Shown here in pieces: positions 1 through 64,000 of a stretch of DNA of 64,000 nt (its first letter is position 1; each line of letters begins with the position of its first letter). The notes beneath the pieces are model-generated. The model was not told the origin of the DNA and made no database searches. It saw nothing but the letters and a program-made list of their open reading frames with translations. The stretch is from Shewanella vesiculosa (GTDB lineage Bacteria; Pseudomonadota; Gammaproteobacteria; Enterobacterales; Shewanellaceae), in NCBI RefSeq assembly GCF_021560015.1, contig NZ_CP073588.1, forward strand, positions 186,001-250,000, in the 5' to 3' direction. The translations under genes and the position numbers were made by a program.

Positions 1-1346
1 TTCTGTTCTGTTAGCTCTGAAAAGTCATTGGGTTGTTCAGTTTTACTCTGTGAATTATTGACTAATTCGACTATCTCATCGACAGTTTTAAGCGCTGCAT
101 TAATGTTGTTAGTTTTGCGATATGCGGTAGATAAATACCCTAAAGCCTCGGTTTGCACCTCGGTTAAATGTTTCTTTTTAGCCAGCTTAATCGCTTTATT
201 TGCATGCTCAATCGCGTTTGTCCACATGCCTTCGCTGGTTGTTATTTGAGCAAATAGGAGTTCGTTATGGACTAAGTAATGATCTACTTTTCGAGCTCTA
301 AATATTTCATTTGCTCGTTGCATTACATCCAATGACGCCTGAATATTATGCAATTTAAAATAAGCCTCGCCTAAATTGTGATATGTGAGCCCAATTGCAA
401 TTTGGTTCCCCATTCGCTCATTTACTTGCTGGACATTTAAATAATAATCGATGGCTTTATTCCATTCCCCTTTGCCTGCGTAAATCATCGCCATAACAGT
501 TAATGATTCTGACAAGTAGACATCCTGGCCGATTACTTGAAATATTTCCGCCGCATTGTGGGCATATTTGAGTGCATCATCCCATTGTTCTAAATCACGG
601 TAGGTCCGCGCGAGATTGAGCTGTGTTTGGGCTTTAATGCCTGGGTAATCTAAGATGTTGGCTAAACGAAATGCTTCACTGTAATGCTGCAGTGACTTTG
701 CTTGATCGCCATTCAGATTGTAATAACGGCCTAATTGCGATTCCGCATCGGCGATAAAATAATTATTGTGTAACTGATAAGCCATTTCACGATAACGATT
801 TAAATGAGACAAGGCTGGCGTAGGTTGAAGTAACAATGAATGTAACATGTTCAATTGTTCATGCAGTGTTAACTTGAACAGGGTGCTTTCTAAGCTGATA
901 TCGGCGTTAACCATATTCAACGCATCATTGAATTCAACGATCACTTGATTATATTCTTGGTTTTTACGTCCCTTTATCCGTGCTTTAAGCATAATCACCA
1001 TGGCTTTTTCAAGCGTTGTTGATGCAATGCTGTCTAACTGCGATATGAGTAATTCTGCATCTTGGTACTTAGTTGGCGATGTGAGTTTTGCTTGTAAATT
1101 AAGGCGAGCTAATAGCTCTAAATCACGATGGAGTTCATTTGGTTGAAAACCTAAATTTTCAGCGACTTGGTCGAATTCTGCTTTGTTTGAAAAGTGCAAA
1201 GGAAACTCGGTCGTTCTCAATAACTTGGTATAAATTTTTTGAGGATTTTCTTTGAACAATATTTCTTGCTGTTCAATATCTCTTGCGCACACTGCTGAAC
1301 TTAATAGTATTGAACATAATATGATCAGAGGAAAACATCGCAGCAT
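1..1346 (-). CDS. TPR-repeat exported protein, C-terminus cut by window edge
   Basis: An open frame runs from an ATG at 1346 to the window edge, about 448 codons without a stop. The N-terminus is a hydrophobic signal peptide ending near SSAVCA, so the protein is exported or membrane-anchored. The rest is rich in helical repeats of TPR type (for example segments around ALKYAHNAAEIFQ, AIDYYLNVQQV and AIEHANKAIKLAKK). In Shewanella such periplasmic TPR regions often precede a membrane segment and a GGDEF, histidine kinase or HTH output domain, but that part lies outside the window, so the function cannot be decided. It is divergent from the M61 peptidase gene, with a 200-bp shared upstream region. 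Confidence 0.8.
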   Translation of the reverse strand, partial: MLRCFPLIILCSILLSSAVCARDIEQQEILFKENPQKIYTKLLRTTEFPLHFSNKAEFDQVAENLGFQPNELHRDLELLARLNLQAKLTSPTKYQDAELLISQLDSIASTTLEKAMVIMLKARIKGRKNQEYNQVIVEFNDALNMVNADISLESTLFKLTLHEQLNMLHSLLLQPTPALSHLNRYREMAYQLHNNYFIADAESQLGRYYNLNGDQAKSLQHYSEAFRLANILDYPGIKAQTQLNLARTYRDLEQWDDALKYAHNAAEIFQVIGQDVYLSESLTVMAMIYAGKGEWNKAIDYYLNVQQVNERMGNQIAIGLTYHNLGEAYFKLHNIQASLDVMQRANEIFRARKVDHYLVHNELLFAQITTSEGMWTNAIEHANKAIKLAKKKHLTEVQTEALGYLSTAYRKTNNINAALKTVDEIVELVNNSQSKTEQPNDFSELTEQ

Positions 1347-1546
1347 AGTAAAAGATACCTTTTTAGGATTAAAAAATGTGGACGTCATTATCAGCTGGTA
1401 TCGATGAATAAATTAACATTGGTTTGTCATTGATACTAAGTATTCTCACTCAGTTACAAATTGCCACTGTGTTAATGAGTCTAGATCGTTATAATTGTTC
1501 GGAATTTAAAATAAAAACAATAGAATCATACCAGAAGGAACCTAGA

Positions 1547-3376
1547 GTGAAACCTACTTCTCTTGCAATTTTAGCTAGCAGTGCCATTTTTTTGATGACT
1601 TGGGCCATGCCAGCCCTTGCTGATGTTGATTACCATATTGATATTAATCAACCCGCACACCATTTAGCTCAGGTGAGTGTGTCATTTCCTCAAACTGATT
1701 CGCAGGTGCTAACGGTTAATTTACCAGTATGGCGAACCGGCCGTTATCAAGTATTGCCTATTGCTGATGGGGTTAGATTGTTTAATGCGACCGACAGCAA
1801 GGGTCAGTCGCTACCTTGGAAACGCACTGCCAGTGGTGAATGGCAAGTAACCTTAACTCAACCTACATCGGTTAAGGTGACATATCAGTTGCATGCTAAT
1901 GAGCTTGGTGACCGATTACGTCACATTGATAGTAGCCATGCTTTCTTAGATGCCAGTGGTGTGTTTATGTATAGCCCTGCGTTTCGCCAGCAACCTATTA
2001 CGGTCAATATGCAAGTGCCAAAAGGCTGGAAAAGTTATTCTGGAATGGAGAGAGACGGCAAGTCACATTCATTTAAAGCAGCTAATTATGATGTCTTAGT
2101 TGACTCACCGATTGAGACGGGAATAAGCCAGCACTTTAGTTTCGATGCCGATAATCGCCAATATGAGGTGGTTTTTTGGGGGGAGGGGAACTACGACACC
2201 ACGCAAATTATTGCTGATTTAGGTAAAATAAGCGCTCAAGCGTCAGCTATTTGGAACGGTTACCCGTTTAAACGTTATGTGTATATGGTGCATGCCACTA
2301 GCGGTGCACGCGGAGCCACAGAACACCTGAACTCAACAGTTATTCAATTACCGCGATTTAACTTTCGTGAGCGTGAAGATTATTTACGCTTTATTAGTAC
2401 CGCATCGCATGAGTTTATTCATACTTGGAATGTAAAATCGTATCGTCCTCAAGGATTGGTGCCTTACGATTATCAGTCAGAGAATATGACGGATTTATTG
2501 TGGGTCGCAGAAGGTTCAACCAGCTATTTTCAAAATCAGTTGTTGTTACGTGCTGGGGTGATGACGGCAAAAGAATTCTTTGATGATTTGAGCTTACGGA
2601 TAGTACTTAATCAGCATAATCCTGGGCGTGAAACCCAATCGGTTGCAGAAGCCAGTTTAGGTCAATGGAGTAGCACTTGGGGCGATTATGCGGTTAACCA
2701 CAGTGTGAATATTTATTCTGAGGGATATTTAGCTTCACTGGCATTAGATTTCAGTGTGTTAACTGACAGTAAGCTAGCGCATTCTTATCGTGATGTGCAC
2801 AAGGCGTTATATGAAAACTTTAAAATTCCAATGGGCTACACAGTGGCAGATGTGCAAAACATATTAACTACTCTCACCGGCAAAGATTATCAACCTTGGT
2901 GGCAGAAATTTGTGAATCAGCCAGTTAGTTTAGAGTTTAATGATCTATTAGCTCAAGCCGGTTTGGTAACCACTTATGGTGATAAGCCCAAAATACAAGT
3001 TGATACAGGCATGGGCTTATCCGGCTTATATGCAGATTTAGTATTAGCAACTGTGGCTAAAAATAGTCCAGCTTGGAAAGCCGGTTTAACGGCTGGTGAT
3101 GAGTTAGTGGCGGTCAATGGTTTAAAAGTCACCGCAGACGGTTTTGCTAAACGCTTTAACGATTTTAGCCCTGGTGACACTGTCAAGGTGACGGTATTTA
3201 GTAATGATCAACTAAAAAATGTGAACTTAGTGTTGGCAGAACAACCGAAAGATAAGTTAGCGATTACTGCGGTTGATAATGTGACTGCTGAGCAAAAAGC
3301 TTTCTTTAAAGCATGGTTAGGTATTGATTGGCCTTTTGATACCGAAGGTAAATGGATTAACGCTGACGGCGAATAA
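1547..3376 (+). CDS. Secreted M61-family aminopeptidase with C-terminal PDZ domain
   Basis: A 609-aa zinc metallopeptidase of the M61 (glycyl aminopeptidase) family. I chose the GTG at 1547 because AAGGAA lies just upstream and a signal peptide (hydrophobic stretch ending PALA) starts directly there; the frame is open further upstream to 1424, but that leader has no such features. The N-terminal M61 beta domain is followed by the catalytic domain with the zinc motif HEFIH at residues 288-292 and a downstream WVAEGSTSYF segment supplying the third ligand Glu. The C-terminal 120 residues look like a PDZ domain (GLSGLYADLV and GDELVAVNGL). It probably acts in the periplasm or outside the cell in peptide turnover. 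It stands alone and ends at a bidirectional terminator. Confidence 0.88.
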   Translation: MKPTSLAILASSAIFLMTWAMPALADVDYHIDINQPAHHLAQVSVSFPQTDSQVLTVNLPVWRTGRYQVLPIADGVRLFNATDSKGQSLPWKRTASGEWQVTLTQPTSVKVTYQLHANELGDRLRHIDSSHAFLDASGVFMYSPAFRQQPITVNMQVPKGWKSYSGMERDGKSHSFKAANYDVLVDSPIETGISQHFSFDADNRQYEVVFWGEGNYDTTQIIADLGKISAQASAIWNGYPFKRYVYMVHATSGARGATEHLNSTVIQLPRFNFREREDYLRFISTASHEFIHTWNVKSYRPQGLVPYDYQSENMTDLLWVAEGSTSYFQNQLLLRAGVMTAKEFFDDLSLRIVLNQHNPGRETQSVAEASLGQWSSTWGDYAVNHSVNIYSEGYLASLALDFSVLTDSKLAHSYRDVHKALYENFKIPMGYTVADVQNILTTLTGKDYQPWWQKFVNQPVSLEFNDLLAQAGLVTTYGDKPKIQVDTGMGLSGLYADLVLATVAKNSPAWKAGLTAGDELVAVNGLKVTADGFAKRFNDFSPGDTVKVTVFSNDQLKNVNLVLAEQPKDKLAITAVDNVTAEQKAFFKAWLGIDWPFDTEGKWINADGE

Positions 3377-3417
3377 GCTCTTACGTATGACTGAGTTATT
3401 TTGTTGTAGATAAAAAA

Positions 3418-3438
3418 ATGCCCTGAAATTCAGGGCAT
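3418..3438. terminator. Bidirectional terminator between M61 peptidase and GST genes
   Basis: The palindrome ATGCCCTGAAATTCAGGGCAT has an A-run on its left and a T-rich stretch on its right. It can therefore end transcription from both convergent genes. Confidence 0.75.
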
Positions 3439-3454
3439 ATTTTATCGTGTTAAC

Positions 3455-4012
3455 TTATGTCTGCGGGGCGGTTTCAATAAAAAACGGCTCTTTTTCAACT
3501 GCCGCTAAAAACAGTTTTAGCTTAGGGTAGTTAGCGATATGTATACGTTGGCGGAATATCGCCCAACTGAGGTAACAGGCCAGTCTTAGCTGTACATCAT
3601 TAAAAGGGCCATGCAAAGGCAATTCAAATGTTTCAAGCTGCACTAATGTCGACTCAATTCGCTGCGCCTGTCTGATGGTGTAATCAAAGCGCTCAATATC
3701 GACCCCATCACGAGACAAGAAGAATAAATTGATTGTGCTGTCCAGTGCTGTATTGATCATACAATATTGATCAAGCTCGACAGTGCTTTCAAGGAACGGC
3801 TTGTCCGACTTGCTGCGGATATATCGCAATATGGCACTAGAATCGGTTAGCGTTAACTCACCATCTTGTAAAAAAGGCACCCGTTTAGTCGGCGATAACG
3901 TCGCGCTGGTGGCGTGATCGGTTTCAATAAATTGGTAATCGAGCGTTGACTCAAGTAGTGCAATTCTACAATGGCGAACAAAAGGTGACGTATAACTTCC
4001 GTATAGTTTCAT
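3455..4012 (-). CDS. Glutathione S-transferase family protein
   Basis: A 185-aa protein starting MKLYGSYTSPFVRHCRIAL, the thioredoxin-fold N-terminal domain of glutathione S-transferases. The motif VPFLQDGELTLTDSSAILRYI contains the cis-Pro (VPF) and the glutathione gamma-glutamyl contact region (DSSAI). The C-terminal helical domain is shorter than in typical 200-220-aa GSTs. A ribosome-binding site (AAGGA) precedes the ATG. It lies 18 nt downstream of rdgC on the same strand and is probably co-transcribed with it. Substrate is unknown; cytosolic detoxification or stress function is inferred only from the family. Confidence 0.85.
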   Translation of the reverse strand: MKLYGSYTSPFVRHCRIALLESTLDYQFIETDHATSATLSPTKRVPFLQDGELTLTDSSAILRYIRSKSDKPFLESTVELDQYCMINTALDSTINLFFLSRDGVDIERFDYTIRQAQRIESTLVQLETFELPLHGPFNDVQLRLACYLSWAIFRQRIHIANYPKLKLFLAAVEKEPFFIETAPQT

Positions 4013-4030
4013 ATTGTGTCCTTAGTTGGA

Positions 4031-4942
4031 TTACACGCTTTGCTCTAGTGGACCAAAAGCTTGATTAACCGCATTAATAAACGCGACTAATTCACTGCCC
4101 ATTAAGGCAAAATCTGCATCTAAACGGGCTAATGGGTCTTCTGTACCGACTTCATCATTACCTGCTCTAAATTCTTCAGAAAACTTAAGACGTTTAATCG
4201 TGGCATCAGATTGCATTAAAAAGGCAATCGACTGGCCAAAATGTAAGGCTAGTTTGTGTACTTGCTTGCCTGTTGCAATATGAGCGAGCACTTCATCTTC
4301 TTGGAGCACTTGTTGCTTAAAGCGTACGATACCGCCTTCATCAGAGTCAGACTTAAGTTCGGCTTCATCTTGCATCTCAAATGGTGCAGGAGCTTCACCT
4401 GCTTGTAACCACTGGGTTAACGTTGACTCGATTGGAGTTGCATAGCTTAACGGGATCACAGGTAAGCTGCCTAAGGCTTTACGCAGTAATGCTAATAACT
4501 CTTCCGCTTTAGTCGCACTAGAGCTATCGACTAAAATCATTTCCAGTTCAGGCATGATAAGTGCGTGTGTCTGGCTACGACGAGAAAATGCCCGAGGCAA
4601 CAACGTCATGGTGATTTCATCTTTAATGGTGTCTTTTTCTTTTTTAGTGACTTTACGGTTCTCTTGATCTTCAATCTCCGCCACTTTTTCATCTAAGGCT
4701 TCTTTAATCACTTGGCCTGGGAGAATTTTTTCTTCTTTAGTGACACAAATTAAATGACGGTTTTCAGCACTGTGCACTAATGCTTGGCCTTTTTTACCTA
4801 AAGCATTTGAAAAACCAAACTTGCTGATGTCTTGGCTCGAACAAGGAGAAAAAGTGAAGTCAGCTAAGGCATTCTCTAATGTTTCGGTATCTGTCGTAAA
4901 CGGTTTGTTGAAACGGTACAAGGTGAGATTTTTAAACCACAT
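4031..4942 (-). CDS. rdgC: Recombination-associated protein RdgC
   Basis: A 303-aa protein matching the RdgC family over its full length (start [15 protein letters not shown], central segment [20 protein letters not shown]). RdgC forms a ring-shaped dimer that binds double-stranded DNA without sequence specificity and restrains RecA filament function; it is nucleoid-associated in the cytoplasm. Length equals that of the E. coli protein (303 aa). It is the first gene of a likely two-gene unit with the downstream GST gene and is divergent from the porin gene. Confidence 0.95.
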
Positions 4943-5092
4943 AGAAGGCTCTCATTAATTAACAGGAAAATTCAGTGACAGCAGTTTACGGTATAGAGGC
5001 AAAGTGGTAAACCATCAAAAAAACATCAGTCGCAACACAGGTTCAGTCATCAGGATGAGAATTCATTAAACTGTCACATTACAACAACTCAG

Positions 5093-5194
5093 CTTGAAAC
5101 CCTTGCTGTATCGAGGTTTCCTATAGGGTTAAATGGTTTGAAACAGTCAGAATGGGGATTTCATCTATCAATGAAATATTTCTGAAACATTTGC
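5093..5194 (+). promoter_or_regulatory. Three phased TGAAAC repeats upstream of the porin gene
   Basis: TTGAAAC-like motifs occur with GAAAC at 5096, 5140 and 5184, exactly 44 bp apart (about four helical turns). The last, TTTCTGAAACATTTGC, resembles OmpR-type half sites (GAAACAT). The whole 4943-5270 gap holds no gene. Binding by an OmpR-like regulator is inference. Confidence 0.4.
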
Positions 5195-5270
5195 AAGGCA
5201 GAATTCATCTCGTTCCGATACAACTAACCCAGAATAACCATGACGATATATGCGTCGAAAGGATGAAATG

Positions 5271-6212
5271 ATGAACGTTTTTTGCAAAACACTATTAGCC
5301 TCTGCAATCGCAGCCTCAGTAGCTTCAAGTGCATACGCCGCAGATCCTCTTCAAGTTTACGGTAAGTTAAACGTAACAGCACAATCAAATGATGTTGCTG
5401 ATGTCACTGAAACGACAATTCAAAGTAATGCATCACGTTTTGGTGTAACCGGTGCGTTTGAGTTAAGCAAATCATTAGAAGCTTTCTATACCATCGAATA
5501 TGAAGTCAACACAGGTGATGCAAACAAAGAAAACTTTTTAGCACGTAACCAATTTGTTGGTTTAAAAGGTAACTTCGGTGCTGTATCTGTTGGTCGTAAC
5601 GACACAATCCTTAAAGTATCTCAAGGTAAAATTGATCAATTCAACGACCTTTCTGGCGATATGAAAACCATGTTTAAAGGTGAAAACCGCATGGCTCAAA
5701 CCGCAACTTACTACACGCCAGTATTTGGTGATTTCCAAGCGGGTGTGACTTATGTTGCCTCTGGTGATGCAGATCAAGTTGTTGGTAGTAACGTAGAAGG
5801 TGAAGATGGCGTGAGTATGGCGCTAATGTACGGTGATGCTGGATTAAAAAGCACACCAATCTACGCTGCAATTGCTTACGATTCAAAAGTAAAAGGTTAT
5901 GACACTGCACGTGCTACTGTTCAAGGTAAAGTGGCCGGTTTAGTGATTGGTGGTATGTATCAGCAGCAAGAAAAACTAGACAGCGGTATTAAAGACAATG
6001 GCTACTTATTAAGCTCAGCATATGACATCAATGATGTTACTTTGAAAGCACAGTACTTAGACATGGAAAATAAAGGTAATTCATGGTCTGTTGGCGCTGA
6101 CTACAAGTTAGGTAAGCCAACCAAGTTATTTGCTTTTTACACTGCAAACTCATTTGATTCAAACGATCAAGATGACAGCTACGTTGGTGTAGGTATCGAA
6201 CATAAGTTCTAA
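5271..6212 (+). CDS. Outer-membrane general porin (OmpC/OmpF-like, Gram-negative porin family)
   Basis: A 313-aa beta-barrel porin. The signal peptide ends in SSAYA and the mature part begins ADPLQVYGKLNV, the usual first strand; the last residue is Phe (GVGIEHKF), the outer-membrane assembly signal read by BamA. Alternating hydrophobic strands such as GFVGLKG-like NQFVGLKGNFGAVSVGR fit the family. Three in-frame starts exist (5250, 5268, 5271). AAGGA at 5259-5263 is 7 nt before 5271, so I prefer that ATG, with 5268 also possible. The sequence around the start (GGATG then ATGATGAAC at 5268-5276) is complementary to the shared segment of the small RNAs at 10.4-14.3 kb. Monocistronic, ending at a strong terminator. 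Confidence 0.9.
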   Translation: MNVFCKTLLASAIAASVASSAYAADPLQVYGKLNVTAQSNDVADVTETTIQSNASRFGVTGAFELSKSLEAFYTIEYEVNTGDANKENFLARNQFVGLKGNFGAVSVGRNDTILKVSQGKIDQFNDLSGDMKTMFKGENRMAQTATYYTPVFGDFQAGVTYVASGDADQVVGSNVEGEDGVSMALMYGDAGLKSTPIYAAIAYDSKVKGYDTARATVQGKVAGLVIGGMYQQQEKLDSGIKDNGYLLSSAYDINDVTLKAQYLDMENKGNSWSVGADYKLGKPTKLFAFYTANSFDSNDQDDSYVGVGIEHKF

Positions 6213-6248
6213 ATCTGTCGTTATTTGACGGTTAAATCTGCAATCAAT

Positions 6249-6273
6249 AAAAAAGGGCTTTAAGCCCTTTTTT
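6249..6273 (+). terminator. Rho-independent terminator of the porin gene
   Basis: A perfect palindrome built on AAAAGGGCTT/AAGCCCTTTT followed by further T residues lies 37 bp after the porin stop codon. Confidence 0.85.
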
Positions 6274-6342
6274 GTTATATCTAAATAACAGTAATGAATT
6301 TTTTATGACAAAATGGCGTATTTAATGCCAGAATCAAGCGTT

Positions 6343-6360
6343 ATATCATAAATCTGTAAC
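6343..6360 (+). promoter_or_regulatory. Pho box upstream of phoB
   Basis: ATATCATAAATCTGTAAC matches the E. coli PhoB consensus CTGTCATAWAWCTGTCAY at 15 of 18 positions. Half-sites start at 6344 and 6355, and TGTCCA at 6366 continues the 11-bp phasing. A likely -10 (TAATAG) follows. This implies PhoB autoregulation. Confidence 0.75.
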
Positions 6361-6408
6361 AAAAATGTCCAATAATAGTCCCGTGGCAAATTAACGTAGA
6401 AACCCAAT

Positions 6409-7098
6409 ATGACAGCTAGGATTTTAATAGTAGAAGATGAATCAGCAATCCGTGAGATGCTGACATTTGTGATGGATCAACATGGTTTTACGACAGCTGC
6501 TGCTGAAGATTTTGATTCGGCGATTGAGTTGCTTAAAGAGCCATACCCAGATTTAATCTTATTAGATTGGATGTTCCCTGGTGGCAGTGGCATTCAATTA
6601 GCTAAACGTTTAAAGCAAGATGAATTTACTCGTCAGATCCCAATTATTATGCTGACAGCACGTGGAGAAGAGGAAGATAAAGTCAAAGGCCTTGAAGTCG
6701 GCGCTGATGACTATATAACTAAACCTTTTTCACCTAAAGAACTCGTCGCCCGCATTAAAGCCGTTTTGCGAAGAAGTGCACCAACTCGGTTAGAAGAGAC
6801 TATTGATGTGCAAGGACTGCAACTTGATCCTGTCAGTCATAGGGTGACTGTCGGTGATGCTGTGCTCGATATGGGGCCGACTGAGTTTCGTTTATTGCAT
6901 TTCTTTATGACCCATCCAGAGCGAGTTTACAGCCGAGAGCAGTTACTCGATAACGTGTGGGGCACCAACGTGTATGTTGAAGATCGCACTGTCGATGTTC
7001 ACATCAGACGCTTACGAAAAGCGGTCGAAGAGGGTGGACACGATAAATTGATCCAAACTGTTCGCGGTGCAGGTTACCGATTTTCAACCAGAATGTAA
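6409..7098 (+). CDS. phoB: Phosphate regulon response regulator PhoB
   Basis: A 229-aa OmpR-class response regulator. The receiver domain (residues 1-120) has the acidic pocket ED10-E11, phosphoacceptor D53 in LLDWMFPG, and the K of TKPFSP. The C-terminal winged helix includes [15 protein letters not shown] and ends [10 protein letters not shown]. PhoB activates genes for phosphate scavenging when PhoR phosphorylates it. It is followed by phoR on the same strand after 174 nt and preceded by a Pho box. Assignment is firm because of sequence and the phoR and pstS neighbours. Confidence 0.96.
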
Positions 7099-7272
7099 TT
7101 CGTATTGGCAGCGCTAAAAGTTTTGTCATGCTAGACAGAGCTTTTAGAAACGCTTTTTTTGCTGTCTAGCCATAATAGCCTTTTTAGGCTATCTTGTGCT
7201 TCGTTGTTAGCCCTAATAATCAGTAACGGCACTGAATGTGTTGGCGGCGTTACTTTCGAATTTAGGTAGCCT

Positions 7273-8568
7273 ATGTTTATCTCGTATTCTGGATATCGCT
7301 TATTTTTTCGCTTAGCGATGTTGCTTGTTCTATTTATGCTGGTCGGGGCTTTATTTGACCATGTTGTCGGCGTTATGCTTACGGGGACAATTGTATTGCT
7401 CGTGTGGCACTATCGCCAAATCGCTCGGTTAAATTTCTGGCTATGGAAAGATAAAAAGCTTACACCTCCTCAAGGTAGAGGAAGTTGGGAAGGGGTGTTT
7501 AATGGTCTTTATCGTTTACAAGGAAAAAATCGTCGTCGTGTAGGTCAACTTGCTACCTTATTGGGCCGCTTTCGCCAAGGAGCAGAAGCATTACCTGATG
7601 CTGCCGTTGTTCTGGATGCCGAGCACAATATTTTATGGTGCAACAAATTGGCTCAGCTAATCTTAGGATTTGTTTGGCCTCAAGATAATGGCCAGAGAAT
7701 AGATAACCTTATCCGCCATCCTGATTTTTCAGTTTATTTAAAAGATGCCCAATATAACGAACCATTAGAAATTCCGTCTCCTGTCTCAGATAAACGTTTA
7801 CTTGAAATTCGAGTCATGAGCTATGGAGATCGTCAATTGCTGCTAATCGCTCGAGACGTTACCCGAATACATCAATTAGAAGGCATGCGTAAAGATTTTG
7901 TGGCTAACGTGTCCCATGAATTGAAAACGCCATTAACGGTATTGCAGGGTTATTTAGAAATCATGCAAAGCATGGAAGATGCAAATTCACCTAACCAAAA
8001 ACCATTATCATTAATGCAACAACAAACGACTCGAATGCAGTCGATGGTTGAGCAGTTGTTGGCATTGTCACGTATTGAAGATGCTGTCGATCTCGATTTA
8101 TCGAAAATCGTCAATATGACGTTGATGATGGATATTCTTAAAGAAGAAGCTAAAGCTCTTGCTGGTACCGAATATACCTTAGTGTTTAATTGTGAAGCGG
8201 GGTTGAATACTCATGGTAATGAGTTGCAATTACGCAGTGCTTGCTCAAATTTAATTTCAAATGCAATTCGCTACACCTCTCCTGGGGGGACGATTGCGGT
8301 ATCGTGGCGAAGTGTGGCAACTGGCGCACTTTTTTCGGTTAAAGATTCCGGTGTTGGCATCGCGCCGCAACATATTAATCGCTTAACTGAACGCTTTTAT
8401 CGAGTCGATAATGCTCGCTCGAGTAAAACCGGTGGCACAGGCTTGGGGTTAGCTATTGCAAAGCACGCTTTAAACCATCATCACACCGAGCTTAACGTTA
8501 CCAGCGAGTATGGCAAAGGCAGTATCTTCAGTTTTATCATTCCATCTCATTTGTTAGTGCGACAATAG
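7273..8568 (+). CDS. phoR: Phosphate regulon sensor histidine kinase PhoR
   Basis: A 431-aa membrane sensor kinase. Two N-terminal membrane segments (about residues 10-55) are followed by a charged linker, a PAS domain (about 95-195), the dimerisation domain with phosphorylatable H215 in NVSHELKTPL, and an HATPase domain with N-box NLISNAIRYTSPGG, G1 DSGVGI and G2 TGLGLAI. This is the architecture and length of E. coli PhoR (431 aa). It phosphorylates PhoB under phosphate limitation and normally works with the Pst transporter and PhoU, neither of which follows directly here. Confidence 0.95.
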   Translation: MFISYSGYRLFFRLAMLLVLFMLVGALFDHVVGVMLTGTIVLLVWHYRQIARLNFWLWKDKKLTPPQGRGSWEGVFNGLYRLQGKNRRRVGQLATLLGRFRQGAEALPDAAVVLDAEHNILWCNKLAQLILGFVWPQDNGQRIDNLIRHPDFSVYLKDAQYNEPLEIPSPVSDKRLLEIRVMSYGDRQLLLIARDVTRIHQLEGMRKDFVANVSHELKTPLTVLQGYLEIMQSMEDANSPNQKPLSLMQQQTTRMQSMVEQLLALSRIEDAVDLDLSKIVNMTLMMDILKEEAKALAGTEYTLVFNCEAGLNTHGNELQLRSACSNLISNAIRYTSPGGTIAVSWRSVATGALFSVKDSGVGIAPQHINRLTERFYRVDNARSSKTGGTGLGLAIAKHALNHHHTELNVTSEYGKGSIFSFIIPSHLLVRQ

Positions 8569-8582
8569 TTGCAGTTATTAAT

Positions 8583-8610
8583 AAAAAAACAGCATTTATG
8601 CTGTTTTTTT
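8583..8610 (+). terminator. Terminator after phoR
   Basis: Symmetrical hairpin ACAGCAT/ATGCTGT flanked by an A-run and a T-run, so it can act in either direction. Confidence 0.85.
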
Positions 8611-9334
8611 ATGACTTAATTTTGGCTAATCTTAGTTGAGATTGACTGATATGACTCAGGCACACTTGTGTTGCTAAAGACCGCTTACCAAGTAGGCTTG
8701 AACAAGTTGACTCGTAAGCTGAACACATATATCTATCTTGTTTATCTTTGCATTATGCATAGGCTTAAGCTGTTGGTTTTCGTTAGGCTAAACTTTGCAT
8801 TATCAAACATGTTAGCTGTCTGTGTGGCATTAGCTATCATTAAGCGCTAACAACAAGGGATAACAATCGCTAACAACCGACAACAAGAATACCCGTCATA
8901 ATGCTGTTACATATAGGTTATAAACCTTGCCAGTAAGTTATTAAGATTTAATTTATTATTTTAAGCTCGCTAAAGTTTATCAATAGTATTAGCGTTTGTC
9001 TTCCTCGGTGAGTTTAGGCCATTTTACACTTCTTAAGTGCGATAAACTTATGCGGGTAATCTTGTGTCATAAGCTTGTCTTGTCAGCATTATTGTGACAA
9101 GTAGTTAATTTAGTTAAGCTGGAATTGGCTATTGTTTATTATTTTATAAACAAATTTATATTCTTATTTTTTTAAGTGTTTGATATTAAGTGTGTTATTT
9201 TTTGTATTTGTTCATGTAATACTTTTGAACCTTGTGTCATCTAACTGTCACATCAACGTCATAGACTTGTCATCAATGAGGTCGATACTGACTACGTTTT
9301 AAAAACTTAGTACGCTTAATTCTGGAGCATTACA
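8611..9334 (+). promoter_or_regulatory. Gene-poor regulatory region upstream of pstS with several candidate Pho boxes
   Basis: About 720 bp with no convincing coding sequence. A candidate Pho box at 8893-8910 (CCGTCATAATGCTGTTAC, 14 of 18 consensus matches, half-sites 11 bp apart) and a weaker one at 9064-9081 lie well upstream of the main tandem box at 9234-9273. At 9079-9101 there is an inverted repeat CTTGTCA/TGACAAG with a 9-nt centre. The far-upstream box may serve an unseen transcript, long-range activation, or nothing. Confidence 0.5.
9234..9273 (+). promoter_or_regulatory. Tandem double Pho box of pstS
   Basis: Two adjacent 18-bp sites (GTGTCATCTAACTGTCAC at 9234 and ACGTCATAGACTTGTCAT at 9256) are offset by exactly 22 bp. 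The four TGTCAT-like half-sites start at 9235, 9246, 9257 and 9268, a strict 11-bp period. Such an array supports strong cooperative PhoB activation of the following gene. Confidence 0.85.
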
Positions 9335-10306
9335 ATGAAACTGAAAAAACTTGTCGGCGCAATTACTCTTACAGCCGCTGGCGTATTCTCAGCAGCATCT
9401 ATGGCTGCTATAGATCCAACTTTACCATCATATGAAAAAACAAGTGGTGTTTCTGGTAACTTGTCTTCTGTTGGCTCTGATACATTAGCAAACATGATGA
9501 CGTTATGGGCTGAAGAGTTTAAACACATCTATCCAAACGTTAATATCCAAATCCAAGCAGCCGGTTCTTCAACTGCGCCACCAGCATTAACTGAAGGTAC
9601 TTCTCAATTCGGTCCTATGAGCCGCAAAATGAAGCCTAACGAAGTTGAAGCATTTGAAAAGCATTTCGGTTATAAGCCAACAGCGGTTCGTGTTGCTATC
9701 GATGCTTTAGCTGTATTCGTACACAAAGATAACCCAATTACAGGTTTAAGCATTGAACAAATTGATGCTATCTTCTCTTCTACACACAAGTGTGGCGGTA
9801 AAGAAATCAACCGTTGGGGCGATGCTGGTTTAGACGGCAACTGGGCAGCTAAAGACGTTCAGCTTTACGGTCGTAACTCAGTATCTGGTACTTACGGTTA
9901 CTTTAAAGAAAAAGCATTATGTAAAGGTGACTTCCGTGCAAACGTGAACGAGCAACCAGGTTCTGCTTCTGTAGTTCAGTCTGTTTCTCAGTCACTTAAT
10001 GCCATTGGTTACTCTGGTATTGGTTATAAAACAGCGGGCGTAAAAGCGGTAGCTATCTCTAAGAAAGGTGATAAGTTTATCGAAGCATCAGCAGCCAACG
10101 CAGCAGATGGTACTTACCCACTATCACGTTACTTATATGTTTACGTGAACAAGCATCCTAATAAAGACCTATCGCCAATGGATCGTGAATTCTTACGCTT
10201 CGTATTGTCTAAGCAAGGTCAGCAAATTGTTGAGAAAGATGGTTATGTTCCATTACCAACATCTGTGATTTCAAAAGATTTAGAGAAAGTCGGTATTACG
10301 CTTTAG
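9335..10306 (+). CDS. pstS: Phosphate ABC transporter periplasmic binding protein, PstS family
   Basis: A 323-aa exported protein. The signal peptide ends near SMAA; the mature part has the PstS phosphate-binding hallmarks [32 protein letters not shown] and [11 protein letters not shown]. It binds phosphate in the periplasm for delivery to PstCAB. pstC, pstA and pstB are not next to it here; a terminator follows directly, so either the permease genes are elsewhere or this is one of two PstS paralogues, as is common in Shewanella. The tandem Pho box upstream indicates PhoB control. Confidence 0.92.
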
Positions 10307-10328
10307 TTAACTCACTTTCAGTAAACTT

Positions 10329-10354
10329 AAAAAGGCCTCTTTGAGGCCTTTTTT
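10329..10354 (+). terminator. Terminator after pstS
   Basis: GC-rich hairpin AAAAAGGCCTC/GAGGCCTTTTT followed by more T residues, 23 bp after the pstS stop codon. Confidence 0.88.
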
Positions 10355-10378
10355 GTTTTTTAACGTGAAAAAAAATAT

Positions 10379-10520
10379 AAAAAAAAGCAACCTAACTAAG
10401 AGGTTGCTGCTATTGCTAAGGGCAATGCTGTTGATAGATTTTTACAACTATCGAATAGGAGAATGATGATGAACAATAAGAAGCTACTTGGTACATAAAA
10501 AGTAATTCAAATTTGGTTCA
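10379..10520 (-). ncRNA. Putative sigma-E-dependent small RNA, copy 1
   Basis: About 140 nt, transcribed leftward towards pstS. A terminator hairpin GCAACCT/AGGTTGC (10387-10407) is followed on the minus strand by eight U residues (10379-10386). A sigma-E-type promoter lies just upstream. The segment 10457-10476 reads UUGUUCAUCAUCAUUCUCCU on the minus strand, shared in its first 14 bases with copies 2 to 5. Further stems GATAG/CTATC and TTGC/GCAA lie between this segment and the terminator. This copy is the most diverged: it lacks the CUAGCGC loop of the others. The remaining sequence 10555-10922 holds nothing I can identify apart from the start of the aminopeptidase gene. Confidence 0.65.
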
Positions 10521-10525
10521 TATAA

Positions 10526-10552
10526 TATGACTCATCATTTCTGAGTTAGTTC
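10526..10552 (-). promoter_or_regulatory. Sigma-E-type promoter of sRNA copy 1
   Basis: On the minus strand GAACTA (plus 10547-10552), 16 nt, TCATA (10526-10530). It deviates most from consensus among the five copies but keeps the identical spacing; a G precedes the -35, giving GGAACT. Confidence 0.5.
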
Positions 10553-10922
10553 CCGATGATACTAAAAAAATGCATTTTTATATAAAAATAAGATTGGCAA
10601 AATAAGATGTGAGATTAAAACGTTTTATTTTTTAATGGGTTGTATTCATTATAATCTAGATAGATTTTTCTGGTTTCTGGCGCTTTATTCGTCTTTTACC
10701 CGAAATACATTAAGGCATACATTGTGAATGTGATTTACTTCGCGTTATGTTTTAGGTTTATGCCATTCGTCGCATGGCAAACATCAAGTCTAAATTGATG
10801 GCTTATTATTTTGCTTTTCCTGTGATCGATATTCCTCTGTGACCCAATACGGCACATTTTGATGATGCTAATGCTATTATCGTTACTGGATTTGATGTTT
10901 CTCTGCCAAGTAAGGGTTTTTT

Positions 10923-12704
10923 GTGACTGCAAAATGGAACGTACAACACGATTACCATTCAAGCGCCAATACGGATGCTTTATGTGTGCATCATCTTGAT
11001 CTTAATCTCGTGGTTGATTTTGACTTACAGCAACTTATCGGCGTTGCCCGATTGCAATTTACGCGCACCATATCGGCAGTCTCATTAGTGTTAGATTGCC
11101 GAGATTTACTCATACAAGCTATCACCGACAGTCACGCTAATCCGTTGTCGTATACTATGAGTGATGTGAGTGACATACTCGGTCAAAAGCTGGTGATAGA
11201 TATTGGGGAGCAAGTCGATGAGGTGGTGATTGATTATCGTACATCCACAAACGCTCAAGGGCTTCAATGGCTTACACCGCAACAAACCTTAGGTAAAAAA
11301 TTACCTTACCTATTTAGCCAATCACAGCCCATCAACGCGCGTAGCTGGATACCTTTGCAAGATACCCCAAAAGCACGAATAACCTTTAATGCAACCATCA
11401 ATGTGCCCCAGGGTTTACGTGCGGTAATGAGTGCCGAAAATATCCCTGACATGCCAGATGATGGTGTATTTACATTTTGCATGAATAAACCGATCCCGAC
11501 ACATTTACTCGCGATAGCGGTTGGAGAGCTAAGCTTTCAAGCAACAGGTCCCAGAAGTGGTATTTATACTGAACCCGGCATGCTTGCTGCGGCTGTCAAA
11601 GAATTTGAAGATACCGAGTCGATGATCCAAATCGCTGAGTCCATATTAGGACCTTATGCTTGGGGCCGCTTTGACATGATTATTTTGCCACCAAGCTTTC
11701 CATTTGGTGGCATGGAAAATCCCATGTTAGCGTTTATGACCCCGACATTAATTGCTGGTGATAAAAGTCTTGTTTCAACTGTTGCTCACGAATTAGCTCA
11801 TTCTTGGACGGGTAATTTAGTCAGTAATGCAACTTGGCGAGATTTATGGCTCAATGAGGGATTTACCACTTATTTTACTAATCGTATTGTAGAAGCGGTT
11901 TATGGCGAAGAGCAGGCAGAACTCGAATGGGTTATCGAGTACGGACGTTTGCAAGAGGAAATGGGATCTACTCCCTTAGTCAGTCAAACCTTACCAGCCA
12001 ATGTGCAAGATCGCGATCCTAATCTGGCATTTAATCGCTTTACCTACGATAAAGCATCGATGTTTGTGCATGAGCTTGAAAGTCGATTAGGCCGAGCTGC
12101 ATTTGATAAGTTCCTATTTCAATATGTCGATTATTTTTCGTTTAGCGCCATTACCACTGAAACATTTATTGATTATGCCAAGCAAACGCTGTTGGTGGAA
12201 CATCATGATAAGTTAACGTTATCAGAGCTTAACGAGTGGGTGTATGGACAAGGATTACCTCAATGGTTTATCGGTCCAACCTCAAGCAGTTTAGATAAAG
12301 TTGAGTTAGCCGTTGAGGCTGTTATTAAAGGTACTCCAGCAATTGAGTTACAGGTCGATGGGTGGCGAGTTCACCACTGGCAGTATTTCCTCACCCAATT
12401 ACCTTTAGTGGTAAGCCAAGCGGTATTATTAGATTTAGACGCTACATTTACGTTAACAAATAGCCTGAATGCCGAAATAGCCTGTGATTGGTATCGAGTT
12501 GCCATCCGTAATCATTTTGATCCTGTGTTACCTGCATTAAGTGGCTACCTATGCCGTATAGGTCGAGGCAAATTTGTTAGACCCTTGTTTGTTGAGTTAC
12601 AAATAGCCGGTTATCAACAAGAATTACTCGATATTTATGCAAAAGCGCGCCCTGGCTATCATCCTTCTCTTCAAGTACAGCTAGACAAACTACTGATAAT
12701 TTGA
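10923..12704 (+). CDS. M1-family zinc aminopeptidase (leukotriene A4 hydrolase-like)
   Basis: A 593-aa cytosolic M1 metallopeptidase removing N-terminal residues from peptides. Visible hallmarks are the exopeptidase motif GGMEN at residues 262-266, the zinc motif HELAH at 289-293 and the third ligand E312 in NEGFTTY, exactly 18 residues later, followed by the C-terminal helical domain of the LTA4-hydrolase branch (YGQGLPQWF). The start is GTG at 10923 with AAGGG six bases upstream; no in-frame ATG offers a better choice. No signal peptide. Stands alone between small-RNA genes transcribed towards or away from it. Confidence 0.92.
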   Translation: MTAKWNVQHDYHSSANTDALCVHHLDLNLVVDFDLQQLIGVARLQFTRTISAVSLVLDCRDLLIQAITDSHANPLSYTMSDVSDILGQKLVIDIGEQVDEVVIDYRTSTNAQGLQWLTPQQTLGKKLPYLFSQSQPINARSWIPLQDTPKARITFNATINVPQGLRAVMSAENIPDMPDDGVFTFCMNKPIPTHLLAIAVGELSFQATGPRSGIYTEPGMLAAAVKEFEDTESMIQIAESILGPYAWGRFDMIILPPSFPFGGMENPMLAFMTPTLIAGDKSLVSTVAHELAHSWTGNLVSNATWRDLWLNEGFTTYFTNRIVEAVYGEEQAELEWVIEYGRLQEEMGSTPLVSQTLPANVQDRDPNLAFNRFTYDKASMFVHELESRLGRAAFDKFLFQYVDYFSFSAITTETFIDYAKQTLLVEHHDKLTLSELNEWVYGQGLPQWFIGPTSSSLDKVELAVEAVIKGTPAIELQVDGWRVHHWQYFLTQLPLVVSQAVLLDLDATFTLTNSLNAEIACDWYRVAIRNHFDPVLPALSGYLCRIGRGKFVRPLFVELQIAGYQQELLDIYAKARPGYHPSLQVQLDKLLII

Positions 12705-12745
12705 GTATTAACCTTTTTATTGCGTTGTTTTTGTCAAAAAATGAT

Positions 12746-12990
12746 AAAAAAAAATGGCAGCCACATTGGCTGCCAAAATAATGCTTTGCGGGTTGTTATC
12801 AACGGTGCGCTAGCGTGTTAATACTTCCCAATAGAGATGATGATGAACAATAAACTGTGTTGCAATAACTTAATCTAAACTGGTGTATGGCATAAGCCGC
12901 GTGAATCATTTAGCCGTATAATCAATTAACTCGGGGGATGAAGATTAACTCATTATATGGCACTCATTTGAAACTACATTTTATCCGTAC
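12746..12990 (-). ncRNA. Putative sigma-E-dependent small RNA, copy 2
   Basis: About 245 nt, transcribed leftward and ending convergent with the aminopeptidase gene. The terminator is a perfect 9-bp stem TGGCAGCCA/TGGCTGCCA (12755-12775) followed on the minus strand by nine U residues. The shared segment UUGUUCAUCAUCAUCUCU is at 12834-12850 (plus coordinates). Downstream of it a hairpin closes with ATTAAC/GTTGAT around the conserved loop sequence GCUAGCGC. Some 140 nt of 5' sequence precede the shared segment and resemble copy 3. A second internal promoter (TATAAT at about 12953 on the minus strand) could give a shorter form. Confidence 0.72.
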
Positions 12991-12996
12991 AATTAA

Positions 12997-13023
12997 TAAG
13001 ACTGGGCATAATCAGGAAAGTTC
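12997..13023 (-). promoter_or_regulatory. Sigma-E-type promoter of sRNA copy 2
   Basis: Minus strand GAACTT (plus 13018-13023), 16 nt, TCTTA (12997-13001). Just upstream of the -35 is an A/T-rich stretch (A7 then T6 on the minus strand) that resembles an UP element. Confidence 0.65.
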
Positions 13024-13284
13024 ACTGAAAAAATGATTTTTTTGAATTTATTTTGCGTGCGATAAATCGCTTCAGTTATCGATGGACTTTTGCACAGATG
13101 CTGATCTCTTTTGAGTGAGCCTTTATCGGAGTGAAGCCAGTATTTTGATAATAACTGCGCCATTAGAGATCAAAATTTAACCTAACTCGTTTGGGATTAT
13201 TGAGCTATTAGCATTATTGATGCTGCTCAATTCTTTGGGCGGATGATTAATACCATGTGTAAAAGGATTTCACACATTAATGGC

Positions 13285-13524
13285 AAAAAAATGGCAACCA
13301 ATGTGGTTGCCTAAGTCGTTCTTTGTAGGTCGTAATTAACGGTGCGCTAGCATGTTAATACTGCCTAAATAGGGATGATGATGAACATAAAACGGTATAG
13401 CAGTAATAATCCTAACTAAAAACTTGTGATAAGTGATGTCAATAATTTAGCAATAATCAATTAACGCTGATGAAGAAGCTAACTCATTATGCTGCACTTA
13501 CTTAAACTATATCTTACTCCGTAC
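13285..13524 (-). ncRNA. Putative sigma-E-dependent small RNA, copy 3
   Basis: About 240 nt, with the same organisation as copy 2, whose start lies about 540 bp away. Terminator stem GGCAACCA/TGGTTGCC (13293-13311) plus seven U residues. The shared segment at 13371-13388 reads AUGUUCAUCAUCAUCCCU. The following hairpin closes with TTAAC/GTTAA and has GCUAGCGC (here with an A-to-T flank change) in its loop. The 5' third is clearly homologous to copy 2. The 260-bp spacer 13024-13284 between copies 2 and 3 shows no gene. Confidence 0.75.
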
Positions 13525-13530
13525 AATTAA

Positions 13531-13557
13531 TAAGACTGGCTGTCATTAGGAAAGTTC
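13531..13557 (-). promoter_or_regulatory. Sigma-E-type promoter of sRNA copy 3
   Basis: Minus strand GAACTT (plus 13552-13557), 16 nt, TCTTA (13531-13535), with an A/T-rich upstream stretch nearly identical to that of copy 2. Confidence 0.65.
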
Positions 13558-13825
13558 ACTGAAAAAACGATTTTTTTGAATTTAATTTATCAGAGTCATA
13601 TTTTCGGTGTTTTCAGCGTATATCTTTGGGGGATAATAGCTAAAGATCATGAGTATATAGGGTTTATATTATGCAATGAGTGGTTTTTTATACAGTTTAT
13701 CAATAGGTTGGTTTTTAGCGCTTTAGCTGGGTCTGGTCTCATAAGCTACTTTTTAAACTATTGTGTATGCTCAGGAAGGCGTCGATGTGATGCCAACAGA
13801 TAAAGATTATTGGCAAATATAAGCT

Positions 13826-14010
13826 AAAAAAATGGCAACCAATATGGTTGCCTAAGTCGTTCTTTGTGGGTTGTGATTAACGGTGCGCTAGCGTGTTAAT
13901 ACTCGCCAAATAGGGATGATGATGAACAATACACATAAAGCTGTTGTAACAAGTAAATACAAACTAAACATTGGAGAACGGTTTAACGAGTTTGTCTCCT
14001 TACTGGTTAC
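13826..14010 (-). ncRNA. Putative sigma-E-dependent small RNA, copy 4
   Basis: About 185 nt. Terminator stem GGCAACCA/TGGTTGCC (13834-13852) plus seven U residues, nearly identical to copy 3. The shared segment UUGUUCAUCAUCAUCCCU is at 13912-13929, followed by the TTAAC/GTTAA hairpin with GCUAGCGC in its loop. The 5' part differs from copies 2 and 3 and contains its own stem GGAGA/TCTCC. The conserved 3' part next to a variable 5' part suggests that the shared segment, hairpin and terminator are the functional module. Confidence 0.77.
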
Positions 14011-14016
14011 ATATAT

Positions 14017-14043
14017 TCTGACTAGGGGGATTGGTAAAAGTTC
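14017..14043 (-). promoter_or_regulatory. Sigma-E-type promoter of sRNA copy 4
   Basis: Minus strand GAACTT (plus 14038-14043), 16 nt, TCAGA (14017-14021), close to the known sigma-E -10 forms TCTGA and TCAAA. The region upstream is T- and A-rich. Confidence 0.72.
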
Positions 14044-14196
14044 ACTCAATGACAAAAAAATTTAAAAATAATTGCTGAGTAAGATTTCGTTAATGTTTAC
14101 CGCGCAAAGCCGGTAACTAAGATTTAGCGGCAAATAAGTTTATATCAGGATAATGAGGTCATGTAATCCAGAGTGAATGATGTGTTTAACAAACAT

Positions 14197-14298
14197 AAAA
14201 AAAGGCAATCAAATGATTGCCTATCGATCGACTTAGCGATCAAGGGGACCGCGCTAGAAGTCCCAGGGAGATGATGAACAAAAGTGAATATCACTGTT
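14197..14298 (-). ncRNA. Putative sigma-E-dependent small RNA, copy 5 (shortest)
   Basis: About 100 nt, the size of classical Hfq-dependent sRNAs. A 5' hairpin AGTGA/TCACT is followed by UUGUUCAUCAUCUCCCU (14265-14281), a hairpin GGGAC/GTCCC with loop containing CUAGCGC, a stem GATCG/CGATC, and a terminator stem GGCAATCA/TGATTGCC (14204-14221) with seven U residues. The closing stem GGGAC/GTCCC replaces TTAAC/GTTAA of copies 3 and 4, so both strands changed together while the loop stayed the same; this compensatory change supports a real RNA structure. From 14332 to 14587 I see no further feature. Confidence 0.8.
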
Positions 14299-14304
14299 AC
14301 TAAG

Positions 14305-14331
14305 TTTGAGTACCTGATGGTTAAAAAGTTC
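14305..14331 (-). promoter_or_regulatory. Sigma-E-type promoter of sRNA copy 5
   Basis: Minus strand GAACTT (plus 14326-14331), 16 nt, TCAAA (14305-14309): a consensus-quality sigma-E promoter with an A/T-rich upstream stretch. Confidence 0.78.
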
Positions 14332-14587
14332 AATCTAAATACAATTTTTTATCGAAATAAAGATATAAATTTTATATTTTATAACTATCAGTAGCTTAGG
14401 TTTGTATTATTTTTGCTGTTTTTGAGATTTAAATTTGATGGTTAAATTTAAACATTGCAAAGGGATCTAACGCGTCAATTTATTTCTGTCTTCTTGGTAA
14501 CAGTAAGGCGATTAATATGATATCAATCGCCTAGCGTAAACACCTATTGCGCACGTAATTATAATATTCGAGCATCTGTGGTGCTGA

Positions 14588-15073
14588 TTAACTGAGCAAC
14601 TTTTCAATAATAGTATTAAGCTCTTCTGGCTTAGTGGTTGGCGCATAGCGCTCAAGGATATTCCCTTGTTTATCAACTAAAAACTTAGTGAAGTTCCATT
14701 TAATAGATTCACTCCCTAAAAGACCTTTGGCAGACTTTTTAAGATGTTGGTACAAAGGATGACTGTTATTACCATTAACTTCAATTTTGCTAAACAGTGG
14801 AAATGTTACGCCAAAATTTAGTTGGCAAAATTGGCTGATCTCATCTTCTTTACCTTGTTCTTGTTTACCAAATTGATTACAAGGAAAGCCCAAGATAACT
14901 AAACCTCTATCTTTATATTGCTGATATAAATCCTCAAGTGCTTTGTATTGCGGAGTAAATCCACATTTACTTGCCGTGTTAACAATAAGCAAGACCTTAT
15001 CTTTAAACTGCTCCATGACAAGGTCTTTGCCTTGAATATCTTTTACGTTAATAGAATAAATTGCTGCAGTCAT
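14588..15073 (-). CDS. Glutathione peroxidase family protein (BtuE-like, Cys type)
   Basis: A 161-aa thioredoxin-fold peroxidase. The peroxidatic motif [11 protein letters not shown] has Cys where some family members have selenocysteine; the other signature parts, [11 protein letters not shown] and WNFTKFLVD, supply the Gln, Trp and Asn of the catalytic tetrad. These enzymes reduce hydrogen peroxide and lipid hydroperoxides, in bacteria usually with thioredoxin as the better donor. Cytoplasmic, single-gene unit, divergent from mgtE. E. coli BtuE is similar in size (183 aa). Confidence 0.92.
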
Positions 15074-15224
15074 CTGATGCTCCTTTATATGAAAGATAGA
15101 CTATATTATAAACATGATTAGTTGGCAATTAAGTTGTGGGCAATTTAATTTATCTGTTTGCTTATCAATACTAATTTCAATATAGTTTGCGCATATTTTA
15201 CTACTAAGAATTAAGGACGGGCTT

Positions 15225-16623
15225 ATGAATGATGTAAAGAACGAACTTAACTCTGAAGATGAAATCGACACCAGTTCGCAACCACAAGCAGATGTCAGCC
15301 AAGTGGTACATTTGTTAACTGAAGCAGAAGGTGATGAGCAGGCTGAAATGTTCAGTGAGATCTTAACTGAAGCCGAGCCGGGCACCATTGCTCTATTACT
15401 CGAATCGTTACCACTGGATGAGCGTTATGAACGCTGGCAGCAAGTTGATGTTGAAGAACGTGTCGACGTTTTAAACTTAATGCGCGCCGATCCTCGTTTA
15501 GGCATTGTAAAGAAAATGCCCGACGAGGAATTAGACTTACTCTTTTCTCAATTAAGTCCTGAAGATCTTATTGAGTGGAGTGATTCGTTACCTGACAATA
15601 TTACTGATCGTGCATTAGCTCAGATGGGCGAGCGTCAGCGTAAGCACTTCGAGCTGTATGATCAATATTCTGAAAATGAAATCGGTCGATATGCTGATCA
15701 CCAGATGCTGGCATTAAGTCTTAATTCTACCGTCGCACAAGGACAACGTTTTTTTCGTCGAATCGATTTAGATTGTAATGACCACCTATTTTTGGTCGAT
15801 AGTAACGATAAATATTTAGGAACAGTGCGGCGTTATGACGTATTCAGAACGGCAGATCTTGACACTCAACTGCACGTCTTAAAATGGGATGACAGCCGAG
15901 TTATCTCTGCCGATTCATCTTTAATTGAAGCCGCCGAAGCGATTGAGCATAGTCGTGAGCTTGAATTACCAGTTGTTGATGAAGACGGTATATTGATTGG
16001 CCGCATGACATTGCGAACAGCGACAGCCTTAGTGCGTGAACATTATGAAGCACAACTAATGGCAACCGCAGGTATGGATGAACACGACGATTTATTTGCT
16101 CCAATTGTCATTGGTGCCAAACGTCGTGCCGTGTGGCTAGGGATTAACTTACTTACCGCATTTTTAGCTTCTGCTACCATTGGTTTATTTGAGAATGTAT
16201 TGTCGCAGGTTGTTGCATTAGCGGTATTGATGCCTATTGTGGCATCAATGGGGGGGGATTGCGGGGAGCCAATCATTAACGCTGATGATCCGTGGTATGG
16301 CAATGGGTCAAATTTCAGCTGGTAACGTCATGTCGTTGATGAAAAATGAGCTAGGGATCGGTGCGCTTAATGGCATGCTATGGTCAATTGTCATTGGTAT
16401 TATTGCGGGGTGGTGGTTTGACGATACGATCATGGGTATTGTTATTGCTTGTGCAATTTTAATCAATATGGCGGTTGCTGCTATTGCCGGGGTGATGGTA
16501 CCGATGATTTTACAGCGTTTTAATCAAGATGCGGCTTTATCGGGATCGGTTATTCTCACCACTGTGACCGACGTGGTAGGTTTTTTTACCTTCTTGGGAT
16601 TAGCGACCATACTGTACCTGTAA
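15225..16623 (+). pseudogene. mgtE: Magnesium transporter MgtE, frameshifted in a G8 tract
   Basis: Two overlapping frames together make one MgtE channel of about 465 codons. The first (15225-16325) has the cytosolic N domain, paired CBS domains and the first membrane helices; the second (from about 16250 to 16623) has the remaining membrane helices, ending GLATILYL. The break is at a run of eight G (16250-16257): with seven G the reading would continue as ASMGGIAGSQSLTLMIRG, the conserved MgtE pore sequence. As read, the first frame ends in an unrelated tail and the gene is inactive. A sequencing error, real slippage, or true decay cannot be told apart here. AAGGACGG before the ATG is a good ribosome-binding site. 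Confidence 0.88.
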
Positions 16624-16692
16624 ACAGAAATACTCTAATCACTGATTGCTCACGTTTTACAGCATGAACATCCACAATAAATTAGTTTGTCT

Positions 16693-16726
16693 AAATGGTC
16701 TTGAATTGCTCAAGGCCATTTTTTTT
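16693..16726 (+). terminator. Terminator after mgtE
   Basis: Hairpin AATGGTCTTGA/TCAAGGCCATT with one wobble pair, followed by eight T residues. Confidence 0.8.
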
Positions 16727-16733
16727 AGCCAAT

Positions 16734-16764
16734 AAAAAAGCAAGTTTCAGGCAACTTGCTTTTT
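16734..16764. terminator. Terminator of the small minus-strand gene at 16791-16952
   Basis: Hairpin AAAAAGCAAGTT/AACTTGCTTTTT with runs of A and T on its two sides; probably ends the 53-aa gene on the minus strand and backs up the mgtE terminator. Confidence 0.72.
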
Positions 16765-16790
16765 AAACTTGATGAGAAAATCCTGATAAA

Positions 16791-16952
16791 TTACTTCCAC
16801 TTAGCAGGTGCAAACTCCGTTTCAGCATTATCGTCAAAGTAACGTCGTTTAGTATCTCGGCGGCGCTGTTTTACTTTTTTCGACTTCGGTTTTCCCTTGA
16901 TGTTATCGCCCCATGGCGCATCATCTTCATCAAATTCAAATGAGTGTGACAT
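16791..16952 (-). CDS. Small conserved-looking basic/acidic protein, 53 aa, unknown function
   Basis: ATG at 16952 to TAA at 16791. The protein starts MSHSFEFDEDDAPWGDNI, continues with a very basic middle (KGKPKSKKVKQRRRDTKRR) and ends ETEFAPAKWK. The acidic-then-basic layout and lack of membrane segments suggest a soluble nucleic-acid- or ribosome-associated protein, but I do not recognise it. It is followed by its own terminator, which supports a real gene. The upstream GGAA is only a modest ribosome-binding site. Confidence 0.6.
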   Translation of the reverse strand: MSHSFEFDEDDAPWGDNIKGKPKSKKVKQRRRDTKRRYFDDNAETEFAPAKWK

Positions 16953-17222
16953 TTTCAACATTCCAGATAACTGTACCTCTGTTGGTACAGCCTCTTTTTA
17001 CCTAAAGTTAATAATAAGCTAAAGCGAAATATTTCATCCTTGATGGTAAAAATTATTGCACGTGAAAATGACATTGAGATGACAATTGAATCTTTGCTAA
17101 AAATAAATCATCTTTCTTTGTACGAGTTCATGCTGACATAGTGTTAATTACAGTTACTAAGTTTTGCTATAGCGTTGCTCAGTGATACATGGCTGTCTAG
17201 CGCGCTAAATGGAGGTCTTGTG

Positions 17223-17354
17223 ATGATTAATACACATTGTTTTGATGTTATAGGCGAGAGTCAATCAGCCGATGCAAAAAAGCTTATTACTGATGCTGCT
17301 GTTGTTATTGCTTGGGTAAACGCTTATCAAGTGCATTACGCCAATAGTAAATAG
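17223..17354 (+). CDS. Possible 43-aa small protein, unknown function
   Basis: ATG at 17223 with GGAGG eight bases upstream (a GTG directly before it is also in frame). The product starts MINTHCFDVIGESQSADAKK and ends VHYANSK. The strong ribosome-binding site is the main support; no family is recognised and no terminator is evident. The rest of the gap 16953-17456 shows nothing else. Confidence 0.4.
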   Translation: MINTHCFDVIGESQSADAKKLITDAAVVIAWVNAYQVHYANSK

Positions 17355-17456
17355 CATTTTGTGAACACTGTTTTCATAGATTGTGCGCAACAGCGTCAAT
17401 CATTATTGAATGCCAAATTAAGCCTAATCACGCTGAGTATCACAAGCGTTATGAAA

Positions 17457-17882
17457 TTATTCTGTGGTTGTTGTTTGCTGATCTAATGCTTGAATTTTAT
17501 TAACTCTATATCGCTGTGCATCAGCTCCTTTCATCCGCCGGGATTTAACATCTAATAGGTATAAGTGATCTGAATAAATACGGTAAATATGACCACGATC
17601 TAAGATAATAATATTACCGGTTTTATCCCATTTAAAGGTACCGCTTCCTTGAAAGGGAATGTTATCAGTGCCTAAACGGACGGTATAGATGGTGTATTTG
17701 TTTGGTTTGATAAGTTCTAGTGTGGTGTCCATACCATCACAGCTTGGGCATGGAAATATTCCATGGTATACACCTTGCCATTGCAAGTCTGTTTTACTGC
17801 TTGTTGTGGTATCAATATTAGAAGTGTCTTGTTGGCCGCAGCCAAGTATTATTAGTATGAATATCAACCATACATTTTTCAT
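17457..17882 (-). CDS. NlpE-like outer-membrane lipoprotein (NlpE N-terminal domain only)
   Basis: A 141-aa lipoprotein: the signal ends in ILGC, so Cys15 would be lipidated. The body matches the NlpE N-terminal domain (GVYHGIFPCPSCDGMDTTLEL), including its CXXC motif. In E. coli NlpE activates the Cpx envelope-stress kinase on surface contact or when its lipidation or folding fails; E. coli NlpE has a second C-terminal domain that is absent here. Whether this short form signals or has another role is unknown. Stands alone. Confidence 0.82.
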   Translation of the reverse strand: MKNVWLIFILIILGCGQQDTSNIDTTTSSKTDLQWQGVYHGIFPCPSCDGMDTTLELIKPNKYTIYTVRLGTDNIPFQGSGTFKWDKTGNIIILDRGHIYRIYSDHLYLLDVKSRRMKGADAQRYRVNKIQALDQQTTTTE

Positions 17883-18147
17883 CTAAAATCCTTTTAGATA
17901 CAAAATTGTCGTGCATATGACGCTCGGCAGTTCTGGGGTGATTCTTGTTAAGTTAAAAATAAGCCATCTACAAGAGTACTATTTACCATCATGAATATTG
18001 CAATATTCACGATTTAATTTATGTTCAATCGGTATCTCAAGACCCATTTTAGCAGTGGTGCACAGAGTATAGTTCTCGTTTTACCATCAACCGATATGGT
18101 GAGCTTATCTATAGATATATCATAAATTTTGAGCCCTAACGTTAAAT

Positions 18148-19275
18148 TTATGTTTTGATGTCAAAAAATTGTTTTATCTCGTCAATTCTGTCCATTGCAT
18201 CTTGATAGCCTAAGTCTATCAAGGTACTAGTATAGGTTTTTTCGAATAACAGGTATGACACAATACTTGAATCTGATTGTCGATTAATGCCGAAAAATTT
18301 TAATAACGTTTTGATGGCAAACGGCATGTCATCATAAAATCGCTCTGCAATGCGACTTAAATCTTGGCTTGGTTTAATTACTAAGGTATCAATATGGCGT
18401 AAGTTTAATGTCTCACGATCTGTGGCGGATATCATTGATAAGGTGTTATTGACCCGCTGTAAACGTTCTAAGTCACTGTTTAAGGTGTCCGAGAAAATCG
18501 TATCTAACAAATGACCAGCAATGGTTGCCGTTTTTGGATGATATTCAAATTCGATGGGGAAGTGTTTGTGAGGACTGTCTAAATTAATCACAAATATTTT
18601 ACTCGCACCAAGGTGGATCGGACTTGATAATGGCGATAATTGATGGACAGAACCATCACCATAATAGGCCTGATTAAGTTTAATTGATGGAAATACCATT
18701 GGGATTGCTGAGCTTGCTAGCAGGTGTTCAGTGTGCAATAAACTACGGATACCAACGCGTCTAGCACGTTGCCAATCGTCAATGTGATCATTACCTTGAT
18801 AGAAGCTATATGATCGTGAATTGTTGTAGCACGAGCAATCGATACTGACAGCTTTGAGTGCTTTATTACCGATATTGCGATCTATTCTTTTAAAATCAAT
18901 CAGTTTATTCAACAAATGTCGTAATGGCTGATTATCGAGTAGGCTGCCAGCATCCGGGTTTACTTTATCGTCTTGGAGGCCTTTAATTGCCATTTTTCCC
19001 AAATGCCTCAACACTTGCGCAATAGATGCCCGATAAACCTGATGGGTTTCAAAATGGCGCCACACCCAATCCAGTTTTTTTATACCTAAATGGAAGCAAG
19101 ATGCGTGGGTGGCCAGGGACGTTGCATTAATGGCTCCAGCGGATGTACCGCAAATTATATCAAATGGAACATTATGGTTGCGGGGATAAAACTGTACTAG
19201 GGCTTTTAATACCCCTATTTGATATGCCGCTCTAGCACCACCACCACCTAATACCAATGCTGTTGATATTGACAA
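18148..19275 (-). CDS. Patatin-like phospholipase family protein
   Basis: A 375-aa patatin-fold lipid acyl hydrolase. Visible are the oxyanion loop GGGGARAAYQIGVL at residues 10-23, the nucleophile motif GTSAG (around residue 44) and the catalytic Asp in DGS (DGSVHQLSPLSSP). The Ser-Asp dyad is therefore complete. No signal peptide, so it is likely cytoplasmic or peripheral to the membrane, like E. coli RssA-type proteins; substrate unknown. It is divergent from the HD-GYP regulator, with a 340-bp AT-rich gap (19276-19616) in which I see no other feature. Confidence 0.88.
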   Translation of the reverse strand: MSISTALVLGGGGARAAYQIGVLKALVQFYPRNHNVPFDIICGTSAGAINATSLATHASCFHLGIKKLDWVWRHFETHQVYRASIAQVLRHLGKMAIKGLQDDKVNPDAGSLLDNQPLRHLLNKLIDFKRIDRNIGNKALKAVSIDCSCYNNSRSYSFYQGNDHIDDWQRARRVGIRSLLHTEHLLASSAIPMVFPSIKLNQAYYGDGSVHQLSPLSSPIHLGASKIFVINLDSPHKHFPIEFEYHPKTATIAGHLLDTIFSDTLNSDLERLQRVNNTLSMISATDRETLNLRHIDTLVIKPSQDLSRIAERFYDDMPFAIKTLLKFFGINRQSDSSIVSYLLFEKTYTSTLIDLGYQDAMDRIDEIKQFFDIKT

Positions 19276-19616
19276 GCTTTATCCCTTAATCTTTTTGATG
19301 GACGAATTTCTAGTATGAGTGGTTTTAATGTTATATACCAGTTGTCAATAAGTCGACTATGCTATTTATTGTCTATACTTTAATCTGCTTAAAACATTCG
19401 CCATAAGACATAACGATGAGTATTTATTGCATAAAAAAATATCCAGATTAATACTAGATAAGATCTAAGGTGTTTTTTTGCTCGTATATGTATTATTAAT
19501 GTTAACTAAATGTCATGATTAATGATGCTTTATGGTCTAAGATGTTGATTTTGAAAATGGCCACTCGTTGATTTTTAGCTAGTATTCAATTGGTAATTCA
19601 ATTTTAAGGATGGCAT

Positions 19617-21158
19617 GTGGCACTGTTTAAGACAAAATCAGAAGTATCGGTTGATAACGATTCAATCAATAAGGCTATCAGACTTTCGCCTTGGAAAATT
19701 GCTATTATCGATGATGAAATTGGCATCCATGATGTGACTAAGTTTGCCTTGGGTCATTTCGAATTTGACGGTAAAAAGCTCGCTTTCTACTCCAGCTTTA
19801 CTGCTAAAGAGGGCTTTGCTTTACTACGTGATGAGCCTGATATCGCACTCGCATTTATCGATGTGGTGATGGAAAATGACCATGCGGGGCTTGATTTAGT
19901 TGAGCGCATCCGTAATGAGTTAAACAACCACAGCACGCGGATTATTCTCCGAACGGGGCAGCCAGGTTGTGCACCAGAAGAAAGGGTCATTAGAGAGTTT
20001 GATATCAATGACTACAAGGCTAAAACTGAGTTAACTTCGACTAAGCTTAAATCTTGTGTTTATACATCGTTACGCTCATATCGAGATATTAAAACGATTG
20101 AACAAAGTCAGCGAGGGATGGAGAAAGTTATTCAAGCTTCTTCATCTGTCTTGTTAAGTCATACCCTGCATAATTTCGGTAGCGCAGTTCTCGAGCAGAC
20201 ATTGCAATTGCTTAATTTAAGTAATTCAGCGCTATATTTGACCAGTTTTCGCGAAGACTTGTATCAAGATACTCAGATGAATTTACTTGCGGCAACAGGC
20301 AGTCTGGTCAGTTATCGTGAGATAGATAATGTCGAATCACTGCCCGGTGAAGTTAAAGAGTATATTATTGAAGCCATCACCTTAGGCAAGTCGGTTATTC
20401 ATGACAATATTTATGTGGGATTTTATAAATTTGGCCTAGATGTCACGAGTATCTTATATCTGCAACATGATACCGAATTAACCCCTTTGCAAGTCAGAAT
20501 ACTAGAATTATTTGCCGCCAATGTCAGCCTGACTTTTGAAAACCTTTCTAGCAAAGAAAATGTCCAACAAACCCAGCGTGAGCTAATCCTCATTATTGGT
20601 GATGCCATTGAGCAGCGCAGTAAAGAAACCGGTGCCCATGTAAGGCGTGTCGCTGTGATGAGCGAAATGTTAGCTCAATATGTTGGCATGAGTGATGATT
20701 TTGTTGAAACAATTCGTTATGCAGCTCCGTTGCATGATGTGGGTAAAATCGGTATTCCTGAGAGCATTCTCCATAAACCCGCTAAATTGACTCCAGATGA
20801 ATGGGAAATAATGAAAACTCATGCAGAAAAGGGTTATGCCTTGCTTGCTGCATCAAACCGTATTATTGCCAAAATGGGTGCGAGAATAGCCTACACCCAC
20901 CATGAACGCTGGGATGGTAAGGGCTACCCTCGTGGCTTAGTGGGTAATGAGATACCTATTGAAGGTCGAATCATGGCTATCGTTGATGTCATTGATGCCT
21001 TACTTTCTAAACGTAGTTATAAAGAGGCGTGGCCCGCTGAAAAGGTAAGAGATTATTTAATTGAGCAGTCTGGTAATCAATTTGATCCACTTATGTGCAC
21101 TGCAAGTTTGGCATTACTGAATCAGTTTGTGAAGATTCAACAGGAAATGCCGGATTAA
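19617..21158 (+). CDS. Response regulator with HD-GYP domain, putative cyclic-di-GMP phosphodiesterase
   Basis: A 513-aa protein. The receiver domain (about 25-150) has acidic residues D32-D33 and phosphoacceptor D82. A middle domain (about 165-320) of the kind often called DUF3369 is followed by an HD-GYP domain with HD at 373-374 and GYP at 436-438 in HHERWDGKGYP, so the metal-binding site looks intact. Predicted to hydrolyse cyclic di-GMP when phosphorylated. The start is GTG at 19617 behind AAGGA; an ATG two bases earlier is out of frame. The kinase gene begins 31 bp downstream, so the two make a cognate pair. Confidence 0.9.
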   Translation: MALFKTKSEVSVDNDSINKAIRLSPWKIAIIDDEIGIHDVTKFALGHFEFDGKKLAFYSSFTAKEGFALLRDEPDIALAFIDVVMENDHAGLDLVERIRNELNNHSTRIILRTGQPGCAPEERVIREFDINDYKAKTELTSTKLKSCVYTSLRSYRDIKTIEQSQRGMEKVIQASSSVLLSHTLHNFGSAVLEQTLQLLNLSNSALYLTSFREDLYQDTQMNLLAATGSLVSYREIDNVESLPGEVKEYIIEAITLGKSVIHDNIYVGFYKFGLDVTSILYLQHDTELTPLQVRILELFAANVSLTFENLSSKENVQQTQRELILIIGDAIEQRSKETGAHVRRVAVMSEMLAQYVGMSDDFVETIRYAAPLHDVGKIGIPESILHKPAKLTPDEWEIMKTHAEKGYALLAASNRIIAKMGARIAYTHHERWDGKGYPRGLVGNEIPIEGRIMAIVDVIDALLSKRSYKEAWPAEKVRDYLIEQSGNQFDPLMCTASLALLNQFVKIQQEMPD

Positions 21159-21189
21159 TAACTGATACCAACAGATTAAGCTATTTAAT

Positions 21190-22554
21190 ATGAATCCAAT
21201 ATGTGAGCGGGTATTGCTAGAAGTCAGCCAGTCTGAATTGATTGATTTGGGCGATTTAGATTTTGCGTCAACCTTGATTATTAAATCAGTATGTCGTGGG
21301 CTGAATATAGGTCGAGCCGGTATTTGGTTATTAACTGACGATAATCAGTCAATTGATTGTTTTTTATTAATCGACAATGACACCAAACAACATAATATTA
21401 CCTTAACCCGATCCCAGTTCCCCAGTTACTTTAAGGCTCTTGATACAGAGAGAATCATTGCTGCCAGTGATGCTTTGACCGATCCAGCCACATACGAATT
21501 CGCTGATATCTATTTGCGCCCTAACGCAATTACCGCAATGTTGGACAGCCCTATTAGGCATGCGGGTAAGATGATCGGGATTATTTGTTGTGAGCATAAA
21601 GGTGAGATTAGGCACTGGACCTATGATGAACAAGCATTCGTGAGTTCGTTAGCCGATTTGTATGGCCGTGCAGTCAATGCTAAAAAAGTCAAAGCTTATC
21701 AAATTGAACTTGAATCGATTAATAGTGCTTTAGAAACACAAGTTGAGAAAAGGACAGCTGAACTCAAAAGAGCCATCAAAAACTTGCAGATAACTCAAGC
21801 GAGCTTGATAGAAAATGAGAAATTAGCCGCATTGGGGAATCTCGTTGCGGGTGTTGCGCATGAAGTGAATACCCCACTAGGTATTTCGGTCACCTCCACC
21901 AGTCATTGTATTGATGAGCTCAATAAACTCAAAAAGTATTATGGGGCAGGAGAGCTTGATGAACAAAAGTTTGTTGATTTCATGGACACACTGACCGACG
22001 GCCTTAATCTTGTCGAACGCAATTTGTCGCGAGCCGCTGAATTGGTACATAACTTTAAGCGTACGGCGGCAGATCAACTTGTTATAGAGAAAGAAAATAT
22101 TAACTTAACCGAGTATTTAGAACAGATTTCATCGCCATTACGACCACTCACTCGTAAGCAAGGCATTGAGCTGAATATTCAATTAGAACAACAGCTGTTT
22201 GTTAATTCTTATCCTGGTGCCATCGCGCAGATTTTTACTAATTTAGTCTCCAATTGTTTTAGACATGCTTTTCCTGAGGGATTTCCAGGGAAGAAACGCA
22301 TTCTCTTAGGCGCAGAGATGTGTGGCGATGAAATAAAAATGTTCTATAAAGATAATGGTAAAGGGTTGAGTAAAGACGTTAAAAGTAAAATTTTTGAGCC
22401 ATTCTTTACCACTGCACGAAATGTCGGCGGTACTGGTTTAGGCATGTCTATTGTGCATAACCTAGTAACACAAAAATTGGCCGGTAGGATTGAGATTGTT
22501 TCAGAACTTAATCAAGGTTTTGAAGTCGATATCTATATTAAAGATCTCGATTAA
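21190..22554 (+). CDS. Cytosolic GAF-domain sensor histidine kinase
   Basis: A 454-aa kinase without membrane segments. The N-terminal 165 residues look like a GAF sensor domain; a coiled coil (about 175-210, EKRTAELKRAIKNLQ) leads into the phosphoacceptor region with H224 in GVAHEVNTPLG and a C-terminal HATPase with NLVSNCFRHAF, DNGKGL and GTGLGMSIV. Probably phosphorylates the HD-GYP regulator encoded 31 bp upstream, linking an unknown cytoplasmic signal to cyclic-di-GMP levels. Confidence 0.88.
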   Translation: MNPICERVLLEVSQSELIDLGDLDFASTLIIKSVCRGLNIGRAGIWLLTDDNQSIDCFLLIDNDTKQHNITLTRSQFPSYFKALDTERIIAASDALTDPATYEFADIYLRPNAITAMLDSPIRHAGKMIGIICCEHKGEIRHWTYDEQAFVSSLADLYGRAVNAKKVKAYQIELESINSALETQVEKRTAELKRAIKNLQITQASLIENEKLAALGNLVAGVAHEVNTPLGISVTSTSHCIDELNKLKKYYGAGELDEQKFVDFMDTLTDGLNLVERNLSRAAELVHNFKRTAADQLVIEKENINLTEYLEQISSPLRPLTRKQGIELNIQLEQQLFVNSYPGAIAQIFTNLVSNCFRHAFPEGFPGKKRILLGAEMCGDEIKMFYKDNGKGLSKDVKSKIFEPFFTTARNVGGTGLGMSIVHNLVTQKLAGRIEIVSELNQGFEVDIYIKDLD

Positions 22555-22571
22555 AGAGAATTTGAGAATAA

Positions 22572-22597
22572 AAAAACGCACTCGAAAGTGCGTTTTT
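22572..22597. terminator. Bidirectional terminator between the kinase gene and proS
   Basis: AAAAACGCACT/AGTGCGTTTTT stem with a CGAA loop, serving both convergent genes. Confidence 0.85.
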
Positions 22598-22614
22598 CCA
22601 TGCTATATCAATAA

Positions 22615-24330
22615 CTAGCCTTTTGCTGCGTTTGTCAAGAAAGCCACAATCTCATCAAATGGAATGTCTTGTTTCTCACCTGTGCGACGGTTTTTATACT
22701 CAAACACCCCAGCATCGATATTGCGATCGCCAATCACCACAACATGCGGTAGGCCAATCAGTTCCATGTCGGCAAACATAACACCTGGACGCTCTTTACG
22801 ATCATCCATTAATACTTCAACACCCGCATCAGCTAAGTCTTGGTAAAGTTTTTCGGCAATGTCGGCCACACGATGTGACTTATGCATGTTCATTGGCAAA
22901 ATACCTACCGTAAACGGTGCGATAGCTTCTGGCCAAATAATGCCGCGGTCATCGTTATTTTGCTCAATGGCAGCCGCCACAATACGGCTTACACCGACAC
23001 CATAACAACCCATCAATAGAACTTGTGCTTTACCATTTTCATCTAACACAGTGGCATTCATGGCTTTAGAATAGCTAGTACCAAGTTGGAAGATATGTCC
23101 CACTTCAATACCACGAGCCATGGCATAGGTGCCTAGGCCATCCGGCGTTGACTCACCTTCAACAACATTACGAATGTCCGCTGAAGTGATTAAAGGTAAA
23201 TCACGTTCCCAGTTAATGCCAAAATAATGCTTATCTTCAACGTTAGCACCGGCAGCAAAATCGCTCATTACAGTGACACTATGGTCAATAATAATTGGCA
23301 TCGTTAAGCCTACAGGCCCGATAGAGCCTGGCCCTGCGCCAACGGCTGCGCGGATTTCCGCTTCTGAAGCAAACTCAAAGGGTGAAGCGACTAATTCAAG
23401 CTTGTCGGCTTTGATTTCGTTAAGCTCATGATCGCCTCGAATAACTAATGCTACCAATGGTGCTTCTTCCGTTGCACCTTTAACGATTAAGGTTTTAACC
23501 GTTTGAGTGATAACGACATCAAATTGTTCAACTAATTCTGCAATTGTTTTGGCGTTAGGTGTATCCACTAACGTCATTGTTTGAGTTGGCTCTGCACGTG
23601 TGCCGGCTGGCATTGCTGCCTCAGCTTTTTCAATGTTAGCGGCATAGTCGCTACCTGTTGAATAAGCGATTAAATCTTCACCGCTGTTAGCCAGTACATG
23701 GAATTCATGCGACATGCTACCGCCAATAGAGCCAGTGTCTGCAAGTACTGGGCGGAATGATAAGCCCATACGAGTCAGAATATTGCTGTATGCGGTGTGC
23801 ATTGCATGGTAAGTGCTGTCCATGGTTTGTTGATCTAAATGGAAAGAATAGGCATCTTTCATCAAGAATTCACGTGCGCGCATGACACCAAAACGTGGAC
23901 GTACTTCGTCACGGAATTTGGTTTGTACTTGGTAAAGTGTTAGCGGCAATTGCTTGTAAGAACTTAATTCTTTACGGACTAAATCGGTGATCACTTCTTC
24001 ATGGGTAGGTCCCAATACAAAATCACGATTGTTGCGGTCTTGAAAACGCAATAATTCAGGACCAAACTTATCCCAACGGCCTGTTTCAACCCATAGATCA
24101 GCTGGTTGTACTAATGGCATTAATATTTCGATAGCGCCTGTTTTGTTCATTTCTTCACGAACAATGGCTTCAACTTTACGTAATACACGTAAACCTGACG
24201 GTAACCAGCTGTAGAGACCTGAAGCATTGCGACGGATCATACCGGCACGTAACATTAACTGATGACTAATCACCTCTGCATTTGCAGGAGTTTCTTTTTG
24301 TGTTGAAAGCAGGTACTTACTAACTCGCAT
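22615..24330 (-). CDS. proS: Prolyl-tRNA synthetase
   Basis: A 571-aa class II synthetase of the bacterial type: start [20 protein letters not shown], motif 2 region [25 protein letters not shown], the YbaK-like editing insertion (about 230-380) and motif 3 [17 protein letters not shown], then the anticodon-binding domain. It charges tRNA-Pro and clears Ala-tRNA-Pro by the insertion domain. The frame extends two codons to a TTG at 24336, but the ATG at 24330 matches the family start. Single-gene unit. Confidence 0.97.
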
Positions 24331-24508
24331 TACCAATGTCCAAAATAGTTGCTATGAATTAGCGTCATTTTAGCACCTGCATTAATGATGTCACCTGCTA
24401 ATTCGACTCAAAAGCAGGCTTTGTGATGCTTAAATGCCAAGTTTGAGATAGCTAAGTTGAAATAACGTCATTTTTATCGATTTATCCTTGCGTTATCTCT
24501 GCTTGAGG

Positions 24509-25120
24509 CTATTTGTCGCGTCTATCACCAATGACTCGAGCCGGATTACCTGCAACGATGGCGTAGTCTGCTACATCTTTGGTCACAATACAGCCCATAC
24601 CAATAACGGCGTAATCTCCAATCGTCACGCCATCGACAATACCTGCCTGAGCGCCAATCCACACATCCTGGCCTATTACGATACCTTTTGATGTCGCGGG
24701 TTGTTTATAAATTGGTGTAGTAGGTGACATGCCATGATTAAAAGCATAAATAGTGACGTTATTGGCTATTCGTGTTTGGTTGCCTATTGTTATGCCATGA
24801 CGACCACCATCTAAGCTGCAGCCATGATTGATGGCCACTTCATTACCTAAGGTGATAGGGCCATGCAGAAATACCTCTGCTGCAATCATGCATTGATTAC
24901 CGATGCTGATATCTCGCCCGGGTTCGGCAAACAGTTGAGCTTGTGGGGCAATAAAACTGTGCTCGCCAATATGAATGGTTTCCAGCTGACTCAACTGCTG
25001 TTGAATCTCATCTTGCCATGGTTTTGCCCAGGCTAAATGCTTAGGCTTGAGTGAAAAATACAGCCATGGCATCCATGATAAGCGTCGTTTGTGTTGAGCT
25101 TGGTAATCAATTTCTGCCAT
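24509..25120 (-). CDS. Left-handed beta-helix acetyltransferase (maltose/galactoside O-acetyltransferase-like)
   Basis: A 203-aa protein. From about residue 55 it is made of hexapeptide repeats (ISIGNQ, ITLGNE, ITIGNQTRIANNV, IVIGQDVWIGAQAGIVDGVTIGDYAVIGMG), ending VAGNPARVIGDR as in LacA/Maa/WcaF-type enzymes. The His of AFNHGMSP is a candidate catalytic residue. Acceptor unknown. It starts only 4 nt after the trmO stop codon, so the two are co-transcribed. Confidence 0.86.
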   Translation of the reverse strand: MAEIDYQAQHKRRLSWMPWLYFSLKPKHLAWAKPWQDEIQQQLSQLETIHIGEHSFIAPQAQLFAEPGRDISIGNQCMIAAEVFLHGPITLGNEVAINHGCSLDGGRHGITIGNQTRIANNVTIYAFNHGMSPTTPIYKQPATSKGIVIGQDVWIGAQAGIVDGVTIGDYAVIGMGCIVTKDVADYAIVAGNPARVIGDRRDK

Positions 25121-25124
25121 AGGG

Positions 25125-25913
25125 TTAATCCTTTAACAATGTCACTTTGGTCGGTTTAAGCTCTAGTACTTCGATACCTTGTGCTGTAACACACCAAAAA
25201 ATATCTAAATCGTACAATGCAACTTGATATAGTTTGGGATCGTCTTTGGCTTTTTTATACGCGGGCCTAGGGTCTTGGGACAATACACCTTCAATAAGCG
25301 CGGCAAGATCTTGATATTGTTGTTGTTGGCTATAAAGATTAATTTGTTGACTGGCTAGGGCTGTATAAGTCAGTGGAACCAAGATAGGTGCATCTTGCGC
25401 AATACCACCTTTTGCATCAGTAATTGCATCGGAAAAGGGAACATAGGGCTTAATATCAACAATTGGCGTACCGTCTAATAAATCCATACCCGATATCACC
25501 AAACACACTTTACCTTTACGTTGAACCACCCCGTGTAGCTTTACCACTGATTGGCCAATACCATTGGGGCGAAATGTAGAGCGTGTGGCAAACACGCCTA
25601 GTTTTTCATTACCGCCTAGTCGAGGAGGGCGCACTGTGGTTTTCCAACCTTGGGCTAAATTCTCATGAAAACTGAATAGTAACCATAAGTGTGAATATTG
25701 CTCTATGCCTCTAACTGCATCAAGATGATTAAAATCAGGTTCAAACTCAATATAACCGACAGCATTGACTAGTCCCGGTTGACGCGGAATACCAAACTTT
25801 TGTTTATAGGGGGTTCTGCATATTGCAACTGCATTTAATTGGCTACTAAACGGCACGCTAGATTGGTTATTAATAGGAGCTGTTTGGCTGTGTTGATCGT
25901 TGCCTTGTGTCAT
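25125..25913 (-). CDS. trmO: tRNA (t6A37) methyltransferase TrmO
   Basis: A 262-aa protein of the TrmO (formerly TsaA/YaeB) family: GIPRQPGLV, EQYSHLWLLFSFHEN, and the signature RSTFRPNGIGQSVVKLHGV followed by GMDLLDGTPIVDIKPYVPFSD. It methylates N6-threonylcarbamoyladenosine at position 37 of certain tRNAs with S-adenosylmethionine, improving decoding of ACC codons. The N-terminal 30 residues are polar and extend beyond the E. coli protein. First gene of a pair with the acetyltransferase. Confidence 0.93.
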   Translation of the reverse strand: MTQGNDQHSQTAPINNQSSVPFSSQLNAVAICRTPYKQKFGIPRQPGLVNAVGYIEFEPDFNHLDAVRGIEQYSHLWLLFSFHENLAQGWKTTVRPPRLGGNEKLGVFATRSTFRPNGIGQSVVKLHGVVQRKGKVCLVISGMDLLDGTPIVDIKPYVPFSDAITDAKGGIAQDAPILVPLTYTALASQQINLYSQQQQYQDLAALIEGVLSQDPRPAYKKAKDDPKLYQVALYDLDIFWCVTAQGIEVLELKPTKVTLLKD

Positions 25914-26027
25914 GCGGTACCTGAATTAAACAGAAAATAGGAAATGAAAAATCAAATATAAAAAATATTGATGAGTGTGATATGAGCACTCATCATCTAT
26001 AGGCTGCGAATATACTCTATTGAGTTA

Positions 26028-26423
26028 TTATTTTTTTGCAGCTGTTTTAATCGCTTGGCCAACGCAAAGCGCTCGACTAAAACAACTATTGTCAGCTTCA
26101 GTAATCATAAAGCAGCTTTTAACGACAAAACCATTTGCGCCTATGTCTGCTGCAGCTCTTCTGGCATTAGTGCGAGCCACTGACATTTGTGGTGGTGCAT
26201 CCTGTTTGGTTTCTTGGCAGGCTTCACCTTCAATTAAACCTAATATTTCAAATGTCCCTTTGGGTTGCTCATTACCTTCATATAACTGCACATCACCGAC
26301 TTTAAAATAATCATTGATGGCTTTACTGTCTAAATTACTTTTGAACGTGTAATCACTGGCACAAGCACTCAATAATAGTGCTATGCCTGAGATTATAAAT
26401 GCATATTTAAGAGAAAACGTCAT
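26028..26423 (-). CDS. RcsF-like lipoprotein
   Basis: A 131-aa lipoprotein. I start at the ATG at 26423 because AAGG lies upstream and a signal peptide with lipobox LLSAC begins there; the frame extends to 26510 without such support. The C-terminal domain parallels E. coli RcsF: ILGLIEGEACQETKQDAPP, ARTNARRAAADIGANGFVVKSC, SCFSRALCVGQA, with four Cys that in RcsF form two disulfides. RcsF reports outer-membrane stress to the Rcs phosphorelay; no Rcs phosphorelay gene is nearby, so the partner is unknown. Confidence 0.82.
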   Translation of the reverse strand: MTFSLKYAFIISGIALLLSACASDYTFKSNLDSKAINDYFKVGDVQLYEGNEQPKGTFEILGLIEGEACQETKQDAPPQMSVARTNARRAAADIGANGFVVKSCFMITEADNSCFSRALCVGQAIKTAAKK

Positions 26424-26510
26424 GGCCGTAACCTTATTATTAATGGGTAATAGATCTGCAACAGTTAGTTTACCCTGTCTTATGGCGATGATAAAGCAAT
26501 CAAATGCCAC

Positions 26511-26543
26511 AAAAAAAGAGCTTACCTAAGTAAGCTCTTTTTT
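26511..26543 (-). terminator. Terminator after the H-NS-family gene
   Basis: AGAGCTTAC/GTAAGCTCT hairpin with A-run on the left and T-run on the right; on the minus strand it lies 44 bp after the H-NS-like stop codon. Confidence 0.82.
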
Positions 26544-26586
26544 ATTTTAAAGAATTAACCGTGAGATTATTCTTTAGTTAAAATAT

Positions 26587-26997
26587 TTATTCCATGCCTG
26601 GAATTAAAAATTCGCTCATGCTTTTGCCGCTATCAACTTGTTGTTTGAATACGGTTGGCATACGACCTTGACCTGTCCATTGAATTAATTCACCGTCAAT
26701 GGTGATTTGATATTTTGGCGGACGTGGTGCACGCTTTTTAGTTGATGTTTTAGCAGAGGCTGTGACTTCACCTAAATCTTCGATTGATAAACCACTGTTT
26801 TCAATTTGAGCAAGAATTTCAGCAATACGAGCATTACGCTCTGCATTGGCTTCAAGTTCTAATTTTTCTTCTTCTTCACGTTCAGTAATGATCTTTTCTA
26901 ATTTTGCCGCGGTTTCGCGTAAATCATCAAGAGACAATTCTTTTACTGCAGCTTTAAAACGACGGCCGTGGGTTAGTATGTCTAAAAAATCACTCAT
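26587..26997 (-). CDS. hns: H-NS family nucleoid-associated histone-like protein
   Basis: A 136-aa protein with the two parts of H-NS: an N-terminal helical oligomerisation region (about 1-65, MSDFLDILTHGRRFKAAVKEL and an EREEEEKLELEANAERNARI helix) and a C-terminal DNA-binding domain with PPKYQITIDGELIQWTGQGRMPTVF, containing the AT-hook-like QGRMP loop. It binds curved AT-rich DNA and silences genes. The 430 bp upstream (26998-27429) are strongly AT-rich, fitting autoregulation. Paralogues such as StpA-type proteins cannot be excluded. Confidence 0.9.
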   Translation of the reverse strand: MSDFLDILTHGRRFKAAVKELSLDDLRETAAKLEKIITEREEEEKLELEANAERNARIAEILAQIENSGLSIEDLGEVTASAKTSTKKRAPRPPKYQITIDGELIQWTGQGRMPTVFKQQVDSGKSMSEFLIPGME

Positions 26998-27332
26998 TTT
27001 GTGTAGTTTCCTAATGATTTATTTATAAAATAAAAAGTTATCAAAGATGTTTTTTAATGTTTCAGGTAAATTTCAGTGCATCATTTGGTTTGTTGTGGTC
27101 TTTATTATTAATATAAATAACATTAACTCACTGATTATTACCAAGACAGCTTAATTAATACTGAATATAGCTGTAATAATAGAAACTATTTGTCATTGAA
27201 TCAAATTAAATCATCTAAATATTGAATAAATTTTAATTAATCACTTGTATCAAATAATTAATGTTCCACAGTTTGTTTTGTTTGATTGCCACCACAATCA
27301 TAAAAAAAATATAAACAGTCGTTTGACTTTGA

Positions 27333-27348
27333 TTGACGTTAACGTTAA
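27333..27348. promoter_or_regulatory. Palindrome upstream of etfB, possible LiuR-type site
   Basis: TTGACGTTAACGTTAA is nearly symmetrical and agrees at 13 of 16 positions with the form TTTACGTAAACGTAAA suggested by the two better sites at 34102 and 46127. It lies about 80 bp before the etfB start. The rest of the gap 26998-27429 is AT-rich with no gene. Confidence 0.45.
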
Positions 27349-27429
27349 CAGGACGTAAAGTTAGCCTATCTTGCATTGGCAAACGCCAGTGTGTTGTCCA
27401 CATACATTGAAGGTGTAGAAGGAAAACCT

Positions 27430-28179
27430 ATGAAAATATTGGTGCCTGTTAAACGCGTAGTTGATGCCAATGTAAAGGTCAGGGTAAAAGCTGACAACAC
27501 AAGTGTTGATACGACGAACCTTAAAATGGCGTTAAACCCATTTTGCGAAATAGCAGTTGAAGAAGCGGTTCGCTTGAAAGAAGCTGGCGTAGCCACTGAA
27601 GTTATCGTGGTGAGTGTTGGCGCAAAAGCAGTGCAGGAGCAATTAAGAACTGCAATGGCATTAGGTGCTGATAGAGCCATTCATATTGAAACTGATGAAG
27701 AATTGGTGCCACTATCAATTGCGAAACTGTTAAAAGCTGTGCAAGAAAAAGAACAAGCGCAATTAATTATTTTTGGTAAGCAGTCTATTGACGGCGATAA
27801 CAACCAAACTGGACAAATGTTAGCGGCACTAACTGATATGCCACAAGCGACATTTGCATCAGAAGTAAAAGTTGATGGTGATATGATCACCGTTACTCGT
27901 GAAATAGATGGCGGACTGCAAACCCTGAAAATGCCTTTACCTGCCATTGTCACGGTTGATTTACGTTTGAACGAACCTCGCTATGCTTCATTACCCAATA
28001 TTATGAAAGCTAAACGCAAGCCATTAGACATTATGACTGTGGCTGATTTAGGTGTGAGCTTGAAAACACATCAAACAGTGATCAGCGTAACACCTCCGGT
28101 TGAGCGTAAAGCTGGCATTATGGTGTCTTCTGTTGAGGCGTTAGTCGATAAGTTAAAAAATGAAGCGAAGGTGATCTAA
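27430..28179 (+). CDS. etfB: Electron transfer flavoprotein beta subunit
   Basis: A 249-aa protein: [57 protein letters not shown] and [16 protein letters not shown] (the recognition-loop region that docks on acyl-CoA dehydrogenases). The ATG at 27430 follows GAAGGA; the frame is open to 27376 but that extension lacks family support. EtfB binds AMP and with EtfA carries electrons from acyl-CoA dehydrogenases to the quinone pool. One base separates its stop from etfA. Confidence 0.96.
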
Positions 28180-28180
28180 C

Positions 28181-29104
28181 ATGACCATTTTAGTATTAGC
28201 AGAACACGATAATGTGAGTTTGAAAACTGACACGGCCAAAGTCGTTAGCGCAGCTGCCGCCATTGGCGGTGATATTCATATACTGGTCGCGGGTGTTGAT
28301 TGTTCTGCTGCGGTAACGGCAGCACAACACTTAGCCGGTGTGAGTAAAGTATTAGTTGCTGATGCAACTCAATATGGTGCTCAATTAGCGGAAAACGTTT
28401 CTAAGTTGGTCGTTGAGATTGCGGCTGATTACGAACATATCTTGGCTGCAGCAACCAGTATTGGTAAAGATACATTACCTCGTGTCGCAGCATTGTTAGA
28501 TGTTTCTCAAATTTCAGAAGTCATTGAAGTGGTCAGTAGTGACACTTTTGTGCGTCCTATTTATGCCGGTAATGCGCTATCGACAGTGCAGAGTTTAGAT
28601 GCGAAGAAAGTCATGACTGTGCGTTCTAGTGCATTTGATGCTGTCGCGACAACGGGCAATGCTGAAGTGGTTAACCTAAGTCAAGCTATTGATGCTCGCA
28701 CTGAGTTCGTGTCTCAGTCGTTAACTGAATCAGCCCGTCCAGAGCTAGGTAATGCAGGCATTATTGTCTCTGGTGGCCGCGGCATGGGGAGTGGTGAAAA
28801 CTTTGCTATTTTAGAGCAACTAGCCGATAAGCTTGGCGCAGCAGTAGGTGCATCTCGTGCCGCAGTGGATGCTGGCTTTGTGCCTAACGATTTACAAGTG
28901 GGACAAACAGGTAAGATTGTTGCCCCTGATCTGTATATTGCTGTGGGCATTTCGGGTGCGATTCAACATCTTGCCGGAATGAAAGACTCTAAGGTGATTG
29001 TGGCTATTAACAAAGATCCTGAAGCGCCTATTTTCCAGGTGGCAGATTACGGTTTAGTCGCGGACTTATTTGAAGCCGTTCCTGCATTAAATAATCTGCT
29101 TTAA
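28181..29104 (+). CDS. etfA: Electron transfer flavoprotein alpha subunit
   Basis: A 307-aa protein with the FAD-binding C-terminal domain: [68 protein letters not shown] in overlapping parts, and [22 protein letters not shown]. It accepts electrons from the LiuA and other acyl-CoA dehydrogenases encoded further along the window. Co-transcribed with etfB. Confidence 0.96.
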
Positions 29105-29176
29105 TGGCTTATTATTGACCCAAATTGAGTCATTAGCTTGTTTAACGTGTCGTTATACTAGCCAATCGTTCAGATT

Positions 29177-29211
29177 AAAAGGTTTCTACTTGGTAAAGTA
29201 GGAACCTTTTT
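29177..29211 (+). terminator. Terminator of etfBA
   Basis: AAAAGGTTTCTACTT/AAGTAGGAACCTTTT hairpin with one mismatch, followed by T residues, about 70 bp after the etfA stop. Confidence 0.85.
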
Positions 29212-29474
29212 TATTGATATTTTTTATCATATGGATGTTTTTATGAGCAAAGGTGTCAGTCGGGTTAGCCAGTTGCCGTTTTTGTATTCAGTGCGATAGT
29301 GTGCATTTGCATTAGAAACGTTAAACTAATGCTATTAAATTGTGGCTATAGTTAATAATATTGTTATTTGTGCTGTAGTTTAGGACTTTTTTGCTGGTAT
29401 AGAGCGTGTGGTTTATGATTGTATGTGCGCGCTGTTTGTAATGGGCTATTTATGATTACAAATACAAAAGTAGA

Positions 29475-29542
29475 GGTGCATTGCATAATAGTCAGGTTGA
29501 ATTGGGTGATGCCAATAATTCAACCTAAAAGGATGCAATGCC
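29475..29542. repeat. Nested inverted repeat, unknown structured element
   Basis: An outer stem GGTGCATTGCAT (29475-29486) pairs with ATGCAATGCC (29533-29542) except for one bulged T; inside it AGGTTGAA (29494-29501) pairs with TTCAACCT (29519-29526), and TTGG with CCAA at the tip. It lies in the 657-bp gap between etfA and the NhaC gene, which otherwise shows only the etf terminator. No T-run follows, so it is not an ordinary terminator. A palindromic repeat element or a structured leader are both possible. Confidence 0.55.
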
Positions 29543-29761
29543 GAAATAAGTGAGGTGATCGCCCTCATTTGTTGGGCCAGTTCTCGAAAGGGGCTGTACT
29601 GTCATAGTGTTTTTATCTATGTGATAAAAATAATGATATTCATATTAAATGGATATTTCTGTGGAGTGCTACTAGATAAGTTAACCCATATACTTTCTGT
29701 GTATGGCGAGTCTTATTTCTAGTTTTTCTCTATTCGTATCCAACGAAGAAATAATTAAATT

Positions 29762-31318
29762 ATGATAATAAGTTATGCCGATTCGGCACTTTCTGTTTTG
29801 CCACCACTTTTGGCAATTACACTGGCTATTTTAACCCGTAAGGTATTGCTGTCTTTGGGGTTAGGTATTATTTTTGGTACCTTATTGCTGACCGATTTTT
29901 CATTGGTTGGCAGCAGCGAATATATTTTAAGTACAGCGAGTCAGCTCGTTTGGAAAGATGCTGCACTGAATAGTTGGAACGTATATATCTTAGGTTTTTT
30001 GGTTGTGCTGGGCATGATAACCGCATTGATCACCGTTAGTGGTTCTGCTCGTGCTTTTGCTGATTGGGCCAAACTGCGCATTCGTAATAAGCGCGATGCT
30101 AAGTTAATGACCATTTTTTTAGGCTGTGTAGTCTTTATTGATGACTACTTCAATAGTTTAGTCGTAGGTTCGATTTCAAGGCCTATCACGGACAGATACC
30201 ACATTTCACGCGCAAAACTTGCCTATATTTTAGATTCTACCGCGGCACCGATTTGCGTTATTTCCCCGGTATCAAGCTGGGGAGCCTATATTATTGCGCT
30301 TATTGGCGGCATTCTAACTGCACATGGTTTTGCTGACTCAGGTCATTTAAGTGTCTTTATACAGATGATCCCGATGAACTTTTATGCCGTGTTCTCATTA
30401 TTATTACTAGTGTGTGTGGCGACGTTCAGTTTAAACATAGGACCAATGCGTCAGCATGAATTAAATGCACTTCGTGGTGAGTTGTATGATGAATCAAAAG
30501 GCCAACCACCGGGAGCAGTTACTGATTTACCTGAAGCTGATACCGGTAAAGTGATTGGTTTATTTTTACCGATTGCGATATTAGTATTTGCGACCCTTTA
30601 TTTTATGGTCTCTAGTGGGGCAGAAGCATTAGCGGCTAAAGAGCAGATGTTTAGTGTACTAGGTGCATTTGAAAATACTGATGTGAGTTCATCATTGTTT
30701 TTTGGTTCTATTGTCGGTTTGATTGCGACAGTGTTGTTGGCATTTCAACAGAAAGTAGAGCTGTCTATGTTGCTCAAAGGCATGTCTGTTGGTGCTCGTT
30801 CAATGTTACCCGCTATTTATATTTTATTGTTCGCTTGGACGATATCAAGTGTCATTGGTCAGCTTGAAACCGGTAAGTTCATGGCCAGTTTAGCAACTGA
30901 TAATATTCCGTTTGCGCTATTGCCTGCCATGTTATTTCTATTGGCTGGGATCACCGCATTTTCAACGGGAACGAGTTGGGGAACCTTCGGTATTATGTTA
31001 CCTATAGCGGCCGATATGGCGATGGGAAGTGATAGCACCATGATGCTACCTATGCTAGCAGCTGTGCTTTCTGGTGCCGTATTTGGTGACCATTGCTCAC
31101 CTATTTCCGATACCACTATTTTGTCATCAACGGGGGCGAGTTGCCATCATATCGATCATGTGGTGACCCAGCTTCCTTATGCACTTATCGCTGCATTGAT
31201 TAGTTTCGTCGGTTATATTGTGCTTGGTTTTACTGGCTCGTTAATGGCTGGATTGATTTGTTGTAGTGTGTTGTTTCTTATCAGTATCCTAGTATTGTAC
31301 TTTTGGGCAAAAAAGTAA
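29762..31318 (+). CDS. Na+/H+ antiporter, NhaC family
   Basis: A 518-aa inner-membrane protein with about 11-12 hydrophobic segments. The central FIDDYFNSLVVGSISRPITDRYHISRAKLAYILDSTAAP and late GDHCSPISDTTILSSTGASCHHIDHV segments (read in pieces) are hallmark regions of the NhaC family, which exchanges sodium for protons or, in some members, amino-acid pairs such as malate/lactate. The exact substrate cannot be read from sequence. Monocistronic; start ATG at 29762 with AAGAAA upstream as a weak ribosome-binding site. Confidence 0.86.
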   Translation: MIISYADSALSVLPPLLAITLAILTRKVLLSLGLGIIFGTLLLTDFSLVGSSEYILSTASQLVWKDAALNSWNVYILGFLVVLGMITALITVSGSARAFADWAKLRIRNKRDAKLMTIFLGCVVFIDDYFNSLVVGSISRPITDRYHISRAKLAYILDSTAAPICVISPVSSWGAYIIALIGGILTAHGFADSGHLSVFIQMIPMNFYAVFSLLLLVCVATFSLNIGPMRQHELNALRGELYDESKGQPPGAVTDLPEADTGKVIGLFLPIAILVFATLYFMVSSGAEALAAKEQMFSVLGAFENTDVSSSLFFGSIVGLIATVLLAFQQKVELSMLLKGMSVGARSMLPAIYILLFAWTISSVIGQLETGKFMASLATDNIPFALLPAMLFLLAGITAFSTGTSWGTFGIMLPIAADMAMGSDSTMMLPMLAAVLSGAVFGDHCSPISDTTILSSTGASCHHIDHVVTQLPYALIAALISFVGYIVLGFTGSLMAGLICCSVLFLISILVLYFWAKK

Positions 31319-31366
31319 TGCTACATCCCGATACTTATGAGTAATAAGCCGATTGATTAAGCTTTG

Positions 31367-31402
31367 AAAAAATGCCGTATTCATAACGAATACGGCATTT
31401 TT
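31367..31402 (+). terminator. Terminator after the NhaC-family gene
   Basis: AAAAATGCCGTATTC/GAATACGGCATTTTT perfect 15-bp stem, symmetrical so active in both directions. Confidence 0.88.
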
Positions 31403-31472
31403 GTTTGTTGTTGCGAAGTTAAAAAAGGTAATATGGACGGTACTGACTGTCTAACCATTAGGACGCTATATT

Positions 31473-32051
31473 TTGGCGCAACTGTACTTTTATTATTCGG
31501 CGATGAATGCCGGTAAATCAACTTCGTTACTGCAGTCTTCTTATAATTATCGTGAGCGCGGTATGCATACCTTAGTGATGACAGCATCAATAGATAATCG
31601 ATATGGTATTGGCAAAGTGTCTTCGCGTATTGGGATTGAAACCGATGCCCAGGTGTTTGGTAGTACTGACAATTTAATTGAGCTGATTTCGACATCCAAT
31701 GACGAGCAAAAAATTCACTGCGTACTGATTGATGAGTGTCAGTTTTTAAGTAAAGAGCAGGTTAGGCAGATAACCTATGTTGTCGATAATCTCGATATTC
31801 CCGTATTATGTTATGGATTACGTAATGATTTTCAGGGTGAGTTGTTTTCAGGTAGCCATTACTTGCTCGCTTGGGCAGATAAGCTCGTTGAATTAAAAAC
31901 CATTTGTCATTGTGGCCGTAAAGCCAATATGGTGGTTCGCCTTGATCATGAAGGTAATCCTATGCGCGAAGGTGAACAAGTGGAGATTGGCGGTAACGAG
32001 AGTTACGAGTCGGTTTGTCGTAAGCATTTTCGCGAGTTTTTGTGGGATTAG
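31473..32051 (+). CDS. tdk: Thymidine kinase
   Basis: A 192-aa type II thymidine kinase phosphorylating thymidine to dTMP with ATP. Walker A is AMNAGKST near the N-terminus, the Walker B region is [10 protein letters not shown], the lasso region contains [15 protein letters not shown], and a zinc site is formed by CHCGRKA plus a late Cys. The start is TTG at 31473 with AGGA ten bases upstream, giving the expected [15 protein letters not shown] beginning; no nearer ATG precedes the P-loop properly. Confidence 0.95.
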
Positions 32052-32100
32052 TTGGCCATTAAAGACGTATTAGAATTACGTTAGCGACCGCTGCAGAATA

Positions 32101-32137
32101 AACAAAGCCGCTTAAATTAACATTGAAGCGGCTTTGT
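32101..32137. terminator. Hairpin between tdk and the acyl-CoA dehydrogenase gene
   Basis: AACAAAGCCGCTT/AAGCGGCTTTGTT stem with a 12-nt loop between the two convergent genes; the T-run is short, so termination efficiency is uncertain. Confidence 0.6.
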
Positions 32138-32181
32138 TATTTGTGTTTTAGGTGCTTATGTTTTAGTTGCTTATGTTGAGA

Positions 32182-33972
32182 TTAAAAGTCAGCTGCTGCG
32201 AAATTGACAATGTCAGCACTACTAGCTTCAATTTGTTTGCGTAAGCTGCGAGTTTGGCTGCCCCAATAGCTCATGAAGAATTTTGCCGTATTAAGTTTAG
32301 CTTGATAAAACTCACTTTCTTCAGTACCAGCTTCTAATGCTGCCAATGATGTTGCCGCCACACGGGTCCACATCCAAGCCAGAGCGGTAATGCCAAAGAG
32401 TTGCATATATGGCATTGATGCTGCGCCAATAAGGTCTGGGTTTTTACTGGCCGATTGAACAATAAAACCAGTGGCTTTTTCAAGATCGCCCGCAGCGTCC
32501 ATTAACCCTGCAAGATAGGGCTTCATGGCTTCGTTGCTGGAATTATCTTGAATTAACTGTTTTACCATGCCTGACCATAACGTCAATGCTGCCCCTTTGT
32601 CGCTCAGTAATTTACGGCCTACTAAATCCAAAGCCTGAACGCCATTTGTGCCTTCATAAATCATTGCGATACGAATATCACGCACATACTGCTCCATACC
32701 CCATTCATTAATATAGCCATGACCGCCATAAACCTGCTGCGCATCTACGCATGCTTTAAAGCCTTGGTCGGTAACGAAACCTTTAACAATCGGTGTAAAT
32801 AAAGCTGCCAGGGCATTTGCTTGTTTGGCTTTTTCCGGGTCAGTATGACGTTCTACTTGGTCAAGCCATAATGCCTGTTGGCCCATTAACGCACGTGTTC
32901 CTTCATTGAAAGACTTTTGCGATAACAGCATACGTCTTATGTCACCATGGACTAATAATGAGTCTGCGGCTTGTTCAGGCTGTTTAACACCACTTAATGC
33001 ACGACCTTGAATGCGCTCTTTGGCATAAACAAGTGCATTTTGGTAAGCAATATCAGATACGCCTAAACCCTGAATACCGACACCCAGACGTGCTTGGTTC
33101 ATCATGGTGAACATGGCTTTTAAGCCCTGATGTGGTGCACCAACTAATTCGCCAATTGCGCCATCAAAATGCATGACACAAGTTGAGTTACCGTGAATGC
33201 CCATTTTGTGTTCCAGACCCGTCGCACTCAGCGTATTGGCGTCACCTAAACTGCCGTCGGCATTGACTAAAAATTTCGGTACCGCAAATAATGAAATGCC
33301 TTTAACACCTTCTGGTGCATCGGGTAGGCGCGCTAATACTAAGTGAATAATATTATCAGCAAGATCGTGATCACCAGATGAAATAAAGATTTTCTCGCCG
33401 CTAATGGCAAACAGCTCATCTCCGGCAGGAATAGCTTTAGTGCGCAATAACGCTAAATCGGTACCAGCATGCGATTCAGTTAAGTTCATGGTTCCAGTCC
33501 ATTCACCACTGACCAGTTTAGCTAAATACTTTTGTTTTAGTGCATCGCTGCCATGGACATGAATAGCAGAATAAGCGCCATGAGTTAATCCAGGATACAT
33601 AGCAAAAGCCATGTTGGTCGCGGTTTTCATTTCGGTGGCAAAGGTACCAATTACTTCTGGCAGGCCTTGGCCGCCAAATTCAGGATCGCAGGTTAGTGTG
33701 GCCCAGCCATCTTCGACATACTGCTTGTAAGCTTGCTTAAACCCAGAAGGGGTGATGACTTTACCGTCAACCAATTTACAACCTTCCAAGTCACCGCTTG
33801 CATTGAGTGGCAACATGATGTCGGTAGTAAAGTCGGCGACACCTTGTAAAATCGCATCAGTTAAATCTGCATCTAATTCATCAAAACCACGTAAGTCAGT
33901 TTGTTGATAGACATTAAGCAGTTCAGACAGAATGAATTGATAATCACGCAGGGGAGCTTGGTAAATTGGCAT
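32182..33972 (-). CDS. Acyl-CoA dehydrogenase with extended C-terminal domain
   Basis: A 596-aa flavoprotein of the long acyl-CoA dehydrogenase branch (which includes 3-methylmercaptopropionyl-CoA dehydrogenase-like enzymes). The FAD/substrate region MNLTESHAGTDLALLRTKA and the catalytic-base region RIAMIYEGTNGVQALDLVGRK are clear, and an extra C-terminal domain follows. It oxidises an acyl-CoA to the enoyl-CoA and passes electrons to EtfBA. Chain specificity is unknown. A LiuR-type palindrome at 34102-34117, 130 bp before the start, suggests a role in branched-chain amino-acid or fatty-acid breakdown. Monocistronic. Confidence 0.9.
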   Translation of the reverse strand: MPIYQAPLRDYQFILSELLNVYQQTDLRGFDELDADLTDAILQGVADFTTDIMLPLNASGDLEGCKLVDGKVITPSGFKQAYKQYVEDGWATLTCDPEFGGQGLPEVIGTFATEMKTATNMAFAMYPGLTHGAYSAIHVHGSDALKQKYLAKLVSGEWTGTMNLTESHAGTDLALLRTKAIPAGDELFAISGEKIFISSGDHDLADNIIHLVLARLPDAPEGVKGISLFAVPKFLVNADGSLGDANTLSATGLEHKMGIHGNSTCVMHFDGAIGELVGAPHQGLKAMFTMMNQARLGVGIQGLGVSDIAYQNALVYAKERIQGRALSGVKQPEQAADSLLVHGDIRRMLLSQKSFNEGTRALMGQQALWLDQVERHTDPEKAKQANALAALFTPIVKGFVTDQGFKACVDAQQVYGGHGYINEWGMEQYVRDIRIAMIYEGTNGVQALDLVGRKLLSDKGAALTLWSGMVKQLIQDNSSNEAMKPYLAGLMDAAGDLEKATGFIVQSASKNPDLIGAASMPYMQLFGITALAWMWTRVAATSLAALEAGTEESEFYQAKLNTAKFFMSYWGSQTRSLRKQIEASSADIVNFAAADF

Positions 33973-34101
33973 AAGGTCATTCCTTGGTTATGGGGTCGTT
34001 AAGTTTGGTCGCGGCAACAAGGTATTGTCTTGTTACTGGTCCAATCAGATTATGTTAGTTCAGCTAACATAACCAATTTCGAGTAAAAACTCAGTATTAT
34101 T

Positions 34102-34117
34102 TTTACGTAAGCGTAAA
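34102..34117. promoter_or_regulatory. LiuR-type palindrome upstream of the acyl-CoA dehydrogenase gene
   Basis: TTTACGTAAGCGTAAA nearly equals the TTTACGTAAAGGTAAA found in front of liuR at 46127 (14 of 16 identical). The gap 33973-34317 contains no other feature besides promoters of the two divergent genes. Confidence 0.68.
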
Positions 34118-34317
34118 CTTATTTTGGTGCGTGAAATGTACCGATTTATTTACTCTTCAATATCAGAGTGACTTATTTGTTGTAATACCGTCTTCAGGCT
34201 TGGAAAGATCAACAAGTGCTCGCGAAACGATTATCTGAAATGCACATGAATACATAATGGCAACACTCCGGTCTATGTAGGTTAATACATAAAAATAATC
34301 CATAAATAGGGCGCGTT

Positions 34318-34824
34318 ATGAAATTTGTTTGGTCAGTAGTCAGTATATCTGCATTGCTATTATTGTCTTTTATATCCCAAAGCACAGCCGATGCTGCTGC
34401 GAAAGTGGATGAGTCCGTTGCTACTAATTTTGAATTAATGACCTCTGATGGCCAATCATTTACTCTGCATGATTACGCCGGTAAACCGGTTATTTTGCAT
34501 TTTTGGGCTACCTGGTGTCCATATTGTAAAAAGCTGCAACCCGGTTTAGAAAAACTACGACTTAACTACCAACACACTGACTTGCAAATGATTGGTATTA
34601 GTTTTAGCGAAGATGCTGGCGCCAATCCAGGGCAGAGTTTGCTCGATCGAGGTATAAAAATGACCACGCTGGTTTTAGGTGATGAGGTTGCTAAGTTGTA
34701 TGGCATAACAGGTACCCCAACAACAGTGTTTATTGACCGAAGTGGTCACATTGCGTGGATGACCAATACGTCTGATCCTGACGACCCTAATTTAGATAAA
34801 GCGATACAGTTTTTATTAAAATAG
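34318..34824 (+). CDS. Periplasmic TlpA/ResA-like thioredoxin-fold protein
   Basis: A 168-aa exported protein: hydrophobic signal ending around STADA, then a thioredoxin fold with FWATWCPYCKKLQP (redox motif CPYC) and a cis-Pro in GITGTPTTVFID. Such proteins reduce or exchange disulfides in the periplasm, for example in cytochrome c maturation, usually with an inner-membrane electron donor. No cytochrome gene is adjacent, so the client is unknown. Single-gene unit convergent with the CPA2 antiporter. Confidence 0.88.
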   Translation: MKFVWSVVSISALLLLSFISQSTADAAAKVDESVATNFELMTSDGQSFTLHDYAGKPVILHFWATWCPYCKKLQPGLEKLRLNYQHTDLQMIGISFSEDAGANPGQSLLDRGIKMTTLVLGDEVAKLYGITGTPTTVFIDRSGHIAWMTNTSDPDDPNLDKAIQFLLK

Positions 34825-34884
34825 CCATGATGAAAAGCCGATTGTTGTTTGCTCATCTATGATAGGTCATTGAGCTGATTATAT

Positions 34885-36078
34885 TTATTCGGCTTGTTTA
34901 CTTGAGGTATATTTTAAAAGAAGCGGCCCTATCAGGGTCGTTAGGGCGATAACCATGACTAATATGGCAAACTCTTTGGCTTGAATGACGTCAAGTTGGC
35001 GTCCCATCTCTGCAAATACCAATCCTACTTCACCTCTGGGTACCATTGCTGAACCCACAATCATTTTTTCGTGCCAGTTTGAGCTGGCCAACAATCCGGC
35101 CATGAATTTACTTGCTACGGCGATAAAAGTTAACCAAGCGAGTAATAGTAAGCCCATGAAGCTCATATCAAGTTGACTTAGATCCAGGCTGATGCCGACA
35201 TAAACGAAAAAAATGGGGCTAAAGAGCTGTACTAGCGGCTTTGCTGATTGTTCCAGTTTGTGGGTATAGCTAAAGGGGTTTTTAAGGTATTGATTAAATG
35301 GCGAGGTAAATTGTCGTGACAAGCCCATTCCGACGGCAAAGCCACCTAAAATAGCCGGGGTACCAAACCAATGAGCTAACCAAGCAAATAAGCAAATCAT
35401 TGCCGTGACGACAAACACTTCATAACCGGGAATGCGTGTTTTAAGGTGAAGCCAGCGGGTTAAATAAATTATCACTCTGACCAGTGGCGGGCTGAAAATG
35501 ATAAAGCAGGCAATCATGATAAATAATACTAAGGTTGAGCTTACGGCTAATTCTCCAGATGAGGCGAAATTAAACAACACGCTCAGTAGTATCACGCCAA
35601 CGATATCATCGATAACCGCAGCCCCTAGAATAATTTGCCCAGCCGCACTTTGAGTTTGATTATTGAGTGCTAAAACTCGCATTGAAATACCAATGCTGGT
35701 GGCCGTTAATGCGCAACCAAAAAATAATGCAGTAAAAGGAGGCAGAGAAAGCCAATACAGGCTGGCCAATCCTGTGACGATTAAGGGTATTACAATGCCT
35801 AACAATGCAACACTTACGGCTTTAGTGCCAGAATGGGCAAGCTTTTTGATAGAGGTTTCACAGCCAATATCAAATAATAAAAAAATGACCCCCAGTTCTG
35901 CGATGATGGCTAATGTACTATGAGGTACAACCCAATTGAGTAGTGACGGGCCAATTAACATCCCCGCAGTGACTTCACCCACTACGCTGGGAAATCCTAA
36001 TCGGTCACTAAGCTCACCTAACAATCTGCCCACAACAAGAATGAGAAAAAGTGACATTACAAAGCTGTTTATTGCCAT
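34885..36078 (-). CDS. Cation:proton antiporter, CPA2 (KefB/Nha-like) family, short form
   Basis: A 397-aa inner-membrane protein with about 12 hydrophobic segments. It has the CPA2 hallmarks GEVTAGMLIGPSLLNW in the N-terminal part and ILGAAVIDDIVGVILLSVLF with the paired acidic residues in the ion pathway, then GSAMVPRGEVGLVFAEMG. The C-terminal RCK/TrkA domain of KefB/KefC is absent, so it is not regulated through that domain. Substrate Na+ or K+ is unresolved. Divergent from the Usp gene. Confidence 0.87.
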   Translation of the reverse strand: MAINSFVMSLFLILVVGRLLGELSDRLGFPSVVGEVTAGMLIGPSLLNWVVPHSTLAIIAELGVIFLLFDIGCETSIKKLAHSGTKAVSVALLGIVIPLIVTGLASLYWLSLPPFTALFFGCALTATSIGISMRVLALNNQTQSAAGQIILGAAVIDDIVGVILLSVLFNFASSGELAVSSTLVLFIMIACFIIFSPPLVRVIIYLTRWLHLKTRIPGYEVFVVTAMICLFAWLAHWFGTPAILGGFAVGMGLSRQFTSPFNQYLKNPFSYTHKLEQSAKPLVQLFSPIFFVYVGISLDLSQLDMSFMGLLLLAWLTFIAVASKFMAGLLASSNWHEKMIVGSAMVPRGEVGLVFAEMGRQLDVIQAKEFAILVMVIALTTLIGPLLLKYTSSKQAE

Positions 36079-36328
36079 TTATCCTCCTTCAGGTTAGGCA
36101 ATATGTTATTGATTTGTGTGAACCCAATAAAGTTGATGTTGATCAATTTTAGTTACGATACTTAAGCACAAACTTACGCTATTAGCTAAGCTAAAGATAG
36201 TTACTAGCTCACGTTTACTGAGTTTCTAATCGCAGAATATGAGGCAATGTTTGATAAGTATAATCTTAATATTTACATATACTTGTCACGGTAAGAATAT
36301 AGAAAAGATCTGAAATAAGGAGGTTTAT

Positions 36329-37186
36329 ATGAACAAAATGTTTGTTATCGCACAAATGGAACAAGCGCATATTGATGCCGTCGCGATTGGATTATCATTA
36401 GCCAAGCAGATGAACAAGCAGGCTGAAGTTTTTGCTTATACTTACGCCTATTTAAGTGGCACAGACAGTGATCAACCACGACTTGCTGGAGTGGTGCAAA
36501 AGCAGTTAATGCAACAACAAGAAGCGCAACTTCAGCAGCACTTAGATTCGCTTGATGCCGAAGATGTGCCGTTACATGTGATATGGAGTAAGTATCTTTT
36601 TGAACATGCTTGTCATCACTCTGCTCGCCATAGCTTTGATCTTATGGTTAAAGCTGTCCATCATTCTGATCATTATCTGCCTACTGATTGGCAGTTAATT
36701 CGCCATACCAAAATCCCACTATTACTCCTTACAAACAACCCACTTAATACCGGTAACACCACGCTAATTTCAATCGATTTAGGTACTAAAAATCCGACTA
36801 AGCAACGGCTTAATGACGCCGTTATTGCTAATGGCCTGCAGCTTGCTAAAGCGACTGGAACACAGTTGCATGTGGCTTATGTGTTACGAATTCCGCAAAT
36901 TGTTCGCGACATGGATTTGCTCGACATTAATGCTTTAGTTAAAAAAGCGTATGCAGAACATCAGCAAAAAATTGCTGACATAGGAGTTGACGCTGATTGT
37001 ATGCATATTATCTCGGGTGAGCCTGAACTGTGTTTGTTTGAACTGGCATGTCGGTTAAAAAGCCAATATTTTGTGATTGGTGCGCGGCAACGGCAAGGAT
37101 TACTAGGGCGCATTATTGGTAATACAGCGGAATCTATTTTGAGCCGGATGCGCAGTAATGTGTTGGTGATCCCAGCAGAAGATTAA
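36329..37186 (+). CDS. Tandem universal stress protein (UspE-like)
   Basis: A 285-aa protein with two Usp domains (about 1-140 and 145-285). The first is degenerate; the second keeps the ATP-binding signature GARQRQGLLGRIIGNTAESIL near the end. The two-domain layout resembles E. coli UspE (316 aa), but this protein is shorter. Cytoplasmic; a stress-survival role is inferred from the family. AGGAGG lies upstream of the ATG, an unusually strong ribosome-binding site. Confidence 0.85.
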   Translation: MNKMFVIAQMEQAHIDAVAIGLSLAKQMNKQAEVFAYTYAYLSGTDSDQPRLAGVVQKQLMQQQEAQLQQHLDSLDAEDVPLHVIWSKYLFEHACHHSARHSFDLMVKAVHHSDHYLPTDWQLIRHTKIPLLLLTNNPLNTGNTTLISIDLGTKNPTKQRLNDAVIANGLQLAKATGTQLHVAYVLRIPQIVRDMDLLDINALVKKAYAEHQQKIADIGVDADCMHIISGEPELCLFELACRLKSQYFVIGARQRQGLLGRIIGNTAESILSRMRSNVLVIPAED

Positions 37187-37384
37187 ATCGATAATATCAC
37201 GACTCATAGCGTCGCCATTTAAGCCTATTTCATCGTTGAAAAATGCTCATTTAAACCATAAAACTGCGCATTTTTTCCTTGAACTCAGCATAAATGGCTT
37301 AGCCTATGCATTTACATTTTGATACTCACATCTCAAAGTAGAAAGGGGGCTGAGTCGCTACAGTAGTCATATTAAAATAAAGGT

Positions 37385-37423
37385 ATAAAAAAGCCCGCAT
37401 CATTAAGTTAAATTGGCGGGCTT
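37385..37423 (-). terminator. Terminator of the liu operon
   Basis: AAGCCCGC/GCGGGCTT stem with six U residues on the minus-strand side, 27 bp after the atoA-like stop codon. Confidence 0.82.
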
Positions 37424-37449
37424 GGTTGATCTTAACTATTTAATAGAAA

Positions 37450-38106
37450 TTAAAAGGTCATTTCCGGTACGTGGTCTGGTACCACTAACTTACCTGCTGT
37501 TTTAGCAACAATTTCATCAACCGTCACACCGGGCGCGCGTTCAAGTAAATGAAACGCACCATCTTTAATTTCGATAAAGGCTAAATCAGTCATCACCCGT
37601 TTAATACAGCCATAGCCCGTTAATGGTAACTCGCAGGTTGATAATAGTTTCGAGTTGCCGTATTTGTCCGCATGCATCATGGTGACAATAATATTGTCGG
37701 CGCCCGCGACTAAATCCATGGCGCCGCCCATACCTTTAATCAGTTTGCCTGGGATCATCCATGAGGCGATAGAGCCGTTAACATCCACTTCAAATGCGCC
37801 CAGTACCGTGAGGTCGACATGGCCGCCACGGATCATGGCAAAGCTTTCTGCTGATGAAAAGAATGACGCGCCTGCAACCGCGGTTACCGTTTGCTTGCCA
37901 GCGTTGATAAGATCGGCATCGATGTTGTCTTCGGTAGGAAATTCGCCCATACCCAGTAAACCATTTTCAGATTGCAACATTACTTGTATGCCGTGTGGAA
38001 TATAGTTAGCGACTAGGGTAGGGATACCGATACCTAGGTTAACATAAAAGCCATCTTGTAATTCTTTTGCTACGCGCTGGGCGAGTTGTTCTCTGGTCAG
38101 TGCCAT
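37450..38106 (-). CDS. atoA: 3-oxoacid (acetoacetate) CoA-transferase, subunit B
   Basis: A 218-aa subunit: NLGIGIPTLVANY, the catalytic Glu in SENGLLGMG, and GGAMDLVAGA. The start is the ATG at 38106, behind AAGGGAG; the frame extends upstream without support. With subunit A it moves CoA from succinyl-CoA or acetyl-CoA to acetoacetate, the end product of leucine breakdown, which explains its place at the end of the liu operon (these genes are also called liuF/liuG). Its partner upstream is frameshifted in this sequence. Confidence 0.93.
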   Translation of the reverse strand: MALTREQLAQRVAKELQDGFYVNLGIGIPTLVANYIPHGIQVMLQSENGLLGMGEFPTEDNIDADLINAGKQTVTAVAGASFFSSAESFAMIRGGHVDLTVLGAFEVDVNGSIASWMIPGKLIKGMGGAMDLVAGADNIIVTMMHADKYGNSKLLSTCELPLTGYGCIKRVMTDLAFIEIKDGAFHLLERAPGVTVDEIVAKTAGKLVVPDHVPEMTF

Positions 38107-38119
38107 GGTGTTGTCTCCC

Positions 38120-38823
38120 TTATTTCGCAGCTTTGACGGTACGTTGCTCGATACGTTTTTCAAAGCTAGCTTTGATCACGCGATCGACATAAATACCCGG
38201 TGTATGAATATGGTCTGGATCGAGTTCACCTGGTGCAACAATTTCTTCGGCTTCAACTACGGTAATTTTACCTGCGGTGGCCATCATCGGATTAAAGTTT
38301 GCTGCGGTTTTGCGAAACACTAAGTTACCCATAGTGTCCGCTCCACGCGCGAATTAAAGCAAAGTCAGCGGTCAACGATTCTTCTAATACGTAGTGACGC
38401 CCTTTGATTTCACGGGTTTCTTTACCGTCGGCAATCGGTGTGCCGTAACCTGTGGCGGTAAAGAATGCCGGAATACCTGCACCGCCGGCACGGATTTTTT
38501 TCAGCCAGTGTGCCTTGCGGGGTTAAGATAACGTTGAGCTCGCCGGATAACATTTGCTGTTCAAAGGTGGCGTTTTCGCCTACGTAAGAGGCAATCATGG
38601 TTGAAATTTGGTGCTGTTTCAGTAACAGTCCTAAGCCAAAGTTATCAACCCCAGCATTATTTGAAATGGCGGTTAAGCCTTTAACATCCATTGTCACCAT
38701 ATGATTAATTAAGCCTTCAGGAATGCCACACAATCCAAAGCCGCCGACCATAATGGTCATATCATCTTTCAGTCCTGCTAGCGCTTCTTCATAGCTGTGG
38801 ACGACTTTATTGAAACCTGCCAT
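38120..38823 (-). pseudogene. atoD: 3-oxoacid CoA-transferase, subunit A, broken by two frameshifts
   Basis: The protein can be followed through three frames. It starts at 38823 ([31 protein letters not shown]), shifts in a run of seven T (plus strand, around 38495-38501) within [11 protein letters not shown], continues to ADFALIRAW, and shifts again near 38345 where the codon after TGG appears to lack two bases, then resumes as [24 protein letters not shown] to the stop at 38120. All family sequence is otherwise conserved. Two close shifts in an otherwise well-kept gene point to sequencing error or very recent damage; if real, acetoacetate activation is lost. Confidence 0.88.
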
Positions 38824-38896
38824 CTTGTTGTCCTTATCGTTATATTTATATCAATGGTTAGCGCTATACAGTGCTAACCATGTTGAGTATATGTGA

Positions 38897-39799
38897 TTAT
38901 GTTCTGATTGCATTTGCTACTTTGGACCCATTGCTGCGCCCCAATGCGCGGCTAATGGTATCGCCTGCGAGTGCAAGCTTGCTCAGATCTATGCCGGTAT
39001 CTATGCCCATGCCATGGAGCATGTAGACCAGATCTTCTGTCGCTAAGTTACCCGATGCGCCCTTTGCGTAAGGGCAGCCACCAAGACCCGCAACCGATGC
39101 GTCAAATACGCTAACACCGGTTTCAAGGCAGGCAAGAATATTGGCCAGAGCTTGGCCATAAGTGTCATGAAAGTGCAGAGCTAATTTATCCACTGGCACG
39201 ACATTCGCAACGGCTTCAACCATTTTTCGAGCATCATTTGGTGTGCCAACACCTATGGTGTCGCCAAGGGATATTTCGTAGCAACCCATCTGGTAAAGGA
39301 TTTCAGATACTCTAGCGACTTCGCTGACGTTAATATTGCCTTCGTACGGGCAACCGAGTACACAAGATACATAACCACGCACGGCGATATTATGTTTTTT
39401 TGCTTCCTCGATTAACGGCATAAAGCGAGTAATTGACTCATCAATTGAGCAGTTAATATTTTTTTGACTAAAGCTTTCAGACGCTGCACCAAAAATAGCC
39501 ACTTCCTCTGCGCCAGCAGCCAGAGCCAGTTCAAAGCCTTTTAAATTGGGCGTCAAGGCACTGTAAACCACGCCAGGGTGACGATTAATTTGACCTCTAA
39601 GTTGATGAAACACGGCATCGGAATCGGCCATTTGTGGCACCCACTTAGGTGACACAAAGCTGCCTGCTTCAATTCGCTTAACACCTGCATCGGCCAGTTG
39701 TTCAATCAGTGTCAGTTTGTCTGCCGTTGTTACCGGCACTTCATTTTGCAAACCGTCACGGGCACCGACTTCAAAAATACTGACTTTAGTGGGTAACAT
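38897..39799 (-). CDS. liuE: Hydroxymethylglutaryl-CoA lyase
   Basis: A 300-aa TIM-barrel enzyme cleaving 3-hydroxy-3-methylglutaryl-CoA to acetoacetate and acetyl-CoA, the last carbon-cleaving step of leucine degradation. The N-terminal [11 protein letters not shown] holds the metal-binding Asp, [13 protein letters not shown] the metal-binding His pair, and [14 protein letters not shown] the catalytic Cys loop. It starts immediately after the liuD stop codon (TAAATG), indicating translational coupling. Confidence 0.95.
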
Positions 39800-41830
39800 T
39801 TACGCTTCCTCGACGCTGGTTTCAGTCACTAATGGCTCAACATTTAATAGTTGAGCGCCATCGCTGACAAGTTCACCGCTTTGGAAATAAAACTCACTGA
39901 CTACACCATCAAACGGTGCTTCAATGGTGTATTCCATTTTCATCGCTTCCATCACCAGTAAACCTTGACCCGCTTTAACTTCATCACCTACTTCCACTAA
40001 ATGCGTCACTACGGTGCCATTCATGGGGGCTTTGAGCTTATCGGCATGGTTAACCACTTCGCCGGCGACTTGAGCCAATATCGCCTTAAAATGATAACTG
40101 CCAGACGGCAAGAATAAAGTGAAATCATCGCCTTGATGGCTGACTGGGATTTTACTTTTATGACCGTTAATTTCGGCTAATAGTAAATCGGCTTTGAGTT
40201 CACCGGCTAACGTTAGTACTTGGTCGTGTAAACACAGTTGATACTGTTCGCCAATGGCGGTGAGTAATAAATCATGTTGCTGAACATCGGCTGCGGTATC
40301 AGTTAATAGCGATACGTGATGCACGCTAGAGCTGTTTAATCTAAAGCCGCTGACTAAACCCCATGGTGAATAAGGATCGGCACTGTTGATTGCCAGTGCT
40401 TTAGCCGCTTGCTTACGTGACAACACCTGAAAAAGCCCTGCTAGCGCTAAAGCTGTATCGGCTTCAACGGCCGCATCACCAATTAAGGTGTCGCCATAGC
40501 GTTCAATAAAGTCAGTACAGAAATCTGCAGCAGCAAACGCTGGGTGTTCGGCAATGTTAGCTAAAAATTCGATATTATGTTTAAGGCCACTAATTTGGTA
40601 TGACTCTAGCGCATGCACTAAGCGTTGTAATGCACGAGGGCGCGACTCATCCCACACAATCAATTTAGCAATCATTGGGTCATAAAAGTTACTGATAATA
40701 TCGTTTTGACGAATGCCAGAATCAATACGCACGTGACGATTTTGCTCTGGTTCACGTAAAAAGTTGAGCTTGCCGCTGGCTGGTAAAAATTCGTTTTGCG
40801 GATCTTCAGCGTATATCCGCACTTCAAATGAATGACCATGAATGCGCACTTCATCTTGGCTCAGTGGCAATTCACCACCACTGGCGACGAGAAGCTGCCA
40901 TTTAACCAAATCTTGGCCGGTGACCATTTCAGTTACTGGGTGTTCAACTTGGAGGCGAGTATTCATTTCCATGAAATAAAAGCTGTTGTCGGTATCCAGT
41001 AGAAACTCAACGGTACCAGCGCCGACATAATCAATGGCTTTGGCGGCTGCAACGGCAGCGTTACCCATCTGCGCACGTAACTCATCAGATAAACCTGGAG
41101 CAGGCGCTTCTTCAACCACTTTTTGATGGCGACGCTGAATAGAGCAATCACGATCTGACAAATAAATGGCATGGCCGTGGCTGTCAGCAAACACTTGCAC
41201 TTCAACATGGCGCGGCTGACGTAAGTAGCGTTCCATCAAGAGTTTGTCATTGCCAAAAGACGAGATGGCTTCACGGCGCGCTGATTTAACGGCTTCTAGG
41301 ATTTCTCCGTCGTTTTCTACGATACGCATCCCTTTACCGCCGCCGCCATAAGCCGCTTTAATCAGTAACGGGAAGCCGATAGCTTTGGCCTGAGCAATTA
41401 ATGTGGCATCAGTTTGATCGTCGCCGTGATAACCCGGTACGAGCGGCACATTGGCTTTAGACATGATGTTTTTGGCAGCACTTTTACTGCCCATGGCATC
41501 AATAGCGTCGCTACCTGGGCCAACAAAAGCGATGCCATTTTGTTCACATTTACGTGCAAACTCAGCATTTTCAGACAGAAAACCATATCCAGGATGAATG
41601 GCTTGTGCACCTGACTTTTTGGCTATCTCAATAATTAAATCGGCTTTTAAATACGAGTCAGCAGGAGCACTGCCGCCCAAATAAAACGACTCGTCTGCCA
41701 TGGCAACATGACGGGCGTCTTTGTCAGCATCAGAATATAAAGCAATGGTGCGTACGCCCATGGTTTGTGCCGTTTTAATAATACGACATGCAATTTCACC
41801 ACGGTTTGCTATCAGTAATTTGGTAAACAT
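39800..41830 (-). CDS. liuD: Methylcrotonyl-CoA carboxylase, biotin-containing alpha subunit
   Basis: A 676-aa subunit. Biotin carboxylase domain (about 1-450) with ATP-grasp region GGGGKGMRIVEN and DCSIQRRHQKVVEEAPAP; middle domain; C-terminal biotinyl domain with LLVMEAMKMEYTIEAP, whose Lys carries biotin. With LiuB it carboxylates 3-methylcrotonyl-CoA. The start overlaps the liuC stop (TAATG). Length and order match the Shewanella liu operon. Confidence 0.96.
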   Translation of the reverse strand: MFTKLLIANRGEIACRIIKTAQTMGVRTIALYSDADKDARHVAMADESFYLGGSAPADSYLKADLIIEIAKKSGAQAIHPGYGFLSENAEFARKCEQNGIAFVGPGSDAIDAMGSKSAAKNIMSKANVPLVPGYHGDDQTDATLIAQAKAIGFPLLIKAAYGGGGKGMRIVENDGEILEAVKSARREAISSFGNDKLLMERYLRQPRHVEVQVFADSHGHAIYLSDRDCSIQRRHQKVVEEAPAPGLSDELRAQMGNAAVAAAKAIDYVGAGTVEFLLDTDNSFYFMEMNTRLQVEHPVTEMVTGQDLVKWQLLVASGGELPLSQDEVRIHGHSFEVRIYAEDPQNEFLPASGKLNFLREPEQNRHVRIDSGIRQNDIISNFYDPMIAKLIVWDESRPRALQRLVHALESYQISGLKHNIEFLANIAEHPAFAAADFCTDFIERYGDTLIGDAAVEADTALALAGLFQVLSRKQAAKALAINSADPYSPWGLVSGFRLNSSSVHHVSLLTDTAADVQQHDLLLTAIGEQYQLCLHDQVLTLAGELKADLLLAEINGHKSKIPVSHQGDDFTLFLPSGSYHFKAILAQVAGEVVNHADKLKAPMNGTVVTHLVEVGDEVKAGQGLLVMEAMKMEYTIEAPFDGVVSEFYFQSGELVSDGAQLLNVEPLVTETSVEEA

Positions 41831-42645
41831 TATTGGGCTCCTTGTGGATCAGATTTGACGGTTTGCCATGCGGGGGCTCTTTTTTCAAAAAAGGCATTAA
41901 GGCCTTCTTGTCCTTCATCTGATACACGAATTCGAGCAATTTGCTCGCTGGTATAATTGAGCGTGGCATCATCAATAACGCCATCTTCTAAACGCGATAC
42001 TAAGGTTTTTACCCAAGCCATGCCCTGAGGGCTATTGGCATTAAATGCCGTGATAAAGGGCGCTGCGGCAGCATCTAGGTCATCGTTAATCTGGTGGATA
42101 ACTTGATGGCTTAAGGCTACATCGGCACTAAAGCGCTCTGCCGTTAGCATAAAGCGACGCGATTGACGATTACCCATGGCGCGCACCACATAAGGACTGA
42201 TCACTGCGGGGATAAGACCGAGCTTAACTTCGCTTAAACAGAAGCTGGCACCTGTTGTTGCAATGGCAATGTCGCAGCAACAAATTAATCCTAATGCACC
42301 GCCAAAGGCAGCACCTTGAACCAGAGCGATAGTGGGTTTTGGGAATTTGTCGAGTACATGCATTAATTTGGCAAGCTCGTGAGCGTCAGCAAGGTTTTGG
42401 CCAACGTCCATTTTTGCTTGTTTACGCATCCAATTAAGGTCGGCGCCGGCACTGAAGTTTTTGCCATTGGCACGTAAGATCAGCATGTTGCATTGGCTGT
42501 CATTAGCAAAGTTTTTGATGGCATTGATCATTTCGCTGATCATCACCTCATCAAAGGCATTATGCACTTCAGCCCGGTTTAAGATCAGTTGGGCAACACC
42601 TTGTGATATGTCACATTCAATGTGTTTATATTGGGTCGTTAACAT
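41830..42645 (-). CDS. liuC: Methylglutaconyl-CoA hydratase (enoyl-CoA hydratase family)
   Basis: A 271-aa crotonase-fold enzyme: oxyanion-hole segments NGKNFSAGADLNWM and VQGAAFGGALGLICCCDIAIA, then SEVKLGLIPAVISPYVVRAMG with the acid/base region. By its position between liuB and liuD it should hydrate 3-methylglutaconyl-CoA to HMG-CoA. Family alone would allow other enoyl-CoA substrates. Confidence 0.93.
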   Translation of the reverse strand: MLTTQYKHIECDISQGVAQLILNRAEVHNAFDEVMISEMINAIKNFANDSQCNMLILRANGKNFSAGADLNWMRKQAKMDVGQNLADAHELAKLMHVLDKFPKPTIALVQGAAFGGALGLICCCDIAIATTGASFCLSEVKLGLIPAVISPYVVRAMGNRQSRRFMLTAERFSADVALSHQVIHQINDDLDAAAAPFITAFNANSPQGMAWVKTLVSRLEDGVIDDATLNYTSEQIARIRVSDEGQEGLNAFFEKRAPAWQTVKSDPQGAQ

Positions 42646-42683
42646 TGTTACTTACTCCTAGTTAGTTGAATTAGCCGCATCAA

Positions 42684-44291
42684 TTACATGCGGAACACCC
42701 CAAAACGGGTATCTTCAATAGGAGCATTTAACGCCGCCGATAAGGCTAAGCCGACTACGTCACGGGTTTGCGCCGGATCAATAATGCCATCATCCCAAAG
42801 ACGGGCACTGGCATGATACGGGTGGCCTTCTTTTTCGTATTGTTCAACTATCGGTTTACGAAATGCTTGTTCATCTTCAGTAGACCATTCAATCCCTTTA
42901 CGGGCTAAACCATCGCGGCGCACTGTTGCTAACACGCCAGCAGCTTGTTCGCCGCCCATCACTGAAATCCGCGCGTTAGGCCACATCCACATCATGGTTG
43001 GTTCAAATGCGCGACCACACATGCCGTAGTTACCGGCGCCATAACTGCCACCGATAATTACAGTAAATTTAGGTACATTGGCACAAGATACTGCGGTGAC
43101 CATTTTGGCGCCGTGTTTGGCAATGCCTTCGTGTTCGTACTTTTTACCGACCATAAAGCCGGTGATATTTTGTAAGAATAATAATGGGATTTTGCGTTGG
43201 CAACACAGTTCGATAAAGTGAGCGCCTTTTTGCGCCGACTCAGAAAATAAAATACCGTTATTGGCTACAATCCCGACCGGATAACCATGAATGCGTGCAA
43301 AACCACACACTAAGGTTGCACCGTAATTGGCTTTAAATTCGTCAAAGTCAGAATCATCAACGATACGGGCAATCACTTCTTTAACGTCGAACGGCTTTTT
43401 AAGGTCAGTGCCGACAATGCCGTACAATTCGTGGATATCAAATTGTGGTGGTTTAACTGGACTTAATAGGCTTTTGATTTCTTTTTGATGATTCAAGCGC
43501 AATACAGCACGGCGAGCAAGTTCAAGTGCGTGATCATCATTTTGCGCCAGATGATCGGCTACACCGGATATTTTAGTGTGCACTTCTGCACCGCCGAGCT
43601 CTTCTGCACTGACTTCTTCACCTGTTGCCGCTTTCACCAGTGGCGGACCCGCTAAAAAGATGGTGCCTTGATCTTTAACAATAATAGATTCATCAGCCAT
43701 CGCAGGCACATACGCGCCGCCCGCGGTACATAAGCCCATTACCACAGCAATTTGAGGGATGCCCTTGGCCGACATTTGTGCTTGGTTATAGAAAATTCGG
43801 CCGAAATGATCGCGGTCTGGAAAGACTTCATCTTGGCGGGGTAAATTCGCGCCGCCAGAATCGACTAGGTAGATACACGGTAAATGGCAACGGCTAGCAA
43901 TATCTTGAGCACGTAAGTGTTTCTTCACTGTGATCGGATAGTAGGTGCCGCCTTTTACGGTGGCATCGTTGGCGATGATCATGCATTCAACCCCACTCAC
44001 GCGACCAATACCAGCAATCACACCTGCAGCAGGCACTTCTTCGTCATACACTTCATAAGCGGCAAATTGCGATAACTCTAAGAAGGGAGAACCTGGGTCA
44101 AGCAGCTTTTCGACACGCTGGCGAGGCAATAATTTACCGCGCGACAAATGACGTTCAAGGGCGACCGGGCCACCACCTTGTGCGATTTGTGCTAGTTTTT
44201 GTTGAAGATCATTGACTAATAACGCCATGCTGTCTGACTTGGCTTTAAATTCGTCACTGCGAGGATTGATGCGGCTGCTCAGTTGCGTCAT
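42684..44291 (-). CDS. liuB: Methylcrotonyl-CoA carboxylase, carboxyltransferase beta subunit
   Basis: A 535-aa carboxyltransferase subunit. Start at the ATG at 44291 ([18 protein letters not shown]) with AAGGA upstream; the frame extends 16 codons further without support. Typical segments are [51 protein letters not shown] and [23 protein letters not shown] (in part). Transfers the carboxyl from LiuD biotin to 3-methylcrotonyl-CoA. Confidence 0.96.
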
Positions 44292-44378
44292 TTCTATGTC
44301 CTTAATGAAGCAAAAATAGGGGCTTGATAAGGGCGACAAGATACGCTTGATATGTCGCCCTACTGGGGCAAGTGTTAC

Positions 44379-45548
44379 TTACTTTGACTCGTTAAATAAT
44401 TCGCGGCCAATTAACATGCGGCGAATTTCTGAGGTACCTGCACCAATTTCGTAAAGTTTGGCATCACGCAATAAACGGCCAGTAGCATACTCGTTGACAT
44501 AACCATTGCCGCCGAGAAGCTGAATTGCGTCTAGGGCCATTTTAGTGGCAAGTTCTGCACTGTATAAAATAGCGCCTGCGGCATCTTTACGCGTGGTTTC
44601 ACCGCGGTCACATGACTTGGCGACGCTGTAAACATAAGCGCGGGCGGCATTCATACCCGTGTACATGTCGGCTAACTTGCCTTGCACTAGTTGGAATTCA
44701 CCGATCGATTTACCAAATTGTTCACGTTCATGAATGTATGGCACCACGATGTCCATACAAGCCGACATAATGCCTAGTGGACCGCCAGCTAATACAACGC
44801 GCTCGTAGTCTAGGCCGCTCATAAGTACTTTTACGCCATTATTGAGGCCGCCTAAGATGTTTTCTTCAGGCACTTCACAGTCTTCAAACACCAATTCACA
44901 GGTGTTTGAACCGCGCATACCTAACTTGTCGAGTTTTTGGGCTTGGCTAAACCCTTTTGATCCACGTTCAACGATAAACGCGGTAATGCCATGTGCGCCT
45001 TTATTTAAATCAGTTTTAGCATAAATCACATAGGTGTGAGCATCTGGACCATTAGTGATCCACATTTTGTTGCCGTTCAAGATGTAGCGATCGCCTTCTT
45101 TACGAGCATGCAGTTTCATTGATACTACATCGGAACCGGCATTGGGTTCACTCATGGCTAAGGCACCAATGTGTTCGCCACTGACCAGTTTTGGTAAATA
45201 TTTGGCTTTTTGAGCCTCATTACCATTACGGTTTATTTGGTTAACACACAAGTTTGAATGGGCGCCATAACTGAGACCAATAGAGGCAGATGCTCGGGAA
45301 ATTTCTTCCATTGCCACCACATGGGCAAGATAACCCATGTTGGCGCCGCCATATTGCTCATCAACGGTGACGCCAAGTAAGCCCATATCACCTAATACTG
45401 GCCATAATTGGTTAGGAAAGGCGTTGTCGATATCGACTTGGGCGGCCATTGGGGCAATCTCGTTAGCGGCAAAACCACGAACAGCGTCACGTAACATGTC
45501 TACATCTTCACCTAAACCGAAGTTTAAGCTGGTATATAAGTCGCTCAT
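44379..45548 (-). CDS. liuA: Isovaleryl-CoA dehydrogenase
   Basis: A 389-aa acyl-CoA dehydrogenase. FAD-contact segments [18 protein letters not shown] and [19 protein letters not shown], Arg/FAD region [32 protein letters not shown] (in part) and the isovaleryl-type catalytic Glu in the LDYERV region rather than the late YEG position are visible. It converts isovaleryl-CoA to 3-methylcrotonyl-CoA, passing electrons to EtfBA. First structural gene after liuR. Confidence 0.95.
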
Positions 45549-45673
45549 TTGCTTGTGTCCTGTTGAATTTTATTATGTGCTGCCAACGCTTTTTATGGGC
45601 GTTTTTGGCAGTTTTGTGTCAGTTTTGGCTTAATTGAGTAAGCCTTTTACAATTATTAGCTGTTATAAATTGA

Positions 45674-46087
45674 TTACTTTATTTTTCTCGTCGCATTGTC
45701 AGTCAGTGCCGCTTTACATTGTTGCTCGGCAGAATTGAGCTCCATTAGCACCACTTTAATGTCATCCATTTGCTGTTGCAGAGCCGATTTTTTCTCATTG
45801 ACTAAGTCAAGCATGGTGTTGAGTTGGGTAGAGCTGCTTTTATCGGCATCATAAAGTTCAAACAGACGGCGTGTTTCTGCTAATGAAAAGCCAAGGCGCT
45901 TGCCGCGTAAAATGAGTTTTAAACGCACGCGATCTTTGAGGCTGTATATGCGAGTTTGTCCGCGACGCTTAGGTTTGATCAATCCTTGGTCTTCGTAAAA
46001 ACGAATACTGCGGGTGGTGATATCAAATTCTTTTGATAAGTCACTGATTGAATATGTTGATTGAGTGCTAGTGGTTGTGCTCATCAT
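45674..46087 (-). CDS. liuR: MerR-family regulator of leucine degradation, LiuR
   Basis: A 137-aa MerR-type regulator: an N-terminal winged helix with YSISDLSKEFDITTRSIRFYEDQGL and RIYSLKDRVRLKLILRGKRLGFSL, then a coiled coil for dimerisation (about 85-125). Known LiuR proteins in Shewanella control branched-chain amino-acid breakdown and related genes. A palindrome typical of this family lies 40 bp upstream, implying autoregulation and control of the whole operon. Confidence 0.93.
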   Translation of the reverse strand: MMSTTTSTQSTYSISDLSKEFDITTRSIRFYEDQGLIKPKRRGQTRIYSLKDRVRLKLILRGKRLGFSLAETRRLFELYDADKSSSTQLNTMLDLVNEKKSALQQQMDDIKVVLMELNSAEQQCKAALTDNATRKIK

Positions 46088-46126
46088 GTCACCAAAAGTG
46101 TTTCTTTTGATGCAAGATATATGAAG

Positions 46127-46142
46127 TTTACGTAAAGGTAAA
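46127..46142. promoter_or_regulatory. LiuR operator in front of liuR
   Basis: TTTACGTAAAGGTAAA, a nearly symmetrical MerR-type site 40-55 bp before the liuR start. The gap 46088-46390 holds no other feature that I can support; the same site may also affect the divergent acyl-CoA synthetase gene. Confidence 0.72.
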
Positions 46143-46390
46143 GTTTGAGAGGTGGTTATTGGCTGCGTGCATGTTAATTTTGCTTGCCACTAGAATGTTA
46201 TTATACCTTAACTGTTTGTTATATTTTGCAATTTATTACCATGGTTTTTTTACTGTTATCGATTAAATACTTAGTTGAATGCTAAGGTTTTTTTGTTGGT
46301 TTTAGTGCTTCTTATCCCTTTGTCTAATAGGGGTATTTGATGAATTCTGTTCATAATCACTGCAATACAAGCTGATTAACGGAGAGCAAT

Positions 46391-48310
46391 ATGGCTGATT
46401 TAGGACTATCAATGCATGCACAATCGATAGCCGAGCCCGAAGTGTTTTGGCAACAAGCTGCACAGGCCATTAGTTGGGACCAAGTGCCAAAAACCGTCTT
46501 AGATGACAGTAACAAGCCTTTTTATCGATGGTTTGCCGATGGCAAAATGAATACCTGTTTTAATGCATTAGACCGCCATGTCATTGCTGGTAGAGGTGAT
46601 CAAACGGCTATTCATTATATTAGCCCTGTAACGCATCACGAATATTCAGTGAGTTATCAATCAGTGTTGGCGCAGGTGAAACGGCTCGCTGGACTGATGA
46701 TATCGTTAGGAGTTACCAAGGGCGATAGAGTCGTTATTTATATGCCGATGGTACCCGAAACGGCTTACGCCATGTTGGCGTGTGCAAGGATTGGCGCAAT
46801 TCACTCAGTGGTGTTTGGTGGTTTTGCGGCCAATGAGCTTTCTACACGAATCAATGATGCTAAACCGAAATTAATTCTCTCAGCTTCATGTGGTATTGAA
46901 CCTTCTGGTGTGGTGCCATACAAACCTCTGCTAGACGACGCATTATCCCAAGCGACTCATCAAGTCGATCATTGTATTATTCTCAATCGCACCGAATACC
47001 AAGCTGAGCTAACTTCACCTCGAGACCTTGATTGGTACAATGCCCTAGTCGATGCGCCTGATGCTGAATGTGTATCGTTGGATGCAACCGACCCTTTATA
47101 TGTGCTTTATACATCAGGTACTACAGGTCAGCCTAAAGGTGTGGTGCGTGATAACGGCGGTCATGCAGTTGCTTTAGCATGGTCGATGAAACATATTTAT
47201 GACATTGGTATTGGCGATGTGTTTTGGGCGGCATCAGATGTTGGCTGGGTAGTGGGGCACTCGTACATCGTTTACGGGCCATTATTAGTAGGTGCGACAA
47301 CCATAATGTACGAAGGGAAACCGATAGGCACCCCTGATGCTGGCGCTTTTTGGCGGATAATTGAACAGAAGCAAGTTCGCAGCTTTTTTACTGCGCCAAC
47401 GGCCATTCGTGCTATTAAACGGGAAGATCCTCAAGGCGACTTCATCAAGCAATTTGATTTAAGCTGCCTTAAGCAAATGTACTTGGCCGGTGAGCGCTGT
47501 GATCCAGATACACTAAATTGGAGTCAGCAGCATTTAGGTAAGCCAGTGGTTGATCATTGGTGGCAAACAGAAACCGGTTGGCCAGTGGCAGCTAATTTGA
47601 TGGGCACAGATCCAATTGAAATTAAAGCTGGTTCTCCTGCGCGCGCGGTACCTGGGTATCAAGTGGAAATCCTTGATGCGATGGGACAACAAGTGGCGCC
47701 CAATGAAAGCGGTAACGTGGTGATAAAGCAACCGTTACCTCCTGGCACACTAACGACTTTGTGGCAAAACGATAAACGCTATATCGACAGTTACTTGTCT
47801 ATGTATCCAGGGTATTACTTGACTGGTGATGCAGGATATATCGATGAAGATGGCTACTTATATATTATGAGCCGCATTGACGATATAATTAATGTCGCCG
47901 GACATCGTTTATCCACAGGCCGATTTGAAGAAGTCTTATGCCAGCACGATGCAGTTGCTGAGGCAGCGGTAATTGGTGTGCAAGATAAACTAAAAGGCCA
48001 AGTGCCGCTTGGATTAGTTGTACTTAAAAATGGCGTTACTATGTCTGATGAGGCTCTTTATAAAGAGTTACTGGCACTAGTACGTCATGAAATTGGCCCA
48101 GTAGCTTCCTTTAGGCTTGTGAGTGCAGTACAAAAACTGCCAAAAACCCGTTCTGGGAAAATATTACGAGCCACCATGCGTAAAATTGCTGATAACAATG
48201 AATATACTGTTCCAGCAACCATTGAAGACCCGATGACGCTAGATATTATTCGCACAGCATTAACTAAGATGGGTTACGCGGATGCACTGGCTAAAGAATT
48301 AACTGTTTAG
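46391..48310 (+). CDS. Propionyl-CoA synthetase-like acyl-CoA ligase (PrpE/ACSS3-like)
   Basis: A 639-aa AMP-forming acyl-CoA synthetase. P-loop YTSGTTGQPKGVVRDNGGHA, WWQTETGWP adenylate-binding motif, TGDAGYIDEDGYLYIMSRIDDIINVAGHRLS hinge (in parts) and the C-terminal acetylatable Lys in KTRSGKILR. The WWQTETGWP and DNGGHAVAL segments are of the PrpE kind, so propionate activation is most likely; acetate or another short acid is possible. It is divergent from the liu operon, and propionyl-CoA is itself a product of branched-chain amino-acid breakdown. GGAGAG precedes the ATG. Confidence 0.85.
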   Translation: MADLGLSMHAQSIAEPEVFWQQAAQAISWDQVPKTVLDDSNKPFYRWFADGKMNTCFNALDRHVIAGRGDQTAIHYISPVTHHEYSVSYQSVLAQVKRLAGLMISLGVTKGDRVVIYMPMVPETAYAMLACARIGAIHSVVFGGFAANELSTRINDAKPKLILSASCGIEPSGVVPYKPLLDDALSQATHQVDHCIILNRTEYQAELTSPRDLDWYNALVDAPDAECVSLDATDPLYVLYTSGTTGQPKGVVRDNGGHAVALAWSMKHIYDIGIGDVFWAASDVGWVVGHSYIVYGPLLVGATTIMYEGKPIGTPDAGAFWRIIEQKQVRSFFTAPTAIRAIKREDPQGDFIKQFDLSCLKQMYLAGERCDPDTLNWSQQHLGKPVVDHWWQTETGWPVAANLMGTDPIEIKAGSPARAVPGYQVEILDAMGQQVAPNESGNVVIKQPLPPGTLTTLWQNDKRYIDSYLSMYPGYYLTGDAGYIDEDGYLYIMSRIDDIINVAGHRLSTGRFEEVLCQHDAVAEAAVIGVQDKLKGQVPLGLVVLKNGVTMSDEALYKELLALVRHEIGPVASFRLVSAVQKLPKTRSGKILRATMRKIADNNEYTVPATIEDPMTLDIIRTALTKMGYADALAKELTV

Positions 48311-48369
48311 TGTGTAATCCCATGCCAATTAAAGTTAACCAATGACATTGTGTTGATGAAAGGTAACCT

Positions 48370-48400
48370 AAAAAAGCGAGCATAATTAGCTCGCTTTTTT
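48370..48400 (+). terminator. Terminator after the acyl-CoA synthetase gene
   Basis: AAAAAAGCGAGC/GCTCGCTTTTTT stem with a 7-nt loop, 60 bp after the stop codon. Confidence 0.88.
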
Positions 48401-48646
48401 ATTTGCAGATAAATACTCGTGATAGTTTTGAAATCCAGTATTGCGATTATTATCTGCTATTACAGCAAACACCAATTTAATATTAAGCTCACGCCAGCTT
48501 TGGGGCGATTTATCGATTAGGTGTGAAAGCTGGACTATGTGTCATGCAGAGGGGCAAACGCAAAGTGTAGACGTTATGTATCAATTAAAATAAGAGATAA
48601 TGGGTCACTAAATTATCGCTTTATGTATGACATAACATAAGGTTTA

Positions 48647-48706
48647 ACAGGTTGAAACTGCGAAGTTTCAACCTGTAATTTTGTCAATATCCTGTCTTGA
48701 AACAGG
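48647..48706. repeat. Long perfect hairpin with GCGA loop plus adjacent smaller hairpin
   Basis: ACAGGTTGAAACT (48647-48659) and AGTTTCAACCTGT (48664-48676) form a perfect 13-bp stem closed by GCGA, a GNRA-type tetraloop. Directly after it CCTGT/ACAGG (48691-48706) makes a second hairpin using related sequence (TTGAAACAGG). No T-run follows. It lies about 330 bp before gnd, in a 700-bp gap (48311-49007) that otherwise contains only the terminator at 48370. Confidence 0.55.
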
Positions 48707-49007
48707 TTTATACTTTTGAGGTGAGGCAGAATAGGTCGATTGCCATCTTTATAAGCTTAAAAATGTTGATATTTAATAAATTTTTGTTGGTAGGTTAGTG
48801 CTAGATTGAGAGACATGTTTTTTATTAAGTTATTGTCTTTAATAATGAATAGCTACTTTAAATTTTATTAATATGTAGTATCCTGCTTTATTAGTACAGA
48901 CGATAGCCATTTTGTGACTGTAATTTAGTTACAAGAATCGTTATAATTGCCACCCAAATGGATTCGCACTACGCGATTAATCTCTGTGACCTGTGGAAAC
49001 ATACACT

Positions 49008-50537
49008 ATGAATAACCACACCCAACAATCTCACGTCGGCGTTATCGGCCTCGGTGTGATGGGCAAGAATCTCGCATTAAACATTGCTGACAATGGCTAC
49101 CATGTCGCTGTTTTCGATTTAGATACTCCAAAAGTCAATGCTGCTGTGGCTCAAGAACAAAGTGAGCGCAAAGCAAATACCGCCCCCCGCATGTCCCCAT
49201 GTAACAATCTTACAGAAATGCTGGCCAAATTAGTTGAACCTCGAGTGATCGTGTTATCTGTGCCTGCAGGCGCACCAGTTGATGGTGTGTGTAAATCGTT
49301 AATTGAAGCAGGTATTGAAGCTAACGACATTGTTATTGATACAGGCAATAGCTTGTGGACCGATACCGTTGATCGTGAAGCTCACTATAAAGGCCAGTTT
49401 ATTTTCTTTAGCTCGGCGGTTTCTGGTGGTGAAGTGGGTGCACGTTTTGGACCATCGTTAATGCCAAGTGGTGACGAAAAGGCTTGGCATTATGTTGAGC
49501 CTATTTGGAAAGCTATTGCGGCTAAAGTTGATCCAGCAACAGGTTTACCGATTGAGCGTTTTGAGCCTGGTAATCCGGTCACTGAAGGTGAGCCGTGTAC
49601 GACCTATATTGGTCCTGCGGGTTCTGGTCATTACGTTAAAATGGTTCATAACGGTATTGAATATGCAGATATGCAGCTTATTTGCGAAGCATATCAATTA
49701 CTCAGTGACGGTTTAGGCCTATCTGCCAATGAAATCAGTACCATATTCAATGGTTGGAATAAAGGTATTCTTAACAGCTACCTTATGGGCATTAGTGCTG
49801 AAGTCTTGCAACAAGCCGATCCGTTAACGGGCAAACCTTTAGTTGAAATGATTTTGGATAAAGCGGGCCAAAAAGGCACTGGTTTATGGACGGCAGTGAG
49901 CAGCTTACAAATTGGTTGCCCGGCGCCTACCATCGCTGAAGCTGTTTATGCGCGTGCTGTGAGCACCCAGAAAAACTTGCGCATGCAGTTAAGCTCTAAG
50001 CTTGCTGGCCCAGCACCAATCAGCTTTAGTGAAGCTGACAAAGCTGAATTTATTGCTAATCTTGAAGATGCTTTATATTGCGCTAAAGTGTGCTGTTATG
50101 CTCAAGGCTTTCAACTGATGGCGATGGCAGCAAAAGAGCAAAGCTGGAGTTTAGATTTTGCTGAAATCGCAAAAATTTGGCGTGCAGGTTGCATTATTCG
50201 TGCGACTTTCTTGCAATCAATTACTCAGGCTTATCAAGAAGATGCAAATCTTGCAAACTTATTGATGGCTGATATCTTTAGCCAAACATTGTCGCAAAAA
50301 CACCTTAACTGGCGTAAAACAGTTGCTGCATCAGTTATGCAAGGTATCCCTGCTCCCTGTATTAGTTCGGCTATTGCCTATTACGACAGTTATCGCTGTG
50401 AAATGCTACCTGCTAACTTGTTACAAGGTCAGCGTGACTTTTTTGGTTCGCATACTTTCGAGCGTACGGATAAGCCAGCAGGTGAGAAATATCATTTAGA
50501 TTGGAGCGCTAAAGAGCGTACTTTATCAAAAGTATAA
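49008..50537 (+). CDS. gnd: 6-phosphogluconate dehydrogenase, decarboxylating
   Basis: A 509-aa enzyme of the oxidative pentose phosphate pathway making ribulose 5-phosphate, CO2 and NADPH. NADP-binding VGVIGLGVMGKNLALNIADNG near the N-terminus (in part), the substrate loop AVSGGEVGARFGPSLMPSG, catalytic Lys in GHYVKMVHNGIEYADMQ and C-terminal helical domain are clear. I use the ATG at 49008; a GTG five codons earlier is also in frame. Longer than the 468-aa E. coli enzyme, as usual for the Shewanella type. Single-gene unit. Confidence 0.95.
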   Translation: MNNHTQQSHVGVIGLGVMGKNLALNIADNGYHVAVFDLDTPKVNAAVAQEQSERKANTAPRMSPCNNLTEMLAKLVEPRVIVLSVPAGAPVDGVCKSLIEAGIEANDIVIDTGNSLWTDTVDREAHYKGQFIFFSSAVSGGEVGARFGPSLMPSGDEKAWHYVEPIWKAIAAKVDPATGLPIERFEPGNPVTEGEPCTTYIGPAGSGHYVKMVHNGIEYADMQLICEAYQLLSDGLGLSANEISTIFNGWNKGILNSYLMGISAEVLQQADPLTGKPLVEMILDKAGQKGTGLWTAVSSLQIGCPAPTIAEAVYARAVSTQKNLRMQLSSKLAGPAPISFSEADKAEFIANLEDALYCAKVCCYAQGFQLMAMAAKEQSWSLDFAEIAKIWRAGCIIRATFLQSITQAYQEDANLANLLMADIFSQTLSQKHLNWRKTVAASVMQGIPAPCISSAIAYYDSYRCEMLPANLLQGQRDFFGSHTFERTDKPAGEKYHLDWSAKERTLSKV

Positions 50538-50551
50538 TGGCTCTTAAGCTT

Positions 50552-50586
50552 AAAAAGGCGCCTCATTTACAATGAGGCGCCTTTTT
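50552..50586. terminator. Bidirectional terminator between gnd and menA
   Basis: AAAAAGGCGCCTCATT/AATGAGGCGCCTTTTT, a perfect 16-bp stem with 3-nt loop. Confidence 0.9.
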
Positions 50587-50630
50587 ATTTTTTAATAAAT
50601 AGATTTATCGCAGTGAGTGAAAGAACAGAG

Positions 50631-51524
50631 TTAACTAAGCGAAAAATACAGGCCAACACTGAACAGTACACTGAAAATCATCGTTAATTTTGCTGTTTGC
50701 CCAAGTATTGGGTTTAATGCTTCACCGCTGTTGTTGTGAAATTCGCGGCTGAGATTACGCGCAATAATTAACGAGGCTCCCGATAATAATACGGGTAAAC
50801 CTTCGAGGGCTCCGAGTAAAAATCCGGCAATAATGATACCAAAGGGTAAGTAGACAAAGCTTTGATATAGCACTTTAGCTTGCGCTTCACCAATCCTCAC
50901 TGCAAGCGTGTTTTTACCGGCTTTAGTATCAGTTGAAATATCTCTAGTATTATTGACCAGCATGATAGCCGCATTAAAAAAGCCAATGGCGCAACCGAGT
51001 AACCACGCGGTCATGGTGGTGGTTCCTGCTTGTAAATAGTAACTGCCAACAACGGCTACCAAACCGAAAAATACAAATGCAGCTATTTCACCTAATCCAT
51101 GTGATGCCAGTGGGTAGGGGCCTCCGCTATAACATAACGCGCCTAAAATAGAGGCGACTGCGAGAATCGCAATAGGCCAGCCACCGTGCACTATCAATAA
51201 CGAACCGACTAGTAATGATGTGATCAGGCAGCTAATCATGGCATTTCGAACTGATGAGGGGGCTAGAATACCACTTTGGGTGACTCTAATAGGACCGATA
51301 CGTTCTTCAGTGTCTATACCATTTTTAAAGTCAAAGTAGTCGTTCGCGAGGTTAACTGAAATTTGTAATAATACCGCACATAACATTGATGTGAAGGCAA
51401 TAAGTAAGCTAAATTGTTCGAGCCCAATGGCCAGCATGTTGCCAATTAATAATGGACCAATTGCCGCTGGTAGCGTACGAGGTCGGATAGCCATAAACCA
51501 TGATTGCATTGAGCTAGGTTGCAT
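50631..51524 (-). CDS. menA: 1,4-dihydroxy-2-naphthoate polyprenyltransferase
   Basis: A 297-aa UbiA-superfamily membrane prenyltransferase, about eight or nine helices. The first Asp-rich motif is NLANDYFDFKNGID and the second is NNTRDISTDTKAGKNTLAV, both binding the prenyl diphosphate through magnesium. It attaches the isoprenoid chain in menaquinone synthesis, needed in Shewanella for anaerobic respiration. Divergent from tesB. Confidence 0.94.
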   Translation of the reverse strand: MQPSSMQSWFMAIRPRTLPAAIGPLLIGNMLAIGLEQFSLLIAFTSMLCAVLLQISVNLANDYFDFKNGIDTEERIGPIRVTQSGILAPSSVRNAMISCLITSLLVGSLLIVHGGWPIAILAVASILGALCYSGGPYPLASHGLGEIAAFVFFGLVAVVGSYYLQAGTTTMTAWLLGCAIGFFNAAIMLVNNTRDISTDTKAGKNTLAVRIGEAQAKVLYQSFVYLPFGIIIAGFLLGALEGLPVLLSGASLIIARNLSREFHNNSGEALNPILGQTAKLTMIFSVLFSVGLYFSLS

Positions 51525-51730
51525 AATATTGTGAGACGCAGTGTTGATTAGTCATGTCTAATAGCATATCAAATATTCATTTAGACTGCAGATATGAATA
51601 TTTGCGTTGCATCACTATTTTACGATTTGTCATTAGATAACTGAAATTCACTATTATCATCGAATAAGCTAGAAAACATCAGCTTAACTGAGGTAACCTT
51701 AACGTTAATCCATGTTATAGAGAAGGTGTT

Positions 51731-52591
51731 ATGAGTCAGGTATTAAACGATTTACTGTCATTATTGTCACTTGAGAAGATTGAGCTAGGTTTGTTTCGTG
51801 GTCAGAGCCAAGATTTAGGCTTTGGGCATGTGTTTGGTGGCCAAGTGATGGGACAAGCGTTAAGTGCTGCAAAACAAACGGTGAGCGAAGACCGTCATGT
51901 ACATTCATTACATTCATATTTCTTACGTGCCGGTGATGAAAAGTTACCGATAATTTATGATGTTGAAAATATGCGTGATGGTGGTAGTTTTAGTGCCCGC
52001 AGAGTAAAGGCTATTCAGAAAGGGCGACCGATTTTTTACATGACCTGTTCATTTCAAAGTGTTGAACAAGGCTTTGAGCATCAAGATGTGATGCCGGATG
52101 TCCCGGGACCTGAAGGTTTATTAAATCAGCAAGAACTTGCAATGACAATGCGTGATAAAGTACCTGCGCAAATGCTCGAAAAGTTTATGGCTGATTCTCC
52201 GATTGAAATGCGCTTAGTTAATCCTCTACATCCCATTACACCAAATGCGACAGAGCCTAAACGCTATGTATGGTTACGTGCCAATGGACAAATACCTTCG
52301 GATCATAGTATTCAAGAATATTTACTGGCTTACGCATCGGATTTCAACTTTCTAGCCACAGCTACTCAGCCACACGGGGTGTCTTTTTTAACACCAGGTA
52401 TGCGCATGGCCACTATTGATCATGCTATGTGGTTTCATCGCCCATTTAATATGAGCGAATGGCTACTTTATTGTATTGATAGTCCTAATGCTGGCGGTGG
52501 ACGTGGGTTTGTTAAAGGACAGTTTTTCGATCAGCAAGGACGTCTTGTGGCTTCTGCCACACAAGAAGGTTTACTCAGAATGACCAAGTAG
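51731..52591 (+). CDS. tesB: Acyl-CoA thioesterase II
   Basis: A 286-aa double-hotdog thioesterase matching E. coli TesB (286 aa): [48 protein letters not shown], and the second-hotdog segments with [11 protein letters not shown] (catalytic Asp) and [12 protein letters not shown]. Hydrolyses a broad range of acyl-CoAs. Followed after one base by a YbaY-like gene, the same gene order as tesB-ybaY in E. coli. Confidence 0.95.
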
Positions 52592-52592
52592 G

Positions 52593-53003
52593 ATGCTAAA
52601 GATGATTTTATTTAACAAAGGGATTCAATTCGCGCTAGTGGTTTTGATTGCCATGATGCTCAATGGTTGTGTGACAGTTGAGCCTGAAAAACCGGTAATC
52701 GTGAACGGTTATGCCGGATATGCCGAAAAGATTGCTTTGCCACAGGGGTGTAAGATCAATATTGCCTTGATTGATTTTAATACTCCAGGTGCGATTATTT
52801 CTCAAAAAAACTTTGATATTGCCAGAGCGCCTGTTCCATTTAAATTTACTTTGCCTGCCAACCTCATTAACAGTGGAGTCGATTATGGTGTGGTGGCAAT
52901 GATCACCTATCAAGGCAATGCAATTTTTCAAACTTATGATAAGTTTCGTGTGATCAATAACGGTCAATTTACCACTCAAGTGTTAATGAAACGCGTTAAA
53001 TAG
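52593..53003 (+). CDS. YbaY-family lipoprotein
   Basis: A 136-aa lipoprotein with lipobox MLNGC (Cys at about residue 26) and a compact beta domain of the YbaY/YscW type (INIALIDFNTPGAIISQKNF and VPFKFTLPANLI). In E. coli the homologue sits next to tesB as here, and its function is poorly known. Two in-frame ATGs exist (52593 and 52602); either gives a complete signal. Probably co-transcribed with tesB. After the stop a CCCGCCA/TGGCGGG hairpin at about 53036-53062 may terminate weakly. Confidence 0.8.
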   Translation: MLKMILFNKGIQFALVVLIAMMLNGCVTVEPEKPVIVNGYAGYAEKIALPQGCKINIALIDFNTPGAIISQKNFDIARAPVPFKFTLPANLINSGVDYGVVAMITYQGNAIFQTYDKFRVINNGQFTTQVLMKRVK

Positions 53004-53104
53004 CCACTTCGTAATCTCGCTCACAAACTGTTATCCCCGCCATTGATTGATTAACGTGGCGGGTAGTAATCTTTTGCTACTTTAATGTGTTGTTTAGGTT
53101 GTTT

Positions 53105-54340
53105 ATGCCAGAGCTGATCTTGAATCATCGTTCGGATGCGCAAACGCGCTTAATTTGGGCTTTGTGTATCGCTTCTATTGTGGTTTATATTAATTTGTAC
53201 ACAGTGCAAGGCATGCTGCCGTCAATTGCTGAGAATTTTGGCGTGTCGGGTGCACAAGCGACTTTGGTACTTTCTGTTACCAGCTTTACCCTAGCATTTT
53301 CATTGCTTTTTTATGCCGTGTTGTCTGACAGAATAGGGCGGTTAGCCCCGATAGTGCTCAGTTTATGGCTATTAGCAGCATCGAATATTTTGTTAGTTTT
53401 TGCCCAAACGTTTGATGATTTACTTATGGTGCGCTTGTTACAGGGAATTTTGTTAGCGGCGGTGCCCGCAATTTCGATGGCATATTTTAAAGAGCAATTG
53501 GCGCCTTCTTTTATGCTCAAAGCCGCTGCTGTATACATAATGGCTAACAGTATGGGCGGCATTGCAGGGCGAATTTTTGGCGGTTTAATGGCACAAAACT
53601 TGTCATGGCAATCGTCTATGGGGTTGGTCTTTGTGGTAACGCTAATAGGGGTTGCATTGGTGACATACTTATTACCACGCAAAGAGATAAAACCTACAGT
53701 GATTAAGCAGAAAGTGTCTTTACTGCGTAAGGTAAAACAAGACATCGATGGTTTTATGTTTCACTTATCTGATCCGCAAATGCGTTTGGCCTATATGGTT
53801 GGTGGCTTAGCCTTTATGATGATGGTCAATCAGTTTAGCTTTATTCAGTTACATATTATGGCTGAGCCTTATGGGTTGAGTCGTTTTAATGCAACCTTGA
53901 TATTTTTATGTTACTCAAGCGGCACTTTTGCGTCTTATTTGTCAGCTAAGTGGATTATGCGATACGGTTCTATGCCATTATTTAGAGTGGCATTATGCTT
54001 AATGGTTGCCGGTACTTCATTGACCTTAGTCGATACACTGGCTGCCATTGTGATTGGCTTTTTGATCAGTGCTTGTGGATTTTTTCTAACTCATAGCTGC
54101 TGCAATTCGTTTGTTGCCATTCGTGCAACCAGCCATCGAGCTAAGGCTACGTCACTTTATTTATGCTGTTATTACCTTGGGGCCTCATTAGGCGGACCTT
54201 ATTTAATGTTGTTTTGGCATAAAGCAGAATGGAATGGGGTGGTAGTGGGTTCTATGACGCTTTTGGCATTGCTACTAGTCGCAATTTGGCGTTTAGGAAT
54301 ACATCAACAGCATGCTGCTGATGTATCTATCGCCGATTAA
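53105..54340 (+). CDS. Major facilitator superfamily transporter (YnfM-like)
   Basis: A 411-aa inner-membrane protein with 12 hydrophobic segments. The MFS loop 2-3 motif is AVLSDRIGRLAPIVLSL, and the first helix region YTVQGMLPSIAENFGVS is typical of the YnfM/arabinose-efflux branch of drug:H+ antiporters. I use the ATG at 53105 with AGG seven bases upstream; the frame begins at a TTG at 53087. Substrate unknown. Convergent with dctD. Confidence 0.86.
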   Translation: MPELILNHRSDAQTRLIWALCIASIVVYINLYTVQGMLPSIAENFGVSGAQATLVLSVTSFTLAFSLLFYAVLSDRIGRLAPIVLSLWLLAASNILLVFAQTFDDLLMVRLLQGILLAAVPAISMAYFKEQLAPSFMLKAAAVYIMANSMGGIAGRIFGGLMAQNLSWQSSMGLVFVVTLIGVALVTYLLPRKEIKPTVIKQKVSLLRKVKQDIDGFMFHLSDPQMRLAYMVGGLAFMMMVNQFSFIQLHIMAEPYGLSRFNATLIFLCYSSGTFASYLSAKWIMRYGSMPLFRVALCLMVAGTSLTLVDTLAAIVIGFLISACGFFLTHSCCNSFVAIRATSHRAKATSLYLCCYYLGASLGGPYLMLFWHKAEWNGVVVGSMTLLALLLVAIWRLGIHQQHAADVSIAD

Positions 54341-54344
54341 CAGG

Positions 54345-55718
54345 TTAATTCTCGATAAACTGTTTACGGTCTAAGTCAAATTTGCGCATTTTGTCGTACA
54401 AGGTTTTACGGGGGAGCTCGAGCTGTTCCATGGTTAATTTTATGCTGCCTTTATTATGACTTAAGGCTTCTTCAATCAACATACGCTCAAAAAACTCTAC
54501 TCGCTGCTGCAATGACATACTGGTATGTATGGTTGTATTGCTTTCTAGATTACCAGCAAAAGCGGCCTCAGCGCCCAGTAGAACATAGCGTTCAGCTAAG
54601 TTACGTAATTCACGCACATTACCCGGCCAATCATGTGCGGTAAGCACCATGGTTTGTGACGTATTTAAGGCAATAAGTGCTTTATGGTATCGAGCCGATG
54701 CAATTCTAGCAAAGTGTAAAAACAGCAGTGGAATATCTTCTCTTCTATCTCTTAGCGGCGGAATAACAATAGTGACCAAGTTAAGACGATACAATAAATC
54801 TTGTCTGAATTTGCCTTCTTCACACAGCTGCTGCAAGTTTAATTTTGTTGCAGCAATGACTCTGATATCTAAGTCTATTGGTGTGTTTGAGCCCAGCCTT
54901 TCAACTTTGCGGTCTTCCAACACGCGTAATAATTTCACCTGCAACGCCATTGGAGTACTTTCTATTTCATCTAAAAGTAGTGTACCGCCATTGGCATATT
55001 CGAATTTGCCGATACGGCGTTTGTCTATGCCGGTAAAAGCGCCTGATTCAGCACCAAAGAGTTCGCTTTCTATGAGATTTTCCGGAATAGCACCACAATT
55101 AATTGCGACAAAATTGGCTTTGTTACGGTAGCTATGGTCATGTAAATATCGGGCGACTAACTCTTTACCCGCACCGGTTTCACCTTCAATCATAATATCG
55201 GCGGGTGTATCTAATACTTGGTCTATAAGGTGGCGCATTTTCATTACGCTAGGACTGTTTCCTAAAATACGCGGGCCAGGAGCAATGTGAGATTCAAGTT
55301 CGCGTTTAAGCTTGCGGTTTTCTAAAGTTAACGATCGCTTATCTAGAGCACGTTTGGTGACATCGAGTATGTGTTCGTTATTAAAAGGTTTTTCGATAAA
55401 GTCGTAAGCTCCTTTTTTCAATGCGTCGACAGCCATTGCTATGTCACCAAAGCCAGTTAACAGTACAACAGGAAGATCACTGTCTTGTTGTTTCAGTTGT
55501 TGTAATAAACTCAATCCATCAAGTAATGGCATATTGACATCAGAGATCACAATACCAGGCCAGTTAGCGGTAATGTGACTGGAAATAGACTGTGGGTCTG
55601 TGGTGGCTAAGGCACGAATATTTTCGAGTTTGAATAATTGTTGTAACACGATACCAATATGAGGTTCATCATCAACAATAATGACTTGATAATCGTTGAT
55701 GTCTTGTATTTGAGTCAC
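54345..55718 (-). CDS. dctD: C4-dicarboxylate two-component sigma-54 activator DctD
   Basis: A 457-aa NtrC-type regulator. Receiver domain (1-125) with phosphoacceptor D60; AAA+ domain with Walker A GETGAGKE at 179-186 and the sigma-54 contact loop GAFTGI at 226-231, where the usual last residue is Ala; C-terminal Fis-type helix-turn-helix (KLTMEQLELPRKTLYDKMRKF, in part). It should activate the sigma-54 promoter of dctPQM when phosphorylated by DctB. Begins 2 bases after the dctB stop codon. Confidence 0.93.
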   Translation of the reverse strand: MTQIQDINDYQVIIVDDEPHIGIVLQQLFKLENIRALATTDPQSISSHITANWPGIVISDVNMPLLDGLSLLQQLKQQDSDLPVVLLTGFGDIAMAVDALKKGAYDFIEKPFNNEHILDVTKRALDKRSLTLENRKLKRELESHIAPGPRILGNSPSVMKMRHLIDQVLDTPADIMIEGETGAGKELVARYLHDHSYRNKANFVAINCGAIPENLIESELFGAESGAFTGIDKRRIGKFEYANGGTLLLDEIESTPMALQVKLLRVLEDRKVERLGSNTPIDLDIRVIAATKLNLQQLCEEGKFRQDLLYRLNLVTIVIPPLRDRREDIPLLFLHFARIASARYHKALIALNTSQTMVLTAHDWPGNVRELRNLAERYVLLGAEAAFAGNLESNTTIHTSMSLQQRVEFFERMLIEEALSHNKGSIKLTMEQLELPRKTLYDKMRKFDLDRKQFIEN

Positions 55719-55720
55719 GT

Positions 55721-57517
55721 TTAGACTTCCTCACGTAAATAAAGAGGCAAAATAATATGGAAAATAGCGCCACCTTGAAGGGCGTTTTCGACTGTAATAG
55801 AACCTTGCATGGATTCGATAATCCGTTGCGAGATGGACAAGCCTAATCCTAATCCCTGACGTTCGCTGGTGGTATAGTAAGGTTCAAAAATTTTGCTCAT
55901 TTGGCTTTCTCTCACACCCGGCCCACTGTCTTGGATACTGATGTTTACCTTGTTATCGCAATAGACTTCGATACGTAATTTTCGTTCGGTAGATTGTTGC
56001 ATTGCGACAATGGCATTACTGATAAGATTAACCAATACTTGCTGTAATCGCACGCTGTCACCCCAGATTTGACACTTACCCTGTAGGAGTTGCAGCGACA
56101 GTTTAATACCTTGCTTGTCTATTTCAGGTTGAACAATTGTTAACGCCTGTTCTATCGATTTTGTTATATCAGTGGCATTGTCTTTACCCTGAGACTTACG
56201 GGTAAAGCTCTTAAATTGGCCAATAATATCAGCCAATCTATCGGTTAGTTCGATCATGATTTTGATGTTATTACCGGCATCGTTAAGCATATTTCGACCG
56301 ATGAAAGTTTGGGTATTTTGTGCGTAACTTCTTAGTGCCGCCAGAGGTTGATTTAGTTCGTGATTAATACTGGCTGACAGGCTGCCTATGACGGTCAGCT
56401 TTGCAGCTTGAATCAGTTCGTCTTGAGTGTCTTTTAATTGGGTGTTGGCTTGCTCAAGCTCTAAGGTGCGCTCTTTTACCCTTTGTTCAAGTTGATTTTG
56501 TGCTTGACGCATTCGGCGTAAATTTTTACGACGTTCAATGTTATAAAGAATAAATAATGCCAGTAATAAATATAGCGTGGCAGCCAATAGCAATATCTGT
56601 GGCAAAGACTCATATAAGGGCTTCATTGGTGCAAGTACATGAACGTTCCAATTGGCATTAGGCATAAATTGATGACGTTCAAGGTATTTTTTTTGCCCTT
56701 CAAAGGATGATATTTGGTAAACCTGAGCAGCATGGGAGTTACCAATCTTAAAGCTAGGATTGACACTAAGCTCACCAATGGGTCTATTGGCGTAACGTTT
56801 TGAAGAGTTGAGTGCAAAACGTTTGGCCTGTGTCAGCGGTGATAATGAATTAAATCGCCAGCTATTGATACTTGATAGAAACACGATATTGTCTGGATCG
56901 CTGATCATAAATTCATATTGGCTTGCGATGGCAATGCCACTACTTTGTTGTTCAATTAAGCCAATATCAACTTTCACAACGACTACACCCAAGACTAGAC
57001 CATTGTGATAAACCGGGTTAGCAAAATAGAAGCCGCGCTTATTTGATGAAGTTCCGACGGCATAATATCGTCCTGATTTACCTGATATCGCTTCGATAAA
57101 GTAGGGTCTAAATGAATAGTCATGATTAATAAAAGAATTCGGCTGATCCCAATTGCTGGCGGCAATAGCGACTCCGAGCGCATCGGTCAGGTAAATATCA
57201 GATGATTCGGTGACTTGCTGTAATTCAGATAAATAAGCGTTCAGCTTTTCAATAGTTTGAGAGTTTTGTTGATCGAGTAACCCCTGTTCTAATATAGGGT
57301 TTTGTGCCAGTACGGCTGGAATATTCTCGTAGTGTGACAGTGCGTTATCGATAAAAATAACCAGTTCATTGATTTGCTTCTCAGATTGCTCTGCAATATT
57401 TTTCGTGCCTTGTTCAAGTACATACCAATAAGTCATTTTAAGAGTGAGTAATAATCCTATGATGAGCATGATGCTTACTAAAATATTACGTTTCTTGATG
57501 GTAAAAAATGAAAGCAT
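55721..57517 (-). CDS. dctB: C4-dicarboxylate sensor histidine kinase DctB
   Basis: A 598-aa inner-membrane kinase. First membrane helix about 10-30, a periplasmic double-Cache sensor domain (about 40-310) containing the DctB-like segment INHDYSFRPYFIEAISGKSGRYYAVG (in part), a second helix about 315-340, a coiled coil, phosphoacceptor His in ASINHELNQPLAALRSYA, and HATPase motifs NLISNAI, DSGPGV and GLGLGLSI. The frame starts at a TTG four codons earlier; the ATG at 57517 is preferred. Senses external dicarboxylates, often together with the transporter. Confidence 0.93.
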   Translation of the reverse strand: MLSFFTIKKRNILVSIMLIIGLLLTLKMTYWYVLEQGTKNIAEQSEKQINELVIFIDNALSHYENIPAVLAQNPILEQGLLDQQNSQTIEKLNAYLSELQQVTESSDIYLTDALGVAIAASNWDQPNSFINHDYSFRPYFIEAISGKSGRYYAVGTSSNKRGFYFANPVYHNGLVLGVVVVKVDIGLIEQQSSGIAIASQYEFMISDPDNIVFLSSINSWRFNSLSPLTQAKRFALNSSKRYANRPIGELSVNPSFKIGNSHAAQVYQISSFEGQKKYLERHQFMPNANWNVHVLAPMKPLYESLPQILLLAATLYLLLALFILYNIERRKNLRRMRQAQNQLEQRVKERTLELEQANTQLKDTQDELIQAAKLTVIGSLSASINHELNQPLAALRSYAQNTQTFIGRNMLNDAGNNIKIMIELTDRLADIIGQFKSFTRKSQGKDNATDITKSIEQALTIVQPEIDKQGIKLSLQLLQGKCQIWGDSVRLQQVLVNLISNAIVAMQQSTERKLRIEVYCDNKVNISIQDSGPGVRESQMSKIFEPYYTTSERQGLGLGLSISQRIIESMQGSITVENALQGGAIFHIILPLYLREEV

Positions 57518-57557
57518 GAATATTACCAATTAGTTGTGGTTATTTTGAGTCATGAAT

Positions 57558-57587
57558 AAAAAAACGAGCCTTAATCAAGGCTCGTTT
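57558..57587 (-). terminator. Terminator of the dctPQM operon
   Basis: AAACGAGCCTT/AAGGCTCGTTT hairpin; on the minus strand it is followed by seven U residues. It separates dctPQM from dctBD. Confidence 0.82.
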
Positions 57588-57607
57588 ATAATACGCGAAT
57601 TATCAAG

Positions 57608-59008
57608 CTAGTAGCCGTTTAATTTGTCTATATATTCCGGTAAAAATAGTGAAATTTGTGGAATATAGGTAATTAACATCAAGAAACCGAGTAATAATAC
57701 CAACCAAGGTAAGCATGACTGAATGACCCATCCCATACTTTTACCCGTTATTCCCGCGGTGACAAAGAGATTGAGTCCGACGGGGGGGGGGGTGAGCATT
57801 CCTATCTCCATGTTAACCACCATAATGATCCCTAAGTGGATAGGGTCTATACCCAGTTGCGTTGCGATAGGGAACAGAATGGGCGCCATAATGAGCAAAA
57901 TGGCAGAGGGCTCCATAAAGTTACCTGCGGCTAACAACAGTAAGTTAACAATGATCAAAAATCCCCAGGCAGGCAAACCTAATCCGACAATGGCTTCTGC
58001 AATAATGTGCGGAATGCGTTCGGTGGTTAACACGTGCGCAAATAGCATGGCATTAGCAATAATAAATAGCAGCATAATACTGACTTTTGCGCCGTCACGA
58101 ACCACATGACGAATTTCTTTGTCGGTAGGTGTTTTTATCACAGCAAGTAACATGTAGCCGATATTGCGAAATGAGGCTCCGATTAAAGACTCTTGTTGAT
58201 TACGCCAAGCCACATTTTTAAGTGGTCCAATATCTCGATAACCAAATACCGCAATAAAGTAAGCGTATACACAGGCTACTGCTGCAGCTTCTGTTGGGCT
58301 GGCGATACCACCATAAATTGATCCGAGTACAATAATAATAAGTGCTAAACCGCCAAGAGCTTTAGCACTTGATATCGTTAGCGCTTTTACGCCAGGAAAA
58401 GGGCGTGAAGGTAGCTTTTTTATTCTTGCCACAATGTAGATGGCCAGCATTAAAATACAGCCCATCATTAATCCTGGTATCAGACCTGCCATAAACATTC
58501 TAGCAGCAGATACTTCAGTTGCAGCGGCATAAACCAGCATCACAATTGAAGGTGGGATTAAAATACCTAAAGTTCCTGAGGTGGTAATCACTCCAGCAGC
58601 AAATTTTTCAGGATATCCAGCTCGTACCATGCCAACAATTACAATTGAACCAATTGCAGCAACAGTGGCAGGTGACGATCCTGATACGGCGGCGAACAAC
58701 ATACAAGCCATAACGGAGGCCATAGCAAGACCACCGCGGATATGACCGACACTGTCCATAGCGAAGTCGATAATACGCCTAGCGACGCCACCAGTAGACA
58801 AAAATGCTGACGATAAAATAAAGAATGGAATAGCTAATAAAGTGTAATGTTCTGATGTTGATTCATATAGTTTAAGCACAATTGAGGCGAGTGAGTCATT
58901 TGAAAACAACAAAATCGTCAACATGCTTGAAAAGCCTAAAGCAATAGCAATCGGCATACCAATCATCATACATATAAACAAAGCGATAAAGAGTGTGGCT
59001 ATAGTCAT
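57608..59008 (-). CDS. dctM: TRAP dicarboxylate transporter, large permease subunit DctM
   Basis: A 466-aa inner-membrane protein with about 12-13 helices, the sodium- and substrate-translocating part of the TRAP transporter: GMPIAIALGFSSM, SGSSPATVAAIGSI, GTLGILIPPSIVMLVY and NMEIGMLTPPPVGLNLFV. The TPPPVG codons contain an unbroken run of eleven G on the plus strand (57782-57792), in frame as read. Its start overlaps the dctQ stop codon (TAATG), so the subunits are translationally coupled. Confidence 0.94.
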   Translation of the reverse strand: MTIATLFIALFICMMIGMPIAIALGFSSMLTILLFSNDSLASIVLKLYESTSEHYTLLAIPFFILSSAFLSTGGVARRIIDFAMDSVGHIRGGLAMASVMACMLFAAVSGSSPATVAAIGSIVIVGMVRAGYPEKFAAGVITTSGTLGILIPPSIVMLVYAAATEVSAARMFMAGLIPGLMMGCILMLAIYIVARIKKLPSRPFPGVKALTISSAKALGGLALIIIVLGSIYGGIASPTEAAAVACVYAYFIAVFGYRDIGPLKNVAWRNQQESLIGASFRNIGYMLLAVIKTPTDKEIRHVVRDGAKVSIMLLFIIANAMLFAHVLTTERIPHIIAEAIVGLGLPAWGFLIIVNLLLLAAGNFMEPSAILLIMAPILFPIATQLGIDPIHLGIIMVVNMEIGMLTPPPVGLNLFVTAGITGKSMGWVIQSCLPWLVLLLGFLMLITYIPQISLFLPEYIDKLNGY

Positions 59009-59667
59009 TATTTCGCGTCCTTATCATTTTCTCGTTGTTGTTCGGATGATGTGGATAGCGCTGCTTCATCAATTAAATGCATACTGTCTTTAGCTTCATC
59101 GGCCAATTGAAAGCCGACGGCTTGGTTTTTTAGAATAGCGATAAACAATTCTATAAAGCGCCAGGTGAGCATTGAAAATCCGATAATGAGAATACTTTGA
59201 GATAACCAAATCGGCACGGCACCATCGTCTACATCGATGCGCAATGTTTCCCAAGCAAAATCGGGATCTAGCTGTTGAATTAACCATACTGGAAAGTCGA
59301 TATCTTCCATCGGGATACCAATTTGGTACATTTGACTAAGGTAGTCCCAAGCCCCCTTTAAAAACATCGCACAGTAAATAATGCAACATAGACATGCAAA
59401 GATCGCTACCGCTTTCTGAGGTTTGCCTGACAATTTAGACACAAAGGCATCAACGCCAATATGTGCACCCACTTTGACACCATAAGACATGCCAAATAGT
59501 ACAAACCAGCCACATAAGGTTAGGGTGAGTTCTTGGATCCATAAGAAACCGGTATCGAAAAAGAAACGAGCAATAACTTCGCCAAAAACGAGCAATGTCA
59601 TTAATGTAATCAAAAGATTAAGAAAGCCTTCTTCAAAATAACCAAATAGTCTTGAAATCACGGTCAT
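59008..59667 (-). CDS. dctQ: TRAP dicarboxylate transporter, small permease subunit DctQ
   Basis: A 219-aa membrane protein with four helices: FEEGFLNLLITLMTLLVFGEVIARF, ELTLTLCGWFVLFGMSYGVKVGAHIGVD, and two more; it has a longer loop than usual between helices 3 and 4 (residues about 120-160). The ATG at 59667 is preceded by AAGGAG, clearly better than the upstream frame start. It scaffolds DctM in the membrane. C-terminal 40 residues are polar and variable. Confidence 0.92.
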   Translation of the reverse strand: MTVISRLFGYFEEGFLNLLITLMTLLVFGEVIARFFFDTGFLWIQELTLTLCGWFVLFGMSYGVKVGAHIGVDAFVSKLSGKPQKAVAIFACLCCIIYCAMFLKGAWDYLSQMYQIGIPMEDIDFPVWLIQQLDPDFAWETLRIDVDDGAVPIWLSQSILIIGFSMLTWRFIELFIAILKNQAVGFQLADEAKDSMHLIDEAALSTSSEQQRENDKDAK

Positions 59668-59732
59668 ACTCCTTAAATAAAAAAGGGTGGTACTAACGCT
59701 GAATGCATTCAGTACCACATCAAGTATTTAGA

Positions 59733-60752
59733 CTATTTAGTGTTAGCCGCGACAGCAGCATCAATCATGTCTTTGCCAATTTGATCTTCAAACTTAGCCC
59801 AAACTGGTTTCATAACATTAATCCATTGTTGGCGTGCAGCAGGCGTTAACGTGACGAGTTCAGAACGCTTAGAGTCAATAATCGCTTGTCTATCTTCATT
59901 ATCTTTTTCTGAGGCAATTTTGTTGCCAAGGGCAATCGCTTCATCCAGAGATGACTTAAAGATGGCACGTTTTTCTGCTGGTAAGCCTTTCCAGAAGGTA
60001 TTTGATGTCACCACCATATAATCTAAAACACCGTGATTACTCTCAGTGATTTGACTTTGCACCTCATAGAATTTCATTGAGTAGGTATTTGACCAAGTAT
60101 TTTCTTGACCATCAATTGCGCGGGTTTGTAATAAAGTAAACACTTCAGAGAATGGTTTTTTTACTGGAATGGCACCAACAGCATCAAACTGAGCTGCAAT
60201 CACGTCAGAGGCCATGATACGAAACTTTTTGCCTTTAGCATCTTCTGGTAATGCTAATGGATCGTTTGCTGAAAACTGCTTCATACCGTTGTGAAGATAT
60301 CCCAGACCAACAACGCCTTTACGGTTCATTGAGTTGAGTAATTTCTGGCCTGATTCTGATTGCTGAAAACGATCAACCGCTGCCATATCTTCAAATAAGA
60401 AAGGTAAATCGAAAATCTGTAGTTTTTTGGTAAAACGCTCAAATTTAGACAATGATGGTGCAACAAATTGCACATCGTTTAACAGTAATGCCGCCAGCTC
60501 ATTGTTATCCCCAAATAACTGTGAGTTTGGGAATACGTTAACAATGTATTCACCTGGTAGGCGCTGTTCAACTAACTCTTTAAATTTCAGCGCCATTTGT
60601 CCTTTTGGCGTGTTCTCTGCAACCACATGTGAAAATTTAATTTCTATCGGTTCAGCAAAGACATTAAAACTCGCAGCAAGGATTGAGGCAATCGTTGCTA
60701 GCTTAGCCATTGATTTTAGAGGTCGAGTAAAGGCACTTGTTGATTTTTTCAT
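59733..60752 (-). CDS. dctP: TRAP dicarboxylate transporter, periplasmic binding protein DctP
   Basis: A 339-aa exported protein; signal peptide ends around FNVFAEP. Typical DctP segments are IKFSHVVAENTPKGQMALKF, the ligand-binding Arg region KKFRIMASDVIAAQFDAVGA and QTRAIDGQENTWSNTYSMKFYE (each in part). Captures succinate, fumarate or malate for DctQM. The ATG at 60752 follows AAGGAAG; the frame extends far upstream across the promoter, so the longer start is rejected. First gene of the operon. Confidence 0.94.
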   Translation of the reverse strand: MKKSTSAFTRPLKSMAKLATIASILAASFNVFAEPIEIKFSHVVAENTPKGQMALKFKELVEQRLPGEYIVNVFPNSQLFGDNNELAALLLNDVQFVAPSLSKFERFTKKLQIFDLPFLFEDMAAVDRFQQSESGQKLLNSMNRKGVVGLGYLHNGMKQFSANDPLALPEDAKGKKFRIMASDVIAAQFDAVGAIPVKKPFSEVFTLLQTRAIDGQENTWSNTYSMKFYEVQSQITESNHGVLDYMVVTSNTFWKGLPAEKRAIFKSSLDEAIALGNKIASEKDNEDRQAIIDSKRSELVTLTPAARQQWINVMKPVWAKFEDQIGKDMIDAAVAANTK

Positions 60753-60852
60753 ATAATTAACTTCCTTTTTTTTTAGTGTTTTATTTTTCCTCAGCTGGTG
60801 ACTTGCTCCAGAACAAGTACGCCATAAACGCTTGTGAGGATAGTTAAAACAT

Positions 60853-60868
60853 AGCAAGCATTGGGCCA
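60853..60868 (-). promoter_or_regulatory. Sigma-54 promoter of dctPQM
   Basis: Minus strand TGGCCCAATGCTTGCT fits the sigma-54 consensus TGGCAC-N5-TTGCW (GG and GC elements at correct spacing), about 100 bp before the dctP start. Confidence 0.82.
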
Positions 60869-60938
60869 GAATGTTAATTATTTGTAACTACATGATATTT
60901 ATTAATTTAAATTTACATAGGAAAAATAGAAATCATTT

Positions 60939-60992
60939 TGTGTGTGGATAGTCACACACATTCAATAAAGCAATGGGTGGAATGTCACACAT
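60939..60992. promoter_or_regulatory. Two upstream palindromes, probable DctD binding sites
   Basis: TGTGTGTG/CACACACA (60939-60960, 6-bp centre) and ATGGGTG/CACACAT (60973-60992, 6-bp centre, one mismatch) have centres 33 bp apart, about three helical turns, and lie some 70-140 bp upstream of the sigma-54 promoter. That is where enhancer sites for a sigma-54 activator are expected. Confidence 0.7.
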
Positions 60993-61142
60993 TTTCTTAT
61001 GATGTTATCGAGATCTAATAAGTGGGGGAGTAGCTAAAGAATAAATTACTGAAGATTGAGTAAGGTTGATTATGTATTCTTGGTAAACCAGATAATCAAT
61101 GATATCCATATCTCGATAGAATAGACAAGAAATCGCAAATAC

Positions 61143-61170
61143 AAAAAAACCACCATAAGGTGGTTTTTTG
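61143..61170. terminator. Terminator of the tRNA array
   Basis: AAAAAACCACC/GGTGGTTTTTT stem with ATAA loop; on the minus strand it lies 45 nt after the last tRNA-Ala. Confidence 0.85.
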
Positions 61171-61214
61171 TTTTTAATGCAGAAATGATATTAAGCATTA
61201 GTACCAATATTAAT

Positions 61215-61290
61215 TGGTGGAGCTACACGGGATCGAACCGTGGACCTCTTCACTGCCAGCGAAGCGCTCTCCCAGCTGAGCTATAGCCCC
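61215..61290 (-). tRNA. tRNA-Ala (GGC), last gene of the array
   Basis: 76 nt with encoded CCA. Cloverleaf complete: acceptor GGGGCTA/TAGCTCC with the alanine identity pair G3-U70, anticodon loop CTGGCAG (anticodon GGC), T-loop GGTTCGATCC. Confidence 0.96.
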
Positions 61291-61326
61291 AAATTTTAGT
61301 TAATAGACACCAAAATCTGAAAAATA

Positions 61327-61402
61327 TGGTATCCCATAGGGGATTCGAACCCCTGTTACCGCCGTGAAAGGGCGGTGTCCTAGGCCTCTAGACGAATGGG
61401 AC
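61327..61402 (-). tRNA. tRNA-Glu (TTC), intact
   Basis: 76 nt with encoded CCA; acceptor GTCCCAT/ATGGGAT, anticodon stem CCGCC/GGCGG with loop CTTTCAC (anticodon TTC). It begins a 208-bp tandem repeat unit shared by the next two copies. Confidence 0.96.
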
Positions 61403-61534
61403 ACAGTTGATACGTTATACTCTGTATCGAGTGAATACTCATTGGTGTCTGTAGGCTAAACACCAGTGCTATGTAGATCATTAAACACTTTTTCTAAAAC
61501 AACAGTTTCGAATCATGTTCAACCATCTTAAATA

Positions 61535-61610
61535 TGGTATCCCATAGGGGATTCGAACCCCTGTTACCGCCGTGAAAGGGCGGTGTCCTAGGCCTCTAGA
61601 CGAATGGGAC
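61535..61610 (-). tRNA. tRNA-Glu (TTC), intact
   Basis: Identical in the gene body to the copy at 61327 and exactly 208 bp from it. Confidence 0.96.
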
Positions 61611-61742
61611 ACAGTTGATACGTTATACTCTGCATCGAGTGAATACTCATTGGCGTCTGTAGGCTAAACACCAGTGCTATGTAGATCATTAAACACTTTT
61701 TCTAAAACAACAGTTTCGAATCATGTTCAACCATCTTAAATA

Positions 61743-61818
61743 TGGTATCCCATAGGGGATTCGAACCCCTGTTACCGCCGTGAAAGGGCGGTGTCCTAGG
61801 CCTCTAGACGAATGGGAC
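61743..61818 (-). tRNA. tRNA-Glu (TTC), intact
   Basis: Identical gene body, 208 bp from the previous copy. With the degenerate copy at 61908 it forms a 387-bp block that recurs at 62334. Confidence 0.96.
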
Positions 61819-61907
61819 ACAGTTGATACGTTATACTCTGTATCGAGTGAATACTCATTGGTGTCTGTAGGCTAAACACCAGCGCTAGTTACCTATAATG
61901 AGGCACA

Positions 61908-61997
61908 AAACCCTAAGGATTCGCACCCCTGTTACCGCCGACTCTTTATAAACCGAAGTGGGCGATGTCCTAAGCTCTATTTCTAGACGAATGGGAC
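61908..61997 (-). pseudogene. Degenerate tRNA-Glu copy with enlarged anticodon arm (first of three)
   Basis: The acceptor 5' arm and D-arm region are recognisable (GTCCCATTCGTCTAGA), but about 8 extra bases follow in the D region, a 19-nt insertion replaces the anticodon loop between CGCC and GGCGG, the T-arm reads GGGGTGCGAATCCTT and the 3' acceptor half and CCA are lost. No glutamate anticodon remains. Confidence 0.8.
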
Positions 61998-62129
61998 ACA
62001 GTTGATACGTTATACTCTGTATCGAGTGAATACTCATTGGTGTCTGTAGGCTAAACACCAGTGCTATATAGATCATCAAACACTTTTTCTAAAACAACAG
62101 TTTCGAATCATGTTCAACCATCTTAAATA

Positions 62130-62201
62130 TGGTATCCCATAGGGATTCGAACCCCTGTTACCGTGAAAGGGCGGTGTCCTAGGCCTCTAGACGAATGGGA
62201 C
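62130..62201 (-). pseudogene. tRNA-Glu copy with small deletions
   Basis: 72 nt instead of 76. Three bases of the 3' anticodon-stem strand (of GGCGG) and one base of the T-stem are missing, so the cloverleaf cannot form normally, although the TTC anticodon loop and CCA remain. Confidence 0.82.
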
Positions 62202-62333
62202 ACAGTTGATACGTTATACTCTGCATCGAGTGAATACTCATTGGTGTCTGTAGGCTAAACACCAGTGCTATATAGATCATCAAACACTTTTTCTAAAACA
62301 ACAGTTTCGAATCATGTTCAACCATCTTAAATA

Positions 62334-62409
62334 TGGTATCCCATAGGGGATTCGAACCCCTGTTACCGCCGTGAAAGGGCGGTGTCCTAGGCCTCTAGAC
62401 GAATGGGAC
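62334..62409 (-). tRNA. tRNA-Glu (TTC), intact
   Basis: Full 76-nt cloverleaf with CCA, identical to the copies at 61327-61818. Confidence 0.96.
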
Positions 62410-62497
62410 ACAGTTGATACGTTATACTCTGCATCGAGTGAATACTCATTGGTGTCTGTAGGCTAAACACCAGTGCTAGTTACCTATAATGAAGCAC

Positions 62498-62588
62498 GAA
62501 ACCCTAAGGATTCGAACCTCTGTTACCGCCGACTCTTTATAAACCAAAGTGGGCGATGTCCTAAGCTCTATTTCTAGACGAATGGGAC
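62498..62588 (-). pseudogene. Degenerate tRNA-Glu copy with enlarged anticodon arm (second of three)
   Basis: Same insertions as the copy at 61908 but with TTCGAA kept in the T-loop and CTTT/AAAG pairing inside the insertion. It differs from the first by only a few point changes, so the altered form was itself duplicated. Confidence 0.8.
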
Positions 62589-62720
62589 ACAGTTGATACG
62601 TTATACTCTGTATCGAGTGAATACTCATTGGTGTCTGTAGGCTAAACACCAGTGCTATGTAGATCATCAAACACTTTTTCTAAAACAATAGTTTCGAATC
62701 ATGTTCAACCATCTTAAATA

Positions 62721-62796
62721 TGGTATCCCATAGGGGATTCGAACCCCTGTTACCGCCGTGAAAGGGCGGTGTCCTAGGCCTCTAGACGAATGGGAC
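62721..62796 (-). tRNA. tRNA-Glu (TTC), intact
   Basis: Full 76-nt cloverleaf with CCA, 387 bp from the intact copy at 62334. Confidence 0.96.
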
Positions 62797-62885
62797 ACAG
62801 TTGATACGTTATACTCTGCATCGAGTGAATACTCATTGGTGTCTGTAGGCTAAACACCAGTGCTAGTTACCTATAATGAAGTACA

Positions 62886-62975
62886 AAACCCTAAGGATTC
62901 GCACCCCTGTTACCGCCGACTCTTTATAAACCAAAGTGGGCGATGTCCTAAGCTCTATTTCTAGACGAATGGGAC
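62886..62975 (-). pseudogene. Degenerate tRNA-Glu copy with enlarged anticodon arm (third of three)
   Basis: Same architecture as the other two; T-loop changed to TGCGAA as in the first copy, insertion as in the second. It is the first Glu-like unit transcribed after tRNA-Ala. Confidence 0.8.
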
Positions 62976-63071
62976 ACAGTTGATACGTTATACTCTGTAT
63001 CGAGTGAATACTCATTGGTGTCTGTAGGCTAAACATCAATGCTAATATCTATTTAAAGATAGTTAAGTAAG

Positions 63072-63147
63072 TGGTGGAGCTACACGGGATCGAACCGTGG
63101 ACCTCTTCACTGCCAGCGAAGCGCTCTCCCAGCTGAGCTATAACCCC
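63072..63147 (-). tRNA. tRNA-Ala (GGC), first gene of the array
   Basis: 76 nt with CCA. Same as the copy at 61215 except for one base in the acceptor stem (GGGGTTA), changing the fifth pair from C-G to U-G; G3-U70 is kept. Confidence 0.95.
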
Positions 63148-63212
63148 TCTTACTTAATGCTTTTGGATATGCTACTAGAAAAAACTAACATCATGTCTCA
63201 ACTGCGAGGCGC

Positions 63213-63241
63213 ATTCTATGCAGCATACCCAAAAGTGTCAA
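63213..63241 (-). promoter_or_regulatory. Promoter of the tRNA array
   Basis: Minus strand TTGACA (63236-63241), 17 nt, TAGAAT (63213-63218), then a GC-rich discriminator GCGCC. This is a near-consensus sigma-70 stable-RNA promoter with the GC discriminator that usually gives stringent (ppGpp) control. Confidence 0.85.
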
Positions 63242-63249
63242 CTCGTTTT

Positions 63250-64000
63250 TTAGGAATTTATTCTATCTGCTACAAATTCAATCGCTTTGGATATTCTTTG
63301 TGCAGATCTTTCTTTTCCGATTAAGAACAAGGTTAAATCTAACGCAGGAGACTGCCCTGCGCCTGTCACGGCAACACGTAAAGGCATACCCACTTTACCC
63401 ATACCGACATCAAGTTCAGTTGCTGTCGCTTCAATAACGTGGTGAATATTCTCAACACTCCAATCATTTAGCTCAGATAATTTTTGATTAAACAATGTTA
63501 GAGGCTCTAGTGCAACGCCACGTAAATGCTTTTTAGCTTGAGCTTCATCAAAATCTGCAAAGTCTTCATAGAAGTATCGGCTTGAAGCGGCTAACTCTTT
63601 TAGTGTTTTCGCACGTTCAGATAGTGCCGTAACAATTTCAGTTAGCGCTGGGCCATTACTAGTATCAATTTTCTGATCATCCATATGCCACTGTAAATGC
63701 GATGCGACATAAACAGGATCGAGAGACTTGATATAATGTTGGTTTAGCCAAACGAGCTTATCAGTATTAAAAGCTGAAGCCGCTTTATTGATATCATCTA
63801 ATTTAAACAGCGTTTTCAACTCGTCCATTGAAAATATTTCTTGATCACCATGAGACCAACCTAAGCGAACAAGGTAGTTTAATAGTGCTTCAGGTAAATA
63901 CCCGTCATCACGGTACTGCATAACGCCCACAGCACCATGACGCTTAGATAGCTTGGCGCCATCGTCACCTAGAATCATCGACACATGAGCATATTCAGGA
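63250..64000 (-). CDS. gltX: Glutamyl-tRNA synthetase, C-terminal part (cut by window edge)
   Basis: The visible 250 codons begin at the window edge and end at 63250. Near the edge is [13 protein letters not shown], the class I KMSKS-type ATP motif, followed by the SC-fold and the helical anticodon-binding domain ([13 protein letters not shown], then LHWH- and [19 protein letters not shown] segments). The enzyme charges tRNA-Glu; the gene lies directly upstream of the tRNA-Glu array, the arrangement seen in other Shewanella. The catalytic N-terminal Rossmann part lies outside the window. Confidence 0.95.

Follow-up and report, generated by a model that had tools for sequence, protein, structure and literature searches.

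Small RNAs (sRNAs) driven by sigma-E that curb porin synthesis have been worked out in enterobacteria and Vibrio, and the gene of one such RNA, micA, lies beside luxS. In Vibrio cholerae, VrrA and MicV have a common seed, as PMC7602753 states. The closest precedent that we found for a multicopy envelope-stress sRNA is LhrC1-5 of Listeria monocytogenes, which, according to PMC4132741, is induced by cell-envelope stress and uses CU-rich sites to bind its target mRNA and block translation. For Shewanella oneidensis, PMC2659441 (2009) reports that micA and rybB were not found, that a different mechanism may exist, and that the Omp35 protein was up 7-fold anaerobically with nearly equal mRNA. RyhB of S. 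oneidensis acts with Hfq to destabilise omp35 and nrfA mRNA, both targets being named in PMC5826389, which shows that an sRNA can control omp35 in that species.

The window analysed here is a stretch of 64,000 nt from Shewanella vesiculosa (NZ_CP073588.1, assembly GCF_021560015.1, positions 186,001-250,000, forward strand). A preliminary description had claimed that it holds five minus-strand promoter-core-terminator units, with a unit near 10.4 kb as the fifth member. Sequence reading found all five, each with promoter, core and terminal T-run as claimed, and assigned the 10.4 kb unit to subtype A of the same family; the order from high to low coordinates was C-B-B-B-A. The core, TTCATCATC, occurred 7 times in the window (5 of them within units) versus 0.67 expected, and 0 of 100 shuffles reached 7. 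We put the probability at roughly 0.8 that the five units are sRNA genes with sigma-E-type promoters and that the RNAs made from them would base-pair with porin mRNAs across the ribosome-binding site and start codon, probably stopping porin synthesis on envelope damage. We infer that the units are transcribed.

The 5' ends of all five predicted sRNAs are approximate. The predicted sRNA of unit C (subtype C, 14197..14299, minus strand, ~103 nt) has its core at 14270-14278, covarying hairpins and a 7-T terminator, and a pattern scan placed its sigma-E-type promoter, GAACTT-N16-TCAAA, at 14305..14331 on the same strand. The three units of subtype B, likewise on the minus strand with promoters from the pattern scan, are B3 (13826..14011, ~186 nt, core 13918-13926, 7-T terminator, promoter GAACTT-N16-TCAGA at 14017..14043), B2 (13285..13525, ~241 nt, core 13377-13385, 7-T terminator, promoter GAACTT-N16-TCTTA at 13531..13557) and B1 (12746..12991, ~246 nt, core 12839-12847, 9-T terminator, promoter GAACTT-N16-TCTTA at 12997..13023). 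Unit A (subtype A, 10379..10520, minus strand, ~142 nt) has its core at 10465-10473 and an 8-T terminator; its promoter, GAACTA-N16-TCATA, was read from the sequence at 10526..10552 (minus strand), and its 5' end was placed 5 nt past the -10 box. A loop motif, CUAGCGC, was located in the sequence of the minus strand at 14251..14257 in unit C (backed by family counts), 13885..13891 in B3, 13344..13350 in B2 and 12807..12813 in B1, and is absent from the window's A.

By profile search, the neighbours of the array are a porin (PF13609, 5274..6212, plus strand), PhoB, PhoR, a PstS-type protein and an M1/leukotriene-A4-hydrolase-type peptidase (10923-12704), with glutathione peroxidase and MgtE on the far side. 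The porin gene adjoins phoB; within the window, unit A is predicted to act on the start of this gene, AAAGGATGAAATGATGAACG. A Pho-box-like site at 9234-9251, with 1 mismatch to the Pho-box consensus used for matching, lies upstream of the gene for the PstS-type protein. The MgtE-type gene consists of two overlapping ORFs in different frames (15225-16325 and 16237-16623), reflecting a frameshift or sequencing error. Elsewhere in the window, on the minus strand at 61215-63147, five tRNA-Glu genes are clustered between two tRNA-Ala genes.

We then assessed the promoters. GAACTT-N16-TCNNA occurred 4 times in the 64 kb window versus 0.46 expected, and 0 of 100 shuffles reached 4. The 25 nt upstream of the -35 element were 72-84% A+T in the five window units versus 59% in the window, and 77% in the family units versus 57% in their loci. 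Across the window's own genome, GAACTT-N14-18-TCNNA gave 121 matches, fewer than the reversed control (288). Taken alone, the promoter pattern is little proof, and the genome-wide scan for it was uninformative; the weight of the promoter evidence comes from the fixed spacing and the position ahead of a conserved RNA. To guard against circularity, units were also set by core and terminator alone, which gave 201 units in 56 of 59 regions. Among the 198 of these with 230 nt of upstream sequence, GAACWW-N16-TCNNA lay upstream in 176, while a spacer of 15 occurred in 0 units, a spacer of 17 in 3, other spacers in 0-6 and the opposite strand in 0. The strict motif was absent in 22 of the 198, and the 14 of these that were printed were for the most part variants (GAACCT, spacer 17) or had a promoter beyond the searched stretch. 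GAACTT-N16-TCTAC was found ~90 nt ahead of rpoE in 24 of 24 genomes read (25 loci, one of which gave no ORF). For 17 Shewanella strains this rpoE motif is in print together with a start mapped by primer extension, and the regulon table of that paper lists protein genes in its RpoE rows (PMC4336711). With the same -35 element and spacer ahead of rpoE and a promoter directly upstream of most units, the family has the layout of sigma-E-dependent sRNAs. The promoter and A/T-rich upstream DNA described earlier were recovered in all five units.

To follow the family across Shewanella, we searched with the M1 peptidase and obtained 80 loci, of which 58 were from Shewanella and 22 from unrelated groups were dropped; with the window, these made 59 regions. 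The results showed 193 units with promoter, core and T-run in 54 of the 59 regions, and in the five regions lacking a counted unit (L013, L020, L034, L037 and L046) contig ends cut the array. One unit was present in 4 regions, two in 8, three in 16, four in 11, five in 10, six in 4 and seven in 1, so that 50 of 54 regions were multicopy with 2-7 promoter-bearing units. The units fell into three subtypes, A (37 units, between pstS and the peptidase gene), B (111) and the short C (45). Concerted evolution was partial, the nearest relative lying in the same array for 50 of 90 B copies. A covariance model, R1, built from 37 of 43 distinct C units (the shortest unit type), matched all 114 Shewanella genomes searched. 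Run on a sample of 394 genomes of the order, R1 matched 30 genomes, all in one genus of 114, and no genus besides Shewanella was matched in that sample. In the sequences compared, the putative promoter motif, seed, covarying hairpins and terminators are conserved across the genus, and the tandem copies vary in number. The proposal of a multicopy sigma-E-type sRNA family in Shewanella, for which the preliminary description had called for a covariance-model search and named absence of the layout from relatives as grounds for refutation, is therefore borne out at the level of prediction by genus-wide conservation, promoter spacing and position, the matching rpoE promoter and covarying structure. 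The preliminary description knew of no account of the family, and none was found in the open-licence PMC literature searched. PMC5471319 predicts 184 (WP3) and 190 (MR-1) 3'-UTR candidates, whose positions its main text does not list, and some array units may be among them.

The predicted RNAs were assessed for structure. Across 37 C units, 98.1% of cells paired, whereas in slid structures pairing was down to 36-61%; the C structure was derived from the same alignment, which gives it an advantage over the slid versions. Double-change cells numbered 42 versus 13.5 in shuffles, and 0 of 500 shuffles reached 42. Single folds of the five units gave z-scores of -2.7 to -4.2, and together with the covariation and the terminal T-runs (8 in A, 9 in B1, 7 each in B2, B3 and C) these values fit small structured RNAs with an intrinsic terminator. 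Two elements were shared, the seed UUCAUCA and the hairpin-loop motif CUAGCGC. The latter was present in 45/45 C, 109/111 B and 21/37 A units; in subtypes B and C it varied no more than the seed did. GCTAGCGC was the sole invariant block in 40 B windows, although these had been picked for containing CUAGCGC, which fixed seven of its eight positions by choice. When constrained to stay unpaired, CUAGCGC could be closed in a hairpin loop in 98 of 98 distinct B windows versus 70% with shuffled flanks (mean energy -10.2 versus -4.4). In unconstrained folds, it was open with a mean probability of 0.85 in A and C and 0.55 in B, and this lesser openness weakens the idea of loop contacts for B. Of the 109 B units with the motif, 107 had it as a palindrome of 6-8 nt.

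These features were compared with those of the described systems. Like MicA (RF00078), the array units have sigma-E control (here predicted from promoter sequence), a seed near the 5' end and predicted pairing at outer-membrane protein (OMP) starts, and a 12-nt stretch of the Rfam consensus, AUCAUCAUCCCU, was present in 8 of 111 B units. Membership in MicA was rejected, as unit B3 scored 23.4 bits against a cut-off of 41 (E=2), the model gave no match for a C unit, and 0 matches reached gathering in 8 loci. Unlike micA, the array is multicopy with three subtypes and sits elsewhere in the genome, its neighbours being the pstS-type, M1 peptidase, glutathione peroxidase and mgtE genes. RybB and V. 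cholerae VrrA/MicV belong to a similar functional class of sigma-E-driven porin-repressing sRNAs (a function predicted here), but differ in seed and body (no Rfam match at the array) and are described as single genes, whereas the array units are tandem. LhrC1-5 resembles the array in being multicopy and Shine-Dalgarno-directed (predicted here); membership was rejected, as there was no Rfam match and sigma-E-type promoters stand in place of control by the LisRK two-component system, and LhrC further differs in its Gram-positive host, unrelated sequence and adhesin target. RyhB (RF00057) was also rejected, unit B1 being a weak match at 23.4 bits against a cut-off of 55 (E=0.4), and RyhB of S. 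oneidensis differs in being Fur-controlled. No Rfam family was found at the array at gathering scores. The family would belong to the sigma-E sRNA class known from enterobacteria and Vibrio; three subtypes, the loop motif and similar units in a sister genus are added here.

Taken as its reverse complement, the seed region gives a Shine-Dalgarno sequence and then AUGAUGAAC. To assess predicted binding, we compared OMP starts from 33 of 34 loci (porin-type matches and TonB receptors; L144 lacked a usable start, some starts are uncertain and that of L127 was placed by hand) with 318 background genes from 20 sampled stretches of the window's genome. Predicted binding was stronger at OMP starts for C (P = 4.3e-4), B3 (P = 0.003), B2 (P = 0.02) and B1 (P = 0.03), and marginally for A (P = 0.05). 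The difference between OMP and background starts was -2.5 for the real C head versus -0.2 to -1.6 for all 14 shuffled heads; 8 of these 14 also fell below P = 0.01, so that OMP starts as a group are readily bound. Several ordinary background genes of the same genome matched the porins in predicted binding strength. In this own-genome sample, the gene start at L184:16782 ranked near the top of the predicted partners for each of the five RNAs; we take this gene to be nrfA, the RyhB target mentioned above. ATGATGAAC occurred at 117 sites in the window's genome, and the 30 read were mostly inside coding frames with few at gene starts, the phoB-linked porin being among those few. OmpA-type starts gave mixed predicted binding, with paralogues and the choice of start uncertain.

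The strongest pairing involved subtype C and omp35. Using the units of Shewanella sp. ANA-3 and Omp35-like starts from 26 genomes (of 27 loci, 26 could be parsed, with three more loci outside the set), we obtained a mean predicted binding of -17.0 for C compared with -3.8 for 120 background genes, while A gave -9.7 on the same starts; the window's C gave -10.5 versus a background of -5.5. The strongest partner of the ANA-3 C unit was the omp35 start of genome G015; the C units of the two genomes share their first 48 nt exactly. The predicted duplex has 18 contiguous pairs spanning the start codon and codons 1-5, with a further 6 at the Shine-Dalgarno sequence. None of the 318 background genes of the window's genome was as strong (0/318); the omp35 start compared here was that of G015. 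Of the 45 C units, 11 contained the 18-mer, and its complement occurred in 4 of the 26 omp35 starts. In the 25 genomes with both partners, cognate pairs averaged -14.4 versus -12.7 for swapped pairs (P = 5.5e-4, phylogeny ignored), and the cognate omp35 had a median rank of 14 of 25 in its row. When five genomes of one clade were removed, the difference was gone (-11.4 versus -11.4, P = 0.42), and co-evolution of C with omp35 was rejected as a general signal because it rests on that clade. In the window's own genome, predicted C-omp35 pairing was -11.9, at the 3.8th percentile of background. By these predictions, one clade has a strong omp35 guide, and the guide in the other genomes is no more than moderate.

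Subtype A showed another preference. The motif AAAGGAT..ATGATGAA was present in 42 of 43 loci showing the porin N-terminus. Since porin starts were located by this motif, and complete ones only were used, the following comparison tests ranking and not discovery; it could be run in 29 of 31 loci with an A unit, with ~11 local genes per locus. The phoB-linked porin was the best predicted binder of A in 22 of 29 loci, compared with 5-11 for eight shuffled-head sets, and was ranked first by B in 21 of 38 loci and by C in 12 of 35. In ANA-3, A was predicted to bind it at -19.1 (2 of 318 background genes as strong) and omp35 weakly (37/318), while C was unremarkable on the phoB-linked porin (22/318). 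The earlier proposal that variable 5' parts on a constant core give differing targets thus gains computational support, both from the different porin mRNAs preferred by C and A in ANA-3 and from the ranking by A across loci.

We weighed other explanations for the array. The units could be sigma-E-driven sRNAs whose main targets are not porins, with the seed acting on other mRNAs or, chiefly, on some RNA or protein bound at the loop motif. Many non-OMP starts are predicted to bind as well as porins, and in C and B the constancy of CUAGCGC equals that of the seed, yet its complement showed no enrichment at OMP starts (2/33 versus 10/318 background), both of which favour this explanation. Nevertheless, we consider it unlikely, since A places the phoB-linked porin first well beyond its shuffled heads, C's preference for OMP starts exceeds that of the shuffles, and the omp35 match extends over 18 pairs.

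The setting of the array, beside pstS and near phoBR, would suit membership in the phosphate regulon under PhoB. The best Pho-box match in 10300-14600 had 4 mismatches, the same as in shuffles and against 1 for the site ahead of the PstS-type gene, and a sigma-E-type promoter precedes 176 of 198 units; PhoB control was therefore rejected and is very improbable. The plus strand of each core resembles a Shine-Dalgarno sequence with a ATGATGAAC start, as expected if the array held plus-strand small ORFs (MMNN...) or untranscribed repeats with an incidental sRNA look. However, the frames are of 10, 12, 13, 48 and 10 aa with unrelated continuations, and it is the minus strand that holds the covarying structure, promoter and terminator. 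Small ORFs were rejected on these grounds, and we give this explanation even less credence than PhoB control.

Our preferred reading of sigma-E-type sRNAs acting on porin mRNAs could be extended to a duplicating guide system, in which one sigma-E signal would drive several RNAs that share a body but differ in their porin-specific 5' guides (omp35 being the porin of C, through as many as 18 contiguous pairs, and the phoB-linked porin that of A). The CUAGCGC loops, which are palindromic in B and match as complements between B and either A or C, would kiss or dimerise and so set joint action. We offer this extension tentatively and regard it as doubtful.

A promoter-plus-core pattern scan covering 13 genomes revealed similar units in a sister genus of the same taxonomic family. 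In G145, four tandem units lie within 1.2 kb, adjoining a gene that is presumably ilvA. These units and others found in G145, G466 and G482 have GAACTW-N16 promoters, TTCATCATC cores and T-runs (L257:4170-5330, L258:4091, L259:5058 and 7790, L260:4810). The terminator of the fourth G145 tandem unit is doubtful. In contrast to the Shewanella array, these units lie at unrelated loci, where none of the seven proteins neighbouring the array in the window has a match, have shorter bodies and lack CUAGCGC in the units printed; model R1 did not recognise them (best E 0.05). Other pattern matches in the order looked like chance or conserved coding sequence, and the reversed control also gave 3. The pairing of seed and promoter may be older than the genus or may have arisen twice.

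Under the preferred reading, envelope damage would lead RpoE to switch on the units, as suggested by the motif and the same architecture ahead of rpoE. The RNAs would probably depend on Hfq, judging from their U-rich terminators and by analogy with RyhB in S. oneidensis, and their predicted pairing points to translational repression and mRNA decay. The copies appear specialised, with the ANA-3 C favouring omp35, A the phoB-linked porin and B being less selective, and having several copies may increase the amount of RNA made and let the 5' part acquire new targets. As a candidate open to testing, the family could account for the post-transcriptional control of Omp35, a gap named in PMC2659441. 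The question is testable because the family is genus-wide, multicopy and divided into subtypes, with strong predicted complementarity to omp35 in the clade of ANA-3.
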